Of a DNA stretch of 64,000 nucleotides, positions 1 through 64,000 are shown in pieces. Location of the stretch: the NCBI RefSeq assembly GCF_963169125.1, contig NC_084793.1, positions 46,247,578 through 46,311,577 of the forward strand, written 5' to 3'. Under the pieces are notes generated by a model. It made no database searches. It saw nothing but the letters and a program-made list of their open reading frames with translations, and was not told the origin of the DNA. Source of the stretch: Humulus lupulus. Its lineage: Eukaryota; Streptophyta; Magnoliopsida; Rosales; Cannabaceae. The stretch's first letter is position 1. Every line of letters begins with the position of its first letter. The position numbers and the translations under genes were made by a program.

Positions 1-1111
1 GCTCGGGGGTCATTGTTAACTAACTTGTGCTTGGACCAAAGGTAAGAAAACTGCACCCAATACGTTAAATATGTGATTAGGGCTTGGCCTGGTTGTTATA
101 TATATATATTGATTAGGGCTCGGGCCCTTATGAATGAGCATGGTTATGATTATGCATGTGATTGCTTGATTAAGCATGCTTGAATACTCTGTATGTGGAT
201 AATTGTTAAATGATGTATGCATGTTTGCATTATGTGATTGAAAAACATTGATTATAAGTCAAGGGCAACAGTAGCGTGCTGAGCTCTAGTCGAAACCATT
301 AACTTATAATCAAGGGCAGCAATAGTGCGCTGAGCGCTGGTCGATATGGTTAGGCCTAATCAAGAGCGTGATATACGCTTGACCGACCCTATGGTCGTTG
401 GAAAATTAAAGCGCCAGGTACCCTGGGCCAACTCTAAGGCTGGTTATACAGAGGATAGGGCAGTGGACCCTGGGGTGACTCTATAGTCCTATATCCTAGG
501 GAAACGGGCCTCGATATGACTTATTAGTCATTTATTTAGGGCAGCAGCCCCGGGGTGACTCTATGGTCACGTGTTTAGGGTGACGGGTCCCAGTGTGACA
601 CTGTAGTCACTTATTTGAATAGAATGCATGCATGGGTAGAATTATTACTGCTAGGCATGCTTATTATGATTATGTTATATGCATTAACTGCTTATGAGAA
701 TGTTTAAGTTTTCTTGCTGAGCCTCAGCTCATGGGTGCTTTGTTGTGTAGGTAAGAGGAATGGCAAGCTGGACCAGCCATGAGTTGGAGAGCTTCGGTGG
801 CGACTTGTACATATGCGGCTGCTTGACCACCACGGCCGGGGTTTCTCAGAGGAAATAGGGTCAGACCCTATTTTGCTGCTTAGGTTGGCTGGTTGTAACT
901 TTTGAACTGTAATTAGCCTTTTAAATGTTATTTTGTGATCCCATCTACGAACATAAACATTTTAATGAAATGGTTATTCCTCTTGACCAAAAATTTTAAC
1001 CCTAAACCATTAATCATGTTTAGTTACATGTTTATGGCCAAGAGACTCTTTTAGAGAGTCTAACACTATTTAAAACATAATGTAACGGTCTTGGCTATCC
1101 AGGGCGTTACA
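1..1111 (+). repeat. 5' LTR (3' part) of Tekay-like Ty3/gypsy element C
   Basis: The left edge of the window cuts this LTR, so its start is not visible. It ends in GGGCGTTACA at 1111, followed three bases later by a tRNA-Met primer-binding site. It resembles the downstream half of the LTRs at 55200-56560 and 61790-62975: the same block around 'gtaagaaaactgcacc', short motifs with 'gtcattta'-like tails, and a conserved stretch 720-900 containing 'gtacatatgcggctgcttga'. LTRs of this family supply the promoter and polyadenylation signals. The assignment to the gag-pol at 12158-15886 is inferred from orientation and from the leader that follows. Confidence 0.85.
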
Positions 1112-1114
1112 ACA

Positions 1115-1127
1115 TGGTATTAGAGCG
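1115..1127 (+). promoter_or_regulatory. Primer-binding site of element C
   Basis: TGGTATTAGAGCG follows the LTR end after three bases. The usual plant initiator tRNA-Met site is TGGTATCAGAGC; this copy carries one C-to-T change. Confidence 0.85.
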
Positions 1128-1618
1128 TGCCAAGGTTAAGGGTTCCTAATGACTAGCTGAGCATGTACACTCACCACTAAAGACAAGCTCAGCTCAGGGT
1201 TTGGTAACTATTTATGTGATTATGTGTTTAACTGCTTAAAGAGGATATAAATACCTTATCTGCCTGCCTTATTAGGAAGCATGAGATATTCTGATAGGGC
1301 TTGGTCCTTGACTGTTGAATGATTGATAAAGACATGCTTATTAGCACTGATATTGCTTATGAATGAAAAGGAAGCACTTATTAGCGCTGTTATATGTACA
1401 TGTAAGCTAGGAAATTCTTATTAGCACTATTAAATGTTAAAGAAATGCTTATTAGCATCGTTATCTGTTTATAAATGCTAAAAACTCCTTATTAGCATCA
1501 TTACTTGCTTATAAATGTCAAGAAATGTTTATTAGCACCATGTTTGAGTATGAATATGAACCGACATGCTTATTAGCATGATTGTTGAATGTGAATGCTT
1601 GTTTATTCGGTCTTGGTC
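1128..1618 (+). repeat. Untranslated leader of element C with degenerate tandem repeats
   Basis: The stretch after the primer-binding site matches the leader of element B (56577-57000) at its start ('aaggttaagrgttcct', 'catgtacactc'). From about 1330 to 1590 it carries 5-6 degenerate units of roughly 55-60 bp, each with the core CTTATTAGCAY. No coding capacity is apparent. The leader is interrupted at 1618 by a solo LTR and resumes at 12158. Confidence 0.7.
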
Positions 1619-2809
1619 TGTAACGCGCTGGTTAGCCAAGACCGTTACATTGTGTATTTTAAGTAGTGCTTAACTCAGTAAACGAGTCACTAGGCCATAA
1701 ACATGCATCTAAATGTGATCAATGATCCAGGGTTAAAAATTTCGGTGAAAAGGAATGGATATTTCATTAAAACATTAAACTGTACATGGGATCCCATAAT
1801 AAACGTTTACAAAGTTGTTTACAGTTCCAAAAGGGTCACTACAACTCAAAAGTTGCAACCCGCCAACCTAAGCGGAAAAAATAGGGTTTAACCCTAGTTC
1901 CTCTGAGAAACCTTGGCCGTGGTGGTCAAGCGGCCACATATGTACACGTCGCCACCTAAGCTCTCTAACTCATGGCTGGTCCAGCTTTCCTTTCCCCTTA
2001 CCTGCACCACATAGCATCCGTGAGCCAAGGCCCAACAAGAAAACTTAAACATGCTCATAAGTAGTTAACAATACATTATCAAACCATAATAAGCATGCCT
2101 ACCAGTAATAACCCTACTCATGCATGCATACCATTCATATAAATGACTACAACATCATATGGGGCCAAATACCCTAAATAAATGATTAACTGATTCATAT
2201 CAGGGCCCGTTTCCCAAGTACATGACTAATAAGTCACACTGGGGCTCAGCGCCCTAGGATCTGGGACTAATAAGTCATGTCGGGGCCCATGGCCCGTTCC
2301 TCTGCATAACTAGACTTGGAGTTAGCCTAGCCTACCTGACGCTTTAGTTTTTCCATTACCATTGGGTCGGACAAGCATATAATGCGCTCCTGATTAGATC
2401 TAAACATATCGACTAGTGCTCAGCGCACTATTGTCGCCCTTGAATCATAAGTCAATGCTTTTAGACTAGTGCTCAACGCTATTGCCATCCTTGAATGATA
2501 AGTCAATGCTTTTTGACCAACAATCAACGCTATTGTCGTCCTTGACTCATAAGTCAAGCCTTTTACAATTATACAATGCTACCAGGCATTCATCACATAA
2601 CCAATATCCATATATAGAGCACTCAACATGCTTAATCAATAACTCACAGACATAATCGTAATCATGCGCAATTATAAGGGTCCAAGCCATAATTAAGTCT
2701 ATATTCAACATTCGGGCCAAGCCTTAATCATGTACATTACATAATGGGTGGATTTTTCTTACCTCAGGTCTGAGTGTAATGTAAAATAATAACGACCCTC
2801 GAGCACGAT
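1619..2809 (-). mobile_element. Solo LTR (left part), inserted in the leader of element C
   Basis: The LTR reads on the minus strand: its 3' end is here (TGTAACGCGC on the plus strand) and its 5' end is at 12152 (GGAACATTACA). Flanking 5-mers are TGGTC (1614-1618) and TGGAC (12153-12157), a target-site duplication with one mismatch. Without the 8.6-kb composite inside it, the LTR is about 1.9 kb. Related inverted LTRs lie at 16138-18406 and 28324-30612. It contains repeated 'cttga..cataagtcaa' motifs around 2440-2570. No internal region is attached, so it is a solo LTR left by LTR-LTR recombination. Confidence 0.85.
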
Positions 2810-3184
2810 TGTAACACCCCACATCACTATGGCTACTTCTTGGAATGACGACTGACCCTACAAACCAACACGAGTCTTTCTAGCGTGCTTTGTTCTCACT
2901 CGCACGCTTCCTGGGAAAACTTCCCAGGAGGTCACCCATCATTAGATTTCTCCAGGTCAAGCACGCTTAACTTTGGAGTTCTTAAGTGATGGGCTACCGA
3001 AAAGAAGATGCATCTTGTTGGCATAGGTAGTACCCATCAATCCATTTAAGTCCTCTTCAACTGTGTAGTCCCATACCTACATAGTCTTAGAATCATCACA
3101 CTTGACCTTCCCCAGGCAATGTGGGATTGCACAACTTTTTACCCAGTCTTTCCCCCTACGGATCATGGGATTCTGACTGTCACA
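2810..3184 (-). repeat. Cassandra-type TRIM LTR, left copy, carrying a 5S-like domain
   Basis: On the minus strand the LTR runs from TGTGACAGTC (3184) to GTGGGGTGTTACA (2810), about 375 bp. It contains a stretch homologous to 5S rRNA. Cassandra elements are known short non-autonomous LTR retrotransposons with 5S rRNA sequence in their LTRs, a tRNA-Met primer-binding site and almost no internal region. The copy at 11071-11412 is a close homologue in opposite orientation. This copy has about 35 bp near 3004-3045 that the right copy lacks. Confidence 0.9.
2917..2995 (-). pseudogene. 5S rRNA-like domain in the left Cassandra LTR
   Basis: Read on the minus strand it matches the 3' two thirds of plant 5S rRNA: 'gcccatcacttaagaactc', 'aaagttaagcgtgc' (A-box region, 2961-2980) and 'gatgggtgacctcctgggaag' (C-box region, 2920-2940). 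The first roughly 30 bases and the 3' stem of a real 5S rRNA are not recognisable, so this is not a 5S gene. The internal RNA polymerase III promoter boxes are largely kept. Whether they are active cannot be read from sequence. Confidence 0.85.
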
Positions 3185-3255
3185 ATCACCCTCCCTTAGG
3201 GGTCCGACGTCCTCGTCGGACACATTTTCGGCTGGCTCAAGGCTCTGATACCATC
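3185..3255 (-). other. Cassandra internal domain (PPT to PBS), left copy
   Basis: On the minus strand: primer-binding site TGGTATCAGAGCC (3253-3241), a short GC-rich palindromic stretch around 3205-3225 ('gtccgacgtcctcgtcggac' on the plus strand), and the polypurine tract TAAGGGAGGGTGAT (3198-3185) directly before the LTR. The internal domain is only about 70 bp, as in Cassandra. Upstream of the primer-binding site, where a Cassandra 5' LTR should end, a different LTR ends instead, two bases away at 3256. Confidence 0.85.
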
Positions 3256-6034
3256 TGTGATGCCCCTAATGTAGGGTACGTCTGCCACATACTCGTAATT
3301 CCAAGGTTTACGAGTATGTTAAGCACTTGACCAAATGAATTAAATAAAATAATACTAAGAAATACATAAAAATTTAAAACTTTTATATAAATTTATTAAT
3401 AGAAATTATTACACATATGAATACTTTAAGTTTAATGTAGCAACATGAAAAACCCTAAACCACTGTTGCATTGCTACTGAGTCCGTGCACCTCAAGTTGC
3501 TCAACATCTAAAGCCACACCTGGAAAAATGTTGGAAAATAACATAATGAGTTAACGCTCAGTAAGTAAATCTCATGCATACACATACACATGAATGTTGT
3601 GAGTTTGAAGTGCACATATACTAATATGTTGACTTATATACTTATGCATTTCATTTATTGCTCATGCACTTTCAAACTTTTCTTTTGTGCTTTTTCTCTT
3701 TTTACTTTCACATTGTTATGGGCCTGTTATCTTATGTTCACACTGTTCGATTTAGCCAATGCCTATAGGGCTTGTTACACATATAATATAAAATCCCATG
3801 GATTCTCCTCCGACTAGCCATCATCACAGCTGGGCTCATCGTATTACTCATTTCATCGTTGCCATAGCTGCCATACTTATTACACATAAATGGAGGAGAA
3901 AGACGGGAACATGGCAAACATATTTGAATGGTCAACTTTGACCTAGCCCACACTAGTGGGCAGCCACTATAAGCCTTAAAGACCACCGTCTTCTTTACTG
4001 AACTTACTTAATTGCTTTATCGAAACAGTGGCACCGTTTTTAAACATCTTATTATCACTTTGCTTAAGCATTGTGTCATTAAAATGTTTAACCTTGCATA
4101 AGACTTTTCAAGGCATTTCATAACTTTTCTCATATTCTTATGCATGGTCTTATATCACATAATTGTACATGCCATGCATACATGCTGATGTTGAAATGCC
4201 AATGTTCATGTTCATGATTCATGTTTGATGGTATTCAATCAAGGCATTGTATCACATCTCATATAACTCAAAACATATTTAGTCATAGTAAATGAAGCTT
4301 TGGGTTGGTGGCATTGTTATACCTTAACGTAGAGTTATGGCTCAGGTCTAAGGTTTCCAACCTAAAAACTTAAAGGTTTCCTATATCATAACATGTAACA
4401 AAATCATGAACATAAAATGTAATCCGCATATTCATCAACATGAGAACACATAGTTGCACATAACTCAGATCAAACTTAACCAATTAAGACAACTTTCACA
4501 TATCACGAAATTCATCTATTATATATCATATAATCCATTATGATATACATACCACACATAACTCATATAACCATTTATCACATACTCATCATATGCATCT
4601 TCATCCCATACTTAACACAATTGACATACACAATCAATGTAACATATCACATTTAACCACAAAATGTGAAATTTACTTACCTTAGGTCCTTAGCTTATTT
4701 TAAAACTGCTCACCAAGAGTTAATCAATCCAATCCATACAGATCCTATTCAAGGTACATCATTTATTAAATTCTATAAAAATCGTAAATATACACTATTG
4801 ATGGTGTTTATTAACAATACCAGAAACCACATAAATGATAATAATAATTATTATCATCATAGTGGTAATACTCTTCATGCATCATAATCCTCTTTACAAA
4901 ACACTGCTTTAGGCCTTACTCATAATATAATGTATTTTTATGATACATTAATAATAATAATAATTTTCATCTATAAATAAACTTATTTCAATATTAATAA
5001 CAAAAACCTCAATAACAATACATATGTGAATGTATATATTCAAATAGTCACTTTATAAAAGAAAACATATTTTTAACATAAAATTGTAGTAATCGATATA
5101 ATGATAATAATATAAATATAAATATTTATATTATTATTAATTAGTCATAATATCAATCCCAGTGATATAATAAATATACTTTCTCCAAAATTTACTGGTC
5201 TTACAAATATCAATAACTGAAAGAAACTAATATTTGATATTATTTTAATATTCAAATATTAACGAAAATATTAATATACAATAATAATGGTTAAATAATA
5301 GGTTTACAATAAATCACACTTTTCATATATATACATGAAATTATATTATTGATTTACTTAACAAAATAATATCAATAATAATTAAAATTAATTAATCATA
5401 ATAATTTCCATATTAATAGAAAATCAATTAAATATGTCTTTTTAAAATTTATTAATTTTTTTATTATTTTCTATAAAATTAGGCAACACAACAACTATAA
5501 AATGGACAAATCCAAAATCAAAACCTGTATACAAAAAAATACATATAATCCCAGACATCCAGTATAGTTATAGAAAATATTCAGTACATCAAGATATATA
5601 AATATATACTATAAATACGCATAATAACAATGATTCTAATTAATCACAATATAGGTCAAAGAAATTATACCACAATGATCGGGTTTCACAACAAGTCAAA
5701 CGATGATTTTCTGAAACTCAAAACGAACTCCGGAACCTCGAACACTAAGTTTCGACCATCGATCTACGGTGGATCGCGGTGGCTCGTGGTGGGCCCACCA
5801 CCCAAATATGGTAGATGTAGGAACAATTTATTGGGTTTTGAAGCCCACAACACAAGGAACACAATGGTGGTGACAGATCGACAAACAGATGCTCGAGGTG
5901 GCTGAATCGCAACTTAGAAGTCACGCGGTGGCGGAACTTAAATCGACCGATTAAGGTGTTTAATCGGCGAGTGCCATAAAAATTCATAGTTCGGAGGCCT
6001 CTGAAACCAACGGTCCGGCGCGTGGCTATATGTG

Positions 6035-8051
6035 TGTAACGACCCAACTTATTCTATAGTTTGGACCATTAATAACTACTATTCATATAGACTAATCTTA
6101 CGAAAAATTACATACAAAATAGTCGTAATTTTATTAAAAACTGTAAAACCAAGGTTAAAATACATAAAACTCTGATTAGGATATGGGATCCCATTGTTTT
6201 GAAAATAAAACAAAACATAACTTAAATAAATTGGTTACAAAATTAAGTGTGGAAATACATAGAAATCATAATTAAAAAGTCTTAAACAACTTCATCCTCG
6301 AATCGTTCACGCAGTCCACCGACTTCATTCTCCCTCAATACACAATCCCAAGCTGCCAAGAATCTTCCCGCCGCCATACTATTTTCCTGCACATATAAAA
6401 CAAAGGAATGAGCCTAATGCCCAGCAAGGAAAATCTACTACAAGCATGAAACATATACATAAACATAAACTATAAACTATAAACTATAATCATATGACTA
6501 TATAAATACAACATCTATTACAATGGCCATCATACTTCTTGGGACTTGCTAGCTGAGCAATCATATGCCCATAAATTTACGGGGCTAGTTATCTAAACAA
6601 GTCATATAAATTTATGGGGCTTGTTATCTAAACAATCATATGCCCAAGGAATCTACTATTGGGACTTGTTATTTAAACAAGTAATATATTTTTTATCTGA
6701 ACAAATTATGTGATTGTTATCCAAACAATTCATATACTAAAACAACTAAAAACACATCATACTTATAACATAAACATATATCAACAACATAAAAGCATAC
6801 AAATCTATCCTATTTTCCTTACCAAAAACCGGGATGTGAGAACAAGATCGGGACTTTGGAACACTCCTAAAAACCATTAATAGAAAGGTGAGTATTCTAA
6901 AAGAAAGAGATGAAAAGGAATGAACTAAAACCACCGAGAATATACTTACCGACAAGAAACCTCAAGTTCAAAGAACTTAGATGCCTAACCAAGAATAGAG
7001 AATACTAAGTTAGGATTTGAGTAGAGAAGAACTATAAGAACTAATGAAACAATACAGAAAGGAACTAGAATAGGAATACCTTTGAATTCCTCTATGACCA
7101 AACTACACCTCGAAACTGAAATACACTATAAACCTTACTTCCCAAGTATTTATTAAGCTTATAATGATAATGCTTATAACCCCAACCCAAGTGTTTAGCA
7201 CTCCAAAGTAAACCTAGCAGCTTGTAGACTCTGAACTCAGCTTGATGAATGAAGAAATGGCTGGGTACTAGGTCCTATTTATAGAGTTCAAGAATGAAAA
7301 GATCTTCATTTAGCTTGAATAAAATAATGGCTTTTTAATTGAAAAACATTTGAATAATCGTTCAGCAGAGGTTGAAGACTCGGTCAAAAATATTCTGGAC
7401 TTATCAAGAGGTTAAGGATTAAAATGAGCTCGGTTTCAAAATCATTCAAAATTTATGCCCTAGGGCCGATATATCGCCTACCATAGGCGATATATCAGTT
7501 GGGCTCATATTCCCAAGGCTCGTCGAAATGGTCGTGCGAAGTTACGTGTTTTCCATATCCCCGTATGGCGATATATCGCCCGCTAGAGCTGCGATATATC
7601 GACATACGCTGAAATATTATACACGTAATTACCATTTTTCAGCCTAATTTGAATTGAGTAAACAACCTTGACTAAGTCCTTTAACGATTTCAAAGCTACT
7701 GGCAGACCCTAGGATTTTCAAATATTACTCTTAATAAGCGTATTCCTCAAAAATACTTAATTTCTCATTAAACATACACATGACAAGTGTTAACATCTTA
7801 TTGGGTCTATCTAAACCTTATAGTATAATACATATCATCTTCATAATCAGTCATATTAATCAAACCTTAGGTTATAATTAATATTCTTAAACTATAGGTT
7901 AAACTTATAAAATCTACAAGTGTTGCTACGAGTGTCCAACTAAGTCCCGGCTTGAACCAAAATCCACAGTAATAAACATACTACAACTACTACTAGCTAT
8001 TACTATTACTACTACTATCTAACTAGCTAAGTAAAGTTCTTGGACTCTACA
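6035..8051 (-). mobile_element. Solo LTR (2017 bp), TSD ATGTG
   Basis: Ends are TGTAACGACCC (6035) and GGACTCTACA (8051), flanked by ATGTG at 6030-6034 and 8052-8056. It is the inverted homologue of the solo LTR at 39884-41883. A TATA box (TATAAATAG on the minus strand, 7275-7283) marks its promoter and orientation. Around 7467-7601 it has four near-identical palindromes of the form CGATATATCG. It carries no coding sequence; the ORFs that cross it are chance. Confidence 0.92.
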
Positions 8052-8098
8052 ATGTGGCGGCCGAAAAGTGGCCGTTCGTTGTCGGACATAGTAGCACA

Positions 8099-8152
8099 CA
8101 AAGAGGAAAAAGAGAGAGAAAGAAAGAGGAAGAGAAGGAGAGAGAAAGAAAT
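8099..8152 (+). repeat. GA-rich purine tract in the LTR of element G
   Basis: About 50 bp consisting almost only of G and A ('agagagaaagaaagaggaag'). On the sense strand of the LTR it is a CT-rich leader-like tract. It is low-complexity sequence and not coding. Confidence 0.7.
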
Positions 8153-8493
8153 GGAAATTTTTTTAGGGGAGAGAGAGGCTACGGGAAAATAAGGCTGAAG
8201 CCTTTTTAAAAAAAATTACATTTGGACCCCAAAATATTAAAATTCTTTTCAAATAAGCCCTTTAACAAAACTTTCTTAATTTTATAAAAATTCCCAATTA
8301 AAATTATATGACATTTGGGTCCAATACTTGACTACTCAAGTTTCTCTCTCTCTTTAATCTCGTTAATATCATAAATCATGTTTTAAACACTATTTTTCCA
8401 TTACTATTTCTTAAATTTGTAAACTTATACATTTTATGTATTGAAACTCTGATTTAAAATAAAAAATGTATTATGAAAATGTTGGGTGTTACA

Positions 8494-8510
8494 ATCCTTC
8501 CCCCGTTAAA
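8494..8510 (-). promoter_or_regulatory. Polypurine tract of element G
   Basis: On the minus strand AACGGGGGAAGGAT directly precedes the LTR start at 8493. Polypurine tracts prime plus-strand DNA synthesis. It shows that element G's internal 3' region lies at higher coordinates. Confidence 0.75.
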
Positions 8511-9720
8511 ATAATTTCGTCCTCAAAATTTCAAAATAAATTGGATAGTCGGAGAAGAAAATCTACGATTTCTAATAAGCAGAACAACATCATACTGCAC
8601 AAGGTTTTATACACAACACTTACTTTCACCCTGGAAAACAAAACTTATTCTTGGCTTGTAATCCTTATCATATATAAAAAGACAAGGATGTATAAACACC
8701 TCACATGTGGATTACAATATGAAAAGAAAGGAAAAGAGCTATAACAAGAGTATAAATTACAATGAATGTATATGACAATACAAAGGAATCCTCATCATCT
8801 ATACTTTTGTACACATACCACACAGCGTAAGAAGAGAAAACAACAATCATCATGAAAACATCCATGGCATTCATCTTTTATAGTCAATTTTAAAGCAGAT
8901 GCAATTGACTGGTTATACCTTGATGATAGAGGCTAAATTGAACAACAAGTTTGTTCAATAAAGAGTTTATTGGCATAAAAAAAATTTGATAAATAGAAAA
9001 CAAATGTATAGCCAATGAAGATTAGTCTTTTAAACCAAGTCTCTGTGAAGCCCTTTCGTTGTCAAAATCAACTTCTTGCCCTGAATGAGAAATAGTGAGA
9101 TAGGCCATCCATTAGGTACCAATTCAGAAAAGCCTGACTCTCATTCTTTCTCTAAGAAAACATTTAAAAATCAAAATTGTTTCCAAATGTATAAAAATAA
9201 TAAGGGGCTTTTTGATACTATGCTAGAATGCAAATAACCGCATACTTAGCTTAGTAACCTATCATTGAATAAAACATGGGACAAGTCTTAATTGACATAT
9301 CCACCACCCCATTCACGCAAAATATTTTCCACATATCTAACAAGATAGGCGTGTCAAATTTCAACACCTATACCAATAATACTCAGTCATCACTTCACAC
9401 AAGAAATGCATTAACTTACTTTTAGAATAATGTAGATGAACACTATAATTTAATCGCTGAAAGTAATTCACACTACAGAGTAATTCAGTAATTAACATCT
9501 ATCACCTCGATTCATTCAACAATTCACAAACTGTTTCCATGTTCAAATTAGGATCACAAAATCAATAGAAGTGATTCCTTTGTTGACAACATTTAATAAG
9601 TTTGACTTTCGCCATCAGAGAGAATAGTGTAATACATATTAGACAAAATAAAATATGTGATATCTATCTAGAAAACAACCAGATTCTAGGATCCAATGAC
9701 CCAAAAATTTAACACATGTT
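8511..9720. other. Non-coding stretch between the PPT of G and the antisense ORF
   Basis: The first 40 bases read on the minus strand as the chromoviral pol-end signature ('gaggacgaaatt'). Beyond about 8560 I recognise no domain on either strand. The composition is AT-rich with scattered short ORFs. It may be the 3' untranslated region of G or the promoter region of the plus-strand ORF at 9825. Confidence 0.4.
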
Positions 9721-9721
9721 T

Positions 9722-9729
9722 CTATAAAT
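9722..9729 (+). promoter_or_regulatory. TATA box upstream of the ORF at 9825
   Basis: 'ctataaata' lies about 100 bp before the ATG. A C/A-rich segment follows at the usual distance for a plant start site ('catcacatacacac', 9737-9750). The placement is plausible but unproven. Confidence 0.45.
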
Positions 9730-9824
9730 AAAATCCATCACATACACACTAGAACACAATAAATCTCAAGCTTTTGAAAACCAAATCATTCTTACTTCCT
9801 TTCATTTCCCAAGCTAAGCAATAC

Positions 9825-10472
9825 ATGGCATCCTCATCATCTCGAATGAACTTAGACCTAACCTTAGCTTTACCTGAGCCAACTCTACCCACTTTCGAAC
9901 CTTCGCCAAAAATTTCTGAATCCCTACCACAGCCAATGGTGTATCCTACTGTAAACATCCCAGAACAAAAGACTCAATTTCCCAAAGTTTGGCTTCCCAA
10001 ATTTTACTCTGATACTGGCCTTGTCATAGTGGAGGATTCAGTTATGCTCAATAACAAGGTGGCCGTTAGTATAGGTCAAAGCATGCTCACCCCTAAAGAC
10101 CAAACAATTTTATCCCATAGGTCAGACCTACAAGCTGTAAAAGATTCCTTAGTCTTTACCATTCAGGCTGCAGCATCGGTCTCAAACCTAGGCCAACGAG
10201 TTCTTGCAAGAGCACAAGAGGTTAACCACTTGAAAAGGTATATAGAAACGCAAAAACAATAGATGCTAACCATTAGAAAGGTCAACAAGAGATTGACTCG
10301 AGAGAACAAGAAGTTGGTTAAGGAGAATGGGCCTTTAACTAAACTTGTGGCTAACTACTCAACCGATATGAAGGAAAAATATCAGACACTTCAAACTACT
10401 GGGAATAACCTTATAGTTGAACACCGAAAGTTGATCATCGAGGTAGAACGTGTCCATAACCCCAATCCTTAA
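9825..10472 (+). pseudogene. Unrecognised coiled-coil protein ORF, one internal stop
   Basis: The first good start is the ATG at 9825 (MASSSSRMNLDLTLALPEP). Frame 3 stays open to a TAG at 10260-10262, continues at once with ATG in the same frame, and ends at 10472, giving 215 residues if read through. Residues 15-60 are proline-rich. Residues 145-200 are charged with heptad-like spacing (LTRENKKLVKENGPLTKLV), suggesting a coiled coil. The internal stop follows CAA and could be a CAG-to-TAG change. I do not recognise the family. It runs antisense to element G between its pol end and 3' LTR. Antisense additional ORFs in this position are established for some plant Ty3/gypsy elements such as Grande. 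A captured host gene is the alternative. Confidence 0.5.
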
Positions 10473-10918
10473 TGTGACTCCCAAAATTTTTAAATGTATT
10501 ACGTACTTTTTTATATATATATTACTGTTTTCTAATTCCACTAAAGTTTCTTATTGTGTGTGCTCTCAACGACAACTTAAAACTCTGCTCTCCAAAGCAC
10601 TAACCTGACATATTAACCATTTAACATACTAACTGAACTGATAGGCCACTTTAAAAGCTTGATAATATCAAATAACAACCCAAACATCAACATCGATAAA
10701 TCATCATTTACTTATCACATCAATAATAAATGCATGCATTCAGATAAATAACAAATTTTAGTTTCTCTACCAAGTATAGGAAAAATCATTTAATCCAAAC
10801 TCATACTTATATCATGGAAAATCAAACACACAATGAGTTTCTAATACAATTATACAACATCATTAACATACATTAGCTAAAATATTGATAGATTATACTA
10901 ACCATTCATGTGTGGCTT
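10473..10918. other. AT-rich non-coding stretch after the ORF
   Basis: This is 3'-UTR-like sequence after the stop, with a TA run (10513-10525). It has no recognisable gene. Immediately before the U6 start at 10919 there is no plant upstream sequence element (TCCCACATCG-like) at the spacing needed for a U6 promoter. Confidence 0.4.
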
Positions 10919-11004
10919 GTCTTTGGGGACATCCGATAAAATTGGAACGATACAAAGAAGCATGGCCCCTGCGCAAGGATGACACGCACAAATTGAGAAA
11001 TGGT
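10919..11004 (+). pseudogene. U6: U6 spliceosomal snRNA pseudogene, fused to Cassandra
   Basis: The segment matches plant U6 snRNA almost end to end: 'ggggacatccgataaaattg', 'catggcccctgcgcaaggat' and 'gacacgcacaaattgagaaa' are all present. Differences from U6: a shortened 5' stem (GTCTTTGGGGAC), the essential ACAGAGA box changed to ACAAAGA, the following ATTAG deleted, and C-to-T in 'caaatcgag'. It stops at AAATGGT, where the Cassandra primer-binding site (TGGTATC) begins, so the two share TGGT. There is no 3' T-run and no U6 promoter upstream. It is a retro-copied, non-functional U6, and the junction looks like a template switch. Confidence 0.92.
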
Positions 11005-11070
11005 ATCAAAGCCTTTAGCCAGCCGGAAATGTGGCCGGCGGGGACGTCAGACCCCCTAAGGGGGGGTGAT
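11001..11070 (+). other. Cassandra internal domain (PBS to PPT), right copy
   Basis: The primer-binding site TGGTATCAAAGCC (11001-11013, one G-to-A change) is followed by a GC-rich stretch and the polypurine tract CTAAGGGGGGGTGAT (11056-11070), which abuts the LTR. Its length matches the left copy at 3185-3255. U6 sequence replaces the expected 5' LTR. Confidence 0.88.
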
Positions 11071-11412
11071 TGTGATAGTCAGAATCCCATGATCCGTAGG
11101 GGGAAAGATTGGGTAAAAAGTTGTGCAATCCCACATTGCTTGGGGAAGGTTAAGTGTGATGATTCTAAGACTATGTAGGTATGGGATTACACAGTTGAAG
11201 AGAGCTTATATGGATTGATTTTTGGTAGCCCATCACTTGAGAACTCCAAAGTTAAGCGTGCTTGACCTAGAGTAGTCTCGTGATGGGTGACCTCTTGGGA
11301 AGTTTTCCCAGAAAGCGTGCGAGTGAGGACAAAGCATGCTGGAAAGACTCGTGTTGGTTTGCAGGGTCAGTCATCATTCCAGGAAGTAGCCATAGTGACG
11401 TGGGGTGTTACA
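11071..11412 (+). repeat. Cassandra-type TRIM LTR, right copy
   Basis: The LTR runs from TGTGATAGTC to GTGGGGTGTTACA, 342 bp, and ends at the ACGAT duplication. It is homologous to the inverted LTR at 2810-3184 over its whole length except for a short deletion near 11217-11222. Confidence 0.9.
11226..11302 (+). pseudogene. 5S rRNA-like domain in the right Cassandra LTR
   Basis: 'agcccatcacttgagaactc', 'aaagttaagcgtgcttga' and 'gatgggtgacctcttgggaa' match plant 5S rRNA from about residue 30 onward. It includes 'agagtagt', which is closer to 5S rRNA than the left copy's 'gagaaatc'. The polymerase III A-box and C-box regions are recognisable. It is part of an LTR and not an independent 5S gene. 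Confidence 0.87.
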
Positions 11413-11417
11413 ACGAT

Positions 11418-12152
11418 CCTGATCCCGAGCCCCTAGCGATTACCTAGTCACAACCAATTATAAAATCCCATCAAAACGAGTAAATAAAGGCTTCCGGACC
11501 AAGTCCTAGCCTTCGAGACATCGACTCCTACTAAATCGGGTAGTAGGATCCCGAGCCTTTAGGTTTGAGTTCCCGCACTCAAAACCTCATCGAGGCCCAA
11601 AATCCCTTAAGCGTCGTGACCTGCTCAAGCCAGAGGCCCGAGCCTCTTCCTTGCTTGCATAAGCGCCGTGACACACACTAACAGGCATCATAGCTCAAAA
11701 GCCTCAAAATTCACCTACTTCTCCTTCAATCAAGAGAGCCGCGGTGCCCCAAGAACAGGGTCGCGATTCGACCTGCAAACTTAGATTTTCCTTCATTTTT
11801 CTCATGCCAAATCCCTCCATAAACCTATCCAAAACATAGAAAAATTCCTCAAACAAAGTTCCCAAACAACTCAACAACCCAAAACCATCAAAACCCACGT
11901 TACAATCCAATAAAAAAACTCGTCAAAACTATAAAATTCAATCAAATTACAAAAATTGCCCTTCTAATAAGAAACAGGCCCACATGCATATTTAATACAC
12001 CTAAACATGCATATCAAGTCATATTATAATATAACTCACATAATCATGCAATGATACACATAAATATCACATAAGCACATAATTTCCATAATTTTCCATC
12101 TTGGCCCCCTAATCAAGGCCCTAAGCCTTATTAGGTAATTTGGAACATTACA
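11418..12152 (-). mobile_element. Solo LTR (right part) in the leader of element C
   Basis: This continues the LTR interrupted at 2809. It reads parallel to 16940-18406, with the shared 'cctagtca' near 11446 and the terminal 'ccttattaggtaatttggaa'. On the minus strand it starts with TGTAATGTTCCAAATTACC at 12152. No coding function is seen. Confidence 0.83.
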
Positions 12153-12157
12153 TGGAC

Positions 12158-13340
12158 TGTAGGGTGAAAATAGGTATAATTATTACGACCTAACTGGCCA
12201 AATTAATTACTGCAACAGGGTACAAGCTTGGAAGTATGCTTCTAGCACAGTCAGATCCGCAAGCCGGCCAAGGAATACAAGCCGAAAATGATAATCAGGG
12301 TCAGACCCCTTCGCCAGCTCCTGAGAATTGGCAGCAAGTGCTTTCTGATATGCAAGTAGATTATAGAGGCAGGAAGAAGAGATCCGCCTCCTGAGACAAC
12401 AACATGTTTCTGTAGGGAACGTTCAGCCAGAGGTACCACCTATGTTGGTGCCGACAGTATTACAGCCGACAGAGGCTGGGAATAGATGGGAATCTCTCAT
12501 GAAAGGTTCGGGAAGCAGCATCCTCCAGTCTTTGAGGGCAGTGCAGATCTGGCTAAGGCCAAACAGTGGATGAGCATGGTTACCACTATCCTGGATTTTA
12601 TGAGGGTAGTTGGTAATGAGAGGGTGGCCCGTGCCACCTCTATCTTTCGGGAGGATGCCTGAATCTGGTGGGAAGTGATATCCCAGACTAGGAACGTGAA
12701 TACCATGGATTGAGAGGAGTTAAGAATGGTGTTCAATGAAAAATACTATAATGATGCAGTTAGGGCTGCAAAGGCAGAGGAATTCAGTAAGCTGCTACAT
12801 GGAAATATGTTAGTGACAGAGTATGCACTGAGATTCGATAGATTAGCCAAGTTCGCTATAGACTTGGTGCCTACTGATGGGACAAGGAAGGAAAGATTCC
12901 TTCAGGGGCTACAACCTATGATAGCCTGGGATGTTCGCATTACTACCGTGATTGGAGAGACAACTTATGCACAAGTGGTGGAGAAAGCCCTTACTACAGA
13001 GGGCACATAGAAAAAAATCTAGCACGAGAATGCGGCTATGAGAGACACTAGGAGGACGAGACCTCCATTTATGGGTTCAGGTAGGGGCTAAGGCCCCATT
13101 GATAAAAAAAGGAAGACTCTATATGAATTTTAAGCTCCAGGCCCTGACATGAGGCCCGTGGTATACAGATAGGCCGCCAGGGTGGCATTGAGGGCTGGAA
13201 GACTTACCCAGAGTGCGCTAGGTATAGGAGGCGCCATGTGGGAGAATGTCGGGCAAATACCTAATTTTTGTGTGGGATAGTGGGACACCTAAAAAAAGAT
13301 TGCTCGAGAGTAAAGAAAGAAGAACCAAGGAAGGCGGACA
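12158..13340 (+). pseudogene. gag: gag of Tekay-like element C (broken)
   Basis: The capsid-like core is recognisable around 12510-13010 across several frames and stops: 'QHPPVFEGSADLAKAKQWMS', 'WWEVISQTRN', then an open stretch from 12726 with 'VTEYALRFDRLAKFAIDLVP' and 'ERFLQGLQPMIAWDVRIT'. The same core is better kept in D (minus strand 21781-22725) and B (57000-58013). A zinc-knuckle region lies near 13210-13310 ('FLCGIVGHLKKDCSR'), but its first cysteine pair is damaged. Gag would form the retroelement particle. Stops at several sites mean no product. Confidence 0.85.
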
Positions 13341-14020
13341 ACTCAACTCCAGCTCGAGTGTTCACATTGATGCAGGCAGAGGCTGAGGCTAGTCCCTCAG
13401 TAGATACATGTTAGCTTTCTAGTGCTGGAACCTCTTATACTGCTTTAATTGATTCTTGTGCTACACACTCTTTTGTTTCTAGTAGGATAATTGACAGACT
13501 GTGTAGGCCATGTGATTACTATACTGTGGGGTTAGAAACCATACTGCCCACTGGGGAGTTAGTAGTTTCCAGGAGATGGGCCAGATCATTGCCAGTGACA
13601 GTGGATGGCAGATAGTTGTTAGTTGACTTGATAGAGTTGGTTATGACCGACTTTGACATGATCATCTGTATGGACTGGTTAGTGAAGTATGAGGCAGCCA
13701 TAGATTGCAAGAAGAAGATGGTAACCTTTTAGCCTGAGGGTGAGGATCCCTTTGTATTTGTTGGCACTGTGCATAGACCCCGTGTACCTATGATGTCAAC
13801 ATTGAGCACTAGAGACCTACTGCAAGGTGGTTGCATAGGATTCCTAGCCAGTGTGGTAGATACCACTCAGGTCATGCGAGTGGGACCAGAAGAGACTAGA
13901 TTAGTCTATGAGTTCTTGGATGTGTTTCTTGAGGATTTGCCAGGGTTGCTGCCACATAGAGAGATATAGTTTGTTATTGAACTGGCACCAGGGAAATATC
14001 TAGTGTCTAGGGCACCGTAA
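13341..14020 (+). pseudogene. pol: Aspartic protease region of element C pol (broken)
   Basis: 'STPARVFTLMQAEAEASPSV' leads into 'DSCATHSFVSSRIIDRLCRP' near 13450. The active-site triad D-S-G of D (DSGATHSF) has become D-S-C, so the enzyme would be inactive even without stops. The open stretch 13769-13969 covers 'LLQGGCIGFLASVVDTTQV' and ends at TAG 13967-13969, where D has the Gln of EIQFVIEL. The retroviral-type protease matures the polyprotein. Confidence 0.85.
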
Positions 14021-14750
14021 CGAATGGCCCCAACAGAGTTGAAGGAACTAAATGTACACTTACATGAGTTGTTAGACTTGGGCTTTATTAGACCCAGTTT
14101 CTCACCATGCGGTGCACCAATCCTATTTGTAAAGAAGAAGGATGGTTCTTTGAGGATGTGCATTGACTACAAGGAACTGAACAAGATAACAATCAAGAAC
14201 AAGTATCCTCTGCCAAGGATAGATTACCTGTTTGATTAGTTGCAGGGTAAGACAGTATTCTCAAAGATAGATCTTCGATCTGGTTATCACATGCTCAGGA
14301 TCAATGAGGGAGATATACCGAAGACTGCTTTTCACACCAGATACGGGCATTAAGAGTTTCTAGTCATGCCATTTGGTTTGACTAATGCCCCAACAACTTT
14401 TATGGATCTGATGAACATGGTGTTCAAGGATTATCTGGGTCGGTTTGTGATAGTCTTCATCGATGATATTCTGGTTTATTCTCAGTCAGAGGCAGAACAT
14501 GAGCAACATCTTAGGTTGGTTCTACAGAGGCTGAGGGAACACAGACTTGATACAAAGTTCAAGAAGTGTGAGTTCTGGTTACCACAGGTGACTTTTCTTG
14601 GTCACACTGTCAGTAGAGATGGGATCAAGGTGGACCCAGCTAAGATTGAGGCAGTCAAAGATTGGCTAAGGCCAAGGAATGCCTCAGAGAATAGGAGTTT
14701 CCTTGGATTGGTTGGTTATTACAAGCATTTTGTGGTGTGAGGGGTGAGAC
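14021..14750 (+). pseudogene. pol: Reverse transcriptase of element C pol (broken)
   Basis: Reads '[20 protein letters not shown]', '[20 protein letters not shown]', '[13 protein letters not shown]' and '[18 protein letters not shown]'-like sequence, the order of a Ty3/gypsy RT. The catalytic Asp pair of the FIDD motif (14462-14467) is intact. Stops lie at 14237-14239 (TAG in place of the Gln of FDQLQ) and at about 14351 (TAA). The domain copies RNA to DNA. Confidence 0.9.
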
Positions 14751-15260
14751 GGTTCTCAAGGATTGCTACCCCATTGACGGAACTGACATGCAAGAATCAG
14801 AAGTTTGCGTGGTCAGATAGATGTGAGAACAACTTCTAGGAGTTGAAGCGACGATTGATTACAACTCTAGTATTGTGTCTTCCAACAGACCAGGAAGAGT
14901 TTGTGGTGTACTGTGATGCCTCGAGACAGGGTTTGGGTTATGTTCTTATGCAGGTAGGGAAGATGATTGCTTATGCTTCACGTGAGTTAAAAGAATATGA
15001 GCAGAGGTACCTTACCCATGATCTGGAGTTTCCAACGATGGTCTTTGCATTAAAGGTATGGAGGGATTACCTTTATGGGGAGAAGAGTGAGATATACACT
15101 GACCACAAGAGCCTAAAATATTTTTTCACGCAGAAGGACTTGAACATTAGATAGAGGCATTGGTTAGAACTGGTGAAGGATTATGACTGTGAAATCCTGT
15201 ATCACCCAGGAAAGGCCAACATGGTGGCTGATGCATTAAGCCGAAATTGTCTAGGACAAT
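14751..15260 (+). pseudogene. pol: RNase H domain of element C pol (broken)
   Basis: '[18 protein letters not shown]' holds the first catalytic Asp, '[20 protein letters not shown]' the Glu, '[18 protein letters not shown]' the next Asp and 'MVADALSRN' the last. TAG stops at 14837-14839 and 15152-15154 replace the glutamines seen in D (SFQELK, NMRQRR). The enzyme removes the RNA strand during reverse transcription. Confidence 0.9.
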
Positions 15261-15886
15261 TATACAGTGCGAGACAGATATCCAAGGAAAATGCAGAGGA
15301 TATGACCAAAGCTGGAATAGAGTTAGTGGTGGGCCAGTTTGCCAACATCACACTAAAATCTACTCTTTTGGAAAGGATAAAGGAAAGTCAGTTTAGTGAT
15401 TCACGACTGATGAGGATCAGAGGGGACATCCTAGCTAGAGTAGCTTAGGACTATACAGTGTTAGATATGGGTTTGCTGAGATACAAAGGTTGAATTTATG
15501 TTCTGATGAATGCTGTTATCAAACGTGAGATTCTGGATGAATCTCATACTACCCCTAGTCTTTGCATCTAGGCACCACGAAGATGTATCAAGATTTGAGA
15601 TCACTATATTGGTGGCCTGGGATGAAGAGGGATGTGACTGAAAATGTGCCTAAGTGCCTAACATGTCAACAGGTCAAGGCTGAGCATCAGAGACCAATAG
15701 GGTTATTATAGCCTCTGGATATCCCAGAGTTTAAATGAGAGGATATCACAATGGATTTTGTGGTTGGGTTACCCAGGACCGTGGGTTAACATAATTCGGT
15801 GTGGATTATTGTGGATCGATACACCAAATCAACTCACTTCTTACCAGTGAGGACGACTTATACAGTTGATCAATACTATAACACCC
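15261..15886 (+). pseudogene. pol: Integrase N-terminal part and core start of element C pol (truncated)
   Basis: After the linker ('[20 protein letters not shown]') come remnants of the HHCC zinc domain (15545-15670, frameshifted) and of the catalytic core ('TKSTHFLPVRTTYTVDQY'-like, 15820-15886) with many stops. The gene breaks off at 15886 in a foreign inverted LTR. The missing C-terminal part may be the segment at 27574-28264. Confidence 0.8.
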
Positions 15887-16137
15887 TACTTCCCTAGAGT
15901 CATTACCATGTGATTTTAAAATGTTCCATTAACTCGCTAATCGAGATTTTAGACCAAAAAGTGTGAGTAGATCATAATAAAGACCCCTTGAATGAAAATT
16001 AAGTATAAAAAGGTTTGGACATTCTTTAAATTATAAAAGTGTTACATTGGGATCCCAAAACATTGTTTTAAAATATATTTACAACTCAAAAGTTAGTGTA
16101 CAATCGACCTAAGCGACAAAACCCAAAATTTATAACA
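15887..16137 (-). repeat. Fragment of an inverted gypsy LTR
   Basis: 'TATAACACCCTACTTCCC' resembles the 3' end of inverted LTRs here, with the first bases changed. After 250 bp it is cut by the LTR of D. Homology to 16138-16400 is loose ('acaatcgacctaagcgac'). No internal region belongs to it. Confidence 0.6.
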
Positions 16138-18406
16138 TGTAACACCCTGGATAACCAAGACTGTTACACTGTGTATTTAAAATAGTGCAGGACTTGCTAA
16201 TCAAGTCATTTGATTAAAAGTGTGGTCCAAAAGTAAACAATTAGGTTAGGGTTAAAATATTTTGATTGTAAACGGTCAATTTTCATTAAAATAGATGTTT
16301 GGTACATGGGATCCCAAAAACAGGGTCTAAGAGACAAAATTTACAAATTCTCAAAAGTTATATACAATCCAGTGGCCACTCAAATGGCAAAATACAAATT
16401 TTAGGCTCTGTCGTTGTACTTTCCCTCAGCCATGGTGGATGAGTAGCTGACAATGTACACCTTGCCCCCAGAGCTCTCCAACTCATGGTTGATCCATCTT
16501 ACCCTTGTCTTTACCTAATCAGTGATGATAATCATTCAATCATAAAACAATCATCCAAATATTCAACAAGTCATAGACATCAAACTAATATCAGTAAACA
16601 TATACATTCAACAATTTGTCTTAATCAATATACAATATTTAGGGTCGGTGCCCTTAAGCTGCGTCCTCTATTTACTCCACTGAATCCGGCTCGATTAGGC
16701 TGAGTCAAGTGTTTATCTAGCTGACCCCAACTCACAGTGGCCGAGCCGTGTCCTGTGTTCAAATTATCAGCCCTGACTCTCTTAGGTCATTCATTCTCAT
16801 ATGCCAAATCAATCATTTAGCCATACAATATACATGTTCAAGTATTGGGAATCTCAGTCCCGTTACAACCACTCAAGGGTGTAATTTTCTTACCTTTAAT
16901 TTCGAGCGGAGATAATAGAATGGTCCCGAGCACGATCCTCAGTCCTGAGCCTTGGCGATAAACCTAGTCACAGTGGCCAATGGGTATTTATCAACTTCCA
17001 ATCCAAATAAATACTTAGAAGATAAAAACTACTCCAAGACCTCAATTTGTACTAAAACAGGTAGTAGAAATTCTCCCAAGTGCTTAGGTTCGAACCCCCA
17101 AGCCTTACCAATTCTAGAAACCATTCCAAGGTAAAAATCCCTAGGCGGGTCGCGACTTGCCCTCAAGTCAGAGACCGAAAACCTAAGCCACAGGGGAGGT
17201 GGGCTACAACTTGCCTCTTAAGGTCGCAGTGTGCCCCCAAATCAGAGAGCATACCCAGGCCCTTTTGGGCACACACGCCGCGGCGCCCTAGATTTGGGTC
17301 GCGGCGCGCCCCTTCGAACCCAGAAATTATGGGTTTTCTCTATCTCTTTCCAGCCAAAAACCACAAAGCTTCAAACCAATTACACTCCCCACTTCCAACT
17401 AAATCACAAGAGTGAAACCAAGACTCAAACGATAGATTTTAAGCATATTAGAACACAGAAACTCAACCCAACCTACCAACAATTCATCAACTAACTTATA
17501 CTCAAAAACCCAGAATTCACACAGGTTCTAAGCTTCACAACTACTCAACTCAATTCAGTGAATTAAAGTTGGAATCTTACCTGAATTGGTGACTTAAAAT
17601 CCTCAGAATCCTTTGACTGTCTTTAACCTAGCCTTTTCACAGCTTGACCCCGCCCAAAACCAGCTCAATTCCCAGCGTGATCACCTCTATTTCCTTCTGT
17701 TTTCCTTCAACTTCAAAGTACAAGGAGAGGGAGAAAGAGAGACGGGGTACGTGAGTGAGAGAGGTGAGGGAGAGCTAAGTGTTTTTACCACTTTCTGGTT
17801 AGTCCCAAGTGTTTTGTCTGAGTTTATCCTTTGCTTAACAAAAGACAATTTTTCCCCTTAAGCCTATTAGTTCTCAAATTGTTCCTAGGGGTAGAATAGT
17901 CATTCCGCTCCCAGTTCCCGCTAATTCCTCAAGTGTTCCTAATATCTACTAATTAATCCCATCGTACAATTAATTACCAGGTACTTATTCATTACTTAAT
18001 AAATCCCAAATATTCCTTAAATTTCCAGAAAATATCTCCAGGCTCCCCCTCGAGCCAGATACTAAACCCCGCTGTGACTATTTTGCTAATCCGCTCACTA
18101 GGACCGTCTCAAGCCATATGCAGCAAATATATCCAAATAATAATGTGGTCTCAACAATTTATGACAAGTAATCACATTTATGCCCTCAACGGGCCAAAAT
18201 CACAAATATGCCCTTATAAGCTAGAAATGGCCCACATGCATATTTAATACTCATAAACATGCATATCACATATTCATATAATCATATTAATCATGCATGC
18301 CACATAATCATGCATTTTAACCATTTAATCACACATATACCAATTATGCCCTCCCGTCACACTAATCAAGACCCTTAAGTCTTATTAGTAATTTTGGGTC
18401 ATTACA
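16138..18406 (-). repeat. 3' LTR of Tekay-like element D
   Basis: On the minus strand it starts at 18406 (TGTAATGACCC), right after the polypurine tract, and ends at 16138 (CAGGGTGTTACA), 2269 bp. It gives the uninterrupted version of the site 'gagcacgatcctcag' used by the composite insertion. The ORFs at 16952-17494 and 17613-17861 within it are not supported as genes. Confidence 0.9.
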
Positions 18407-18420
18407 ACTATCCCCTCCTA
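18407..18420 (-). promoter_or_regulatory. Polypurine tract of element D
   Basis: TAGGAGGGGATAGT on the minus strand abuts the LTR start. The same tract precedes the 3' LTRs of B (60455-60468) and E (28278-28292). Confidence 0.85.
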
Positions 18421-18427
18421 CTGAGAA

Positions 18428-19705
18428 TTTTGTCCTCAAAATTTACCTAAATAACTCGGGATACTGATCCCGCATCGCTGACTCAAGCTCCCAGGTCGCT
18501 TCCTCGACCCTTCTATTCCTCCATAATACTTTGACTAGAGGAATCATCTTGTTCCGTAGAACCTTGTCTTTCCTGTCTAAGACCTGAACCGGTCGCTCCT
18601 CATAAGACAAATATGTCTGCAATTACAAGTCCTCATACTTCAACACATGAGTCGTATCTGAGACGTACTTATGAAGCATAGAGATGTGAAATACATCATG
18701 AACTCTTGACAATGACGGTGGCAGTGCAAATCTATAGGCCACCTGCCTGATCCTCTCCAGATCTCAGAAGGTCCAATGAACCTAGGGCTCAGCTTGCCCT
18801 TTTTCCCAAACCGTCTCACCCCTCGCAATGGTGAGACTTGCAGAAACAAGCGGTCCCCTACCTGGAACTCCACATCCCTACACTTGGGATTAGCTTAGCT
18901 TTTCTGTCTGCTCTGCGAAGCGAGCATTCAAGCTCGGATCTTCTCGATAGCCTCATTAGTCTTCTGAACCATCGCCGGTCCCAAATACTTCCTCTCACCC
19001 ATCTCATCCCAATGAATGGGTGATCTACACCTTCTTCCATATAACATCTCATATGGAGCTACTCCAATCGTTGATTGGTAACTGTTGTTGTTGTATGAAA
19101 ACTTAATCAACGGGAGATACTTACTCCAAGACCCCTCAAATTCTATCACACACACCTAGAGCATGTCCTCCGAAACCTGAATCGTCCTCTCAGACTGTCC
19201 ATCGGTCTAAGGTTGAAAGGCCGTACTGAACTTCAGCTGAGTCCCCATAGCCTTCTATAAACCACCCAAAAACTTGGAGGTAAATATAGGATCTCAGTTT
19301 GACACCATGGACTTGGGAACCCCATGGAAATGTACAATATCCCTCACGTACAGCCCCGCATACTGATCCACAGTATAGGTCGTCTTCAATGGTAGGAAGT
19401 GAGCTGACTTGGTGTATCTGTCTACTATCACCCACATCGAGTCATGAAGCCCCACTGTCCTGGGTAAACCTCCCACCAAATCCATCGTAATATCTTCCAT
19501 TTCCACTCAGGAATACCCAAAGGTTGTAGCAACCCGCTAGTTACTGATGCTCAGCCTTCACCTGCTGACAGGTCAAAAACTTGGCCGCGTACTCCACTAC
19601 ATCCTTCTTCATCCCAAGCCCCCAATACAACATCCATAGATTCTGATACATCTTCGTGGTGCCTGGATGGAGTGAGTATGGTGTAGTATGGGATTCATTG
19701 AGTAT
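18428..19705 (-). pseudogene. pol: Integrase with chromodomain, element D pol (broken)
   Basis: From the N-terminus (high coordinates): HHCC remnants (19700-19560, '[11 protein letters not shown]'), core 'MDLVGGLPRTVGLHDSMWVI' and 'VDRYTKSAHFLPLKTTYTVD' (19506-19294), 'TDGQSERTIQV' with the catalytic Glu near 19180, 'WSKYLPLIKFSYNNNSYQST' (19155-18928), a GPY/F-type motif 'GKLSPRFIGPSEI' (18800-18760), and a chromodomain-like tail 'VKVLWRNRRVEEATWELES' (about 18560-18500). This tail defines chromoviruses and is thought to steer integration toward marked chromatin. Several frameshifts and TAG stops are present. Confidence 0.9.
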
Positions 19706-20383
19706 CTCTCATCTAATCCCTATATCAGTCGGGACACAGATCCAACCTTTATACCGTAATAACCTAGTCTCTGAAATGTAATAGTCCTTAGCAACTCCAG
19801 CTAAGACATTCCCTTTAACTTCCTGAAACTGTTCATCTACCAACTGACCCTCTTTTATCCTCTTCAGAAGGGTTGACTGTAAAGTGATATTGGCCAACCG
19901 GCCTACAACCAATTCTATCCTCGCTCTAGCCATCTCTTTTGCCAACTCTCTCGATATCTGTGCAGAGCTAAACAACTGTCCTGGACTCCTCCGGCTTAAC
20001 GCATCCGCCACTACTTTGACTTTCCCTGGGTGGTAAAGGATGTCACAATCGTAGTCCTTCATTAACCCCAGACAACGCCTCTGCCTCATATTCAAATCCT
20101 TCTGGGTGAAGAAATACTTCAAAATCTTATGATCGGTGTATATCTTGCACTTCTCTCCATACAGATAATGCTGCCACACCTTCAGTGCGAATACCACCGC
20201 TGCCAATTCCAGATCATGGGTAGGATACCGTTGCTCATACTCCTTTAGCTGTCATGACGCATAAGCAATAACCTTCTCATTCTGCATAAACACGCATCCC
20301 AATCCTAACCTGGATGCATCACAGTATACTACAAACTTCCCTTCCTCCAAAGAAAGACTCAACGCCGGAGCAATAATCAGCCG
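19706..20383 (-). pseudogene. pol: RNase H and linker, element D pol (broken)
   Basis: Open from 20206 to 19709 with '[20 protein letters not shown]', '[20 protein letters not shown]' and '[19 protein letters not shown]'. Upstream '[18 protein letters not shown]' (about 20335) holds the first Asp. TGA codons near 20385 and 20255 stand where arginine is expected, fitting CGA-to-TGA changes. Confidence 0.9.
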
Positions 20384-21190
20384 TCACTTCAATTCCTGGA
20401 AGCTATTCTCACACTTGTCTGACCAAACGAACTTCAAATTCTTCCGTGTCAATTCTGTCATCGGTGCAGTAATCTTTGTGAACCCTTCCACAAACCATCT
20501 ATAATAACCTGCTAACCCAAGGAAACTTCTAACCTCTGAGGCATTCCTCGGTCTCGGCCAATCTTTCACTACCTCCACCTTAGCTGGATCCACCTTAATT
20601 CCATCTTCACCAACAATATGTCCAAGGAACGTCACTTCTGGTAGCCAAAACTCACACTTCTTAAACTTGGCATACATCTGGTGCTCTCTCAATCTCTGCA
20701 ATACTTGTCGGAGATGATGCTCATGTTCTACCTCTGAACTTGAGTAAACCAAGATGTCATCAATGAAGACAATCACAAACTGGTCTAGGAAGTCCTTGAA
20801 TACCCTGTTCATCAAGTTTATGAATGCTGCTGGGGCATTGGTAAAGCCAAACGACATGACCAGAAACTCATAATGCCCATACCTCATTCAGAAGGCTTTC
20901 TTCGGTATATCCTCATCCTTGATCCTCAGCTGGTGATAACCAGATCAAAGATCAATATTCGAGAACACTGTCTTTCCCTACAGTTGATCAAACAAGTCAT
21001 CGATCCTTGATAAGGGGTACTTATTCTTGATGGTCAAATCTCTGTAGTCTATACACATCCTCAGAGTCCTATCATTCTTCAAAAAAAAAAAAAAAACTGG
21101 AGCACCCCATGGCGAGTAGCTAGGCCTGATAAACCCCAAATCAAGAAGTTCTTGCAACTGTATCTTCAATTCTTTCAGTTCCCAACGCTA
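20384..21190 (-). pseudogene. pol: Reverse transcriptase, element D pol (broken)
   Basis: Order of motifs: '[20 protein letters not shown]', '[10 protein letters not shown]', '[15 protein letters not shown]', '[20 protein letters not shown]', '[20 protein letters not shown]', '[20 protein letters not shown]', '[18 protein letters not shown]'. The catalytic FIDD Asp pair is at 20761-20756. The code is broken by TAG at 20980-20978 (Gln in relatives), TGA at about 20890 and 20945 (Arg in relatives) and an expanded A-run at 21081-21096. Confidence 0.92.
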
Positions 21191-21839
21191 ACTCAATGAC
21201 AAACTGAATCTCCCCGTGCGGCGACAGTCCTGGTAAATCCTCAAGAAACACATACAAGAACTTGCGTACGAATTTGGTCTCTCCCGGCCCTGCTGGCATA
21301 ACTCTGGTAGTATCCACCACACTAGCTAGGAAACCTATACAACCTCCTTGTAATAGGTATCTATCTCTCAATGCTGGAATCATGGGTATGCGGGGTCCAT
21401 GCACCACGCCCATTAAAACAAAGGGATCATCTCCCTCAGGCTCAAAAGTCACCATCTTCTTCCTGCAGTCTATAGTAGCCCCATATCTGACCAGCCAATC
21501 CACCCCCAAGAACATATCGAAATCGTCCATACTCAACTCGATCAAGTCTACTGATAGTTCCCTACCATCTACCATCATTGGCAGTGCTCTAATCCATCTC
21601 CTAGAAACTACCAGTTCCCCTGTAGCCAATATAGTCCCAAACCGTGCAGTATAATACTCACTAGGTCTACACAATCTATCAATTACCTTACTAGAAACAA
21701 ATGAATGTGTAGCACCAGAGTCAATCAATACAGTATAAGAGAAGCCAGCGCTAGAAAGTTGACCTGTCACTACCGAGGGACTAGCCTCGACTTTTGTCTG
21801 CATCAAGGTGAACACTCGAGCTGGAGTCAAGCTGTCCAC
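21191..21839 (-). pseudogene. pol: Aspartic protease, element D
   Basis: An open segment of about 230 residues. 'LIDSGATHSFVSSKVIDRLC' holds the catalytic D-S-G (Asp codon 21722-21720), followed by 'MDDFDMFLGVDWLVRYGATI' and 'GGCIGFLASVVDTTRVMPAG'. This is the best kept protease in the window. It reads on into the start of RT (to 21141) in the same frame and is linked to gag by a frameshifted joint at about 21800-21890. Confidence 0.92.
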
Positions 21840-22725
21840 CTACCATAATTCCTCTTTCTTTGTTGTTGGGCAGTCTTTCTTGAGGGGTTTCCCACCACCC
21901 CGCACACATAACAAGCCTTCGCCTGACATTCGCCAAGATAGCGTCTTCTACACCTCGTGCACTCTGGGTAATTTCTCCATGTCTCACTCCCTGGCGGCCA
22001 CCCTGAGCACCCCGACCCCTCCTATCAGAAACAACAGTGGTCGAAGTGTCAGGGGTATTCCACTTCAGATCGCTGGGGTCTCCGCCCCCACCAGACCCTG
22101 AATATGGAGGCACCGCTCTGCAAACCTCCTTTCTCGCAGCAATCTTCCTCCAAATCTTATTCTCCACCTCTTCAGCGGTAAGAGCCTTTTCAATAGCCTG
22201 GGCATAAGTCATTCCCCCAGGTACTGTTGTAATTCTCACTTCCCGATCTATCATAGCATTAAGCCTCCGAATAAATCTGTCCTGTCTAGCTGCATTTGTA
22301 GGCACTAAATCTGGTGCAAACTTCGCCAATCTATCAAACTTCAGGGAATACTCTGTGACTGTCATGTTGCCCTGCACCAACCCCACAAACTCATTCACTT
22401 TCGCTGCCCTGACGGCAACGTTATAATATTTCTGGTTGAACAAGTCTTTGAACCCATCCCAACTCAGAGTAGAAACATCCCTGGTCTGTGATGCCACCTC
22501 CCACCAAATACGGGCATCCTCTCTAAGCATGTAGGTGGCACAGGCCACCCTATCATTACCTTCCACCCTCATAAAATCTAGGATAGAAGTAATCATACTC
22601 ATCCACTGCTCAACTTTCAGTGGATCTAGTCCTCCCTCAAAGGTTGGAGGATGCTGCCTCCTGAACCGCTCATACAAGGGCTCCCACCTGTTTCCAACCT
22701 CAGGTGTCTGTACAGCTGGGGACAT
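21840..22725 (-). pseudogene. gag: gag, element D (nearly open, zinc knuckle frameshifted)
   Basis: Begins in frame with 'MSPAVQTPEVGNRWEPLYER' and keeps 'HPPTFEGGLDPLKVEQWMSM', 'WWEVASQTRDVSTLSWDGFK', 'VTEYSLKFDRLAKFAPDLVP' and 'GGMTYAQAIEKALTAEEVEN'. Near 21990-21870 a frameshift runs through the CCHC knuckle: one frame reads 'CYVCGVVG' and another 'KPLKKDCPTTKK', so the knuckle is split. The N-terminus of the family (compare 57000-57200 in B) is missing and the element breaks off just beyond 22725. Confidence 0.88.
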
Positions 22726-22836
22726 ACAATTGAAACAGCGAATAAAATTCTAAATTTCATATCGTCGAAATCAATCACCAAAACACCTTTAGAATGCTAG
22801 AATGGTCGTGAACCTAGTTTATGTCATTTTAGAATC
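22726..22836. other. Unassigned junction between element D and the copia fragment
   Basis: About 110 bp with no recognised domain. D loses its gag N-terminus, primer-binding site and 5' LTR here. The copia frame begins near 22830. Confidence 0.5.
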
Positions 22837-23609
22837 TTGGGGTATCCCGCCCATGTCCTGAGGAAAAAGGAAGGAAAGCTAGAATCGCGAACCGAATTTT
22901 GCATGTTTGTTGGCTATCCTAAAGGCACTCAGAGTGGACTTTTCTATAGTCATTCGGAAAAGAAAGTGTTTACTTCTATGAATGCTACTTTTCTGGAAAA
23001 TGATTATGTCCAAAACTTCAAACCGCGCTACAAAGTAGTTTTAGAGGAGATGGTTGAAGAATTGACTCCAACCAATGTTCCATCATCATCAACACAAGTT
23101 GATGATGAAATTTCCACTCTTCATGTACAACCAACGCAAGTTGATTTAAATGAAGAAAGTACCACTATTCTTGAGGAAACAGTCACGGAGCCTCGTTGTA
23201 GTGGGAGGGTTTCTAGGAACCCAGTTCACTATGGTTTGGATGGTGAAACCAATATGGTTGTTGGTGACGATGTTTCGTTGTCTTTCAAACAGGCAATGGC
23301 TAGCCCTGAAAAGGAACTATGGCTCGATGCCATGAAACAGGAAATGGAGTCCATGTACTCAAATTCCGTCTGGGATCTTGTGGAAGCACCTAGTGACTTT
23401 AGGCCATTGTGTGCAAGTTGATCTACAAGAAGAAATGAGGTGTTGATGGAAAGATCGAAACTTATAAAGCTCGATCAGTGACAAAGGGTTATACCCAAAG
23501 AGAAGGCGTGGACTATGAGAAATTTTTTAGTCCGGTAGCCATGCTCAAGTCCATTCGGATCCTCCTATCCATAGCAGCCGCTCTCGACTATGATATCTGA
23601 CAAATGGAC
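22837..23609 (+). pseudogene. pol: Ty1/copia pol fragment: integrase tail to early RT
   Basis: 'GYPAHVLRKKEGKLESRTEF' and 'CMFVGYPKGTQSGLFYSHSE' are the copia integrase C-terminal region. 'SGRVSRNPVHYGLDGETNMV' is the linker. 'SFKQAMASPEKELWLDAMKQ' and 'EMESMYSNSVWDLVEAPSDF' open the RT. A frameshift near 23410 is followed by 'VTKGYTQREGVDYEKFFSPV' and 'AMLKSIRILLSIAAALDYDI', then TGA for Trp and 'QMD', where an LTR interrupts it. The style resembles the Tork lineage. The 5' half and the RT catalytic motif are absent. Confidence 0.88.
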
Positions 23610-25337
23610 TGTTAGGAACGAGTTTCCTAATACGCAGCGGAATGGTGGTGGGTTGGCCCAGTGTACAACAAAATTTTTGTAACATATTTAAACTACATTT
23701 AAATATGCGGATCCATTAATATACATACATTAATCATAAGCAAGAAAAGAATAGAAAACATAGCTCTTGATGTCTATCAAGTGTCCTTACTATCTTTTCA
23801 CAATTTGAATAAATGTCCTATCCAAGCTACTCTCAGGTACTCACACCAAGATCTTCCACAACGTTCTCTACACCTCAAGAAGTGTGTGGGCACTTAGAGA
23901 ATAAATGATAATTAATTTGTGATTCTACTTGATGTACTCAACAAATGAGATCAAGAGAATAGACCTGAGATTGGTTCTTTATCTTTTTCAGGGAGAGATA
24001 GAAAAGTATCATTCTTTTTCACAGAGCGAATTCTTGAGTCTCTTGAGTATTCTTTCAGTATTCTAATTATTTTATGATAACTCTTACTTAAAAAGAAAAT
24101 ATTCAAATTTAAAAAATAAATCTGCAACCAATTTACAATTTATCTTTTAGTTAATTAATTATCTTATTAATGAAAATATTCAAAAACTAATTTTTGAATT
24201 TTCATTAACTAATTAATTAAATAAATAAAATTGAAAAATCTATCCCTGAAAATTATGCAGTGCACGCCACACACAATCCACTGTGAGTGGTCGTGTACCA
24301 CCCTATATTTTAGGAATATTTGATTTTCTATTTTTATTTAATTATTTATTCAAACTAATTTTTCAGATAAAAATCTAACAACCTGATTACTAATTCAAAT
24401 TTGAATTAAATATCTTTTTAACTAATTATCAAATATAATTAATTATTTGAATAAATATCATTCTTTTAAATTCAAATCCAATTTGAACTTATCAGATTAT
24501 TTTGTCCCACTCAAATAAAGATATTTAATTAATTCTACTAATTAATTAAAACCAATAATAATTTCTAAATTAAATATTTAATTTATTATAATTTCTAAAA
24601 TTATAATTAATTATTTATTCAATATAATTTCAAAAATTAATTTAATTATTTAACATAATTTTGAAAATTACAAAATAATTAAATATTAATTAATTTTATT
24701 AATTACAACTAATTTGTAATTAATTAATTAATCACTATTATCACATAATTTCATATTTGGCCCGAAGAACAAATTTCTTCTTAAATATGTATTTAAACCA
24801 TTTTTTCCTTTATATTAACTCTTGCCTTGAATAGTGTTGATAGAGCCGCTGTGGGGACCTATGGACCTATAATTCCAAGCTCCAATAAATTTGAGATTAT
24901 TAATTAAACTCTTTAATTAAATAATCTTAATTTATTAATCTCATAATTACTCCACTATAAATATGAGACTGCACTCTTGTAATTATAGACATCATTTACT
25001 GAGTACTTTATAAAATAAAGCATCCATTGATATAATCATTACATACAAATTAACCCTCTAATAATGGTTCATAATTAATCGGGAATAAAATTACCGTTTT
25101 ACCCTTTTAATTATATCTTATTTCCTTAAGTGCCATTGACTTTACTAGTGAAGGTTAATTCATAACTAAATTATGAATTTGAGATGAATAACCTTTCAGC
25201 CCCAAAAATTAACCCTTAAAAGAACCATTATTCAATCTCTTACGAGAAGGTTTAGATTCCATATTTGTATACTATGTCTCCGGCCATTTACATTAATGAG
25301 TTCCCAAAACAAAAGTTTCTAGCCTGACCATTCTGAC
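23610..25337 (-). repeat. Copia-type LTR inserted in copia RT
   Basis: It begins abruptly inside the RT codons after 'QMD' with TGTTAGGAACGAG. In the minus direction this is the U5 end ('gctgcgtattagg...cctaaca' style) common in copia LTRs. The body is very AT-rich (24050-25100) and non-coding. The other boundary is not a clean TG...CA end, because a gypsy LTR abuts at 25338, so I cannot show a target-site duplication. Confidence 0.6.
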
Positions 25338-27573
25338 TGTAACGCCCTAATTTCTCATAGATTACCGAGAACACAGCGTTGGATCGTAATTCATAAATAT
25401 TGCTCATTTATTGAAAAAAACTTGAAAATAGATACATGGATTCATAGTTTTACAAAAATAAAATGATTGTCTTTAACATAAAAATGAACAACATTTAAAT
25501 AAAACTTTAAAATAAACTTTCTTTAATAAAAAAATAAATAACTAGGCCCGCTTGATCTTCCTCGACTATATGGTCCCCATGAGTACATCACGAAGCTCTT
25601 AGGTCCCACTCGCCACCGGCCTTTCTATCCTTAATTTCCTGAAATAAGGACATCATAAGGGGTGAGCTTCTAAGCTCAGTAAGGAAAATACAAACAAGAG
25701 TTAGTCATATAATCAAATATAACATAAATTCACAAGAGTCATACAAACACGAACCTCTAGGTCATATCATAGCTTAAGTCATAATTTTACATCATAATCT
25801 AAGTCATAAATCATACTCTAAGTCATAAGTCATAGGTCATATATCATACATCATAGGTCATAAATTATAATCATAACTATAATAACAAGTCAGATATAAT
25901 AAAAAGATAAGTGTTTATACAGGGATGTCAATTAAGCCCCGGACAAAAGTCCATCATACACCGGACATAGGTCTGTCATAAAGTTTTGGCAACCGAGCCT
26001 ACCGGACATAATCCGTCATACATCATTGGACACCTTAGGTCCAGACACACTTACCCATTTATTGTACCTGAAATGTTAGATCATACAAACATAAAACATA
26101 TCATAACAAGATCATAATACTAAACTACCTAATTTTCCTTACCTCAGAATTTAAGAACGAGTGTGAGAGATTGCAAGGGTAGATCCGTAGAAAAAAAATT
26201 GATCACCTCATCTATTGACCACTATCACATGAACCTAGCATTAATAAGATATTATTAGTGTCTTAATTAGAAAAATTATCTAACTCACCAAAACTCAAAA
26301 TATACTTACTGCATCTATACTTGAAATCCCTCAAAACCAGAGATAATCGAGAATGCCTCCTATCCTTCTATTGTGTTCGAAACACACTCTCCCTTTTTTC
26401 TTCTTAATGCTTTCGGCCACCCACACTCAGCCACCCACACTATAGTTCCTGTGTAGTATAATAGACGCTCCCTTTCTTTCATTTCATACTCTACTCTACA
26501 CGTGAACCTTAAAGGTATATATATATATACATATTGATCTCACTTAACTTCATCTCCTAGTCCTACGCAAACTCACAACTAACCACACTGATATCTTAAG
26601 TTTGAAATTTCCTAACTTATCTTATCTGATTGTAACTTAATAATAAATTTTATATATAACCTAAATATTTAAGTCCATAAATTTCTCCTCCTATTCCCAC
26701 GTAACCATACCCATATACTTAATGTTATCTATATTATTTAATAATTATAGTCCTTTAAAAAAATTAAAATTAAAGTCCTTTATATACCTCAGACGAAATT
26801 CTAACTATTTAAACTTAATCTTATATTCTCTCAGTACTTTCTTAACTACTTAATGTCTTTATAATATCTTTATATATCTTTTCTTATTCAATTATTCAAA
26901 TTCAAACTCTTAATCCATTGATCAAACCGTACCCTTTAAACACTACTAAACTCAATTAAACTATTAGTCACATGTCTTTAATATCTCTTAACAATATTAA
27001 TCTAGTCATTATCTATCAATATATATATAGCTTATAATACATCATAAATTATAACTTGATCCATAAGTATCTAATCCTCAAAATTTTCTAATTTATCATT
27101 ATTATTTTATTCGTCACGTTTGACAATCCAAGATCAAATAGTTAAATATCTAACTAATTAATAACAAAACCATCCTATCATCTATTAAATAAATACTCTT
27201 TCTCAACTTTATATAGTATATAACTTGAACTAACTTAGTTAATCGATTGGTACTTTATGCTCACTCAAATTTAAAATTTACTAACAAATAAATAATCGTG
27301 ACTACTCTAGATTAAAGAATTATTATTTAACTAAAATAATAACATCACCCCATTAAAAATCTATTCTCCATAATTATTCAAGCATTTTTTAAACTAGACA
27401 TCATTCGATACCAATTTATCTAATAAGCCAGTATTCTATGCAATCATCTCACTTTTTCTAAATTTAATTAAAATAATACCACAACTAAAAGTATTATTCT
27501 AAATTAACACTACTAATGAACATGTCATAACTAATAGCAAACAATTAAATAACTGAGCTACTTGGATATTACA
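25338..27573 (-). repeat. Gypsy LTR, inverted, possibly solo
   Basis: Ends TGTAACGCCCTAA (25338) and GGATATTACA (27573), 2236 bp. It contains runs of 'ataagtcata' motifs (25770-25870). Flanking 5-mers CTGAC and CTGGA match in only three or four positions, so a duplication is not proven. The sequences on each side belong to different elements. It is AT-rich in 26500-27500 with no genes. Confidence 0.65.
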
Positions 27574-28264
27574 CTGGAGTAAGTATTTACATTTGATAGA
27601 GTTTTCCTACGAAAACAACTATCAGTCGACCATTGGGGTGGCTCCCTATGAGATGTTTTATGGTAGGAAATGTAGATCGTCCATTCACTAGGATGAGATG
27701 GGAGAAAGGAAATACTTGGGTTCTGAGGTAGTCTAGAGGACCAATGAGGCTATTGAGAAGACCAGAGCTCGAATGCTCGCTTATCAGAGTAGACAGAAAA
27801 GTTATGCCGATCCAAAGTGCAGGAATGTGGAGTTCCAAGTGGGAGACTGTCTTCCTTAGATTTTCACCATGGAAAGGGGTGAAGAGATTTGGTAAGAAGG
27901 GAAAATTGAGCCCTAGGTTTGTAGGACCATTAAAGATCCTGGAGAGGATTGGTTAGATGGCCTATAGATTGGCCTTACCTCCGGCACTGTCGGCTATACA
28001 CAATGTGTTTCATATTTCGACGCTTCGAAAGTATGTGTCTAATGTGACTCATGTATTGAGTTACGAAGATCTGGAGCTGCAGATAGATCTTTCTTATGAA
28101 GAATAGCCAATCTAGATACTAGACAGGAAGGACAAAGTCCTGAGGAACAAAATCATACATTTGGTTAAGGTATTATGTAGAAACAACAAGGTCGAGGAAG
28201 CAACCTGGGAATTAGAGTCCAAAATGCGGGATCAGTATCTTAAACTGTTCAGGTAAATTTTTGA
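27574..28264 (+). pseudogene. pol: Integrase C-terminal half with chromodomain (E, probably the end of element C)
   Basis: Begins mid-domain with 'WSKYLHLIEFSYENNYQSTI', then 'GVAPYEMFYGRKCRSSIH', 'GERKYLGSEVV', 'RARMLAYQSRQKSYADPKCR', a GPY/F-type 'GKLSPRFVGPLKILERIG', 'LALPPALSAIHNVFHISTLR' and a chromodomain-like 'VKVLCRNNKVEEATWELES'. Stops and frameshifts are frequent (TAG near 27692, 27734 and 27857). It starts about 80 residues beyond where element C breaks off and lies on the same strand, so it may be the same element split by insertions. Confidence 0.87.
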
Positions 28265-28292
28265 AGAGAAATTCCTGTAAGGAAGGGATAGT

Positions 28293-28323
28293 TGTAACGT
28301 CCCAATTTTCCTAATAAGGCTTA
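28293..28323 (+). repeat. Start of 3' LTR of element E
   Basis: TGTAACGTCCCAATTTTCC follows the PPT 'aaggaagggatagt' (28279-28292). It is cut after 31 bp by a solo LTR and resumes at 30618. Confidence 0.88.
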
Positions 28324-30612
28324 TGTAACGCCCTGGTTACCCTAGAACAGTTACGGTGAACCGGAAATTTGACCCGCTACCCAAGTCCTTTGGTTAAAAC
28401 GTGCTCTAAGTGTTATTAACAGGTTAAGGTGGAAAACAATAAAAAGGAAAGGATATATTTTATTAAGTATATAACTGCTCATGAGCTTATCAAAATGTTT
28501 ACAAGTTATTTACAACTCAAAATGGTCACTACCGTTTCAAATTTACAAACTCGCCAACCTAAGCGGCAAAATAGGGTAAACCCCCTAGTTCCTCTGAGAA
28601 CTCCTTGGCCGTGGTGGTCAAGCGGCCGCATATGTACACATCACCACCTAAGCTCTCCACTCAAGGCTGGGTGAGCTTTTCTTTCCCTTTACTTGCACCA
28701 CATAGCACCCATGAGCCGAGGCCCAGCAAGAAAACACAATATAGCATGATATAATATCAACAATGATCATAATAATCATTCAGGACTATCAGTCCTAAAC
28801 AGATAGGTGACAGTCGCAAAAGTCACTAAATTGGGAATAACTCCCTTCAGCCTTGTGACGATAGGGTCACCGAGGCTTAACAAGTAAGTGAACCTTTCAT
28901 TAGCTTAACCAGGATAGGTGCATGGTGACTGGTCACCAACATAACCTTCCTCATGACCATAGAGTCATAACCCTGGAACATCGTTCCCTAGCCATGTGAC
29001 AAGCGGTCACCTGGGCCTTAGGCCCTGGCTCTGAGTAACTAGTCTTAGACTAGCCAAGCGCTTATAAGTTTCATCGACCTTAGGGTCGGTCCAGCATTAA
29101 TGCCTTAGAGCCATTCAATGCTGATATCAATTAGATCTAATCTTCATTTGGCCCTGCGTTCAGGACGCTTATGCCGTTTCTGACTCTTAGGTCAGTGTCC
29201 CTGACTAGTCAGTGTCATATACAAGTAAGCAATATTCACTAGCATTTAATATGCAATCCATGTCCACATTTATCAATCAACATGCCTCAATAACAAATAC
29301 GCATGTCATATATACACAGGGTGCAGTTTTCTTACCTCAGATTCGAGCTACAATGAATAAAAGAACAACCCTTGAGAACGATAAACTTTTAGCCCTTTAG
29401 CGGTCACCTAGTCATAACCAAGCATGGGAAATCATCAATAAAAATGATCAACATAGGTTTCCAAACCAACATCTAGCCTCCGGGATGTCAATCCAAACTA
29501 ATCCAAGTAGTAGGAACAATCTCGAGGCCTAAAACTATGTTCCCGGGGTCAAAACACACAAACGGGCTCAACCCTGCTCAAGGGCTGCGGCCCTAGCACC
29601 TTGGGCCGCGGCCCCCAGCCACCACTGAAACAAGGGCCGTGGCGCCCAACATCAAGGGCCACAGCGCCCAGCAAAGGCAATTTCCCCCCACCTGCTTCTT
29701 CGAGCTAGGGCCGCGACACTCCAAGAACAGGGTCGCGGCCCCCAACCCAGAACATGCCCAAACTCGTCCTCCAACATCCCAAAGCCTCCAAAATCATGCA
29801 TAAACATTACCAACTCATAAAATAAAAGTTCCCAAGATTCCCAATGTCCCAAAACCATCAAAACCCAAGGTTCAATCAAACCAAAAACTCAACAATTCAC
29901 AAAAGCCAATCCAAAGCTTAGAAACTCTAAAAACTCAAAACTTTAAACTTAGATTACCTTTGATTGGGTTGTTTTCCATCAAATCCTTCGGTCAAGAAGC
30001 TTCTAATCTTTCCTATGATCTCTATGCCTTGATCCTCGCTTGATTCCGACTCCTAGAACTCGAGATTTCTTCGAAAAGGCTTCGAACGGTAAAAATGAAC
30101 TAACGGGAAAGAACGAGAGGTTTTCTAACGTACGTTCTATCTGACAAGCTACTTCAAGCTTAAGTAACCTCAAATAAAACCTAGTGCTCGGGGTCCCAAA
30201 AACCTCCTTGGGGACATTATAGTCAAAACTTCCAGAATTTCATCCTGATCTTAATAACTCCCAATTTATCATCAAATAAACATTCTTATTACCCAATAAT
30301 TGACCCCGTTATGAAAAAACCGCTAATCCATTATATAGGATCGTCTCATGCCGAATAGCTCGAATATATCTCCATAATAATGGAATCTCATTCAAAAATC
30401 ACAATATGCACCCAAATATACCCTTAACGGGCCAAATTATTAAAATATCATAATACTCAAATGTGGACCCACATGCATGCATATAACGTCATATTATAAT
30501 ATAATTCACATAAACATGCATATTATCATTTAATGGAATAATTAAGCAGTTATGGCCCTCCCGCCCTACTAATCCTGCCATTAAACCACATCGAAGGATT
30601 CGAGGCATTACA
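28324..30612 (-). mobile_element. Solo LTR (2289 bp), TSD GCTTA
   Basis: Ends TGTAACGCCCTGG and GAGGCATTACA, flanked by GCTTA at 28319-28323 and 30613-30617. It is the same broad Tekay LTR superfamily as 1619-12152 and 16138-18406, with the conserved block near 28560-28720 ('ggccgtggtggtcaagcggc'). No internal sequence is attached. The ORFs inside it are not genes. Confidence 0.93.
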
Positions 30613-30617
30613 GCTTA

Positions 30618-30813
30618 GTGCCTTGATTAGGGGGCCAGGAGGGCAATAATTGATTTAATTGTATTATTATGTGATGATATGCATGATTATATGAATTATG
30701 TGAGTTATATTATAATATGACTATATTAACATGTTTAGGTGTATTAAGCATGCATGTGGGCCCATTTCTTATTAGAAGGGAATTTTTGTAATTTGGCTCG
30801 TTGATGGCATATT

Positions 30814-30852
<39 letters not shown>

Positions 30853-31570
30853 ATGTGCATATGGATTGAGACCACATTATTATGTGGATACATTTGAGTT
30901 ATTCAGCACGAGATGATCCTAGGGAGCAAGTTAGTGGTTTAGTCACAACAGGGAGTAATACCCGGCTCAGGGTGAGCCAAGAGGTATTGCGAGTAATCTG
31001 GAGAGTCATCGAGACTCATTGTAGTGTGAGTCGTGCTTTGAGAGAAATAGCAATATTCCAGGTTTAGCAAAATTATTTGGGAAGATTTAAGTATAGAGCA
31101 AGATTAGAGAGTGAAAATGACATTTTTGCCCTTATGGGGTGTTGAGAGAGAAATGGGTTGAGTGGGGGAATTTTGGTCATTTGGGACCATTCGAATATAA
31201 GGGTTTAGCTGAGTTCATTCACTTAGAAAACACAAAAATCTCACTCTCGTTCTCTCTCCCGTTCTCTCTCTACGCTCGTTAGTATTTTTGAAGGAAACTC
31301 GAGTTTTAGAGCTCAGATTCAAGCGAGACTAGAATCATAGCGATTCTAGGGAAGATTAGAAGCTTTATAGCATGGAAACTTAGCTAGAAAATAGATTTAT
31401 CAGAGGTAATTCGAGCCCTTAATCTTCTGAGTTTTGTTTCTTTTTTAAGTTTCTTAAGCTTTGATTGAATTTTATGGTTTTTGTGAGTTTTGATTCGCTT
31501 GTGAGTTGGGTTTTGCTGCCTGTGATGTACTGACAACAATGGAATTATTTTGATCCTAGGTCTAGGTCAA
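30618..31570 (+). repeat. 3' LTR of element E (continued, truncated)
   Basis: It continues 'gtgccttgattagggggcca' directly from 28323. It includes a microsatellite (30813-30853) and a CT-rich stretch (31243-31272). It should run on for over 1 kb but changes at about 31570 into the gag of an Athila-like element, so its 3' part is deleted. Confidence 0.8.
30813..30853 (+). repeat. (TA)n(TG)n microsatellite
   Basis: About 16 bp of TA repeats run into about 20 bp of TG repeats inside the LTR of E. Confidence 0.95.
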
Positions 31571-31577
31571 CTAATTC

Positions 31578-32580
31578 ACCAAAAAAAGGAGGAAGATATG
31601 AATTAAAAGATGAATTACACTTAAGAACATCCTTAGACAAATAAGTGAGAAAAGTAGAAGCTTTAGCCATAAGCCAAACTATAAATTCTCCAATATAACC
31701 AAGAAAAGATGTTTGTTCTATATGTTCTAGTCCTTGCCATAATGCCCAATCATGTTATTCCTACCAAGAAGCATTTTATGAGGAGGCCATTGCTCTTCAT
31801 GCTTATGGGAAACCAAATGATAGCCCATTTTCATCCAATTATAATCCAAATTGGAGAAACCATTCAAACTTTTCATGGAGACAAAACCAACCTCCAATGA
31901 ATCAAGGGCACCAATACAACATGCAAAACCAAACTCATGCCCCACAAAATCAATTATATCCTCAACAAAGAAAACCTTCCTTAGAAGATACTTTACAACA
32001 ATTTATGCAATCCACTCAACAAATCCTACAAAATCAGTCTCAATCAATTACCAAACTTGAGACACAAGTGGGACAACTCGCTACTGCTTTAGCTGATAGA
32101 GAGAAAGGAACATTCCTTAGTCAACCTATCCCAAATCCAAAAGGTCAATATGAGATAGGAAAGTCTAGTCATAATGGAGAAGTCAAATCAATTTCAACTC
32201 TTAGGTCCGGAAAGAACATTGTCAAACCTGATTACATACCTGAGGTTGAAAAAGAAAAAGAAAAGACTCAACCTTCTAGTTCTAATGCCGATGACTCTTC
32301 AAATGAGGATACTCCAATCCATCCTTTAATTCCAAAAGCCCCATTCCCACAAAGATTACTTCCAATTAAAAAAGGCGACCAATATAATGACATCTTACTA
32401 GTTTTTAAACAAGTTAGTATCAATATCCCTTTCTTAGACGCCATTAAACAAATTCCTACCTACTCTAAATTTTTGAAGGATCTTTGTACTGTAAAAAGAA
32501 ACACTAATGTTCCTAAAAATGTGTTTTTAACTAAACAAGCTAGTTCCATTATTCAATATAAGAGTCTTGTTAAATATAAA
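31578..32580 (+). pseudogene. gag: gag C-terminal part of Athila-like element F
   Basis: One frame reads from 'PKKGGRYELKDELHLRTS' through 'DVCSICSSPCHNAQSCYSYQ' (cysteine-rich knuckle-like, about 31705-31765) into an open stretch to 32688 with 'LEDTLQQFMQSTQQILQNQS', 'QSITKLETQVGQLATALADR' and 'APFPQRLLPIKKGDQYNDIL'. The last motif is a hallmark of Athila-lineage elements. Two TAA stops replace CAA glutamine codons. The capsid and 5' LTR are missing: F is 5'-truncated at its joint with the LTR of E. Confidence 0.87.
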
Positions 32581-33310
32581 GATTTTGGGTGTCCCACAAT
32601 TTCATGCATTATTGGTGATCATTTTATTAACAAGGCTTTACTTGATTTGGGTGCTAGTGTGAATGTATTGCCTAATTCTGTTTATTAGCAACTTGGTCTT
32701 GGTGAACTAAAACCTGCTTCTATAACTCTTCAATTAGTCGATCGTTTTGTGAAAATTCCTAGAGGCATTATAGAAAATGTTTTGATAAAAGTTGATAAAT
32801 TTTACTTTCCTTCATTGTTCTTGATACTCAACCTATGGAAAATGTGCATGCTAAAATTCCTATCATTTTAGGTAGACCATTCTTAGATACATCTAATGCA
32901 ATCATTAATTGTCGTAATGGAGCTTTAAAATTATCTTTTAGAAATATGATTGTTGAATTGAATGTATTTAATGTCTCTAAATCTGTTAAGTGTGAGGAAG
33001 TGCATGAAGTTAACATGATTGAGAATATTTTTGAAGATGATGAAAATGACTTGCTTGACTTTTGTGAAAAATATTTTGGTATGCGCTTACATGTTGATGA
33101 TTCCATGAATGATGTGAATTATTTAATCAATTTCTGAGTCTCCAAAGTTGGACCTAAAACCTTTGCCAGAAATTTTAAAATATGTTTTTCTAGGAGAGTC
33201 TGAAACCTTATGTTATCATAGCATCCGCCTTACATAAAGAACAAGAAGATAAATTATTAGATGTCCTTAGAAAACATAAAGAAGCCATAGGTTGGACTAT
33301 TGGAGACATT
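32581..33310 (+). pseudogene. pol: Aspartic protease region of element F
   Basis: 'FINKALLDLGASVNVLPNSV' holds the D-L-G-A-S active site typical of Athila proteases. TAG at 32686-32688 replaces a Gln (YQQLG in relatives). The reading continues with 'QLGLGELKPASITLQLVDRF' and 'PIILGRPFLDTSNAIINCRN' (open 32835-33137) after a frameshift near 32820. Confidence 0.88.
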
Positions 33311-34370
33311 AAAGGAATTAGCCCATCCATATGTATGCTTAGAATCCATCTAGAAGAGAATTTGAAAACCTCTCGGGAATGTCAAAGAAGGCTAAATCCA
33401 AATATAAAAGAAGTAGTTAGAGAAGAGGTCATTAAATTATTAGACGTAGGTATCATTTACCCTCTTTCTGATAGTCATTGGGTTAGTCCAGTTCAAGTTG
33501 TGCCTAAGAAGTTTGGGATCACAGTTGTTGAAAATGAGAAAAATGAATTAATTCCTACTCGAGTACAAACGGGGTGGAGAGTGTGCATAAACTATAGAAA
33601 GCTAAATAATATTACTAGAAAAGACCATTTTCCATTACCCTTTATTGATCAAATGCTTGAACGTTTAGCTGGCCATGTATATTATTGCTTTCTTGATGGG
33701 TATTCAGGATATAACCAAATCCCCATTGTCCCAGAATATCAAGAAAAGACTACATTTACATGCCCTTTCATGACTTTTTCCTATCGTCGCATGCCTTTTG
33801 GATTATGCAATGCACCTGCGACTTTTCAAAGGTGTATGATTTCAATTTTTTCTGACATGGTTGAAAGATTCCTTGAAGTGTTTATGGATGATTTTTCTGT
33901 GTTTGGTTCCTCCTTTAATGAATGTTTGCACCATCTTTCACTTTTTTTAATTCGTTGCAAAGAGAAAAAACCTTGTGATTAACTGGGAAAAATGTCATTT
34001 TATGGTTAAAAAATGAATTGTTTTAGGTCATGTAATGTCATCTGATGGAATAGAAGTTGATAAAGCCAAAGTTGATCTTATTTCAAAACTTCTCCCACGT
34101 AAAACTGTGAAAGATATTAGATCATTCTTAGGACATGTCGGTTTCTATAGAAGTTTTATAAAAGACTTTAGCAAAATTTCTCAGCCTTTATGCCATTTAC
34201 TTGGAAAAGAAAATACTTTTGTCTTTGATAATGATTGTCATGTTGCTTTTGATGAATTGAAAAATCTTTTGACTACTGCACCCATTATTCGACCTCTTGA
34301 TTGGAAGATAGATTTTGAAATAATGTGTGATGCTTCTGTTTATGCTATAGGTGATGTCTTATGACAAAGA
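33311..34370 (+). pseudogene. pol: Reverse transcriptase of element F
   Basis: 'EEVIKLLDVGIIYPLSDSHW', 'VSPVQVVPKKFGITVVENEK', 'GWRVCINYRKLNNITRKDHF', 'FCLDGYSGYNQIP'-like text (33690), 'RMPFGLCNAPATFQRCMISI' and the catalytic 'FMDDFSVFG' (33880-33908) are in order. A frameshift at about 33965 is followed by 'SSDGIEVDKAKVDLISKLLP' and 'FLGHVGFYRSFIKDFSKISQ' (34035-34364). Apart from this break the domain is well preserved. Confidence 0.92.
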
Positions 34371-34845
34371 CTTGAAAAAAATACCTCATGTAATTTACTA
34401 TGCTAGCAAAACTTTAAATGATGCTCAATTAAATTATTCCACAATCGAGAAAGAATTGCTTTCTGTTGTTTTTTAATTGGAGAGATTTAGATCTTATTTG
34501 TTAGGGTCTAAATTATTGTTTATTCTGATCATGCTGCATTAATATATCTCTTATCGAAAAAAGATGCTAACTCTTGTTTGATCCGTTGGATCCTACTCTT
34601 ACAAGAATTCGACTTAGAAATACATGACAAAAAGGGGTCTAAAAATGTTGTTGCTGATCATTTATCTAGACTAGTTGTTGAAACTATACATGATTCCACT
34701 CCTATCACTGAAGCTTTTCTTGATGAACAATTGATGCATGTTTCTTCTTTTCCTTGGTATGCTGATATTGTGAATTATTTGGACACTAAAGAAATATCAT
34801 CTCATTGGTCTAAGCATGATAAATCTAAATTTTATTTGGGATGAT
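34371..34845 (+). pseudogene. pol: RNase H of element F
   Basis: 'CDASVYAIGDVL' (end of the previous frame), 'YYASKTLNDAQLNYSTIEKE', a damaged 'DHAALIYLLSKKDAN' (34530-34570), and 'DLEIHDKKGSKNVVADHLSR' (34608-34670) give the D-E-D-D order of RNase H. A TAA near 34475 and frameshifts break it. The downstream linker is open to 34844. Confidence 0.87.
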
Positions 34846-36029
34846 CCGAACTTGTTTAAATACTGCCCTGATCAAATAATTAGAAGATGCATTCCAAATT
34901 GTGACCAATCTAAAATTATATTTTTTTTTCATGATCATGCATGTGGAGGACATTTTAGTGGTAAGAAAACAACTGCTAAAGTTTTACAATGTGGTTTTTA
35001 TTGGCCAACTATCTTTCTTGATACATATATGTATTGTAAAGCTTGTGAAAGTTGCCAAAAGTTAGGAACTTTAACTAGAAGAAACATGATGCCTTTGAAT
35101 CCTATTCTTATAATTGACATATTTGATGTTTGGGGCATTGATTTTATGAGACCATTTCCTAACTCTTTTGGTAATCTGTATATTCTTGTTGGAGTTGATC
35201 ATGTGTCTAAATGGGTTGAAGCTATTGCATGCCACACTAATGACAACAAAGTTGTGCTTTGATTTTTGAAAGAAAATATATTTCCCGTTTTGGTTCACCA
35301 CGTGCTATCATTAGTGATAACGATACACACTTTTGTAATAAGTCATTTGAACATTTGATGAAACAATATGGCATTACACATAAAGTCTCAACACCATATC
35401 ACCCACAAACTAGTGGTCAAGTTGAAGTGTCTAATAGGGAAGTTAATCACATTTTAGAAAAATTTGTGAATCCAACTAGGAAAGATTGGTCCTTAAGACT
35501 CACTGATGCATTATGGGCGTATCATACCGCATACAAAATGCCCATTGGCATGTCACCCTACAGACTTGTGTATGGTAAGGCGTGCCACTTACCTGTTGAG
35601 TTAGAACATATAGCCTTTTGGGCTATTAAGCAGTTAAATTTTTCTTGAGACAAGGCAGGTGAGAAAAGAATACTTCAATTGAATGAGCTAGAAGAAATTA
35701 GGAATGATGCATATGACTATTCAAAAAAATATAAGGATCGCATGAAATTTTACCATGACAAAAATATTTTGAGAAAAGATTTTTCTCCCAGTCAAAAAGT
35801 CATGCTATACAACTCTTGTTTGCATCTATTCCCAGGAAAATTATGTTCTAAGTGGACCGGTCCCTATATTGTTCGAGTCATTTTTCCACATGGAGCTATC
35901 GAAATTGAAAATCCTATCAATGGTGATATTTTTAAAGTTAATAGACAAAAATTAAAACCATTTTTAGAATTAAAAACCGATGAAGTGGATGAAATCCTCT
36001 TTGAGGATCCTATTTACCAAGTTATTTGA
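34846..36029 (+). pseudogene. pol: Integrase of element F (two frameshifts, all motifs kept)
   Basis: The HHCC zinc domain is at 34930-35065 ('[20 protein letters not shown]', '[11 protein letters not shown]'). Core residues are kept: Asp in '[16 protein letters not shown]', Asp in '[20 protein letters not shown]' and Glu in '[20 protein letters not shown]'. The C-terminal 'GPYIVRVIFPHGAIEIENPI' region is present. Breaks occur at 35262 and 35648, where single-base changes or a TGA split the ORFs. This is the most complete integrase in the window. Confidence 0.92.
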
Positions 36030-36755
36030 TTGCTTGCAATTACTCTTGGTAACTTGTATTTATGTGTTTTGTGTGTTTATTTTTGTGTGCTTGTTTTCGT
36101 GTTTACTTTTTTGTGTTATACTTTTTGTTAAGTGTTTCTTGCTCTCTTGACGTTGCACCACGATGAGGTACGACCATTGTAAACTCTAACCTCTTGTCAA
36201 TTTTAATTTATATTTATATTTTGACACATTGAGGACAACGCTTAAATTAAGTTTGGGGGTAGTGAATTTAATGGTTATTTACTATTCATTATGTTGAATA
36301 TGAGGGTAGAATTGTGTTAAGTTTGTTTTGAAAAAAAAATTGTTTATTATGTTTTGTTTAAAAAAATATATAAAAAAAAAACTTAGTGATATCTTTTATT
36401 TCCAATGATAAGAACCCTGATTGAGTGTGATTGTAGTTCTCTTGAAAATATGAATATTTCTTAAGCTTTATTTCTAATTATTGGGTCAATTTTGCTTAAA
36501 TTACATATATATATATATTATAATAGAACACTTCTAATTTTTTATAAGTTTATATGAAAAATAATTGTTCTTAAAAATATAATTTAGAAAGCAAGATTGA
36601 CTATTTGATTAAATACATAAGCTTAATCTATATTCATAAGTTTTTTAGAGATATTATCATTGTGCAATTTTTGAGGAAATACTTAAGATATCAACCATAA
36701 AAAAAAATTAATTTTCTTTTGCTTGAGGACTAGCAAAACTTTAAGTTTGGAGGTG
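36030..36755 (+). other. Post-pol region of element F with two polypurine-like tracts
   Basis: No ORF. 'aagtttgggggtagtg' occurs at about 36249-36264 and 'aagtttggaggtg' at 36743-36755, the latter immediately before the LTR. Two such tracts flanking a non-coding segment are common in Athila and Tat relatives. At only about 725 bp there is no room for the env-like ORF that some Athila elements carry here. Confidence 0.75.
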
Positions 36756-38044
36756 TGATAACTCTACAAAATAGAGTTATTTTACCACATTTTTTATGCT
36801 AATTGTTGCTTAGTCTTTGAGTTTTTAAGTAACTTATTAAGTTTTTAAGTAATTTTGAATTTATTAGTCTTATTGTAATTTTTAGCTTTTTATATGTTTT
36901 TATAGATATTTTATTGTAGTATGTTGTAGTTTAATTATTTGAAATTAGTATTGTTGAGTTAGAAGTAAAAAACATGTACTTTTGAGCTTAAATGTTTAAG
37001 TAAATTAAGTTTTAATTAGTATTTTCATGGAACTTATGTTGTATATTTTATTATTGAAAATATTTAGTTTTAATTTAATTTATGTTTATTTTATAGGAAA
37101 TATGTTAAGCAAGAAAATTGAAGAAAAAAAGTGGCATTTTCAAGGAAAAGAAAGGGAAAAAAAAGAGTATTTCTAAAAAGCCACCAGCCCAGCCCACTTC
37201 CGGCCCTGCCAGCCCACCTCCTGGGCCCGTCTGCCCCATTTCGGCCCGCCTCCAAGCCAGGCCCACGTCTGCCAGAAGCCTCCAGGCCCAACTGCCTCCA
37301 CTAGTTGCTAGCCTAATTCCGGCCCAACCCAATTGCCTCCACCAATTGCTAGCCCAATTTTGGCCCAACCTACTTGCCTGCCACCAGCAGCCAAACCAGC
37401 CACCTTGAGCCCAACATGGTTCTCTTGTCCCCTTGCCCCCCAATGTCTAAAAATGCCAATTTTTTTACCCAATTTTTCTACACATTTCACTACGAAATTC
37501 ATCATGACACCTTAGAATTTACCCATACTTGCCATATTATTATTAATTTAATTAATTTAAATTTATTATTTTAATAATATCATTTTGGCTATAAATATGT
37601 AATTTCAAGATCGTTTTTGGGTGCTTAATTTTTGGTTACCATCTTCTTTTCTACAAATTCTCTCTACCATTCTCTCCCCCATTTTAGTATTTTTCAAGAG
37701 CATTTTTCAAGTGTGTATTCTCTTTATTTTGTAATTCCTATTCTAGTTATGAGTTTCTAATCTTTTTAAGATTATTAAGGTGGTGATGAAATAATATGTA
37801 ACTATATAGTATTTATTTTGTATGTTGATTTCCCATTTGTGGAACAAAGTTTATGGATTTTTTCTTCTTCAAATATATTCTTTCACCTTAAATATCATGT
37901 ATTTTTTATTGTTAGCACATATTTACACTTTGTTCTTTATTATTGCAAAATCATAATATTCTTTGATTAAGGTGTGCCATTATTGTGCACATCAAATGCT
38001 TAGAGCAAAAATATTATGTTTTGCCTTATAAATAATGTTTATTG
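36756..38044 (+). repeat. 3' LTR of Athila-like element F (first part)
   Basis: TGATAACTCTAC starts the LTR, with the short palindrome AACTCTAC-AAA-ATAGAGTT at 36760-36778. A GC-rich segment at 37180-37440 of 'cagcccaa'-type repeats gives overlapping ORFs on both strands that I do not accept as genes. The LTR is interrupted at 38045 by element A and resumes at 63503. Confidence 0.82.
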
Positions 38045-38689
38045 TGTTGACTGATGATTTATCCAACGACAGAGAGTCACTAAAACAATAAAGATTTATA
38101 AGTTTAATGTAAGAACTAAACAACCCTAGGATTTATAGTGGTTCGACCCCAGATGTTGGTAATAACCTACTTCCACTTAGTGTTTTTATTGATGTATTAT
38201 GAAACCTGCGATCATCGAACTAGAGTTCACTGAGTTTCACAAGCTCCAAAAAAGGCTACAAAAGTCGTGTATAAAAAGCACTAGTTCTCTCTTAATACAA
38301 ATTATTGCGTTTTTTCTTTAAATGAGTCCCATGAATCCTATTCATAGGCTCAAGGATGCACATATGGGCCAATGGGCCCTGTCTAATTTTGTTAGAAGCA
38401 TATTTGAATAATAACATAAATCATAATCTTTACTCATAAATAGGGTCAAATATCTTTAAAATATCCGCCTTATAACTGTATTTGAACTCGGGTGTTGTTA
38501 CTTCGACCAGCCCTGGTCACATATGCCAGCACCTCTTCTGCCGTACTGTTCAGAATCTTTCTTGAATCCATCGAGCAGCTTATACTCTGGTCGTTGGTCG
38601 ATCTTAATGTAATCACTAAATACTCACGTGCAACCCACGTGCTCACTGAGTTTGCAAAGTCAGCAAGTAAGTATGTTTCAGGGTAAACA
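38045..38689 (-). repeat. 3' LTR of element A
   Basis: In plus orientation TGTTGACTGATG...GGGTAAACA, 645 bp. The minus-strand TATA-like box TATGAATAG (38346-38338) is a changed form of the TATAAATAG in the 5' LTR (63160-63151). The first 120 bp of the plus-strand sequence differ from the 5' LTR at roughly one base in nine, the rest less. Confidence 0.92.
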
Positions 38690-38711
38690 TTTCCCCCCCC
38701 CCCCCCCCAAG
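38690..38711 (-). promoter_or_regulatory. Polypurine tract of element A with a long G-run
   Basis: On the minus strand CTT, then a run of about 16-17 G, then AAA abuts the LTR start at 38689. The run is longer than the usual PPT and probably varies in length. Confidence 0.8.
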
Positions 38712-38754
38712 TTTATTTTAATGCGATCAGTATTTAATAAACTTACTCGACAGT

Positions 38755-39883
38755 TTGGTGCCATCTGTGGGAAGGAAAACTATCAAGTCGTTGTTCTTCC
38801 ATCAATTTTGACAAGAAAAATGCCATGGCGTTCGAAACTCCTACGGGAATCTTAGGATAATGAGATCCACCTTGGCGGAGGCCAACTAAAAGCCTCCAGA
38901 ACAAACCCTCCGCCACCTAAGAATGGAGTCATGCCAGATGAACATTCAACCCCTGGAGAGGAGAATGAGGCATCACTCCCAGCAGTCCAACCTAGGGGAG
39001 GTCATCGTGAACCATTTACGACCTGTGTGGGTGGCAAGAGTACACATCCTCCTCCTCAACCACTAATTGCACCACGCTCCGGCCACCGGGATCCATGCCC
39101 CTCTTTGTAGAAACCCGACAATAGTTTGCGGGTGCACTCTGTGAGTCCCAACTCCAAAACTCACTTTTACGAGAATGAGATACACAAGTTGCGCATAAAA
39201 AAATCAAAGGCTATAAGCCACTTGTTGAATGACCTGCTACAAGGAAGGTCAAGCATGCCCCTTCCCCACCATAGGGGAAAAAAGCATGCACGAGGAGAAA
39301 CCACCATACTTGTGGATGGTGACAAAAGGCAGCTCTCCACTTGTCGTACCCCTCACCCAGAACATGAGGAAGATTATACACCAGTGGAGAAACCTGACGC
39401 TAACCCCACCTAGGGGAAGTTCGAACCCAAGACTACCCCACAAGAGCTTCACTTGACTCGAGGGAGAAATTTAACTCGAGAATGTCTGAGGAAAAAACAA
39501 CACCCCCTGCAGCTCCCGCGAGGGACATAACCAAATCAAGGGTTTAGTCTGAGAACCTGCAAGACTCCTTAAGCAAAAAAAGAAGGGAACTAGACATCAA
39601 AATGCAAAGCCCTCAAGGCAATATTATCACTGCACCTGGGGGGCATAGAGATTCGGAAGAATTTGACAATGATTCGCCCTTCACAAGGGAGATCCAGGTA
39701 GAGAAACTCCCCACCAGCTTCAAAGAGCCTCACATGACTCCCTATGAGGGTACTACGGATCCAAAGTATCACTTAAACTCTTTCAATAACTTGATGAGGT
39801 TAAGGGGGTCAACGGCAGAGCAAAGTGCCATTGCTTTGTCGTTACGCTTAAAGGAGTTGCATACAAGTGGTTCAAGAGGTTAA
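38755..39883 (+). pseudogene. gag: Plus-strand Tat-like leader and gag fragment inside element A
   Basis: 'tttggtgccatctgtgggaa' at 38755-38775 resembles the primer-binding-site region of Tat elements, but on the strand opposite to element A. It is followed by short open segments and by 39602-39883 with 'IQVEKLPTSFKEPHMTPYEG' and 'TTDPKYHLNSFNNLMRLRGS', a Tat gag core. It is interrupted by a solo LTR at 39884 and continues at 41889. So element A carries a second gag, inverted, near its 3' end. Confidence 0.7.
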
Positions 39884-41883
39884 TGTAGTGTCCCAGAATA
39901 TTTACTTAGCTAGCTAGATAGTAGTAGTAGGTAGTATTAGTTAGTAGTATGCTAGTTACCATGGATTTTGGTTCAAACCGGGACTTAGTTAGAAACTCAT
40001 AGCAACAGTTGTGGATTTTATAAGCTTAACCTATAGTTTAAGAATATTAATTATTACATAAGGTTTGATTAATATTGCTGGTCATAGATATATATTTATT
40101 ATAAACTATGGTTTAGATAGAGCTAATAAGAGTGTGACCCTTATCATAATTATGATTATTAAGGAATTAAGTATTTTGATGAATAACTTTAATAAAAGAA
40201 AGATCTAGAAGCTCTAGAACCTTCCAGCAGCTGTTAGGATCGTATTATGACTCATTCAAAGCTGTTTATCCAATTCAAAATATGCTAAAAAAGTGCAAAT
40301 ACGTGTTTGATATATCAACATATGCTAACATATCGTAGCATAGGGGTCGATATATCGCCTACGGAAGATACGGAAAACACGTCGACTTTGCACGAATGAT
40401 CGAACAAGCCTCAGGATTACAGGGGGAGATGATATATCATCTATAGGGGGCGATATATCGGCTCCAATTATGTATTTTTGAAAGTTTGATTTTTGAATTT
40501 TAAAAATACCCTTAACCACTTAAACCTGCCTTTGAACGTTTTTGACCGAGTTCTGGGCGTCAGTTGAACGAAAATTCAAATCTTTTTCATTTTATAATCA
40601 TTTATTTATTCAAATTAAAAGGGGTTAGCTTCACTCCTTGAACTCTATAAATAGGACCTAGCGCTCAGCCATTTTCTTCATTCTTCAAGCATTTGATCTG
40701 AGCCTCCAAGGTGCTAGTGTGACTATAGAGAGATACACTTGGGTTTTGGGTTAAAGCTTTATCATTCTAAGCTTTTATAAACACTTGGGAAGTGAGAAAT
40801 AGTGTGATTTTGGTATTGAGGTTTAGACCAATCCATAAGGTCATTCAAGGTATTCCTATTCCTAAGTTCAGTTCTATATGGTTCTTTGGTTTTCTTTTAT
40901 TCAGATCATAACTCTTCTTTATGATTCATGATTAGGTATTTAAGTTCTTGAAACTTAAGGTTCTTCTTGGTAAGTTTCTTCTTGGATGGTTCAGTATTCT
41001 TTTTCATCTCTTTTTCTTTAGATTCTCACCATTTTACTGTTGGTTTATAGGAGTGTTCTAATCCCGTTCTTGTTCCCAAATATCTCGGCTTTTGGTAAGG
41101 AAAATAGGATAGATTTTATGTGCTTATATGTTATGATATGTTTACATTATGATATGTTTATGCTATGGTATGTATATGTATGATATGTTTTTAGTCACTT
41201 GGGCATATGACTTGCTTAGATAGCAAGCCCCAAGATTATTTATCATTTCATGGGTTAGAGTTATGATTTACCCTACCTTGACTAGTAGAGGACCTAGATG
41301 GGTTATCATATACTACCATGTGATCTACCTACCTCGATTAGTAGGCAGAGGACCTAGATGGTTTATCACATGCCATGTTAATGAGTTAATGGCCATTAAT
41401 ATTGTAGTCCTATATGATATACATTTCTTTTATAGTCATATGTTTTCTAGTATATGTTTATGATCTAGTTTTATGCTTATATGTGTTAGTAGATTTTCCT
41501 TGCTGGGCATTAGGCTCACTCTATTTTTAGTATGATGCTAAAAACGATATGGAAGGCGGAAGGATTCTTGGTAGCTTGGCTTGTGTGTTAAGGATGAATG
41601 GATTCAATGGACTGCGTGTTGATCAAGGACGACGTTATTTATTTTATGTCTTTTAAATTATGTTTTGATGTAATTCTGCTATTAGTATTTAAAGTTATGT
41701 TTTATGTTTTATTAAACAATGGGTACCCATACCATATTTTACATCTTATTTTGTAATTTGCACAGTATATATTTTGGGGTTTAATAAAGTTATGACTATT
41801 TCTTATGTATGTTTTCTCAAAAATAGTATCTATGTCTAGTAGTTTTAATGGTCCAAGGTCTTAGAAATAGTTGGGTCATTACA
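39884..41883 (+). mobile_element. Solo LTR (2000 bp), TSD GTTAA
   Basis: Ends TGTAGTGTCCC and GGGTCATTACA, flanked by GTTAA at 39879-39883 and 41884-41888. It belongs to the same family as 6035-8051. TATA box TATAAATAG at 40646-40654. Palindromes CGATATATCG at 40348-40357 and 40451-40460. It splits a gag fragment, whose reading continues across it. Confidence 0.94.
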
Positions 41884-41888
41884 GTTAA

Positions 41889-42290
41889 GGCCAGGAACAA
41901 TCAAGTCGTCGAAGCAATTCTCTGGAAAATTTCTTCAGCAACACCATGCAGTCTGTGATTATGTTATGCCAATTACCAGCCTCGCTAACATAAAACAAGG
42001 CGAGAATGAAAGTTTGAAGAGTTATATCCATAGGTTCAATATGGAAGCAACAAAAGTGGGAAGTTCAACTAAAGCGGAGCTCAAGATGGCTATTATAGCC
42101 GGAGTTCGTCCAGGAAGCAAGTTATGGGGTAACATGCTCAAGAGAGAGGTTACAAACTTAAATGACTTCTTCGAAAGAGCACAGAAGTATATATGTGTGG
42201 AAGAAGGCCATAAGGACTTGCATGTTGAGGGAAGAAAACCTCTATCCAATCACCCTTCTACCAATACATCTAAATATTCTGTGTAGAAGA
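41889..42290 (+). pseudogene. gag: Plus-strand Tat-like gag fragment (continued)
   Basis: 'ITSLANIKQGENESLKSYIH', 'RFNMEATKVGSSTKAELKMA' and 'NLNDFFERAQKYICVEEGHK' match the capsid part of Tat gag and continue the segment cut at 39883. The reading is open from 41966 to 42286. It lies antisense to element A. Confidence 0.8.
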
Positions 42291-42538
42291 GAACCGTTGT
42301 GATAGAGGAGTCGTTGATCAAGTTGAAAACTGGGAAAGGACTACAAAAAGGCTTCAAAGAATAAGCTAGTAGGATTCATCAAATCATCGCAATCAGCCCC
42401 CATAAAGATCCAAATAAGTCGCTTAGCTTATTCCAGAGATTTGGAATTGTCAAAGCATATCAGAGAGAACAAAAAACAAAGTACTTGGCAAGATAGATCT
42501 GACAAACCACTTAGGAGGTATTAGATCTGACCTCAATA
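42291..42538. other. Unassigned sequence after the inverted gag fragment
   Basis: Short plus-strand remnants such as 'KGLQKGFKE' may be gag linker. No zinc knuckle is visible. Confidence 0.4.
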
Positions 42539-42823
42539 GGCATCCAACCTTGTGCAAAATAGGTGCCAAGCCTCACGAGCCCCAACAGGCACCTAATATG
42601 TGCAAAATGGGTGCCTAGCCTTGCAAGCCTCAACAGGCACCCCGCCTTGTGAAAATTAGGTGTCCAACCTCGCGAACCTCAACAAGCACCCAGCCATGTG
42701 CAAAATAGGTGCCTAGCCTTGCAAGCCTCAACAGGCACCTAGCCATGTGCAAAGTAGGCGCTTAGCCTCACGAGCCTCAATAGGTGCTTGGCCAAGTGTG
42801 AAACAGGCGTCTAGCCTTGTGAC
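42539..42823 (+). repeat. 49-bp tandem repeat, about six copies
   Basis: The unit reads 'caggcacctagccatgtgca', then 'aaataggtgcctagccttgc', then 'aagcctcaa'. Copies diverge by roughly 10-25 percent. 49 is not a multiple of three, so this is not a protein repeat. Confidence 0.9.
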
Positions 42824-43310
42824 ATATATATATATATAAAAGTATTCGTCATACATATATGTGAGAGCGGTGAACCTTATGAGACAACATTTGAATCTAC
42901 AAGGATTAGCTACCCTTATAGAATCTAAAAAAGTCAAAAGGTCATTCAAAAGTGACCTTTTCACGAACAAACCCATACTGCAAAGGGACCACATCGTATA
43001 AGACGAAAGGGGAGCCCAAAGAGATCCCCAAGTCTAGATCGACTGAGTTGCCTTACCAAGGGAAAAAGGGCCTTGAAAATAGGTGTTCGCAAGGTTTCAC
43101 AAGGACAATCTCCCTATAAGGGTCTCGACCCGAGGGGAGATCGCCTCAAAAACCAAAAAAAGGTCTCAAAGAAGATGCTTATGAAAAAGGTATCAAAGAA
43201 GATGCATGCAAAAATAGTACTATGCCTAATGACGAGGAGGATGTTTCTCACAAAAAATAAAATGCGCGCACAAAAGTATATAAAAGGATAGCGAGAGCGC
43301 AGGGGCCAGC

Positions 43311-43770
43311 ATGACCAATATAGAAAAAAGCGTCAAGGAGCTGGTCACAGAAAACAATTTAAGGTTGGTCGACCTTTTAGCACCTCACCAGGAAGTGAGG
43401 GAATCCACCGCAAGGAGTGCCACTAGAGAGGTCACTGACGAACAAGACATCCCCGAGCAGCAACAAGATGTGTCACAACCCCAAAGGCAACGACCAACGG
43501 GAGTGACCATCCGAGAACCAACCCCTAGCACTCGAGCTACTAATACCCCTACCCAACATGGGAGGGGAAAATTAAAACTACCTGACTACAATGGCCCTAT
43601 ACTCGAATCTTCAGACGAGAACGGTATAGATTTCTCACTCCTAGATAATCTGCCCATCCCTTGTCATTTATTCGATAGGGATGGGAACTTTAAATTTATG
43701 ACCAGTAGTTTTAGCTTGGACTTCTTTGAGGCAGATAGTGAGTGTAGCAGTAGTTCTTTAGATAATGTAA
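43311..43770 (+). pseudogene. Plus-strand ORF with glutamine- and proline-rich linker, element A 3' region
   Basis: Starts 'MTNIEKSVKELVTENNLRLV', then a low-complexity stretch ('EQQQDVSQPQRQRPTGVTIR'), then 'PIPCHLFDRDGNFKFMTSSF' and a serine-rich end near 43760. The family is not recognised. It precedes the antisense ORF below on the same strand. The sequence from 43770 to 43880 looks intron-like and ends in 'cttgttttgcag'. Confidence 0.45.
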
Positions 43771-43881
43771 CGACCAATAATAATAGTTCGAGTATACTAC
43801 TTAGAATTTCTATTTACTTTATTCCTTTATTGTGCCAAACTATCTTTAACATTCCTGCTTGTTTGTTCTTGTTTTGCAGTC

Positions 43882-44860
43882 ATGCCATCTGACAACGCCT
43901 TCAACATCCATGCCTTCTCAAATGCTCCTCCGAGCAGGAAGAAATCAAGCAGACAACACCCTGGAGAAGGCAGTGGAGAGCCTTCCAGAAAAAGAGCTCG
44001 ACCAGAGGACCCTCCAGCTCATGCTCCGTCTAAATCAACTATGCCTCCTCCTTCTCCTCGCACTGCTCCTTCCACCAACCAAGCAGAAATATCTCTGGCC
44101 GTAGATTTATTAAGCAATGCATATAGCTCAACAAACGACAAGCTATAGAGATTGTCTAAGCACCATCGCAGCCAAGAGGCCTTTGCCTGTCTTCTTGCGT
44201 TGAAACCCAGCCAGGTCCTTGCTCGTGGGTTCAACGAACTACTCAGTGTAAATTTCTTCTGTATTTTGTTTTAGTCGAACAACATTTCCTTTGATTAGCT
44301 CTAAAAGCTTCAGTCTTTTACCATTCCTAGTGTATCTTAACCATGAACAATGACTGGCGTCGCACCGAGGAGGTCGATGCAAAACATGCCGAGGAGATCA
44401 AGGCATGCGAGGAGAGGGTTAAGGTGGCTAAAGAAAAAATCACCACTTTAACCGAGGAGCTGAAGAGGAGCCAAGAAGATCTGGCCAAAGTCGTTGCTAC
44501 CAAGGAGAAGTTTAAGGAAGCCTCCGAGACTAACTACAAGGAAGCATCCAAACAAGAGGAGCGAGCATGAAGGAGGCCACTGGTCTGGAGGAGCGAGTGA
44601 AGCTACTTGAGGAGACAAATTCCCAAAACTTGGAGAGGTTTCGAGGAGCTACCTTCAACTTCTTCTACATGTTTTGGAAGAACAATCCAGAGGCAAACTT
44701 TGATTATCTTCCTGAGCAGGCCAAACAAGCTGAACTCGCCAAGTGCGCTGCTCGTCTAGAGGATGAAAGGAATGCCCAGAATGCCTCGAACTCTCCTGAA
44801 ATCTCTTTGGCGATAGGCATCGATGGTGCTGAAGAAGACGCCGGAACTTCAGTCGACTAG
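43882..44860 (+). pseudogene. Antisense additional ORF (aORF) of Tat element A, intron-containing
   Basis: Exon 1, 43882 to about 44248: 'MPSDNAFNIHAFSNAPPSRK' with a basic segment 'SRKRARPED', a TAG at 44146-44148 (probably a former CAG), then 'RLSKHHRSQEAFACLLALKP' and 'SQVLARGFNELLS'. A likely intron runs from GTAAAT at about 44249 to an AG near 44330. Exon 2: coiled coil 'AEEIKACEERVKVAKEKITT' (44343-44570), then, after a frame change, 'FFYMFWKNNPEANFDYLPEQ' and 'KQAELAKCAARLEDERNAQN', ending at 44858. It is antisense to pol, between integrase and the 3' LTR. Tat elements such as Grande are known to carry antisense ORFs here. The function is unknown. Confidence 0.65.
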
Positions 44861-45560
44861 CAACCACGACAAGACCCTCTTCCAACTCCACAGTAGCAAT
44901 TTTATTTATGTAATTAAAACATACGAACAACAGTTCGTAATGTTAAGACAATTTTGCTGCTTAAGGCAGCTTTAATTTCCTTTTAATATTTTTAATTACG
45001 TTCGAGCAACAATTTCTCATGGTGTAAAGACATTCCATTGTAATATTATAATATATTTTCATTGCTATTATAACATCTGCTCATATGACCTAACATAGCA
45101 TAACACTTTATTAAGATTTCACAAAATTAACTAAAAAGTTTTGAGAAATACTCTAAGTGTCGTAGTATGCTTTCCCTTATTTTGCTCGTGGGTTAACATA
45201 TAACTGTTGATATGCTTTGCTTGCTTAGGATCTTATATTCCCCCAAGTGATTGAGGAGCTTAAGGTTCTCGGTCACTTGCCATGACCAATACATGTTCGA
45301 ACATCACTGCTCGCGTACTTATAAACAATCAATGATAATATAGCAAAACAACACACGTAATGATAAAAAACTTTTAATAAATACAATAATGGGCAAGAAT
45401 ATCTGGCTACGCATAGTTCCTTTTATTTCTCGTAATAAAATGGACAAAATTTATGTTTGTACGGGTGATCAAAAATTGATCTTACACTTATAAGCGACCA
45501 GCCATCTAACTGGCCAGCCCTTGTTTGCAAACTTGTAAAAAGTATAATTAATACAAGCCA
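44861..45560. other. Non-coding stretch between the antisense ORF and the integrase end
   Basis: AT-rich; it would be the 3' flank of both convergent reading units. I see no gene, only weak A/T-runs that could serve for polyadenylation. Confidence 0.5.
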
Positions 45561-45579
45561 ATTCTTTAAAAAGAATTGT

Positions 45580-46625
45580 TTATTGATAATATTTGCGCAG
45601 GTGTTCTCCATTCCAATAGTGAGGAACGATATCTCCATTTAAGCGAGCAACTTTATATGTGCCTGGTTGAAGAATTTCTTCAATTTGATATGGACCCTCC
45701 CAGTTTGGTCCGAGTGCTCCAACATTCTGGTCGCGAGTGTTGAGAAAAACTTTTCTAAGTACCAAATCACCCACGTTAAACTTTCTTTCGCATAATTTAG
45801 AGTTAAAATATCCAGCAACCTTTTGCTGTTAAGCTACAACTCAGAGTTAAGCCTACTTTCGCCTTTCGTTGACCAAGTCCAAAGTTTCCATTAATAACTG
45901 GTTATTCTTGCTCTAGTCGTATGTCAGCCTTCTATGCGATGGTGGATCTAACTCAACTAGTAACATGGCTTCATACCCATAGGCCAAGGAAAGTGGTGTA
46001 TGACCTATTGTTGTTCGGTGAGATGTTCTATACGACTAGAGTACTTCTGGCAATATTTATGGCCACGTCCCCTTTGCTTCTTCGAGCCTTTTCTTCAGTG
46101 TGTCCTTTAGAGTTTTGTTAACAGCTTTAACCTGTCTGCTGGCTTGTGGATGAGAAACTGACAAAAAACTCTTTGTAATACCGTGTCGTTCGCATAAATC
46201 AGTGAAAAGGTCGCTGTCAAATTGTGTGTCATTATCTGAGACAATTTTCTTTAGCAACCCATTTCGGCATATAATATTCTTGACGACGTAATCCAATACT
46301 TTCTTGGTCGTGATTGTTGCGAGTGGCTCAACTTCGCCCCACTTAGTAGAGTAGTCAACATCAACTACAACATATTTGACATTCCCTTTTCCCATAGGCA
46401 AAGATCCGATCAGGTCAATTCTCTAGATTGCGAATGGCCATGGGCTTTGCATCTGTTTAAGCTCATTTGGGGCTGCTCGTGATTTCTTGGAAAATCGTTG
46501 GCACTTATCACATTTTTTAATGAATTCCATAGAGTCTTCGATCATGGTAGGCCAAAAATATCCTTGTCGGAGAATCTTCTTTAACAAACTGTGCCCCCCA
46601 GCGTGATCTCCGCAGAAACCTTCCT
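45580..46625 (-). pseudogene. pol: Integrase of element A (catalytic Glu changed to Lys)
   Basis: Zinc domain at 46620-46490 ('DHAGGHSLLKKILRQGYFWP', 'KKCDKCQRF'). The core has 'VVVDVDYSTKWGEVEPLATI' (Asp), 'KKIVSDNDTQFDSDLFTDLC' (Asp), and 'HPQASRQVKAVNKTLKDTLK', where relatives have QVEAVNK: the catalytic Glu codon (46128-46126) reads AAA. The C-terminal region 'LGPNWEGPYQIEEILQPGTY' (45774-45580) is present. Several frameshifts occur near 45800-46050 and 46400-46480. Confidence 0.9.
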
Positions 46626-46629
46626 GTAC

Positions 46630-47305
46630 TTCTTACATCAATTCCTTATATTTTTCCTTAGAGACACATCGTAATAAAGGCATTGAGTATCCTCGTCTAT
46701 ACAAGACTCCATCGACCAAAATAAACCAAGTCGATTGTCTCTGAAGCGTCCTTGCCTTACTTCTATCTACTGGTAGTAATCCTTCTTCGAGATATTTAAT
46801 GATGGAAGTCATCCATGTGTTTGACACTTGTATAATTAGTGAAGATTTTCCCACTTGAATACTTGGTGCCAACAAACGTTTGACCGGTACTATGCTCAAA
46901 GCGTCAGCATCTTTAGTGCTTGCAAATTTGGCTAAGGCATCGGCGTTTGAATTCTGATCACGAGGTACTTGCTGGAGAGTATACTTCTCAAAATATGCCA
47001 ATAAATCCTTTGCCTTGTTCAAATAAGCAACCATCTTTAAACACCTAGCCTGATATTCTCCCATAATCTGATTAACTACTAGTTGGGAGTCACTATATAT
47101 TTCTAGTGACTATATATTGATATCCTTGGTTAGTCTTAATCCTACGAGCAGAGCCTCGTATTTGGCTTTGTTATTAGAGGCCGTAAAGTTGAATCTGATC
47201 GCACAATGAAACTGATGTTCATCCAGTGTGATTAAAATCATCCCTGCCCCCTCATTGTGCTCATTTGAAGATCCATCTATGAACAGCTTCCATGTAGGGG
47301 TTTGA
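46630..47305 (-). pseudogene. pol: Second (archaeal-type) RNase H of element A
   Basis: Between the first RNase H and integrase the minus strand reads 'WKLFIDGSSNEHNEGAGMIL' (47295-47235), 'SNNKAKYEALLVGLRLTKDI' (47185-47120), a stop, 'IYSDSQLVVNQIMGEYQARC' and 'QQVPRDQNSNADALAKFAST'. This D-E-D-D order in this position is the additional RNase H that marks the Tat lineage. Element A is assigned to Tat mainly on this. A TAG near 47110 and other changes disrupt it. Confidence 0.88.
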
Positions 47306-48060
47306 TTTTAATCATCGGTATCCATTATTGGTTCACTGGCAGGGAGTCCGGTGAATTCTGCCACGAAATTCGCTAGCGCTTGTCTCTTTATAGCTGCTCG
47401 TGGTGCATAGGAAATTTCAAATAGCGCCAACTCAACTACCCATTTTAGTAGTCGACCAGCGGCTTTTAGTTTTTGCAAGACTAGCCGTAGTGGATGGTCG
47501 GTAAGTACTATTATGGGGTGAACCTGAAAGTATGGTCGTAGTTTTCTAGACGCCAGTATCAAGCAGTATGCCAATTTCTCTATGGGCGGATACCGTAGTT
47601 CTGCTCCCACTAGCCTTTTGCTTACGTAATATACTTTTCTTTTAATGTTGTCTTCCTCTCTGACCAAAACAGCACTAGCAGCACACTCCGTTATTGCTAA
47701 GTAGATGTATAAAGTCTCTCATTCGATCGACTTAGACAAAATAGGCGGTTGTGACATGTGGGCTTTAAGCGCCTAAAAAGCCTGTTCGCACTCCTCTGTC
47801 CATTCAAATTTTTTATTTCCTTTGAGTAGATTAAAAAATGGGACACACTTGTCTGTTGACTTGGATATGAATATGCTTAGGGCAACAATTCTTTCAATCA
47901 GGCTTTGAACATCTTTAACTTTGGCAGGAGATTGCATCTCGATCAGTGCTTGAATTTTTTCAGGATTTGCTTTGATTCCTCGTGAGTTTACTATGAATCC
48001 CAAAAATTTCCCTAATCCAACACCAAAGGAACACTTTAGAGGATTCATTTTCATCTAATA
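47306..48060 (-). pseudogene. pol: RNase H 1 and RT tail of element A
   Basis: 'KFLGFIVNSRGIKANPEKIQ' and 'CVPFFNLLKGNKKFEWTEEC' (RT tail, 48054-47773), then 'REEDNIKRKVYYVSKRLVGA', 'RYPPIEKLAYCLILASRKLR' and 'FQVHPIIVLTDHPLRLVLQK' (47667-47308). A frame change near 47700 separates them. Confidence 0.88.
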
Positions 48061-48875
48061 TTTGTTCAAGATGTTGAAGCATTCTTGTAGGTCCTTGATG
48101 TGTTCTTCGGCCTTTCTCGACTTAACCAGCATATTGCTGATCAGTTCTTTGAACATATGGTTGACTAGTCGTTGGTAAGTCGCACCAGCGTTTTTCAAAC
48201 CGAAGGGCATTACTTTATAATAGTAAAGTCCCGTATCTGTTCGAAAGGTAGTGTGATGTTCATCAGTGGATGCATACTAATTTGATTATAACTGGAGTAC
48301 GTGTCCATGAAAGATAAAACTTCATGTCCTGATGTAGCATCGACCAGTTGGTCGATTCTTGGAAGTGGGAAACAATCCTTTGGGCAGGCTTTATTAAGGT
48401 CTGTGAAATCCACACACATCCTCCACTTACCATTTGGCTTGGGAACTAGTACGAGATTAGAGACCCAAGATGGATAAAATTCTACCCTGATGAATCCATT
48501 TTCCTTCAGCTTCTTGACTTCTTCTTTTAGAGCTTTAGCTCTATCTTTGTTGAGTAGCCTTATTTTTTGTTGTATAGATGGATAGTTTTTTATCTATATT
48601 CAATACATGGCTAATCACCGCTGGGTCTATCCCAACCATGTCTTTGTGCAACCAAGCAAAGACCTCCTGGTGTTTCTTCAAAAACTCCACCAATTCATTT
48701 TTTGTTGTTGTCTCTAAGTTTTTACCGACTTTCACAACCCTGGTCGGATCTTTCTCTTCTAATTGGACCTCTTCGAGGTCCTCCATGGGTCCAATTTTTT
48801 CTTCGAAATCCCCAAAGTGAGGATCTAAGTCCTTATCCTCACTTGGGCAGTGCCCTATTTGGTGATTGTTCACCT
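48061..48875 (-). pseudogene. pol: Reverse transcriptase of element A, active-site motif deleted
   Basis: 'FAWLHKDMVGIDPAVISHVL' (48680), a fingers region with 'FIRVEFYPSWVSNLVLVPKP' (48500-48445), 'WRMCVDFTDLNKACPKDCFP' and 'LVDATSGHEVLSFMDTYSSY' (48419-48300) are normal Tat RT. Further on the minus strand reads 'MFKELISNMLVKSRKAEEHI' (about 48155-48100), where relatives have about eight more residues including the Y-V-D-D catalytic motif. The deletion is in frame. Confidence 0.88.
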
Positions 48876-49039
48876 AATTGGGCTTGCGTTTCATTTAATA
48901 CCACTAGCCTTTTTTCAACTCCATTTCTTGATCTGCTTCTCCTTGCTTTTGTGATCGAGGAATTGTAGCATTCTTTGGATTCTCGCTGGTTTCCTAATTC
49001 GCATCCTACTCCTGCATCAGTAGGAAACTTCATCGCCAA

Positions 49040-49689
49040 ATGCCAGACTGAAATTATGGCCCGCAGGTCGAGGAGTATGGGTCATCCAATCATAGCATTA
49101 TATGCAGACGGACAATCAAATATTATGAAAGTAGTGAGTAATGTCCTGTTCACAGGTGCAGTACCTATTGTGAGTGGGAGTCTGATCGACCTTGTTGGTG
49201 CTAGCCTTTCGCTGGAGAAACCATAGATGGTTTGGTTGCATGGCTCTAAATCTTGCACTGACAATTTCATTCTTTCTAGTGAAGACTTATACAAAATATT
49301 GATCGAGCTTCCTATATCTACCAGCACTCGCTCTACCATCATGTTGGCGATCTGAACATCCACAACCAGAGGATCTGAGTAGGGAAATCGGACATGCTGT
49401 GCATCCAGATCGGAGAAAGTTATAAATTCATCCTCTGTTCGTGCTTTTTTGGGAGTTTGCTCCTCGACATTGAGCATTTCGATGTCCTGATCATGACGTA
49501 GGGTACTGCCATATCTCTCCCTTGCCTTTCAACTATCACCTTCTATGTGTGGTCCTCCGCAGATGGTCAACAATGTACCATCGACTGGAGCTGGCTGTAA
49601 AGGAGGCAAGCATTGGCGTGTAGGCGCCTGCTCGTTGCCTCTGTAAGTCTCTTGCTGAGAACCTTCATCTGCTCGTACATATCTTCTCA
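49040..49689 (-). pseudogene. pol: Aspartic protease of element A
   Basis: 'VDVQIANMMVERVLVDIGSS' followed by 'INILYKSSLERMKLSVQDLE' holds the D-x-G-S-S active site (about 49310-49295). 'TTFIIFDCPSAYNAMIG' is a typical end of Tat protease. Upstream, 'MLNVEEQTPKKARTEDEFIT' links to gag, and the joint is split by the solo LTR at 49695-51016. 48876-49040 is a linker with stops. Confidence 0.88.
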
Positions 49690-49694
49690 GATGT

Positions 49695-51016
49695 CGTAAT
49701 GCCCCAAATTTCCTAATAAGGGTTAAGACCTTGATTAGGAGGCCGGGAGGGCCATAATTGATTTATTGTGTTATTAAATGATAATATGCATGTTTAGGTG
49801 TATTAAATATGCATGTGAACCCATTTCTGAGTAATTGGGTGATTTTCATATTTTGGCCATTTCGGGCATATTTGGCATATATGTGATATGTGTGTGGTGC
49901 TTTATTGTTGTTTGGTTATGCTAGGGTTACTAAGCACAAGACGATCCTAGGAGATAAGCTAGTGGAAAAGTCACAACGAGATTTGTTCTTGACTCAGAGT
50001 GAGTCAAGGGGTACTTAGAGCATTACCGGGTTATTGGATAGGGCTGATAAATGATTAGATCTAATCGATATCGGCATTGAATGACTCTGGGAGCATTGAT
50101 GTTGGACCGACCCTAAGGTCGATGAACATTATAAGCGCTTGACTAGTCTAGGCTAGTTACTCAAAGCCAGGGCCAAAGGCCTAGGTGACGGTTTTCATAT
50201 GGCTAGGGAGCGGAATCCCATGGTTGTGACTCTATGGTCATGCGATAGGTTATATTGGTGACTAGTTCATCGAGCACCTATCTTGTACAAGCTCGTGAAA
50301 TGATCACTTATCTTTAAAGTCCCGGTGACCCTATCGTCACAAGGCTAAAGGGAACGGAACCCACCTTAGTGACTTGTACAACTGTCACTCTTCTACTCAG
50401 GGCTATAAGCCCGGTATGGTTACCGAAACCACCAGTGTTAAATCACTTATCTGTTTAGGATTGACTTGATAGTCATCCACTCAGGAGGGCAGGATTCTTT
50501 ATCCTGGATACCCATCATTACGTGAACTTATTTGCCTGCCTGAATAGGATTATATTTTCTAGGAGTATGCCTTATGATTTGATGACATGTTATTACTGTT
50601 CATGAGCATATTAAGTTTTCTTGCTAGGATTCGGCTCACGGGTGCTATGTGGTGCAGGTAAAGGCAAAAGAAAGCTGGACCATCCTTGAGTTGGAGAGCT
50701 TAGGTGGCGATGTGTACATATGCAGCTGCTCGACCACCACGGCCGAGGTTTGAAGAGGAACTAGGGTTAAACCCTGTTTTGCCGCTTCGATCGGCTGGTT
50801 GTAAATATTTTCTTGTAATAGACCTTTAAATTATATTTTTGGGATCCAAATGTATATAATAAACGTTCTAATGAAACGTTACATCTTAACCAAAAAATTT
50901 AATCCCTAAACCGCTAATCATACTTAGTTACACGATTTTGGCCAAATGACTCGATTAGAGAGTTTAGCAGTGTTTACAAGGCACACCGTAACGGTCCCTG
51001 GAGTTTAGGGCTTACA
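49695..51016 (+). mobile_element. Solo LTR (1322 bp), TSD GATGT
   Basis: Start CGTAATGCCCCAAATTTCC (first T changed to C) and end TTTAGGGCTTACA, flanked by GATGT at 49690-49694 and 51017-51021. The body matches the Tekay LTR superfamily: 'ggcttgcttgaccaccacggc'-like block at 50715-50740 and 'gtgacc..atagtcac' style repeats at 50210-50400. It is shorter than the related 2.3-2.6-kb LTRs. Confidence 0.92.
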
Positions 51017-51021
51017 GATGT

Positions 51022-52330
51022 CCTTGTCGGATAAGGAACTCGATTTCCTCCTTGAGCTGGTTACACTTGTTGGTGTCATGGTCATAGTCGTTGTGAAAAT
51101 GACAAAACTTTGTCATATCCCTTTTGGATATATCTTTTATAATCGGGGCTGGCTGCCTAAAGGGAACGGTGGTATGACTGGCTTGATATAATTCCGCTCG
51201 GCTATCGACCAAGGCAGTGTAATTGGTGAACCTTGGTTCATATCTATTTTGTTTGGGGCACTTGCTATCAGATGTTGTCGGTTCATTGTTTGCCTTTTTT
51301 CCCTCATTTTTTCCATTACCTTTGTCATTTTCGTTAGGCTAACTAGACCCATTGGCAGCTTTGGTAGGGTCCTCTTTCTTGCCTTGGTCATCCTTAGGTG
51401 ACTTTCCTTCATTGAAGATGGCTTCCTTGAGTTTAATATACTTGTCTGCTCGATCCAGAAATTCCTAAGTGCTCTTAACTCCATTCTTTCGCAAACTACT
51501 CCAGAGGGAAGAATGGCATCGTACTCCAGTTGTGAGTGCCATCATCTTTCCCTCGTCTCCAACAGTCTTGGTCCGAGCAGCTGCTCGCATGAATCGTTGG
51601 ATATACTCCTTTAGGGTTTCTCCCTCCTTGTGTCGAGTGTCGACTAGTTGATTAGCCTCTATTGGGTGTATTCGACCAGCATAGAATTGTCCGTAAAACT
51701 CTTTTACGAACATCTCCCAGGAAACTATGCTGGTTGGAGGGAACTTGAAATACCATTCCCCTACCAGGAGGTTTTTGCTCCCCAACTGTTTGGCGTCTAG
51801 AGCTTCTGGGATGCTGCTCGGCTCTATTCTGCCTTTGATGCTGAACGTTATCTCGACCAACTCAAGAGGGTGGTTGCTGCTCGTTATTTCTGTCAGGATT
51901 TTGGACTAGTCTTTCCTGTTGAGCAGCGGGAGGTTGCTTTAGTCTTTGAAAATTCCTTGGTTGTGGTGGATCGTGATTGTACTAGGGATGCTCTAACTAT
52001 GGGCTTTGTTGAGGGTGAGTGTTGGGTGGCTGATCCGGTTGGGGGGTAGGTGCAGGTTGTCCTCATGCTAACTGAATGGTCACTTCTAAAGCCACTGTAG
52101 CATCTCTCTGCCGATGATCCATGTCAGCCTGCCGCTCATTCAGTTCTTGGCACTGCTGGTCAATCTCCCTTTGTTGCAGCACCATTGTCTCATCCACATT
52201 CTGTTGATTAACTCTCAGAGTAGCTAATTCTTCTTGCAATACAATCAAAGTTGATCGTAAGGTTTCAGCTTCCATCTCCTCCTCTTCTAGCTCCACCTAT
52301 GGCTCGCCCTCCACTACATCTTGTGGAGGA
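51022..52330 (-). pseudogene. gag: gag of element A
   Basis: N-terminal coiled coil 'MELEEEEMEAETLRSTLIVL' to 'QQREIDQQCQELNERQADMD' (52296-52063), capsid 'FVKEFYGQFYAGRIHPIEAN' and 'KEGETLKEYIQRFMRAAART' (51860-51465), and a knuckle-like 'KFCHFHNDYDHDTNKCNQLK' (51115-51055). Stops lie near 52010-51870 and a frame change near 51470. The capsid part matches the inverted gag at 39602-42286 in type. Confidence 0.88.
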
Positions 52331-52422
52331 GGTTGGCTTGGCATATTTTCAGAAGACTGCCCTGTCTAACCCACTTTCCTGAAGGTTTTTGCCATTGATT
52401 TTCTTGAAGGTCTTGAGTTCAG

Positions 52423-52441
52423 CTCTCAATGAAAGCACCAA
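52423..52441 (-). promoter_or_regulatory. Primer-binding-site region of element A
   Basis: On the minus strand the LTR ends CAGTCAACA (52444) and is followed by TTTTGGTGCTTTCATTGAGA. A leader of this kind follows the 5' LTR in Tat-type elements. The primer tRNA is not identified. Confidence 0.6.
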
Positions 52442-52443
52442 AA

Positions 52444-52566
52444 TGTTGACTGATGATTTAGCAAACGACACGGAGTCACTAAAATGATAAAGATTTATAA
52501 GTTTAATGTGAGAACTAAACAACTCAAGGATATTATTGTGGTTTGGCCCCAGATGTTGGTAATAAC
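52444..52566 (-). repeat. 5' LTR of element A, U5 side
   Basis: TGTTGACTGATG (plus strand) through 'agatgttggtaataac'. It is interrupted by element B and completed at 62976-63502. Confidence 0.92.
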
Positions 52567-53731
52567 TGTAATGACCCAAATTTCCTAATAAGGTTTAGGT
52601 TCTTGATTAGGAGGCCGGAAATGCCATAATTGATTTATTATGTCATTAAATGATTATATGCATGTTTATGTGAATTATATTATTATATGATGATAAATGC
52701 ATGCATGTGGGTCCACATTTCATGATAGGGGCATTTTGGTAATTTGGCCCGTTGAGGGCATAATTGTGTATTTTCATGCATGTTGATGAGGCCACATTAT
52801 GATGTGGATTTGTTCGAGATTTTCGGCATGAGACGATCTTTTAATGCAAGTTAGCGGTTTGGTCCTAACAGGATTGATTTCGGGGCTCAGGGTAAGTCTC
52901 GGGGTAATTTCGTGATTAGAACATTGCCGGGAATAAAAGGGTAATGGGATATGATTTATTAGCATTTGAGAATATAGGAAATAATGAGAATTGGAGGGTG
53001 TTAATTATGATCAACGAGATATTTGGGAAAGGACAGTTTTGCCCTTGGAGGCTGTTTAAGGTTTTAATTAAGCTTAGGGGCAATAAGATCTTTTCACCCT
53101 AAGGATATATATTAGCTGTTGACTGTGTTTTTAGCCAACGACGTGAGAACGTCAAAAGCGATAAACCTTCAAGAGAATTTAAACGACACAGACAGTTTAA
53201 TCAAGAAACGTAAATAACACACAAGATTTTATAGTGGTTCAGCCCTGATCAGTCGGTAATAGCCTAATCCACTTAGAGATTTTATTACTTTATTACACTC
53301 AAGATTAGATGAACTAGTGTCAACTGAGTTTCTTCAGTGTAAATTTTCAGGATTACAAAAAGGGTTCTCTCAAGAAGACGCACTTTCTCTCTCTAGAAAC
53401 TCAGACCAATTGTCAAATTGCCAAAAATCCTTTTTCTGATCCCATTAACCCTCTATTTATAGGCTTGGGACCAAAAATTGATATCCCCTTAGGAACGGGA
53501 TATTTTATTACTCATATTATATTTAAATTACACAAAATATTCAAAATACAACAGAATCCTCAATTTGAGCGAAGAATGAGGGATTCCCGTGCGCGCCCAG
53601 ACCGATTCTTGCTGAAGCCGTTTCTGGGAATCTTGACTTAGTCCTCCTCTATTTGGTCGACCCATATCTCCTACTGACCACTCATGCAAGTGCCGATTGG
53701 ACATGTGCATGCTAGTAGGACTTGAACTCCT

Positions 53732-53852
53732 CTCCTCTAACATGGCACTCTCCTCTTAGCATGCCATATCTCTCCTCTAACATGGCACTCTCCTCTAGCA
53801 TGCCATGTCTCTCGTCTAACATGGCACTCTCCTCTAGCATGCCATTTCTCTC
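53732..53852 (+). repeat. 39-bp tandem repeat, three copies
   Basis: Units 'ctcctctaacatggcactct' + 'cctctagcatgccatgtct' follow one another with few changes. Confidence 0.88.
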
Positions 53853-53902
53853 TTTGGACAACCATGCACTTGCTGGACATATGCATAAGGACCAAACCTT
53901 TT

Positions 53903-54229
53903 GGACTCTCCTCGGACCAAATTCTTGGGCTCTCCTCGGACCACACCCTTGGGGTCTCCTCGGACCACACCCTTGGGGTTTCCTTGGACCAAATTCTTGG
54001 GGTCTCCTCGGACCACACCCTTGGGGTCTCCTCGGACCACACTCTTGGGGTCTCCTCAGACCACACCCTTGGGATTTCCTTGGACCAAATTCTTGGGGTC
54101 TCCTCGGACCACACCCTTGGGGTCTCCTTGGACCAAATTCTTGGGGTCTCCTCGGACCACACCCTTGGGGTCTCCTTGGACCAAATTCTTGGGGTCTCCT
54201 CGGACCAAATTCTTGGGCTCTCCTCGGAC
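53903..54229 (+). repeat. 24-bp minisatellite, about 13 copies, two unit types
   Basis: Unit 'ggtctcctcggaccacaccc' + 'ttgg', alternating with a variant in which 'ccacaccc' is 'ccaaattc'. 24 is a multiple of three, so frames without stops in one unit stay open across the array. This explains the long overlapping ORFs on both strands. Confidence 0.95.
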
Positions 54230-54892
54230 TAAGGTCCGACCACACCTCTTGGCTCTCCTCGGACCAAGGTCCGACCACATCCTTTGGAATGCTCCTCGGA
54301 CCAAAGTCCGATCGGGCACACCCTAGCCCAAGTACTCTCCTCGGGTGCACTTGGCTTGAACATGACACCTCTCAAGCAGTCCAAACTCATATACTGCCAT
54401 TTTTCACCTCTATTGCCACGTCATCAATCTCCATTTTTGGGGATAACATTAGCCATTGAAGGTTGTAGAACCTTGCCAAAACATATTGAGCTTCTTTCTC
54501 TCTCGTACACAATTTCTTCTCCTTTTCTTCTTGGATTTTTGAGCTTAATTTGAGGAACCAAGCTAAGGAAGTGGACCTTGAGGGCTTATGATTGTGTTCC
54601 ACCATTAAAGAAGGTTCTAAACTAAGCTTGAAGTAAGGTTCTAGCCATTAAAACTCTAGTTCTTGCACTGTTTCTCATTTGGTTTTCAGCTGTATTTTTG
54701 AGTTGGATAATGGGAATTGATGGGAGCTTTTGGAAAGGGTTGCTTGGGCTATGATGCCTAGGACTTTTGTATATGGTTTTTGGGTTCAATTGGCATTTTG
54801 AATGGGGATTGGAAGCTTGTTTCTCAGGTTGTAAATGGAGGAATCAAAGGAGGGAAAAACCAGGGTAGTTCTGCCTTGTCCTAACGCTACAG

Positions 54893-54966
54893 CGCTAGCC
54901 AGGGCAAAACTCCCATGCTTGTAGCGCTGGGGCGCTAGGGGGGCAGCGCTATAGCGCTACCCTGCT
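54893..54966 (+). repeat. Cluster of AGCGCT palindromes in the 5' LTR of B
   Basis: 'acgctacagcgctagc', 'tagcgctggggcgctagg' and 'gcagcgctatagcgctacc' lie within 75 bp. The 3' LTR has a changed version at 61448-61545. Confidence 0.85.
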
Positions 54967-55660
54967 TTTTCTTATGCATATTTTGAGTACTTTTGAGAGT
55001 TTTTGGCTTGGGGTCTTAATTCCTAAGGCTCAAGATCGAATCTTCTCACCGTTTGGGTACAATTCAGGGTCCCAGGAGTGAGGTTTAGGTCAAGAACCTT
55101 TTATTGTTGATTTCATTAATTGGAAGTTATATTTGGTCATGACTAGGTGACTGCTAGGGGATTAAAGGATCGATTGTTCTCAAGGGTCGTCCATTTGTTA
55201 TTTCTCGCTCAAACCAAAGGTAAGAAAACTGCACCCCATATGTGACATGCATGGTTATTATTGAGGCATGTTGAGTGTTTAAATGTGGACTTTGATTGCA
55301 TATTAAATGCTTAGCAATCTTTCTTATCTATGAATGGCACTTACCTATAAGTCAGGAATCGACAATGGTGTCAGTAATAACTGTGAAGCTGTGACTTACT
55401 AGTCAAGTTCAACAGTAGTACTGAGCACTGGTCGTATGGTATTGACTTATGAGTCAAGAATGGTTTTAGCGTGGTTAACGCAAGCCAAAAAGATTAGATC
55501 TAATCGACATAAGCCTTATCGTCCTGAGCATGAAATGCTTGACTGACCTTAAGTTTGATGAAAACTAAAAACGCTTGACTAGTCTAAAGGCTAGTTATTT
55601 AGAGCCAGAGCCGAAAAGGCTAAGGTGACATACACGTCACATGGTTAGGAAGGTATGGAA

Positions 55661-56040
55661 CCTGCGAGATAGACTTATCAGTCATCTGACCGAGAAAGAC
55701 TTATTAGTCATCAGACCGAGGTAGACTTATTAGTCAACTGACCGAGATAGATTTATCAGTCATCTGACCGAGATAGACTTATCAGTCATCTGACCGAGAT
55801 AGACTTATCAATCATCTGGCCGAGATGGACTTATTAGTCATCTGATCGAGATAGACTTATCAGTCATCTGACTGAGATATACTAATAAGTCATCTATACA
55901 GAGATAGACTTATCAATCATCTATTTAGAAAGTGATTTATTAGTCAACTATTCAAAGAGAGACTTATTAGCCGTCTACCTCAGAGAGACTTATTAGTCAT
56001 CTACCTCAGAGCTAGAGACTTATTAGTCATCTACTCAAAG
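55661..56040 (+). repeat. 26-28-bp tandem repeat in the 5' LTR of B
   Basis: About 14 units of 'gagatagacttatcagtcat' + 'ctgacc' with variants. The 3' LTR has only about eight units (62246-62455). Confidence 0.9.
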
Positions 56041-56563
56041 CGTAGGATTCCACAAAAATTTATTTGTACCTGCTTGTATGCATGAGTAGTGTTATTACTG
56101 CTAGGCATGCTTGTTATGACTTAGTAACATATTATTACTTGTTCATGAGCATATTGAGTTTTCTTGCTGGGCCTCGGCTCACGGGTGCTTTATGGTGCAG
56201 GTAAAGGCAAAAGAAAGCTGGACCATCCTTGAGTTGGAGAGCTTAGGTGATGATGTGTACATATGCGGCTGCTTGACCGCCACAGCCGAGGGTTTAAAGA
56301 GGAACTAGGGTTAAACCCTATTTTGTTGCTTAGGTCGGCTGATTGTAAATATTTTGTTGTAATTAACCTTTAAAATATATTTTTGGGATCCTAATGTATA
56401 TGGTAAACGTTTTAGTGAAACGTTGTATCTTAACCAAAAAATTTAACCCTAAACCGCTAATCATACTTAGTTAAACGATTATGGCCAAATGACTCGATTA
56501 GCAAGTTTAGCACTGTTTAAAATGCTCACTGTAACGGTCCCTGGAATTTAGGGTGTTACAAGT

Positions 56564-56576
56564 TGGTATCAGAGCG
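56564..56576 (+). promoter_or_regulatory. Primer-binding site of element B
   Basis: TGGTATCAGAGCG, three bases after the LTR end, complementary to the 3' end of initiator tRNA-Met. It is the best-preserved one in the window. Confidence 0.93.
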
Positions 56577-56999
56577 AGCCAAGGTTAAGAGTTCCTGAAG
56601 ATAAGCTAGGCATGTACACTCGTCACTAAAGATAGCTTCACTCAGGGAATGGTAACTATTTCTGTAGTTATGTGCTTAACTGCTTAAATAGAATGTAAAT
56701 GCTTTATCTGCACAATGTATTAGGGAGCATGAGATTCTGATAGAGCCTGGCTCTTGACTATATGATTACATGATCCATGAATATATATAAATGTGATATT
56801 TGCATGCTGGAGTTGGAGGCATGGTGTGTATGTTGGAAGAGCAGGGGTTATGATTGATGTACGAATGCTATGGGCATGTTTTTAGCACTACAGTGGGTTG
56901 TGATTGTAGTGTGGTAAGATTTTTCCCGTGGGGAAAGCTCTTGATATGATCATCATGTTTAATGGGTCAAGTGATTGACTGCAGATTCAAGCAGCAGGT
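56577..56999 (+). other. Untranslated leader of element B
   Basis: Non-coding leader between the primer-binding site and gag, homologous at its start to 1128-1260. It lacks the CTTATTAGCA repeats of element C. Confidence 0.75.
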
Positions 57000-58013
57000 A
57001 TGTATCAAAGGGAGATAATGAGACCTGGTGGTGGTTATACAGAGGCTAGGAGTTTCAGCCAGGGTTTGTGTTCTTCATCTACCCCTCAGAATTTCCAACA
57101 AATGTTTATAGATTTGCAATTAAGATTGCAGAGGAAAGAGGAAGAGATTAGGTGTTTGAAGCAACAACAGAATCTGTCGGGGAACACCTATTCCTTTGTT
57201 ATGCCAAGAGTGGCACCATTTTTGGCTCGGCCTAGGGTTGAGAACAAATGGGAATTTCTCTGTGAAAGATTCCAGAAGTATTACCCTCCAGTCTTTGAGG
57301 GAGGCCTAGATCCATTCAGAGCTGAGCAATGGATGGGCATGATCAGTTCCATTCTTGATAGTATGGGTTTGGTAGGTCATGATAGGGTGATCTGTGCTAC
57401 ATATGTATTGTGGGATGATGCCCGAACATGGTGGGAAGTAGTATCCTAGACACGAGATACAGTTGTGATGAACTGGAAAGAATTTAGGCAGCTGTTTAAT
57501 GAAAGATATTACTGTGATGCAGCCAAGACTGCTAAGATGAATGAATTTCTGAATCTCATTCAGGGCAAAGCAGCAGTAACCGAGTATGTTAACAGATTCG
57601 ATGGCTTGGCCAAGTTTTCTTTTGATATGGTACCCATAGATGTAGCTCAGAAGGAAAGATTTATTCAGGGATTGAATCCCAGAATAGCTCAGGGCATTAG
57701 AGTTGCCCCATTGCATGAAATTTCTACCTACGCTTAGGTGGTAGGGAAGACTTTTGCTGTTGAAAGCACGAGAAATGAGAAGGAGAATGCTGGAGAGCAC
57801 GGAGCTCAGACAGTGACACCTCCATTTATTGGAGCGAGCAAGAAAAAGAACTGGATGACTTATCCAAAATGCACCCAGTGTAAGAGACATCATCTGGGAG
57901 AATGTCGAGCAAAAGCATGTTACTTATGTGGAATGGTTGGGCATTTCATGAGGGATTGCCCAAGACGAGGAGCATACGAGCAAAAGGGTATGGACAGCTC
58001 GACTCCAGCTTGA
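57000..58013 (+). pseudogene. gag: gag of element B (two TAG stops, otherwise open)
   Basis: ATG at 57000 ('MYQREIMRPGGGYTEARSFS'). N-terminal glutamine-rich coiled part 'QLRLQRKEEEIRCLKQQQNL', capsid 'YYPPVFEGGLDPFRAEQWMG', 'VTEYVNRFDGLAKFSFDMVP', and an intact CCHC zinc knuckle 'CYLCGMVGHFMRDC' (57918-57959). Stops at 57447-57449 and 57735-57737 are TAG where D has CAG (VASQTRD, TYAQAIE). If these two were suppressed or absent in sister copies, gag would be full length. The closing ORF ends at 58011. Confidence 0.92.
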
Positions 58014-60454
58014 GTTTTCATTCCAAGGTAGTCAGAGTCAGAGACTGAGACTGGTTCTTCTGGGGTGGCAGGTCAGCTTTCTAATTTAGTTTGGTGCCAT
58101 GTTGTTCTTTGTTTGTTGCATCTAGAGAGGCATAGACTTGTTATGCAGATTGCATGGTTATGTTGTGATGGGAATGTGATACGGTATTGGTGATTTTAAG
58201 AGATGAAGTAGATTCTGATGTAAATGACTCATAAATGGTTTTGATAAAGTTGGTTATGACTAACTTTAGTATGATCTTGGATTTGGATTGGTTAGCCAAG
58301 TGTGAGGCAATGATAAATTGCAAGGAAATGATAGTAACTCTTGGGTTTGAGAGTGGAAGACCCTTGTGGTAGCTGGCACTGTGCATGGATTTTGTATGCT
58401 TATGACATCTGTATTCAGAGCTAGAGGTCTATTACACGAGGATGCATAGAACTCTTAGCTAGTGTGGTGGATACCACTTAGGTTGTGCCAGTGGGATCAG
58501 GACAGACTGGATTAGTCTGTGAGTTTCTAGATGGATTTCCAAGGGAATTGTCAAGATTATGTTTACATAAAAAGAATAGAATGGTGTTTGGATTGGTGCC
58601 AGGAAGGGAATCAGGTCTAGGGCACTATATTGAACAGCTTCAGCAAAGTTGTAAGAACTAAAGGCTCAGTTATTAAGTAAGATGGTATTCTCCAAGGTGG
58701 ATCTTTGATCTAGTTATTACCGGCTAGAGATCGGGGAGAAGGATATGTAGAAGACTGATTTTGTATTATATAAGAGCACTAGGAGTGCTAGGTGATGTTC
58801 TGAGAATTTGGTTAATGCCAAGTTGTTTTTATGAATTAGATGAACAGAGTATTCAAAGATTTATCTAAGTTGGATTTGTGATCGTCTTGATTGGTGATAT
58901 TGTGATATATTCTTGGTTGGAATTTGACAAGGTCAAGGAACGCCTCAGAAGGCAGGAGTTTCCTTGGATGGGCAGGATATTAGATGTGCTTCGGGAAAGA
59001 ATTCTGGGTCTTCTTGTAGATCAGAATCAGTTTGCAGGTTGTTATGACACCTCAGTGACAGGGAAAAGTGATTGCCTATGCATCATGTTGGTTAAAGGAT
59101 CTGACCAAAACTAGAGTAGAGTTTCTGGTGGGCCAGGTGGCCAGCTGTATACTTGATTTTACTCTTGTAGAGAAGATCTAAAGGAAGAAAGCTAAATGGA
59201 CCACATATGGGAGAATTGAAAGGAATGTCTTAGCTGGATTAGCTAAGGATTTTACACTGTCAGGTGTGAGTTTATTGAGGTATAGAGATCGGATTTGGAA
59301 TCTGATGGACACTGGGATTAAACAGGAGATTCTAGATGAATCTCATACTACTCTTATTTTCTCTTCATCCAGGCATCATGAAAGATGTACCAAAATATGA
59401 AAGCTTTATAGTGGTGGCCTGGGATGGAGAGGGACATAATGGAATATGTGGCAAAGTTCTTAACCTATTAGCAGGTCAAGACAGGGTATTAGAAACCAGT
59501 AAGGTCATTATAGCCTTTGAGTATTCCATAGTGGAAATAAGGAAACATCGCGATGGGTTTCGCGGTGGGGTTGCCCAGGATAGTGGGTCAGGGTGATTTG
59601 GATTGGGTCATTATGGACCAGTATTTAAAGTGAGCCCACTTCTACCAGTAAGGATGAGTAACACAGATGATTAGTATTCAGATCTTTGGGTGAGAAAGGT
59701 AGTAAGCCTTCATAGAATTCGAGGTCCATCTTTTCAGATGAAGACTCTATTATTACTTCCATGTTTTGGGGAAAGTTGCAGAAGGCAATGAATATACAGT
59801 TGAATTTAATATAGTTTATTACTCTCACACTGATGGTAAGTCAGAGAGAGAGTTATCCATTTATTGGAAGAGCATCTTATGAGATGAATGAGATATTATA
59901 TCTGGATCCTAAGGTAGTTCAGGAGATCATTGGGATTTTTGAAAAGGTTAGAGCTTGGATGCTCACTTCTTAGAGTAAAAAAAAAAATTATGATGATTTG
60001 AGATGTGGGAACATGGAGTTCCAAGTAGAAGATTGTATCTTCCTAAGAGTATCACCATGGAAAGGGGAAGGATATAAGGGAAAGTTGAGCCCTGGATTAA
60101 TAAGACTGTTTGAATTCTGGATAGGACCGATCAGGTTTCCTATGGATTGGCCTTATCTTTGGCACTGCCAGTTGTACACAGTGTATTTCGTATTTCCATG
60201 TTGAGGACATGGGTTAGAAGAAAATCATGTGTTGAGTTATGAGAATCTGGAGATTGAGGATAAGTTGTCCTTTAAGGAGTAGCCAGTTCAGTTTTTAATG
60301 GAAAGAATAAGGTTCTGAAGAAAAAAATTGTACCTTGAGTTAAGGTATGTTACAGAAACAGTGAGGTCGAGGGAACGACCTGGGAAAATGGAATCAGTTG
60401 TGCGGAATTTATATTTCGGGTCGTTCAGATAAATTTCGATGATGAAATTTCTAT
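58014..60454 (+). pseudogene. pol: Heavily decayed pol of element B
   Basis: Only islands remain: protease-like 'LIKLVMTNFSMILDLDWLAK' (58240-58300), RT-like 'VFSKVDL' (58688-58710), 'IVLIGDIVIYSWLEFDK' (58880-58930, where relatives have the FIDD active site, so the first Asp is lost), and an integrase tail 'NMEFQVEDCIFLRVSPWKGE' (60010-60075). RNase H and integrase core cannot be followed. At about 2.4 kb the region is far shorter than a normal Tekay pol, so there are internal deletions as well. Confidence 0.85.
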
Positions 60455-60468
60455 AAGGAGGGGATAGT
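60455..60468 (+). promoter_or_regulatory. Polypurine tract of element B
   Basis: 'aaggaggggatagt' is directly followed by the LTR start TGTAATGACCC. It is intact despite the decay of pol. Confidence 0.92.
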
Positions 60469-62975
60469 TGTAATGACCCAAATTTCCTAATAAGGTTTAG
60501 GTTCTTGATTAGGAGGTCGGGAATGCCATAATTGATTTATTATGTCATTAAATGATTATATGCATGTTTATGTGAATTATATTATTATATGATGATAAAT
60601 GCATGCATGTGGGTCCACATTTCATGATAGGGGCATTTTGGTAATTTGGCCCGTTGAGGGCATAATTGTGTATTTTCATGCATGTTGATGAGCTATTGAT
60701 GAGGCCACATTATAATGTGAATTTGTTCAAGATTTTCGTCATGAGACGATCTTTTAATGCAGGTTAGCGGTTTGGTCATAACGGGGTTGATTTTGGGGCT
60801 CGGGGTGAGTCTCGGGGTAATTTGGTGATTAGAACATTGCCGGGAATAAAAGGGTAATGAGATATGATTTATCAGCATTTGAGAATATTAGGAATAACAG
60901 GAATTGGAGGGTGTTAATTATGATTAACGAGATAGGCGGGAAAGGACGGTTTTGCCCTTGGAGGTTGTTTAAGGTTTTAATTAAGCTTAGGGGCAATAAG
61001 GCCTTTTCACCCTAAGGATATATATTAGCCATTGAAGGCTATAGAACCTTGCCAAAACAGAGTGAGCTACTTTCTCTCCTGTACACCATTTCTTCTTGGA
61101 TTTTTTAGCTTAATTTGAGGAACAAAGCTAAGGAAGTGGACCTTGAGGGCTTAGGGTTGTGTTCCACCATTGAAGAGGGTTCTAAACTAAGCTTTAGGTA
61201 AGGTTCTAGCCATTAAAACTCTGGTTCTTTCCCTATTTCTCATTTGGTTTTCAGCTGGATTTTTGAGTTGGATAATGGGAATTGATGGGAGTTTTTGGCA
61301 AGGGTTGCTTGGGTTATAATGCCTAGGATTTGTGTATATGGTTTTTGGGTTCAATTGGGCATTTTAATGGGGATTGGAAGCTTTTTTTTTCAAGTTGAAA
61401 ATGGAGGAATCAAAGGAGGAAAAAACCAGGGCAGTTCTGCCTGGTCCTAGCGCTACAGCGCCCAAAGGACAGCGCTTGCCAGGGAAAAACTCCCATGCTT
61501 ATAGCGCTGAGGCGCTAGGGGGGCAGCGATGTAGCGCTACCCTGCTAATCCTTATTCATATTTTGAGCACTTTTGAGGGTTTTTGGCTCGGGGTTTCAAT
61601 TCCTAAGGTTCGGGATCGAATCTACTCACCGTTTGGGTACAATTCGGGGTCCCAGGAGTGAGGTTTAGGTCAGGAACCTTTTATTGTTGATTTCATTAAT
61701 TGGAAGTTATATTTGGTTATGACTAGGTGACCGCTAGGGGATTAAAGGATCGATCGTTCTCAAGGGTCCTTCATTTGTTATTTCTCGCTCAAACCAGAGG
61801 TAAGAAAACTGCACCCCATATGTGACATGCATGGTTATTATTGAGGCATGTTGCGTGTTTAAATGTGGACTTTGATTGCATATTAAATGCTTAGCAATCT
61901 TGCTTATCTGTGAATGGCACTGACCTATAAGTCAGGAATCGGCAATGGTGTCAGTACTAACTGTGAAGCTGTGACTTACTAGTCAAGTTCGGCAGTAGTA
62001 CTGAGCACTGGTCGTATGGTATTGACTTATGAGTCAAGAACGGTTTTAGCGTGTTTAATGCAAGCCAAAAATATTAAATCTAATCGACATAAGCATTATG
62101 GTCCTGAGCATGAAATGCTTGACCGACCTTAAGTTCAATGAAAACTAAAAGCTCTTGACTAGTCTAAAGGCTAGTTATTTAGAGTCAGAGCCGAAAAGGC
62201 TAAGGTGACCTACACGTCACATGGATAGGAGGGTATGGGACCTCCGAGATAGACTTATTAGTTATTTGACCGAGACAGACTTATCAGTCATCTGACCGAA
62301 ATAGACTTATCAGTCATCTAACCGAGATAGACTTATCAGTCATCTATTTTGAAAGTGACTTATCAGTCAACTATTCAAAGAGAGACTTATTAGTCGTCTA
62401 CCTCAGAGAGACTTATTACCTCAGAGCTAGAGACTTATTAGTCATCTACTCAGAGCGCAGGACTCCACAAATATTTATTTGTACCTGCTTGCATGCATGA
62501 GTAGGGTTATTACTGCTAGGGATGCCTGTTATGACTTAGTAACATGTTATTACTTGTTCATGAGCATATTGAGTTTTCTTGCTGGGCTTCGGCTCACGAG
62601 TGCTTTGTGGTGTAGGTAAAGGCAAAAGAAAGCTAGACCATCCTTGAGTTGGAGAGCTTAGGTGATGATGTGTACATATGCAGCTGTTCGTTCGCCAAGG
62701 CCGAGGGTTTAAAGAGGAACTAGGGTTAAACCCTATTTTTCCACTTAGGTCGGCTGGTTGTAAATATTTTGTTGTAATTAACCTTTAAATTATATTTTTG
62801 GGATCCCAATGTATATGGTAAACGTTTTAGTGAAACGTTGTATCTTAACCAAAAATTTTAACCCTAAACCGCTAATCATACTTAGTTACACGATTATGGC
62901 CAAATGACTCGATTAGCGAGTTTAGCACTGTTTAAAATACTCACCGTAACAGACCTTGGAGTTTAGGGTGTTACG
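60469..62975 (+). repeat. 3' LTR of element B
   Basis: 2507 bp, TGTAATGACCC to GGGTGTTACG (last A changed to G). It gives the empty site for the solo LTR at 53117 and carries the shorter version of the 26-28-bp array. The ORF at 61374-61661 inside it is not a gene. Confidence 0.95.
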
Positions 62976-63502
62976 ATAACCTACTTCCACTTAGTATTTT
63001 TATTGATGTATTATGAAACCTACGATCAGCGAACTAGAGTTCACTGAGTTTCACAAGCTCCAAAAAAGGCTACAAAAGTCGTGTATAAAAAGCACTAGTT
63101 CTCTCCGAGTACAAATTATTGCATTTTTCTTTAAATGAGTCCCATGAATCCTATTTATAGGCTCAAGGATGCACATATGGGCCAATGAGCCTTGTCTAAT
63201 TTTGTTACAAGCATATTTGAATAATAACAGAAATCATAATCTTTACACATAAATAGGGTCAAATATGTTTAAAATAAATGCCTTATAACTGTATTTGAAC
63301 TCAGGTGTCGTTACTACAACCAGCCCTAGTAGCATATGCCAGCACCTCTTCTGCCGTACTGTTCAGAATCTTTCTTGAATCCATCGAGCAGCTTATACTC
63401 TGGTCGCTGGTTGACCTAAATGTAATCACTAAATAGTCACGTGCAACCCACGTGCTCATTGATTTTGCCACGTCAGCAAGTAAGTATTTTTCAAGGTAAA
63501 CA
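62976..63502 (-). repeat. 5' LTR of element A, U3 side and promoter
   Basis: It continues from 52566 after the ATAAC duplication. On the minus strand TATAAATAG at 63160-63151 is the core promoter of element A. It ends at GGTAAACA (63502), where the Athila-like LTR of F resumes. Confidence 0.92.
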
Positions 63503-64000
63503 CATTGATTTATTTGTTGTTTCTTTAGATTGATTCACACTAAATACTTTGAAATTATATCTTAAAAAGTGAAGATAAATCTTTATATTTCTAAAATAGC
63601 TTGTGCTTAAATATAATATCTAATTTGAATAAGTGATGGTTTGATTAATTTCTACTATTACTAAAACTTGGGAATCAATGTACTTATCAATATTTTTGAA
63701 CTTATGTTTTGTGGATTCTATTATCTTAATAATCTTTCTTCTCTCATCTTGTTTACAATTATTAATTTAGTTATGTATATATTGTCTTTAATATCTTTAT
63801 TATTATCTTTTATTTTATTTGCTTGAAACAAAAATCTCATCAATCTTTGGAGCTAGGTTAGAATTTATTAATTTTGGTTTAAAATAGTTTTCTTTTTTAT
63901 TTTAGACAACTCATTTGGGTTCGACATCTTTACTTACACAATCACTATTCTATATGAACAATTCATGCACTTGCGATATAAATTTTAAAACATACCCATT
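63503..64000 (+). repeat. 3' LTR of Athila-like element F (continued to the window edge)
   Basis: 'cattgatttatttgttgttt' follows on from 38044 after the CATTG duplication. AT-rich, no gene. The LTR end is not reached inside the window. Confidence 0.75.

Follow-up and report, generated by a model that had tools for sequence, protein, structure and literature searches.

The DNA copy of a normal retrotransposon has one U3 end and one U5 end, and the primer-binding site (PBS) is the site of its second-strand transfer. Complex LTR insertions that arose by template switching are known (Sabot and Schulman 2007, PMC1950507). In mammals, template switching makes U6/LINE chimeras, as described in the portion of PMC4476161 drawn on here, and tripartite LINE chimeras, too, are joined to a retrotransposon copy by template switching, according to an excerpt of PMC2104539. 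The insertion described below, from Humulus lupulus (NC_084793.1), is related to these systems but has an arrangement of its own. Positions are those of the window, i.e., the whole stretch of 64,000 nucleotides that was analysed.

Anatomy of the composite and its empty site

One integrated unit of about 8.6 kb occupies positions 2810–11412. At each terminus a Cassandra LTR has its U5 end facing outward. Between the two Cassandra halves lie a copy of U6 snRNA and, from an unrelated element, X, the LTR with most of the internal region; the joints are at the PBS or beside it. Two direct LTRs with one U3 and one U5 terminus are not what is found here. Since the two halves are inverted and both termini are U5, the composite is built of Cassandra cDNAs and is not a Cassandra copy. 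The features are as follows.

2805–2809, no strand: target-site duplication ACGAT, left copy (from the sequence and the empty site)
2810–3184, minus: left Cassandra LTR (375 bp), U5 outward, 5S box A exact and box C with 1 mismatch, 18 nt apart
3185–3253, minus: Cassandra internal region, PPT to PBS (PBS at 3242–3253, TGGTATCAGAGC)
3256–8493, minus: X LTR (TGTAACACCC..GGGCATCACA), joined to the Cassandra PBS and interrupted by a nested solo LTR
6035–8051, plus: solo LTR of later date inside the X LTR, absent from the original composite (duplication ATGTG at 6030–6034 and 8052–8056)
8494–10923, minus: X internal region, from the PPT (about 8494–8507), stopping roughly 70 nt before the 18-nt stretch of the X PBS
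9825–10262, plus: antisense ORF of X, 145 codons before the stop
10921–11004, plus: U6 snRNA copy (E 3e-16), first bases and ATTAG absent
11001–11070, plus: Cassandra internal region, PBS TGGTATCAAAGC to PPT (from the sequence)
11071–11412, plus: right Cassandra LTR (342 bp), U5 outward, with 33 nt missing directly upstream of its 5S part
11413–11417, no strand: target-site duplication ACGAT, right copy (from the sequence)

With the insert removed, the joined flanks align across the joint to three copies in the window, at 61837–61696 (E 2e-18), 55257–55116 (E 7e-13), and 29319–29515 (E 2e-12). In these paralogous LTRs the duplicated word is single, ACGAT in two of them and ACAAT in the 55257 copy. 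A paralogue at 16877–16972, cited in the preliminary description as having the site once, does read GAGCACGATCC once, though it is the weakest match (E 0.05). The chance of five matching bases at the fixed ends is about 0.0013. The preliminary description had proposed a single integration with two U5 ends, and this stands: ACGAT is found on both sides, and the paralogous LTRs are uninterrupted across the joined flanks. The same alignment speaks against separate insertions of the two halves, which had been named as one possible refutation.

Cassandra halves, element X, and the U6 copy

Aligned from PBS to U5 end, the halves (2810–3253 minus and 11001–11412 plus) show 32 substitutions in 411 columns and 34 gap columns, 33 of them one indel; the two LTRs differ at 24 of 342 positions and by 33 nt. 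5S boxes A (RGTTAAGYRHGY, exact) and C (RRRATRGGTRACY, 1 mismatch), motifs taken from the passages of PMC7215508 used here, are present in both halves with a gap of 18. Rfam detects 5S in the right half only, at 23.6 bits, under the 38-bit cut-off. The PPT is present in both halves, and the PBS TGGTATCAGAGC is exact on the left with 1 mismatch on the right. No ORF of at least 70 aa lies in the left half; an ORF at 10885–11178 overlaps the right half, which it enters from X and U6. The halves could stem from one template and have decayed after insertion, 27 of the 32 differences being transitions. The 33-nt difference does not prove two templates, and the finding that LTR pairs differ by a 19–46 nt indel near the 5S start in 10 of 11 two-LTR Cassandra copies is set aside, because the query that retrieved these 11 copies was itself missing 33 nt at that place and could have favoured chance deletions.

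The composite had been said to carry a foreign LTR and an ORF. The foreign part is confirmed but is not an LTR alone, as most of X is present, with its internal region to 10923; the ORF is also present, and we place it antisense within X. The X LTR measures about 3.2 kb uninterrupted in the copy at C9:14.14 Mb. Most genome matches to the X internal query stop at 10923, and two reach 10933. X copies carry TGGTATCAGAGCCTTGAG. Of the five fetched copies that extend as far as the PBS, four match Cassandra perfectly over 18 nt and the fifth is 94% identical. The X/Cassandra joint of the window composite lies within these 18 nt of common PBS, and an X-LTR/PBS/Cassandra joint is found at 5 of 40 scored loci.

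The composite has no long ORF, the longest (162 aa) being the antisense ORF of X. Pfam gave only results below its cut-off, and the largest ORF has no Pfam match. A relative, P0001 (215 aa), is 83% identical to the X ORF. A profile search with that ORF returned P0001 and three short metagenome proteins (E 1e-18 to 7e-17), the latter with 34–41% identity and one of them named gas vesicle protein. A pattern scan of viral contigs gave 0 matches.

The U6 copy, recognized already in the preliminary description, spans about 10921–11004. Its 5′ joint falls in CTT, common to U6 and X, and its 3′ joint in AAATGGT, common to U6 and the Cassandra U5/PBS boundary. The best USE match upstream has 3 mismatches and is equalled by 21% of shuffles. 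We reject the idea that it is a gene: the promoter is absent, unlike in the U6 genes L071 and L072, which have USE and TATA boxes and both read GAGAAATGGTCCAAATTT. It is a promoterless transcript copy fused to a retrotransposon, like a U6 template-switch chimera. The enzyme that copied it could be a LINE reverse transcriptase or that of an LTR element; the ends and 5-bp duplication of the composite fit an LTR integrase.

The U6/PBS joint occurs at 10 loci, with differing 5′ partners. A pattern scan for it returned the same ten loci at up to 2 mismatches and six matches at 3 mismatches, and the reversed-pattern control gave 0. L068 has the structure LTR-U6-PBS-internal-LTR with the duplication GATTT; at L074 the Cassandra end is truncated. 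A propagating U6-Cassandra family is disfavoured, since the U6 parts, compared by eye, lack common diagnostic changes except CpG-type ones, the 5′ joints differ, and seven copies have separate duplications.

U5-out composites in the genome

At least 12 inverted U5-out Cassandra composites, the window copy included, were found in the same 2.48-Gb genome. The two samples (counts 8/40 and 4/40) comprise the best-scoring loci out of 5634 and 5347 first-look candidates. Among the 79 distinct scored loci, 11 were seen to be U5-out, none is clearly U3-out, and one (L013) is ambiguous. The first sample covered a flank of about 1–2 kb at most loci, a span in which composites as long as the window's could be missed. 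In the second, sequence was inspected for the window composite, L067, L083, and L084, and the other 36 loci were judged from hit lists, in which 31 had another hit on the same strand and 5 had one hit only; such lists can omit inverted parts, as happened with the other half of L067.

A 5-bp duplication flanks all 11 U5-out composites in which both ends are readable (4 exact, 7 with one mismatch), the right end of the remaining one, L043, being truncated. As a control, 1 of 110 mispaired flanks reaches the same duplication match, and 0 of 300000 shuffles reach the total. Two more composites are classed here as joints to other families, and with them the count becomes 11/13. In L008, the Cassandra parts are inverted and U5-out, abutting a gypsy PBS on the left, and the ends match at 3 of 5 positions, showing no duplication. 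The composite at C9:14.14 Mb, likewise with no duplication shown, has a Cassandra U5 at one end and the LTR of another family at the other.

Beyond the window copy, the search added 11 U5-out composites. In ten of these the duplications can be read and are not the same, which makes a local misassembly of the window composite very unlikely. Misassembly, or the capture of cDNAs at a chromosomal break, would suit a complex multi-cDNA structure read from an assembly, but it is opposed by LTR termini that carry 5-bp duplications at independent sites, and we consider it highly improbable. We give very little credence as well to a rearrangement in which recombination or deletion afterwards brought together two separate Cassandra insertions of opposite orientation. 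Many of the fetched loci do hold inverted and tandem Cassandra arrays, and most complex LTR insertions in cereals were made by recombination (PMC1950507); however, one duplication surrounds the whole in all 11 readable U5-out cases (11/13 with L008 and C9:14.14 Mb counted), the empty site of the window composite is uninterrupted, and two insertions would yield two different duplications. That the composites are a DNA transposon with 0.4-kb terminal inverted repeats, Cassandra-like by chance and moved by a transposase, is scarcely credible. Such an element would have inverted ends, a flanking duplication, and several copies with the same ends, as observed, but the interiors vary among copies, the window composite has neither a long ORF nor a Pfam match to the largest one, the ends are LTR U5 ends, and ordinary Cassandra copies in the genome have the same 5-bp duplications.

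The internal joints of the other U5/U5 composites are in the 5S/transcript-start region, in GATGCATC, in the PBS, or at a finished U3 terminus. The joint words, read from the printed joints, are TGATGGG in L012 and GATGCATC in L083. At L045 (TGTCACA abutting GGGGAC) and L009 the joint is at or within one base of the U3 terminus.

Proposed origin and known systems

Template switching or cDNA joining had been put forward as the source of the composite, and both survive the present analysis. We think it very probable that the window segment is an integrated aberrant reverse-transcription product for which U6 snRNA, an X RNA, and two or more Cassandra RNAs came together, most likely in one particle. 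In general, two tRNA-primed minus-strand cDNAs would be joined via their 3′ regions by template switching and then inserted by integrase. The switch sites would be the common PBS, the U6 AAATGGT, and the 5S or GATGCATC repeats, with end joining perhaps at times.

For the window composite, we infer that synthesis went as follows. On the first Cassandra RNA, a tRNA-primed minus strand would run from U5 through the PPT and the internal region to the PBS. Its 3′ end, the complement of AAATGGT, would move to U6 snRNA, which would be copied nearly to its 5′ end. At CTT, the strand would transfer to X minus-strand DNA, with plus-strand copying through PPT, LTR, and PBS. The X PBS, with its 18 nt identical to Cassandra, would then pair with another Cassandra minus-strand cDNA at its PBS end, after which extension would proceed from both 3′ ends. 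An integrase accepting two U5 ends would insert the duplex with the usual 5-bp duplication. Both termini would be U5 because both 5′ ends of the duplex are tRNA-primed starts, and the same logic would fit the other U5/U5 composites.

In a rival account, complete or partial Cassandra, X, and U6-tailed cDNAs were ligated by host repair before integration, with a template switch at U6 only. The L045 and L009 joints favour it, and composite joints at a finished U3 terminus may indeed reflect end joining. The window X/Cassandra joint in the 18 nt of common PBS, the U6 joints in common CTT and AAATGGT, and the same U6 joint at 10 loci speak against it, and we regard it as unlikely. A fold-back of one cDNA, although possible for some copies, is not needed, because the right arm of L012 continues past U5 into PBS, internal region, and LTR.

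Taken jointly, the loci make it likely that plant Cassandra regularly integrates with two U5 ends, as the outcome of every linkage of two tRNA-primed minus-strand cDNAs via their 3′ regions, that the PBS is a hot spot, and that the fossils record RNAs sharing a particle. The PBS would be where second-strand transfer misfires onto U6 snRNA (10 loci) and onto elements sharing the initiator-tRNA site (X and, singly, others). A recurrent class of this kind, if real, would mean that two identical ends can be used in vivo by a plant LTR integrase, and the composites preserve failed second-strand transfers, which ordinarily disappear. As evidence from sequence for co-packaging, the chimeric partners suggest which RNAs share a particle. 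This bears on what mobilizes Cassandra, for which the part of Kojima (2024, PMC10886601) drawn on here gives no indication of an autonomous family. U5-out inverted LTRs inside one 5-bp duplication, and U6 at the PBS, form a signature for any plant genome.

Recurrent U5/U5 polarity and U6 capture at the PBS of an LTR element were not found in the literature searched. The closest relatives share parts of the pattern. As in the complexes of Sabot and Schulman (PMC1950507), several elements fused by switching during reverse transcription lie within a single 5-bp duplication. Those complexes, with ordinary ends, contain three LTRs of which the outer ones are alike, and their switch took place between R regions; in the window composite, there are no highly similar outermost LTRs in direct orientation, the halves being inverted, both ends are U5, and the contents extend to an snRNA and an unrelated element. 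The tandem arrays of Cassandra described by Kalendar et al. (2020, PMC7215508) involve the same element, with recombination or template switching invoked, but in the passages used here they are head-to-tail, and "inverted" there refers to primers or PCR. ONSEN recombinants (PMC5668417) likewise reflect template switching among members of a plant LTR family, but stay within one family and, in the excerpt used, show no inverted structure. The U6/LINE chimeras (PMC4476161), too, join U6 snRNA to a retrotransposon copy by template switching. For U6/L1, the relevant part of that paper describes LINE machinery and says that internal initiation on U6 was never seen, whereas the window composite involves an LTR element, has its switch at the tRNA primer-binding site, and would have had U6 copied from an internal start at AAATGGT.

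The composite and its integration

The composite spans 8603 bp between two copies of ACGAT, and its parts are arranged as follows.

Parts of the composite, by position in the window
2805–2809 and 11413–11417: target-site duplication ACGAT
2810–3184, minus strand: left Cassandra LTR, U5 end outward
3185–3253, minus strand: left Cassandra polypurine tract (PPT), internal region and primer-binding site (PBS), then two bases before the X LTR
3256–8493, minus strand: LTR of X, a second, non-Cassandra LTR element
6035–8051: solo LTR, later nested in the X LTR, with duplication ATGTG
8494–10923, minus strand: X internal region
10921–11004, plus strand: U6 snRNA copy
11001–11412, plus strand: second Cassandra, PBS-internal-PPT-LTR, U5 end outward

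The foreign LTR, ORF and U6 copy that the preliminary description placed inside the unit are all present, and the foreign part extends beyond the LTR to include the X internal region. The U6 copy is an Rfam match (E 3e-16). The Rfam 5S match is below cut-off and confined to the right Cassandra half; both halves have an exact box A and, 18 nt away, a box C with a single mismatch, 18 nt being the box A to box C distance given for Cassandra in PMC7215508. A large inverted repeat adjoins the composite (window 1–1111 vs. 2804–1619, 73%).

For an empty-site test, the two flanks were joined in silico without the insert and aligned to the window. Three further LTR copies of the window match this joined sequence through the joint (E 2e-18 to 2e-12). 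The duplicated word is found once in every matching copy, with one substitution in one of them; the chance of five matching bases at fixed places here is ~0.0013. This continuity with paralogous LTRs, in which the word is single, bears out the proposal that the composite was integrated as one unit. The paralogue originally named as the empty site also has the word once, in a weak alignment (E 0.05).

Recurrence of composites with outward U5 ends

The window is C1:46247578–46311577 of a genome that comprises 2.48 Gb in 121 contigs, nearly the whole of it in ten contigs of 183–313 Mb, which suggest ten chromosomes. It was searched with the right Cassandra LTR, and the best 40 of 5634 candidates were scored, all 40 being read and annotated, mostly with ~1–2 kb of flank. 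Eight of these are U5-out, i.e., inverted Cassandra halves with the U5 LTR end at both outer termini (the window composite and loci L009, L010, L011, L012, L043, L045, and L052). One is of ambiguous polarity (L013), and one (L008) has inverted Cassandra parts too, but adjoining the PBS of a gypsy element; clearly U3-out composites are absent from these 40. In a second search with the left Cassandra half (best 40 of 5347 candidates scored), four loci are U5-out (the window composite, L067, L083, and L084); the others were judged from coordinates only, 31 with a second same-strand match and five with a single match, so this search may miss some inverted parts. Pooled, 11 of 79 distinct loci are U5-out, these samples being the best-scoring loci. 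A twelfth composite, C1:53405526–53414049, was reached via X. The preliminary description had raised the prospect of further inverted Cassandra LTRs with a 5-bp duplication; with twelve U5-out composites, including the one in the window, this structure forms a class and is no singleton.

The twelfth composite (L062, L041, L061) is 8.5 kb long, lies on the same contig as the window, and contains U6, a gypsy-type LTR, X, and several Cassandras in a different order, with the duplication CCCTA/CCCTG. L010 (C3:172424500–172430500) packs many Cassandra pieces of either orientation into a 3-kb array, both outer ends being U5, with the near-perfect duplication TTTAG/TTTAT. In L008 (C27:18314179–18317528), Cassandra R-U5 occupies the place expected for a gypsy 5′ LTR, directly 5′ of the gypsy PBS (ACTTGGTATCAGAGCGAGCC).

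Polarity and duplications are read directly. All 11 U5-out composites with both ends readable have a 5-bp duplication, L043, its right end lost, being outside this count. The duplication is exact at the window composite, L045, L067, and L012, and 4/5 at L009, L010, L011, L052, L083, L084, and C1:53.4 Mb. Among mispaired flank pairings, 1/110 reached 4/5, and 0/300000 shuffles reached the observed total. The ends of L008 as printed match at 3/5, i.e., no duplication, and none was found at the C9:14.14 Mb mosaic; with these two added, the count is 11/13. Ordinary Cassandra copies, treated identically, give 4/5 or 5/5 in 8/11 two-LTR and 7/8 solo copies; L022, L025, L026, and L057 fall below 4/5. 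No clear 5-bp duplication is seen at the outer flanks of the tandem arrays L016–L019 (4/4). Two of these, L018 (C2:109451000–109457300; nine LTR matches) and L019 (C7:109404000–109409000; five), some matches being partial, are long head-to-tail Cassandra arrays. The two LTRs within one Cassandra copy differ by indels of 19–46 nt, immediately upstream of their 5S part, in 10/11 copies (L007, L015, L021, L025–L028, L048, L054, and L059; exception L020); selection by the query may account for this.

The U6 and X joints

The normal Cassandra U5/PBS boundary is ACA-AA-TGGTATC in 24/27 contexts found, and two U6 genes of the same genome, with USE and TATA promoter boxes, read GAGAAATGGTCCAAATTT. The window joint, AAATGGT, is common to both. 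A genome scan for the U6/PBS joint pattern, allowing up to three mismatches, gave 16 matches and could miss more decayed fusions; the reversed-pattern control gave 0 matches genome-wide. The ten matches with at most two mismatches are the same ten U6–Cassandra fusions as were found by alignment; the six others have three mismatches. The 5′ partner of U6 is X internal sequence in the window, a gypsy-type LTR end at C1:53.4 Mb and L064, an inverted Cassandra LTR at L045 and L067, an inverted U3/PPT at L065, the Cassandra 5′ LTR itself at L068, and others at L066, L069, and L070. Polarity is settled for seven of the ten: four lie in U5/U5 composites and three in normal-polarity elements, the latter with duplications GATAT (L065), GATTT (L068), and ATTTG (L066). 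In L068 (C2:259261900–259265300), U6 sits between 5′ LTR and PBS, with GATTT on both sides. Because the U6 parts, compared by eye, have no diagnostic changes in common, the fusions are read as separate captures.

X is a genuine family: the search gave 1289 candidates, and the 39 other scored copies are 92–96% identical. The copy at C9:14.14 Mb is without the nested solo LTR and has an LTR of ~3.2 kb. X copies extending to the PBS read LTR, two bases, then TGGTATCAGAGCCTTGAG and, 3′ of it, the sequence with which the window continues after U6. Over the 18 nt of TGGTATCAGAGCCTTGAG, four of the five copies fetched are the same as Cassandra and the fifth has one mismatch. Most matches to an X-internal/U6 query end at window 10923 and two reach 10933, CTT being common to X and U6 at their window joint. 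The X-LTR/PBS/Cassandra joint is found at five loci among the best 40 scored of 2219 candidates (the window, C1:53.4 Mb, C4:9.89 Mb, C9:14.15 Mb, and C1:299.7 Mb); their spacers differ, so that more than one origin of the joint is probable. At C9:14.1 Mb, the X PBS is in turn fused to a third LTR. The chain there (L077/L075, C9:14140700–14149450) is LTR(V)-PBS-X-PBS-Cassandra, the V LTR seemingly a large inverted repeat adjoining a gypsy pol region.

The window X internal region has no sense-strand ORF of at least 70 aa. An antisense ORF (window 9825–10469) is 83% identical to a 215-aa relative, P0001, over the part before the stop. On this ORF content, X, too, looks non-autonomous.

A possible route and known systems

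As is established for retroviruses and LTR elements, reverse transcription of each element is tRNA-primed, so that every minus strand has U5 at its 5′ end. Two minus strands joined through their 3′ regions and then filled in would give a duplex with U5 at both ends. For the window, the first Cassandra strand, at the PBS, would normally await plus-strand strong-stop DNA; instead, it may have gone on to U6 and from there to an X strand. Once copied, the X strand would have ended in its PBS, as any plus-strand strong-stop DNA does, and this PBS could have annealed to that of the second Cassandra strand. We infer the template order, particle, and enzyme.

Smaller composites have their joint in the 5S/transcript-start region. 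Read by eye from the printed sequences, L012 is joined at TGATGGG, the complement of CCCATCA close to the presumed 5′ end of the RNA; L011 is joined at GATG within that site, and L083 at the palindrome GATGCATC. The joints of L045 and L009 are at the U3 terminus or at most one base off, as end-to-end jumping or ligation would give.

The literature compared was PMC1950507, PMC2104539, PMC7215508, PMC10853983, PMC11899658, PMC10886601, PMC4476161, PMC5668417, PMC4468133, PMC13317346, PMC7175516, and PMC5408686. The literature searched, most subscription journals being outside its scope, yielded neither a U5/U5 composite nor U6 captured at a PBS in plants, and yeast Ty1 retrosequence work could hold a precedent; coverage being limited, absence of precedent is no proof of novelty. 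According to PMC4468133, the HIV-1 U5 end integrates in vitro more efficiently than U3. The head-to-tail Cassandra arrays L018 and L019 resemble those described for other plants.
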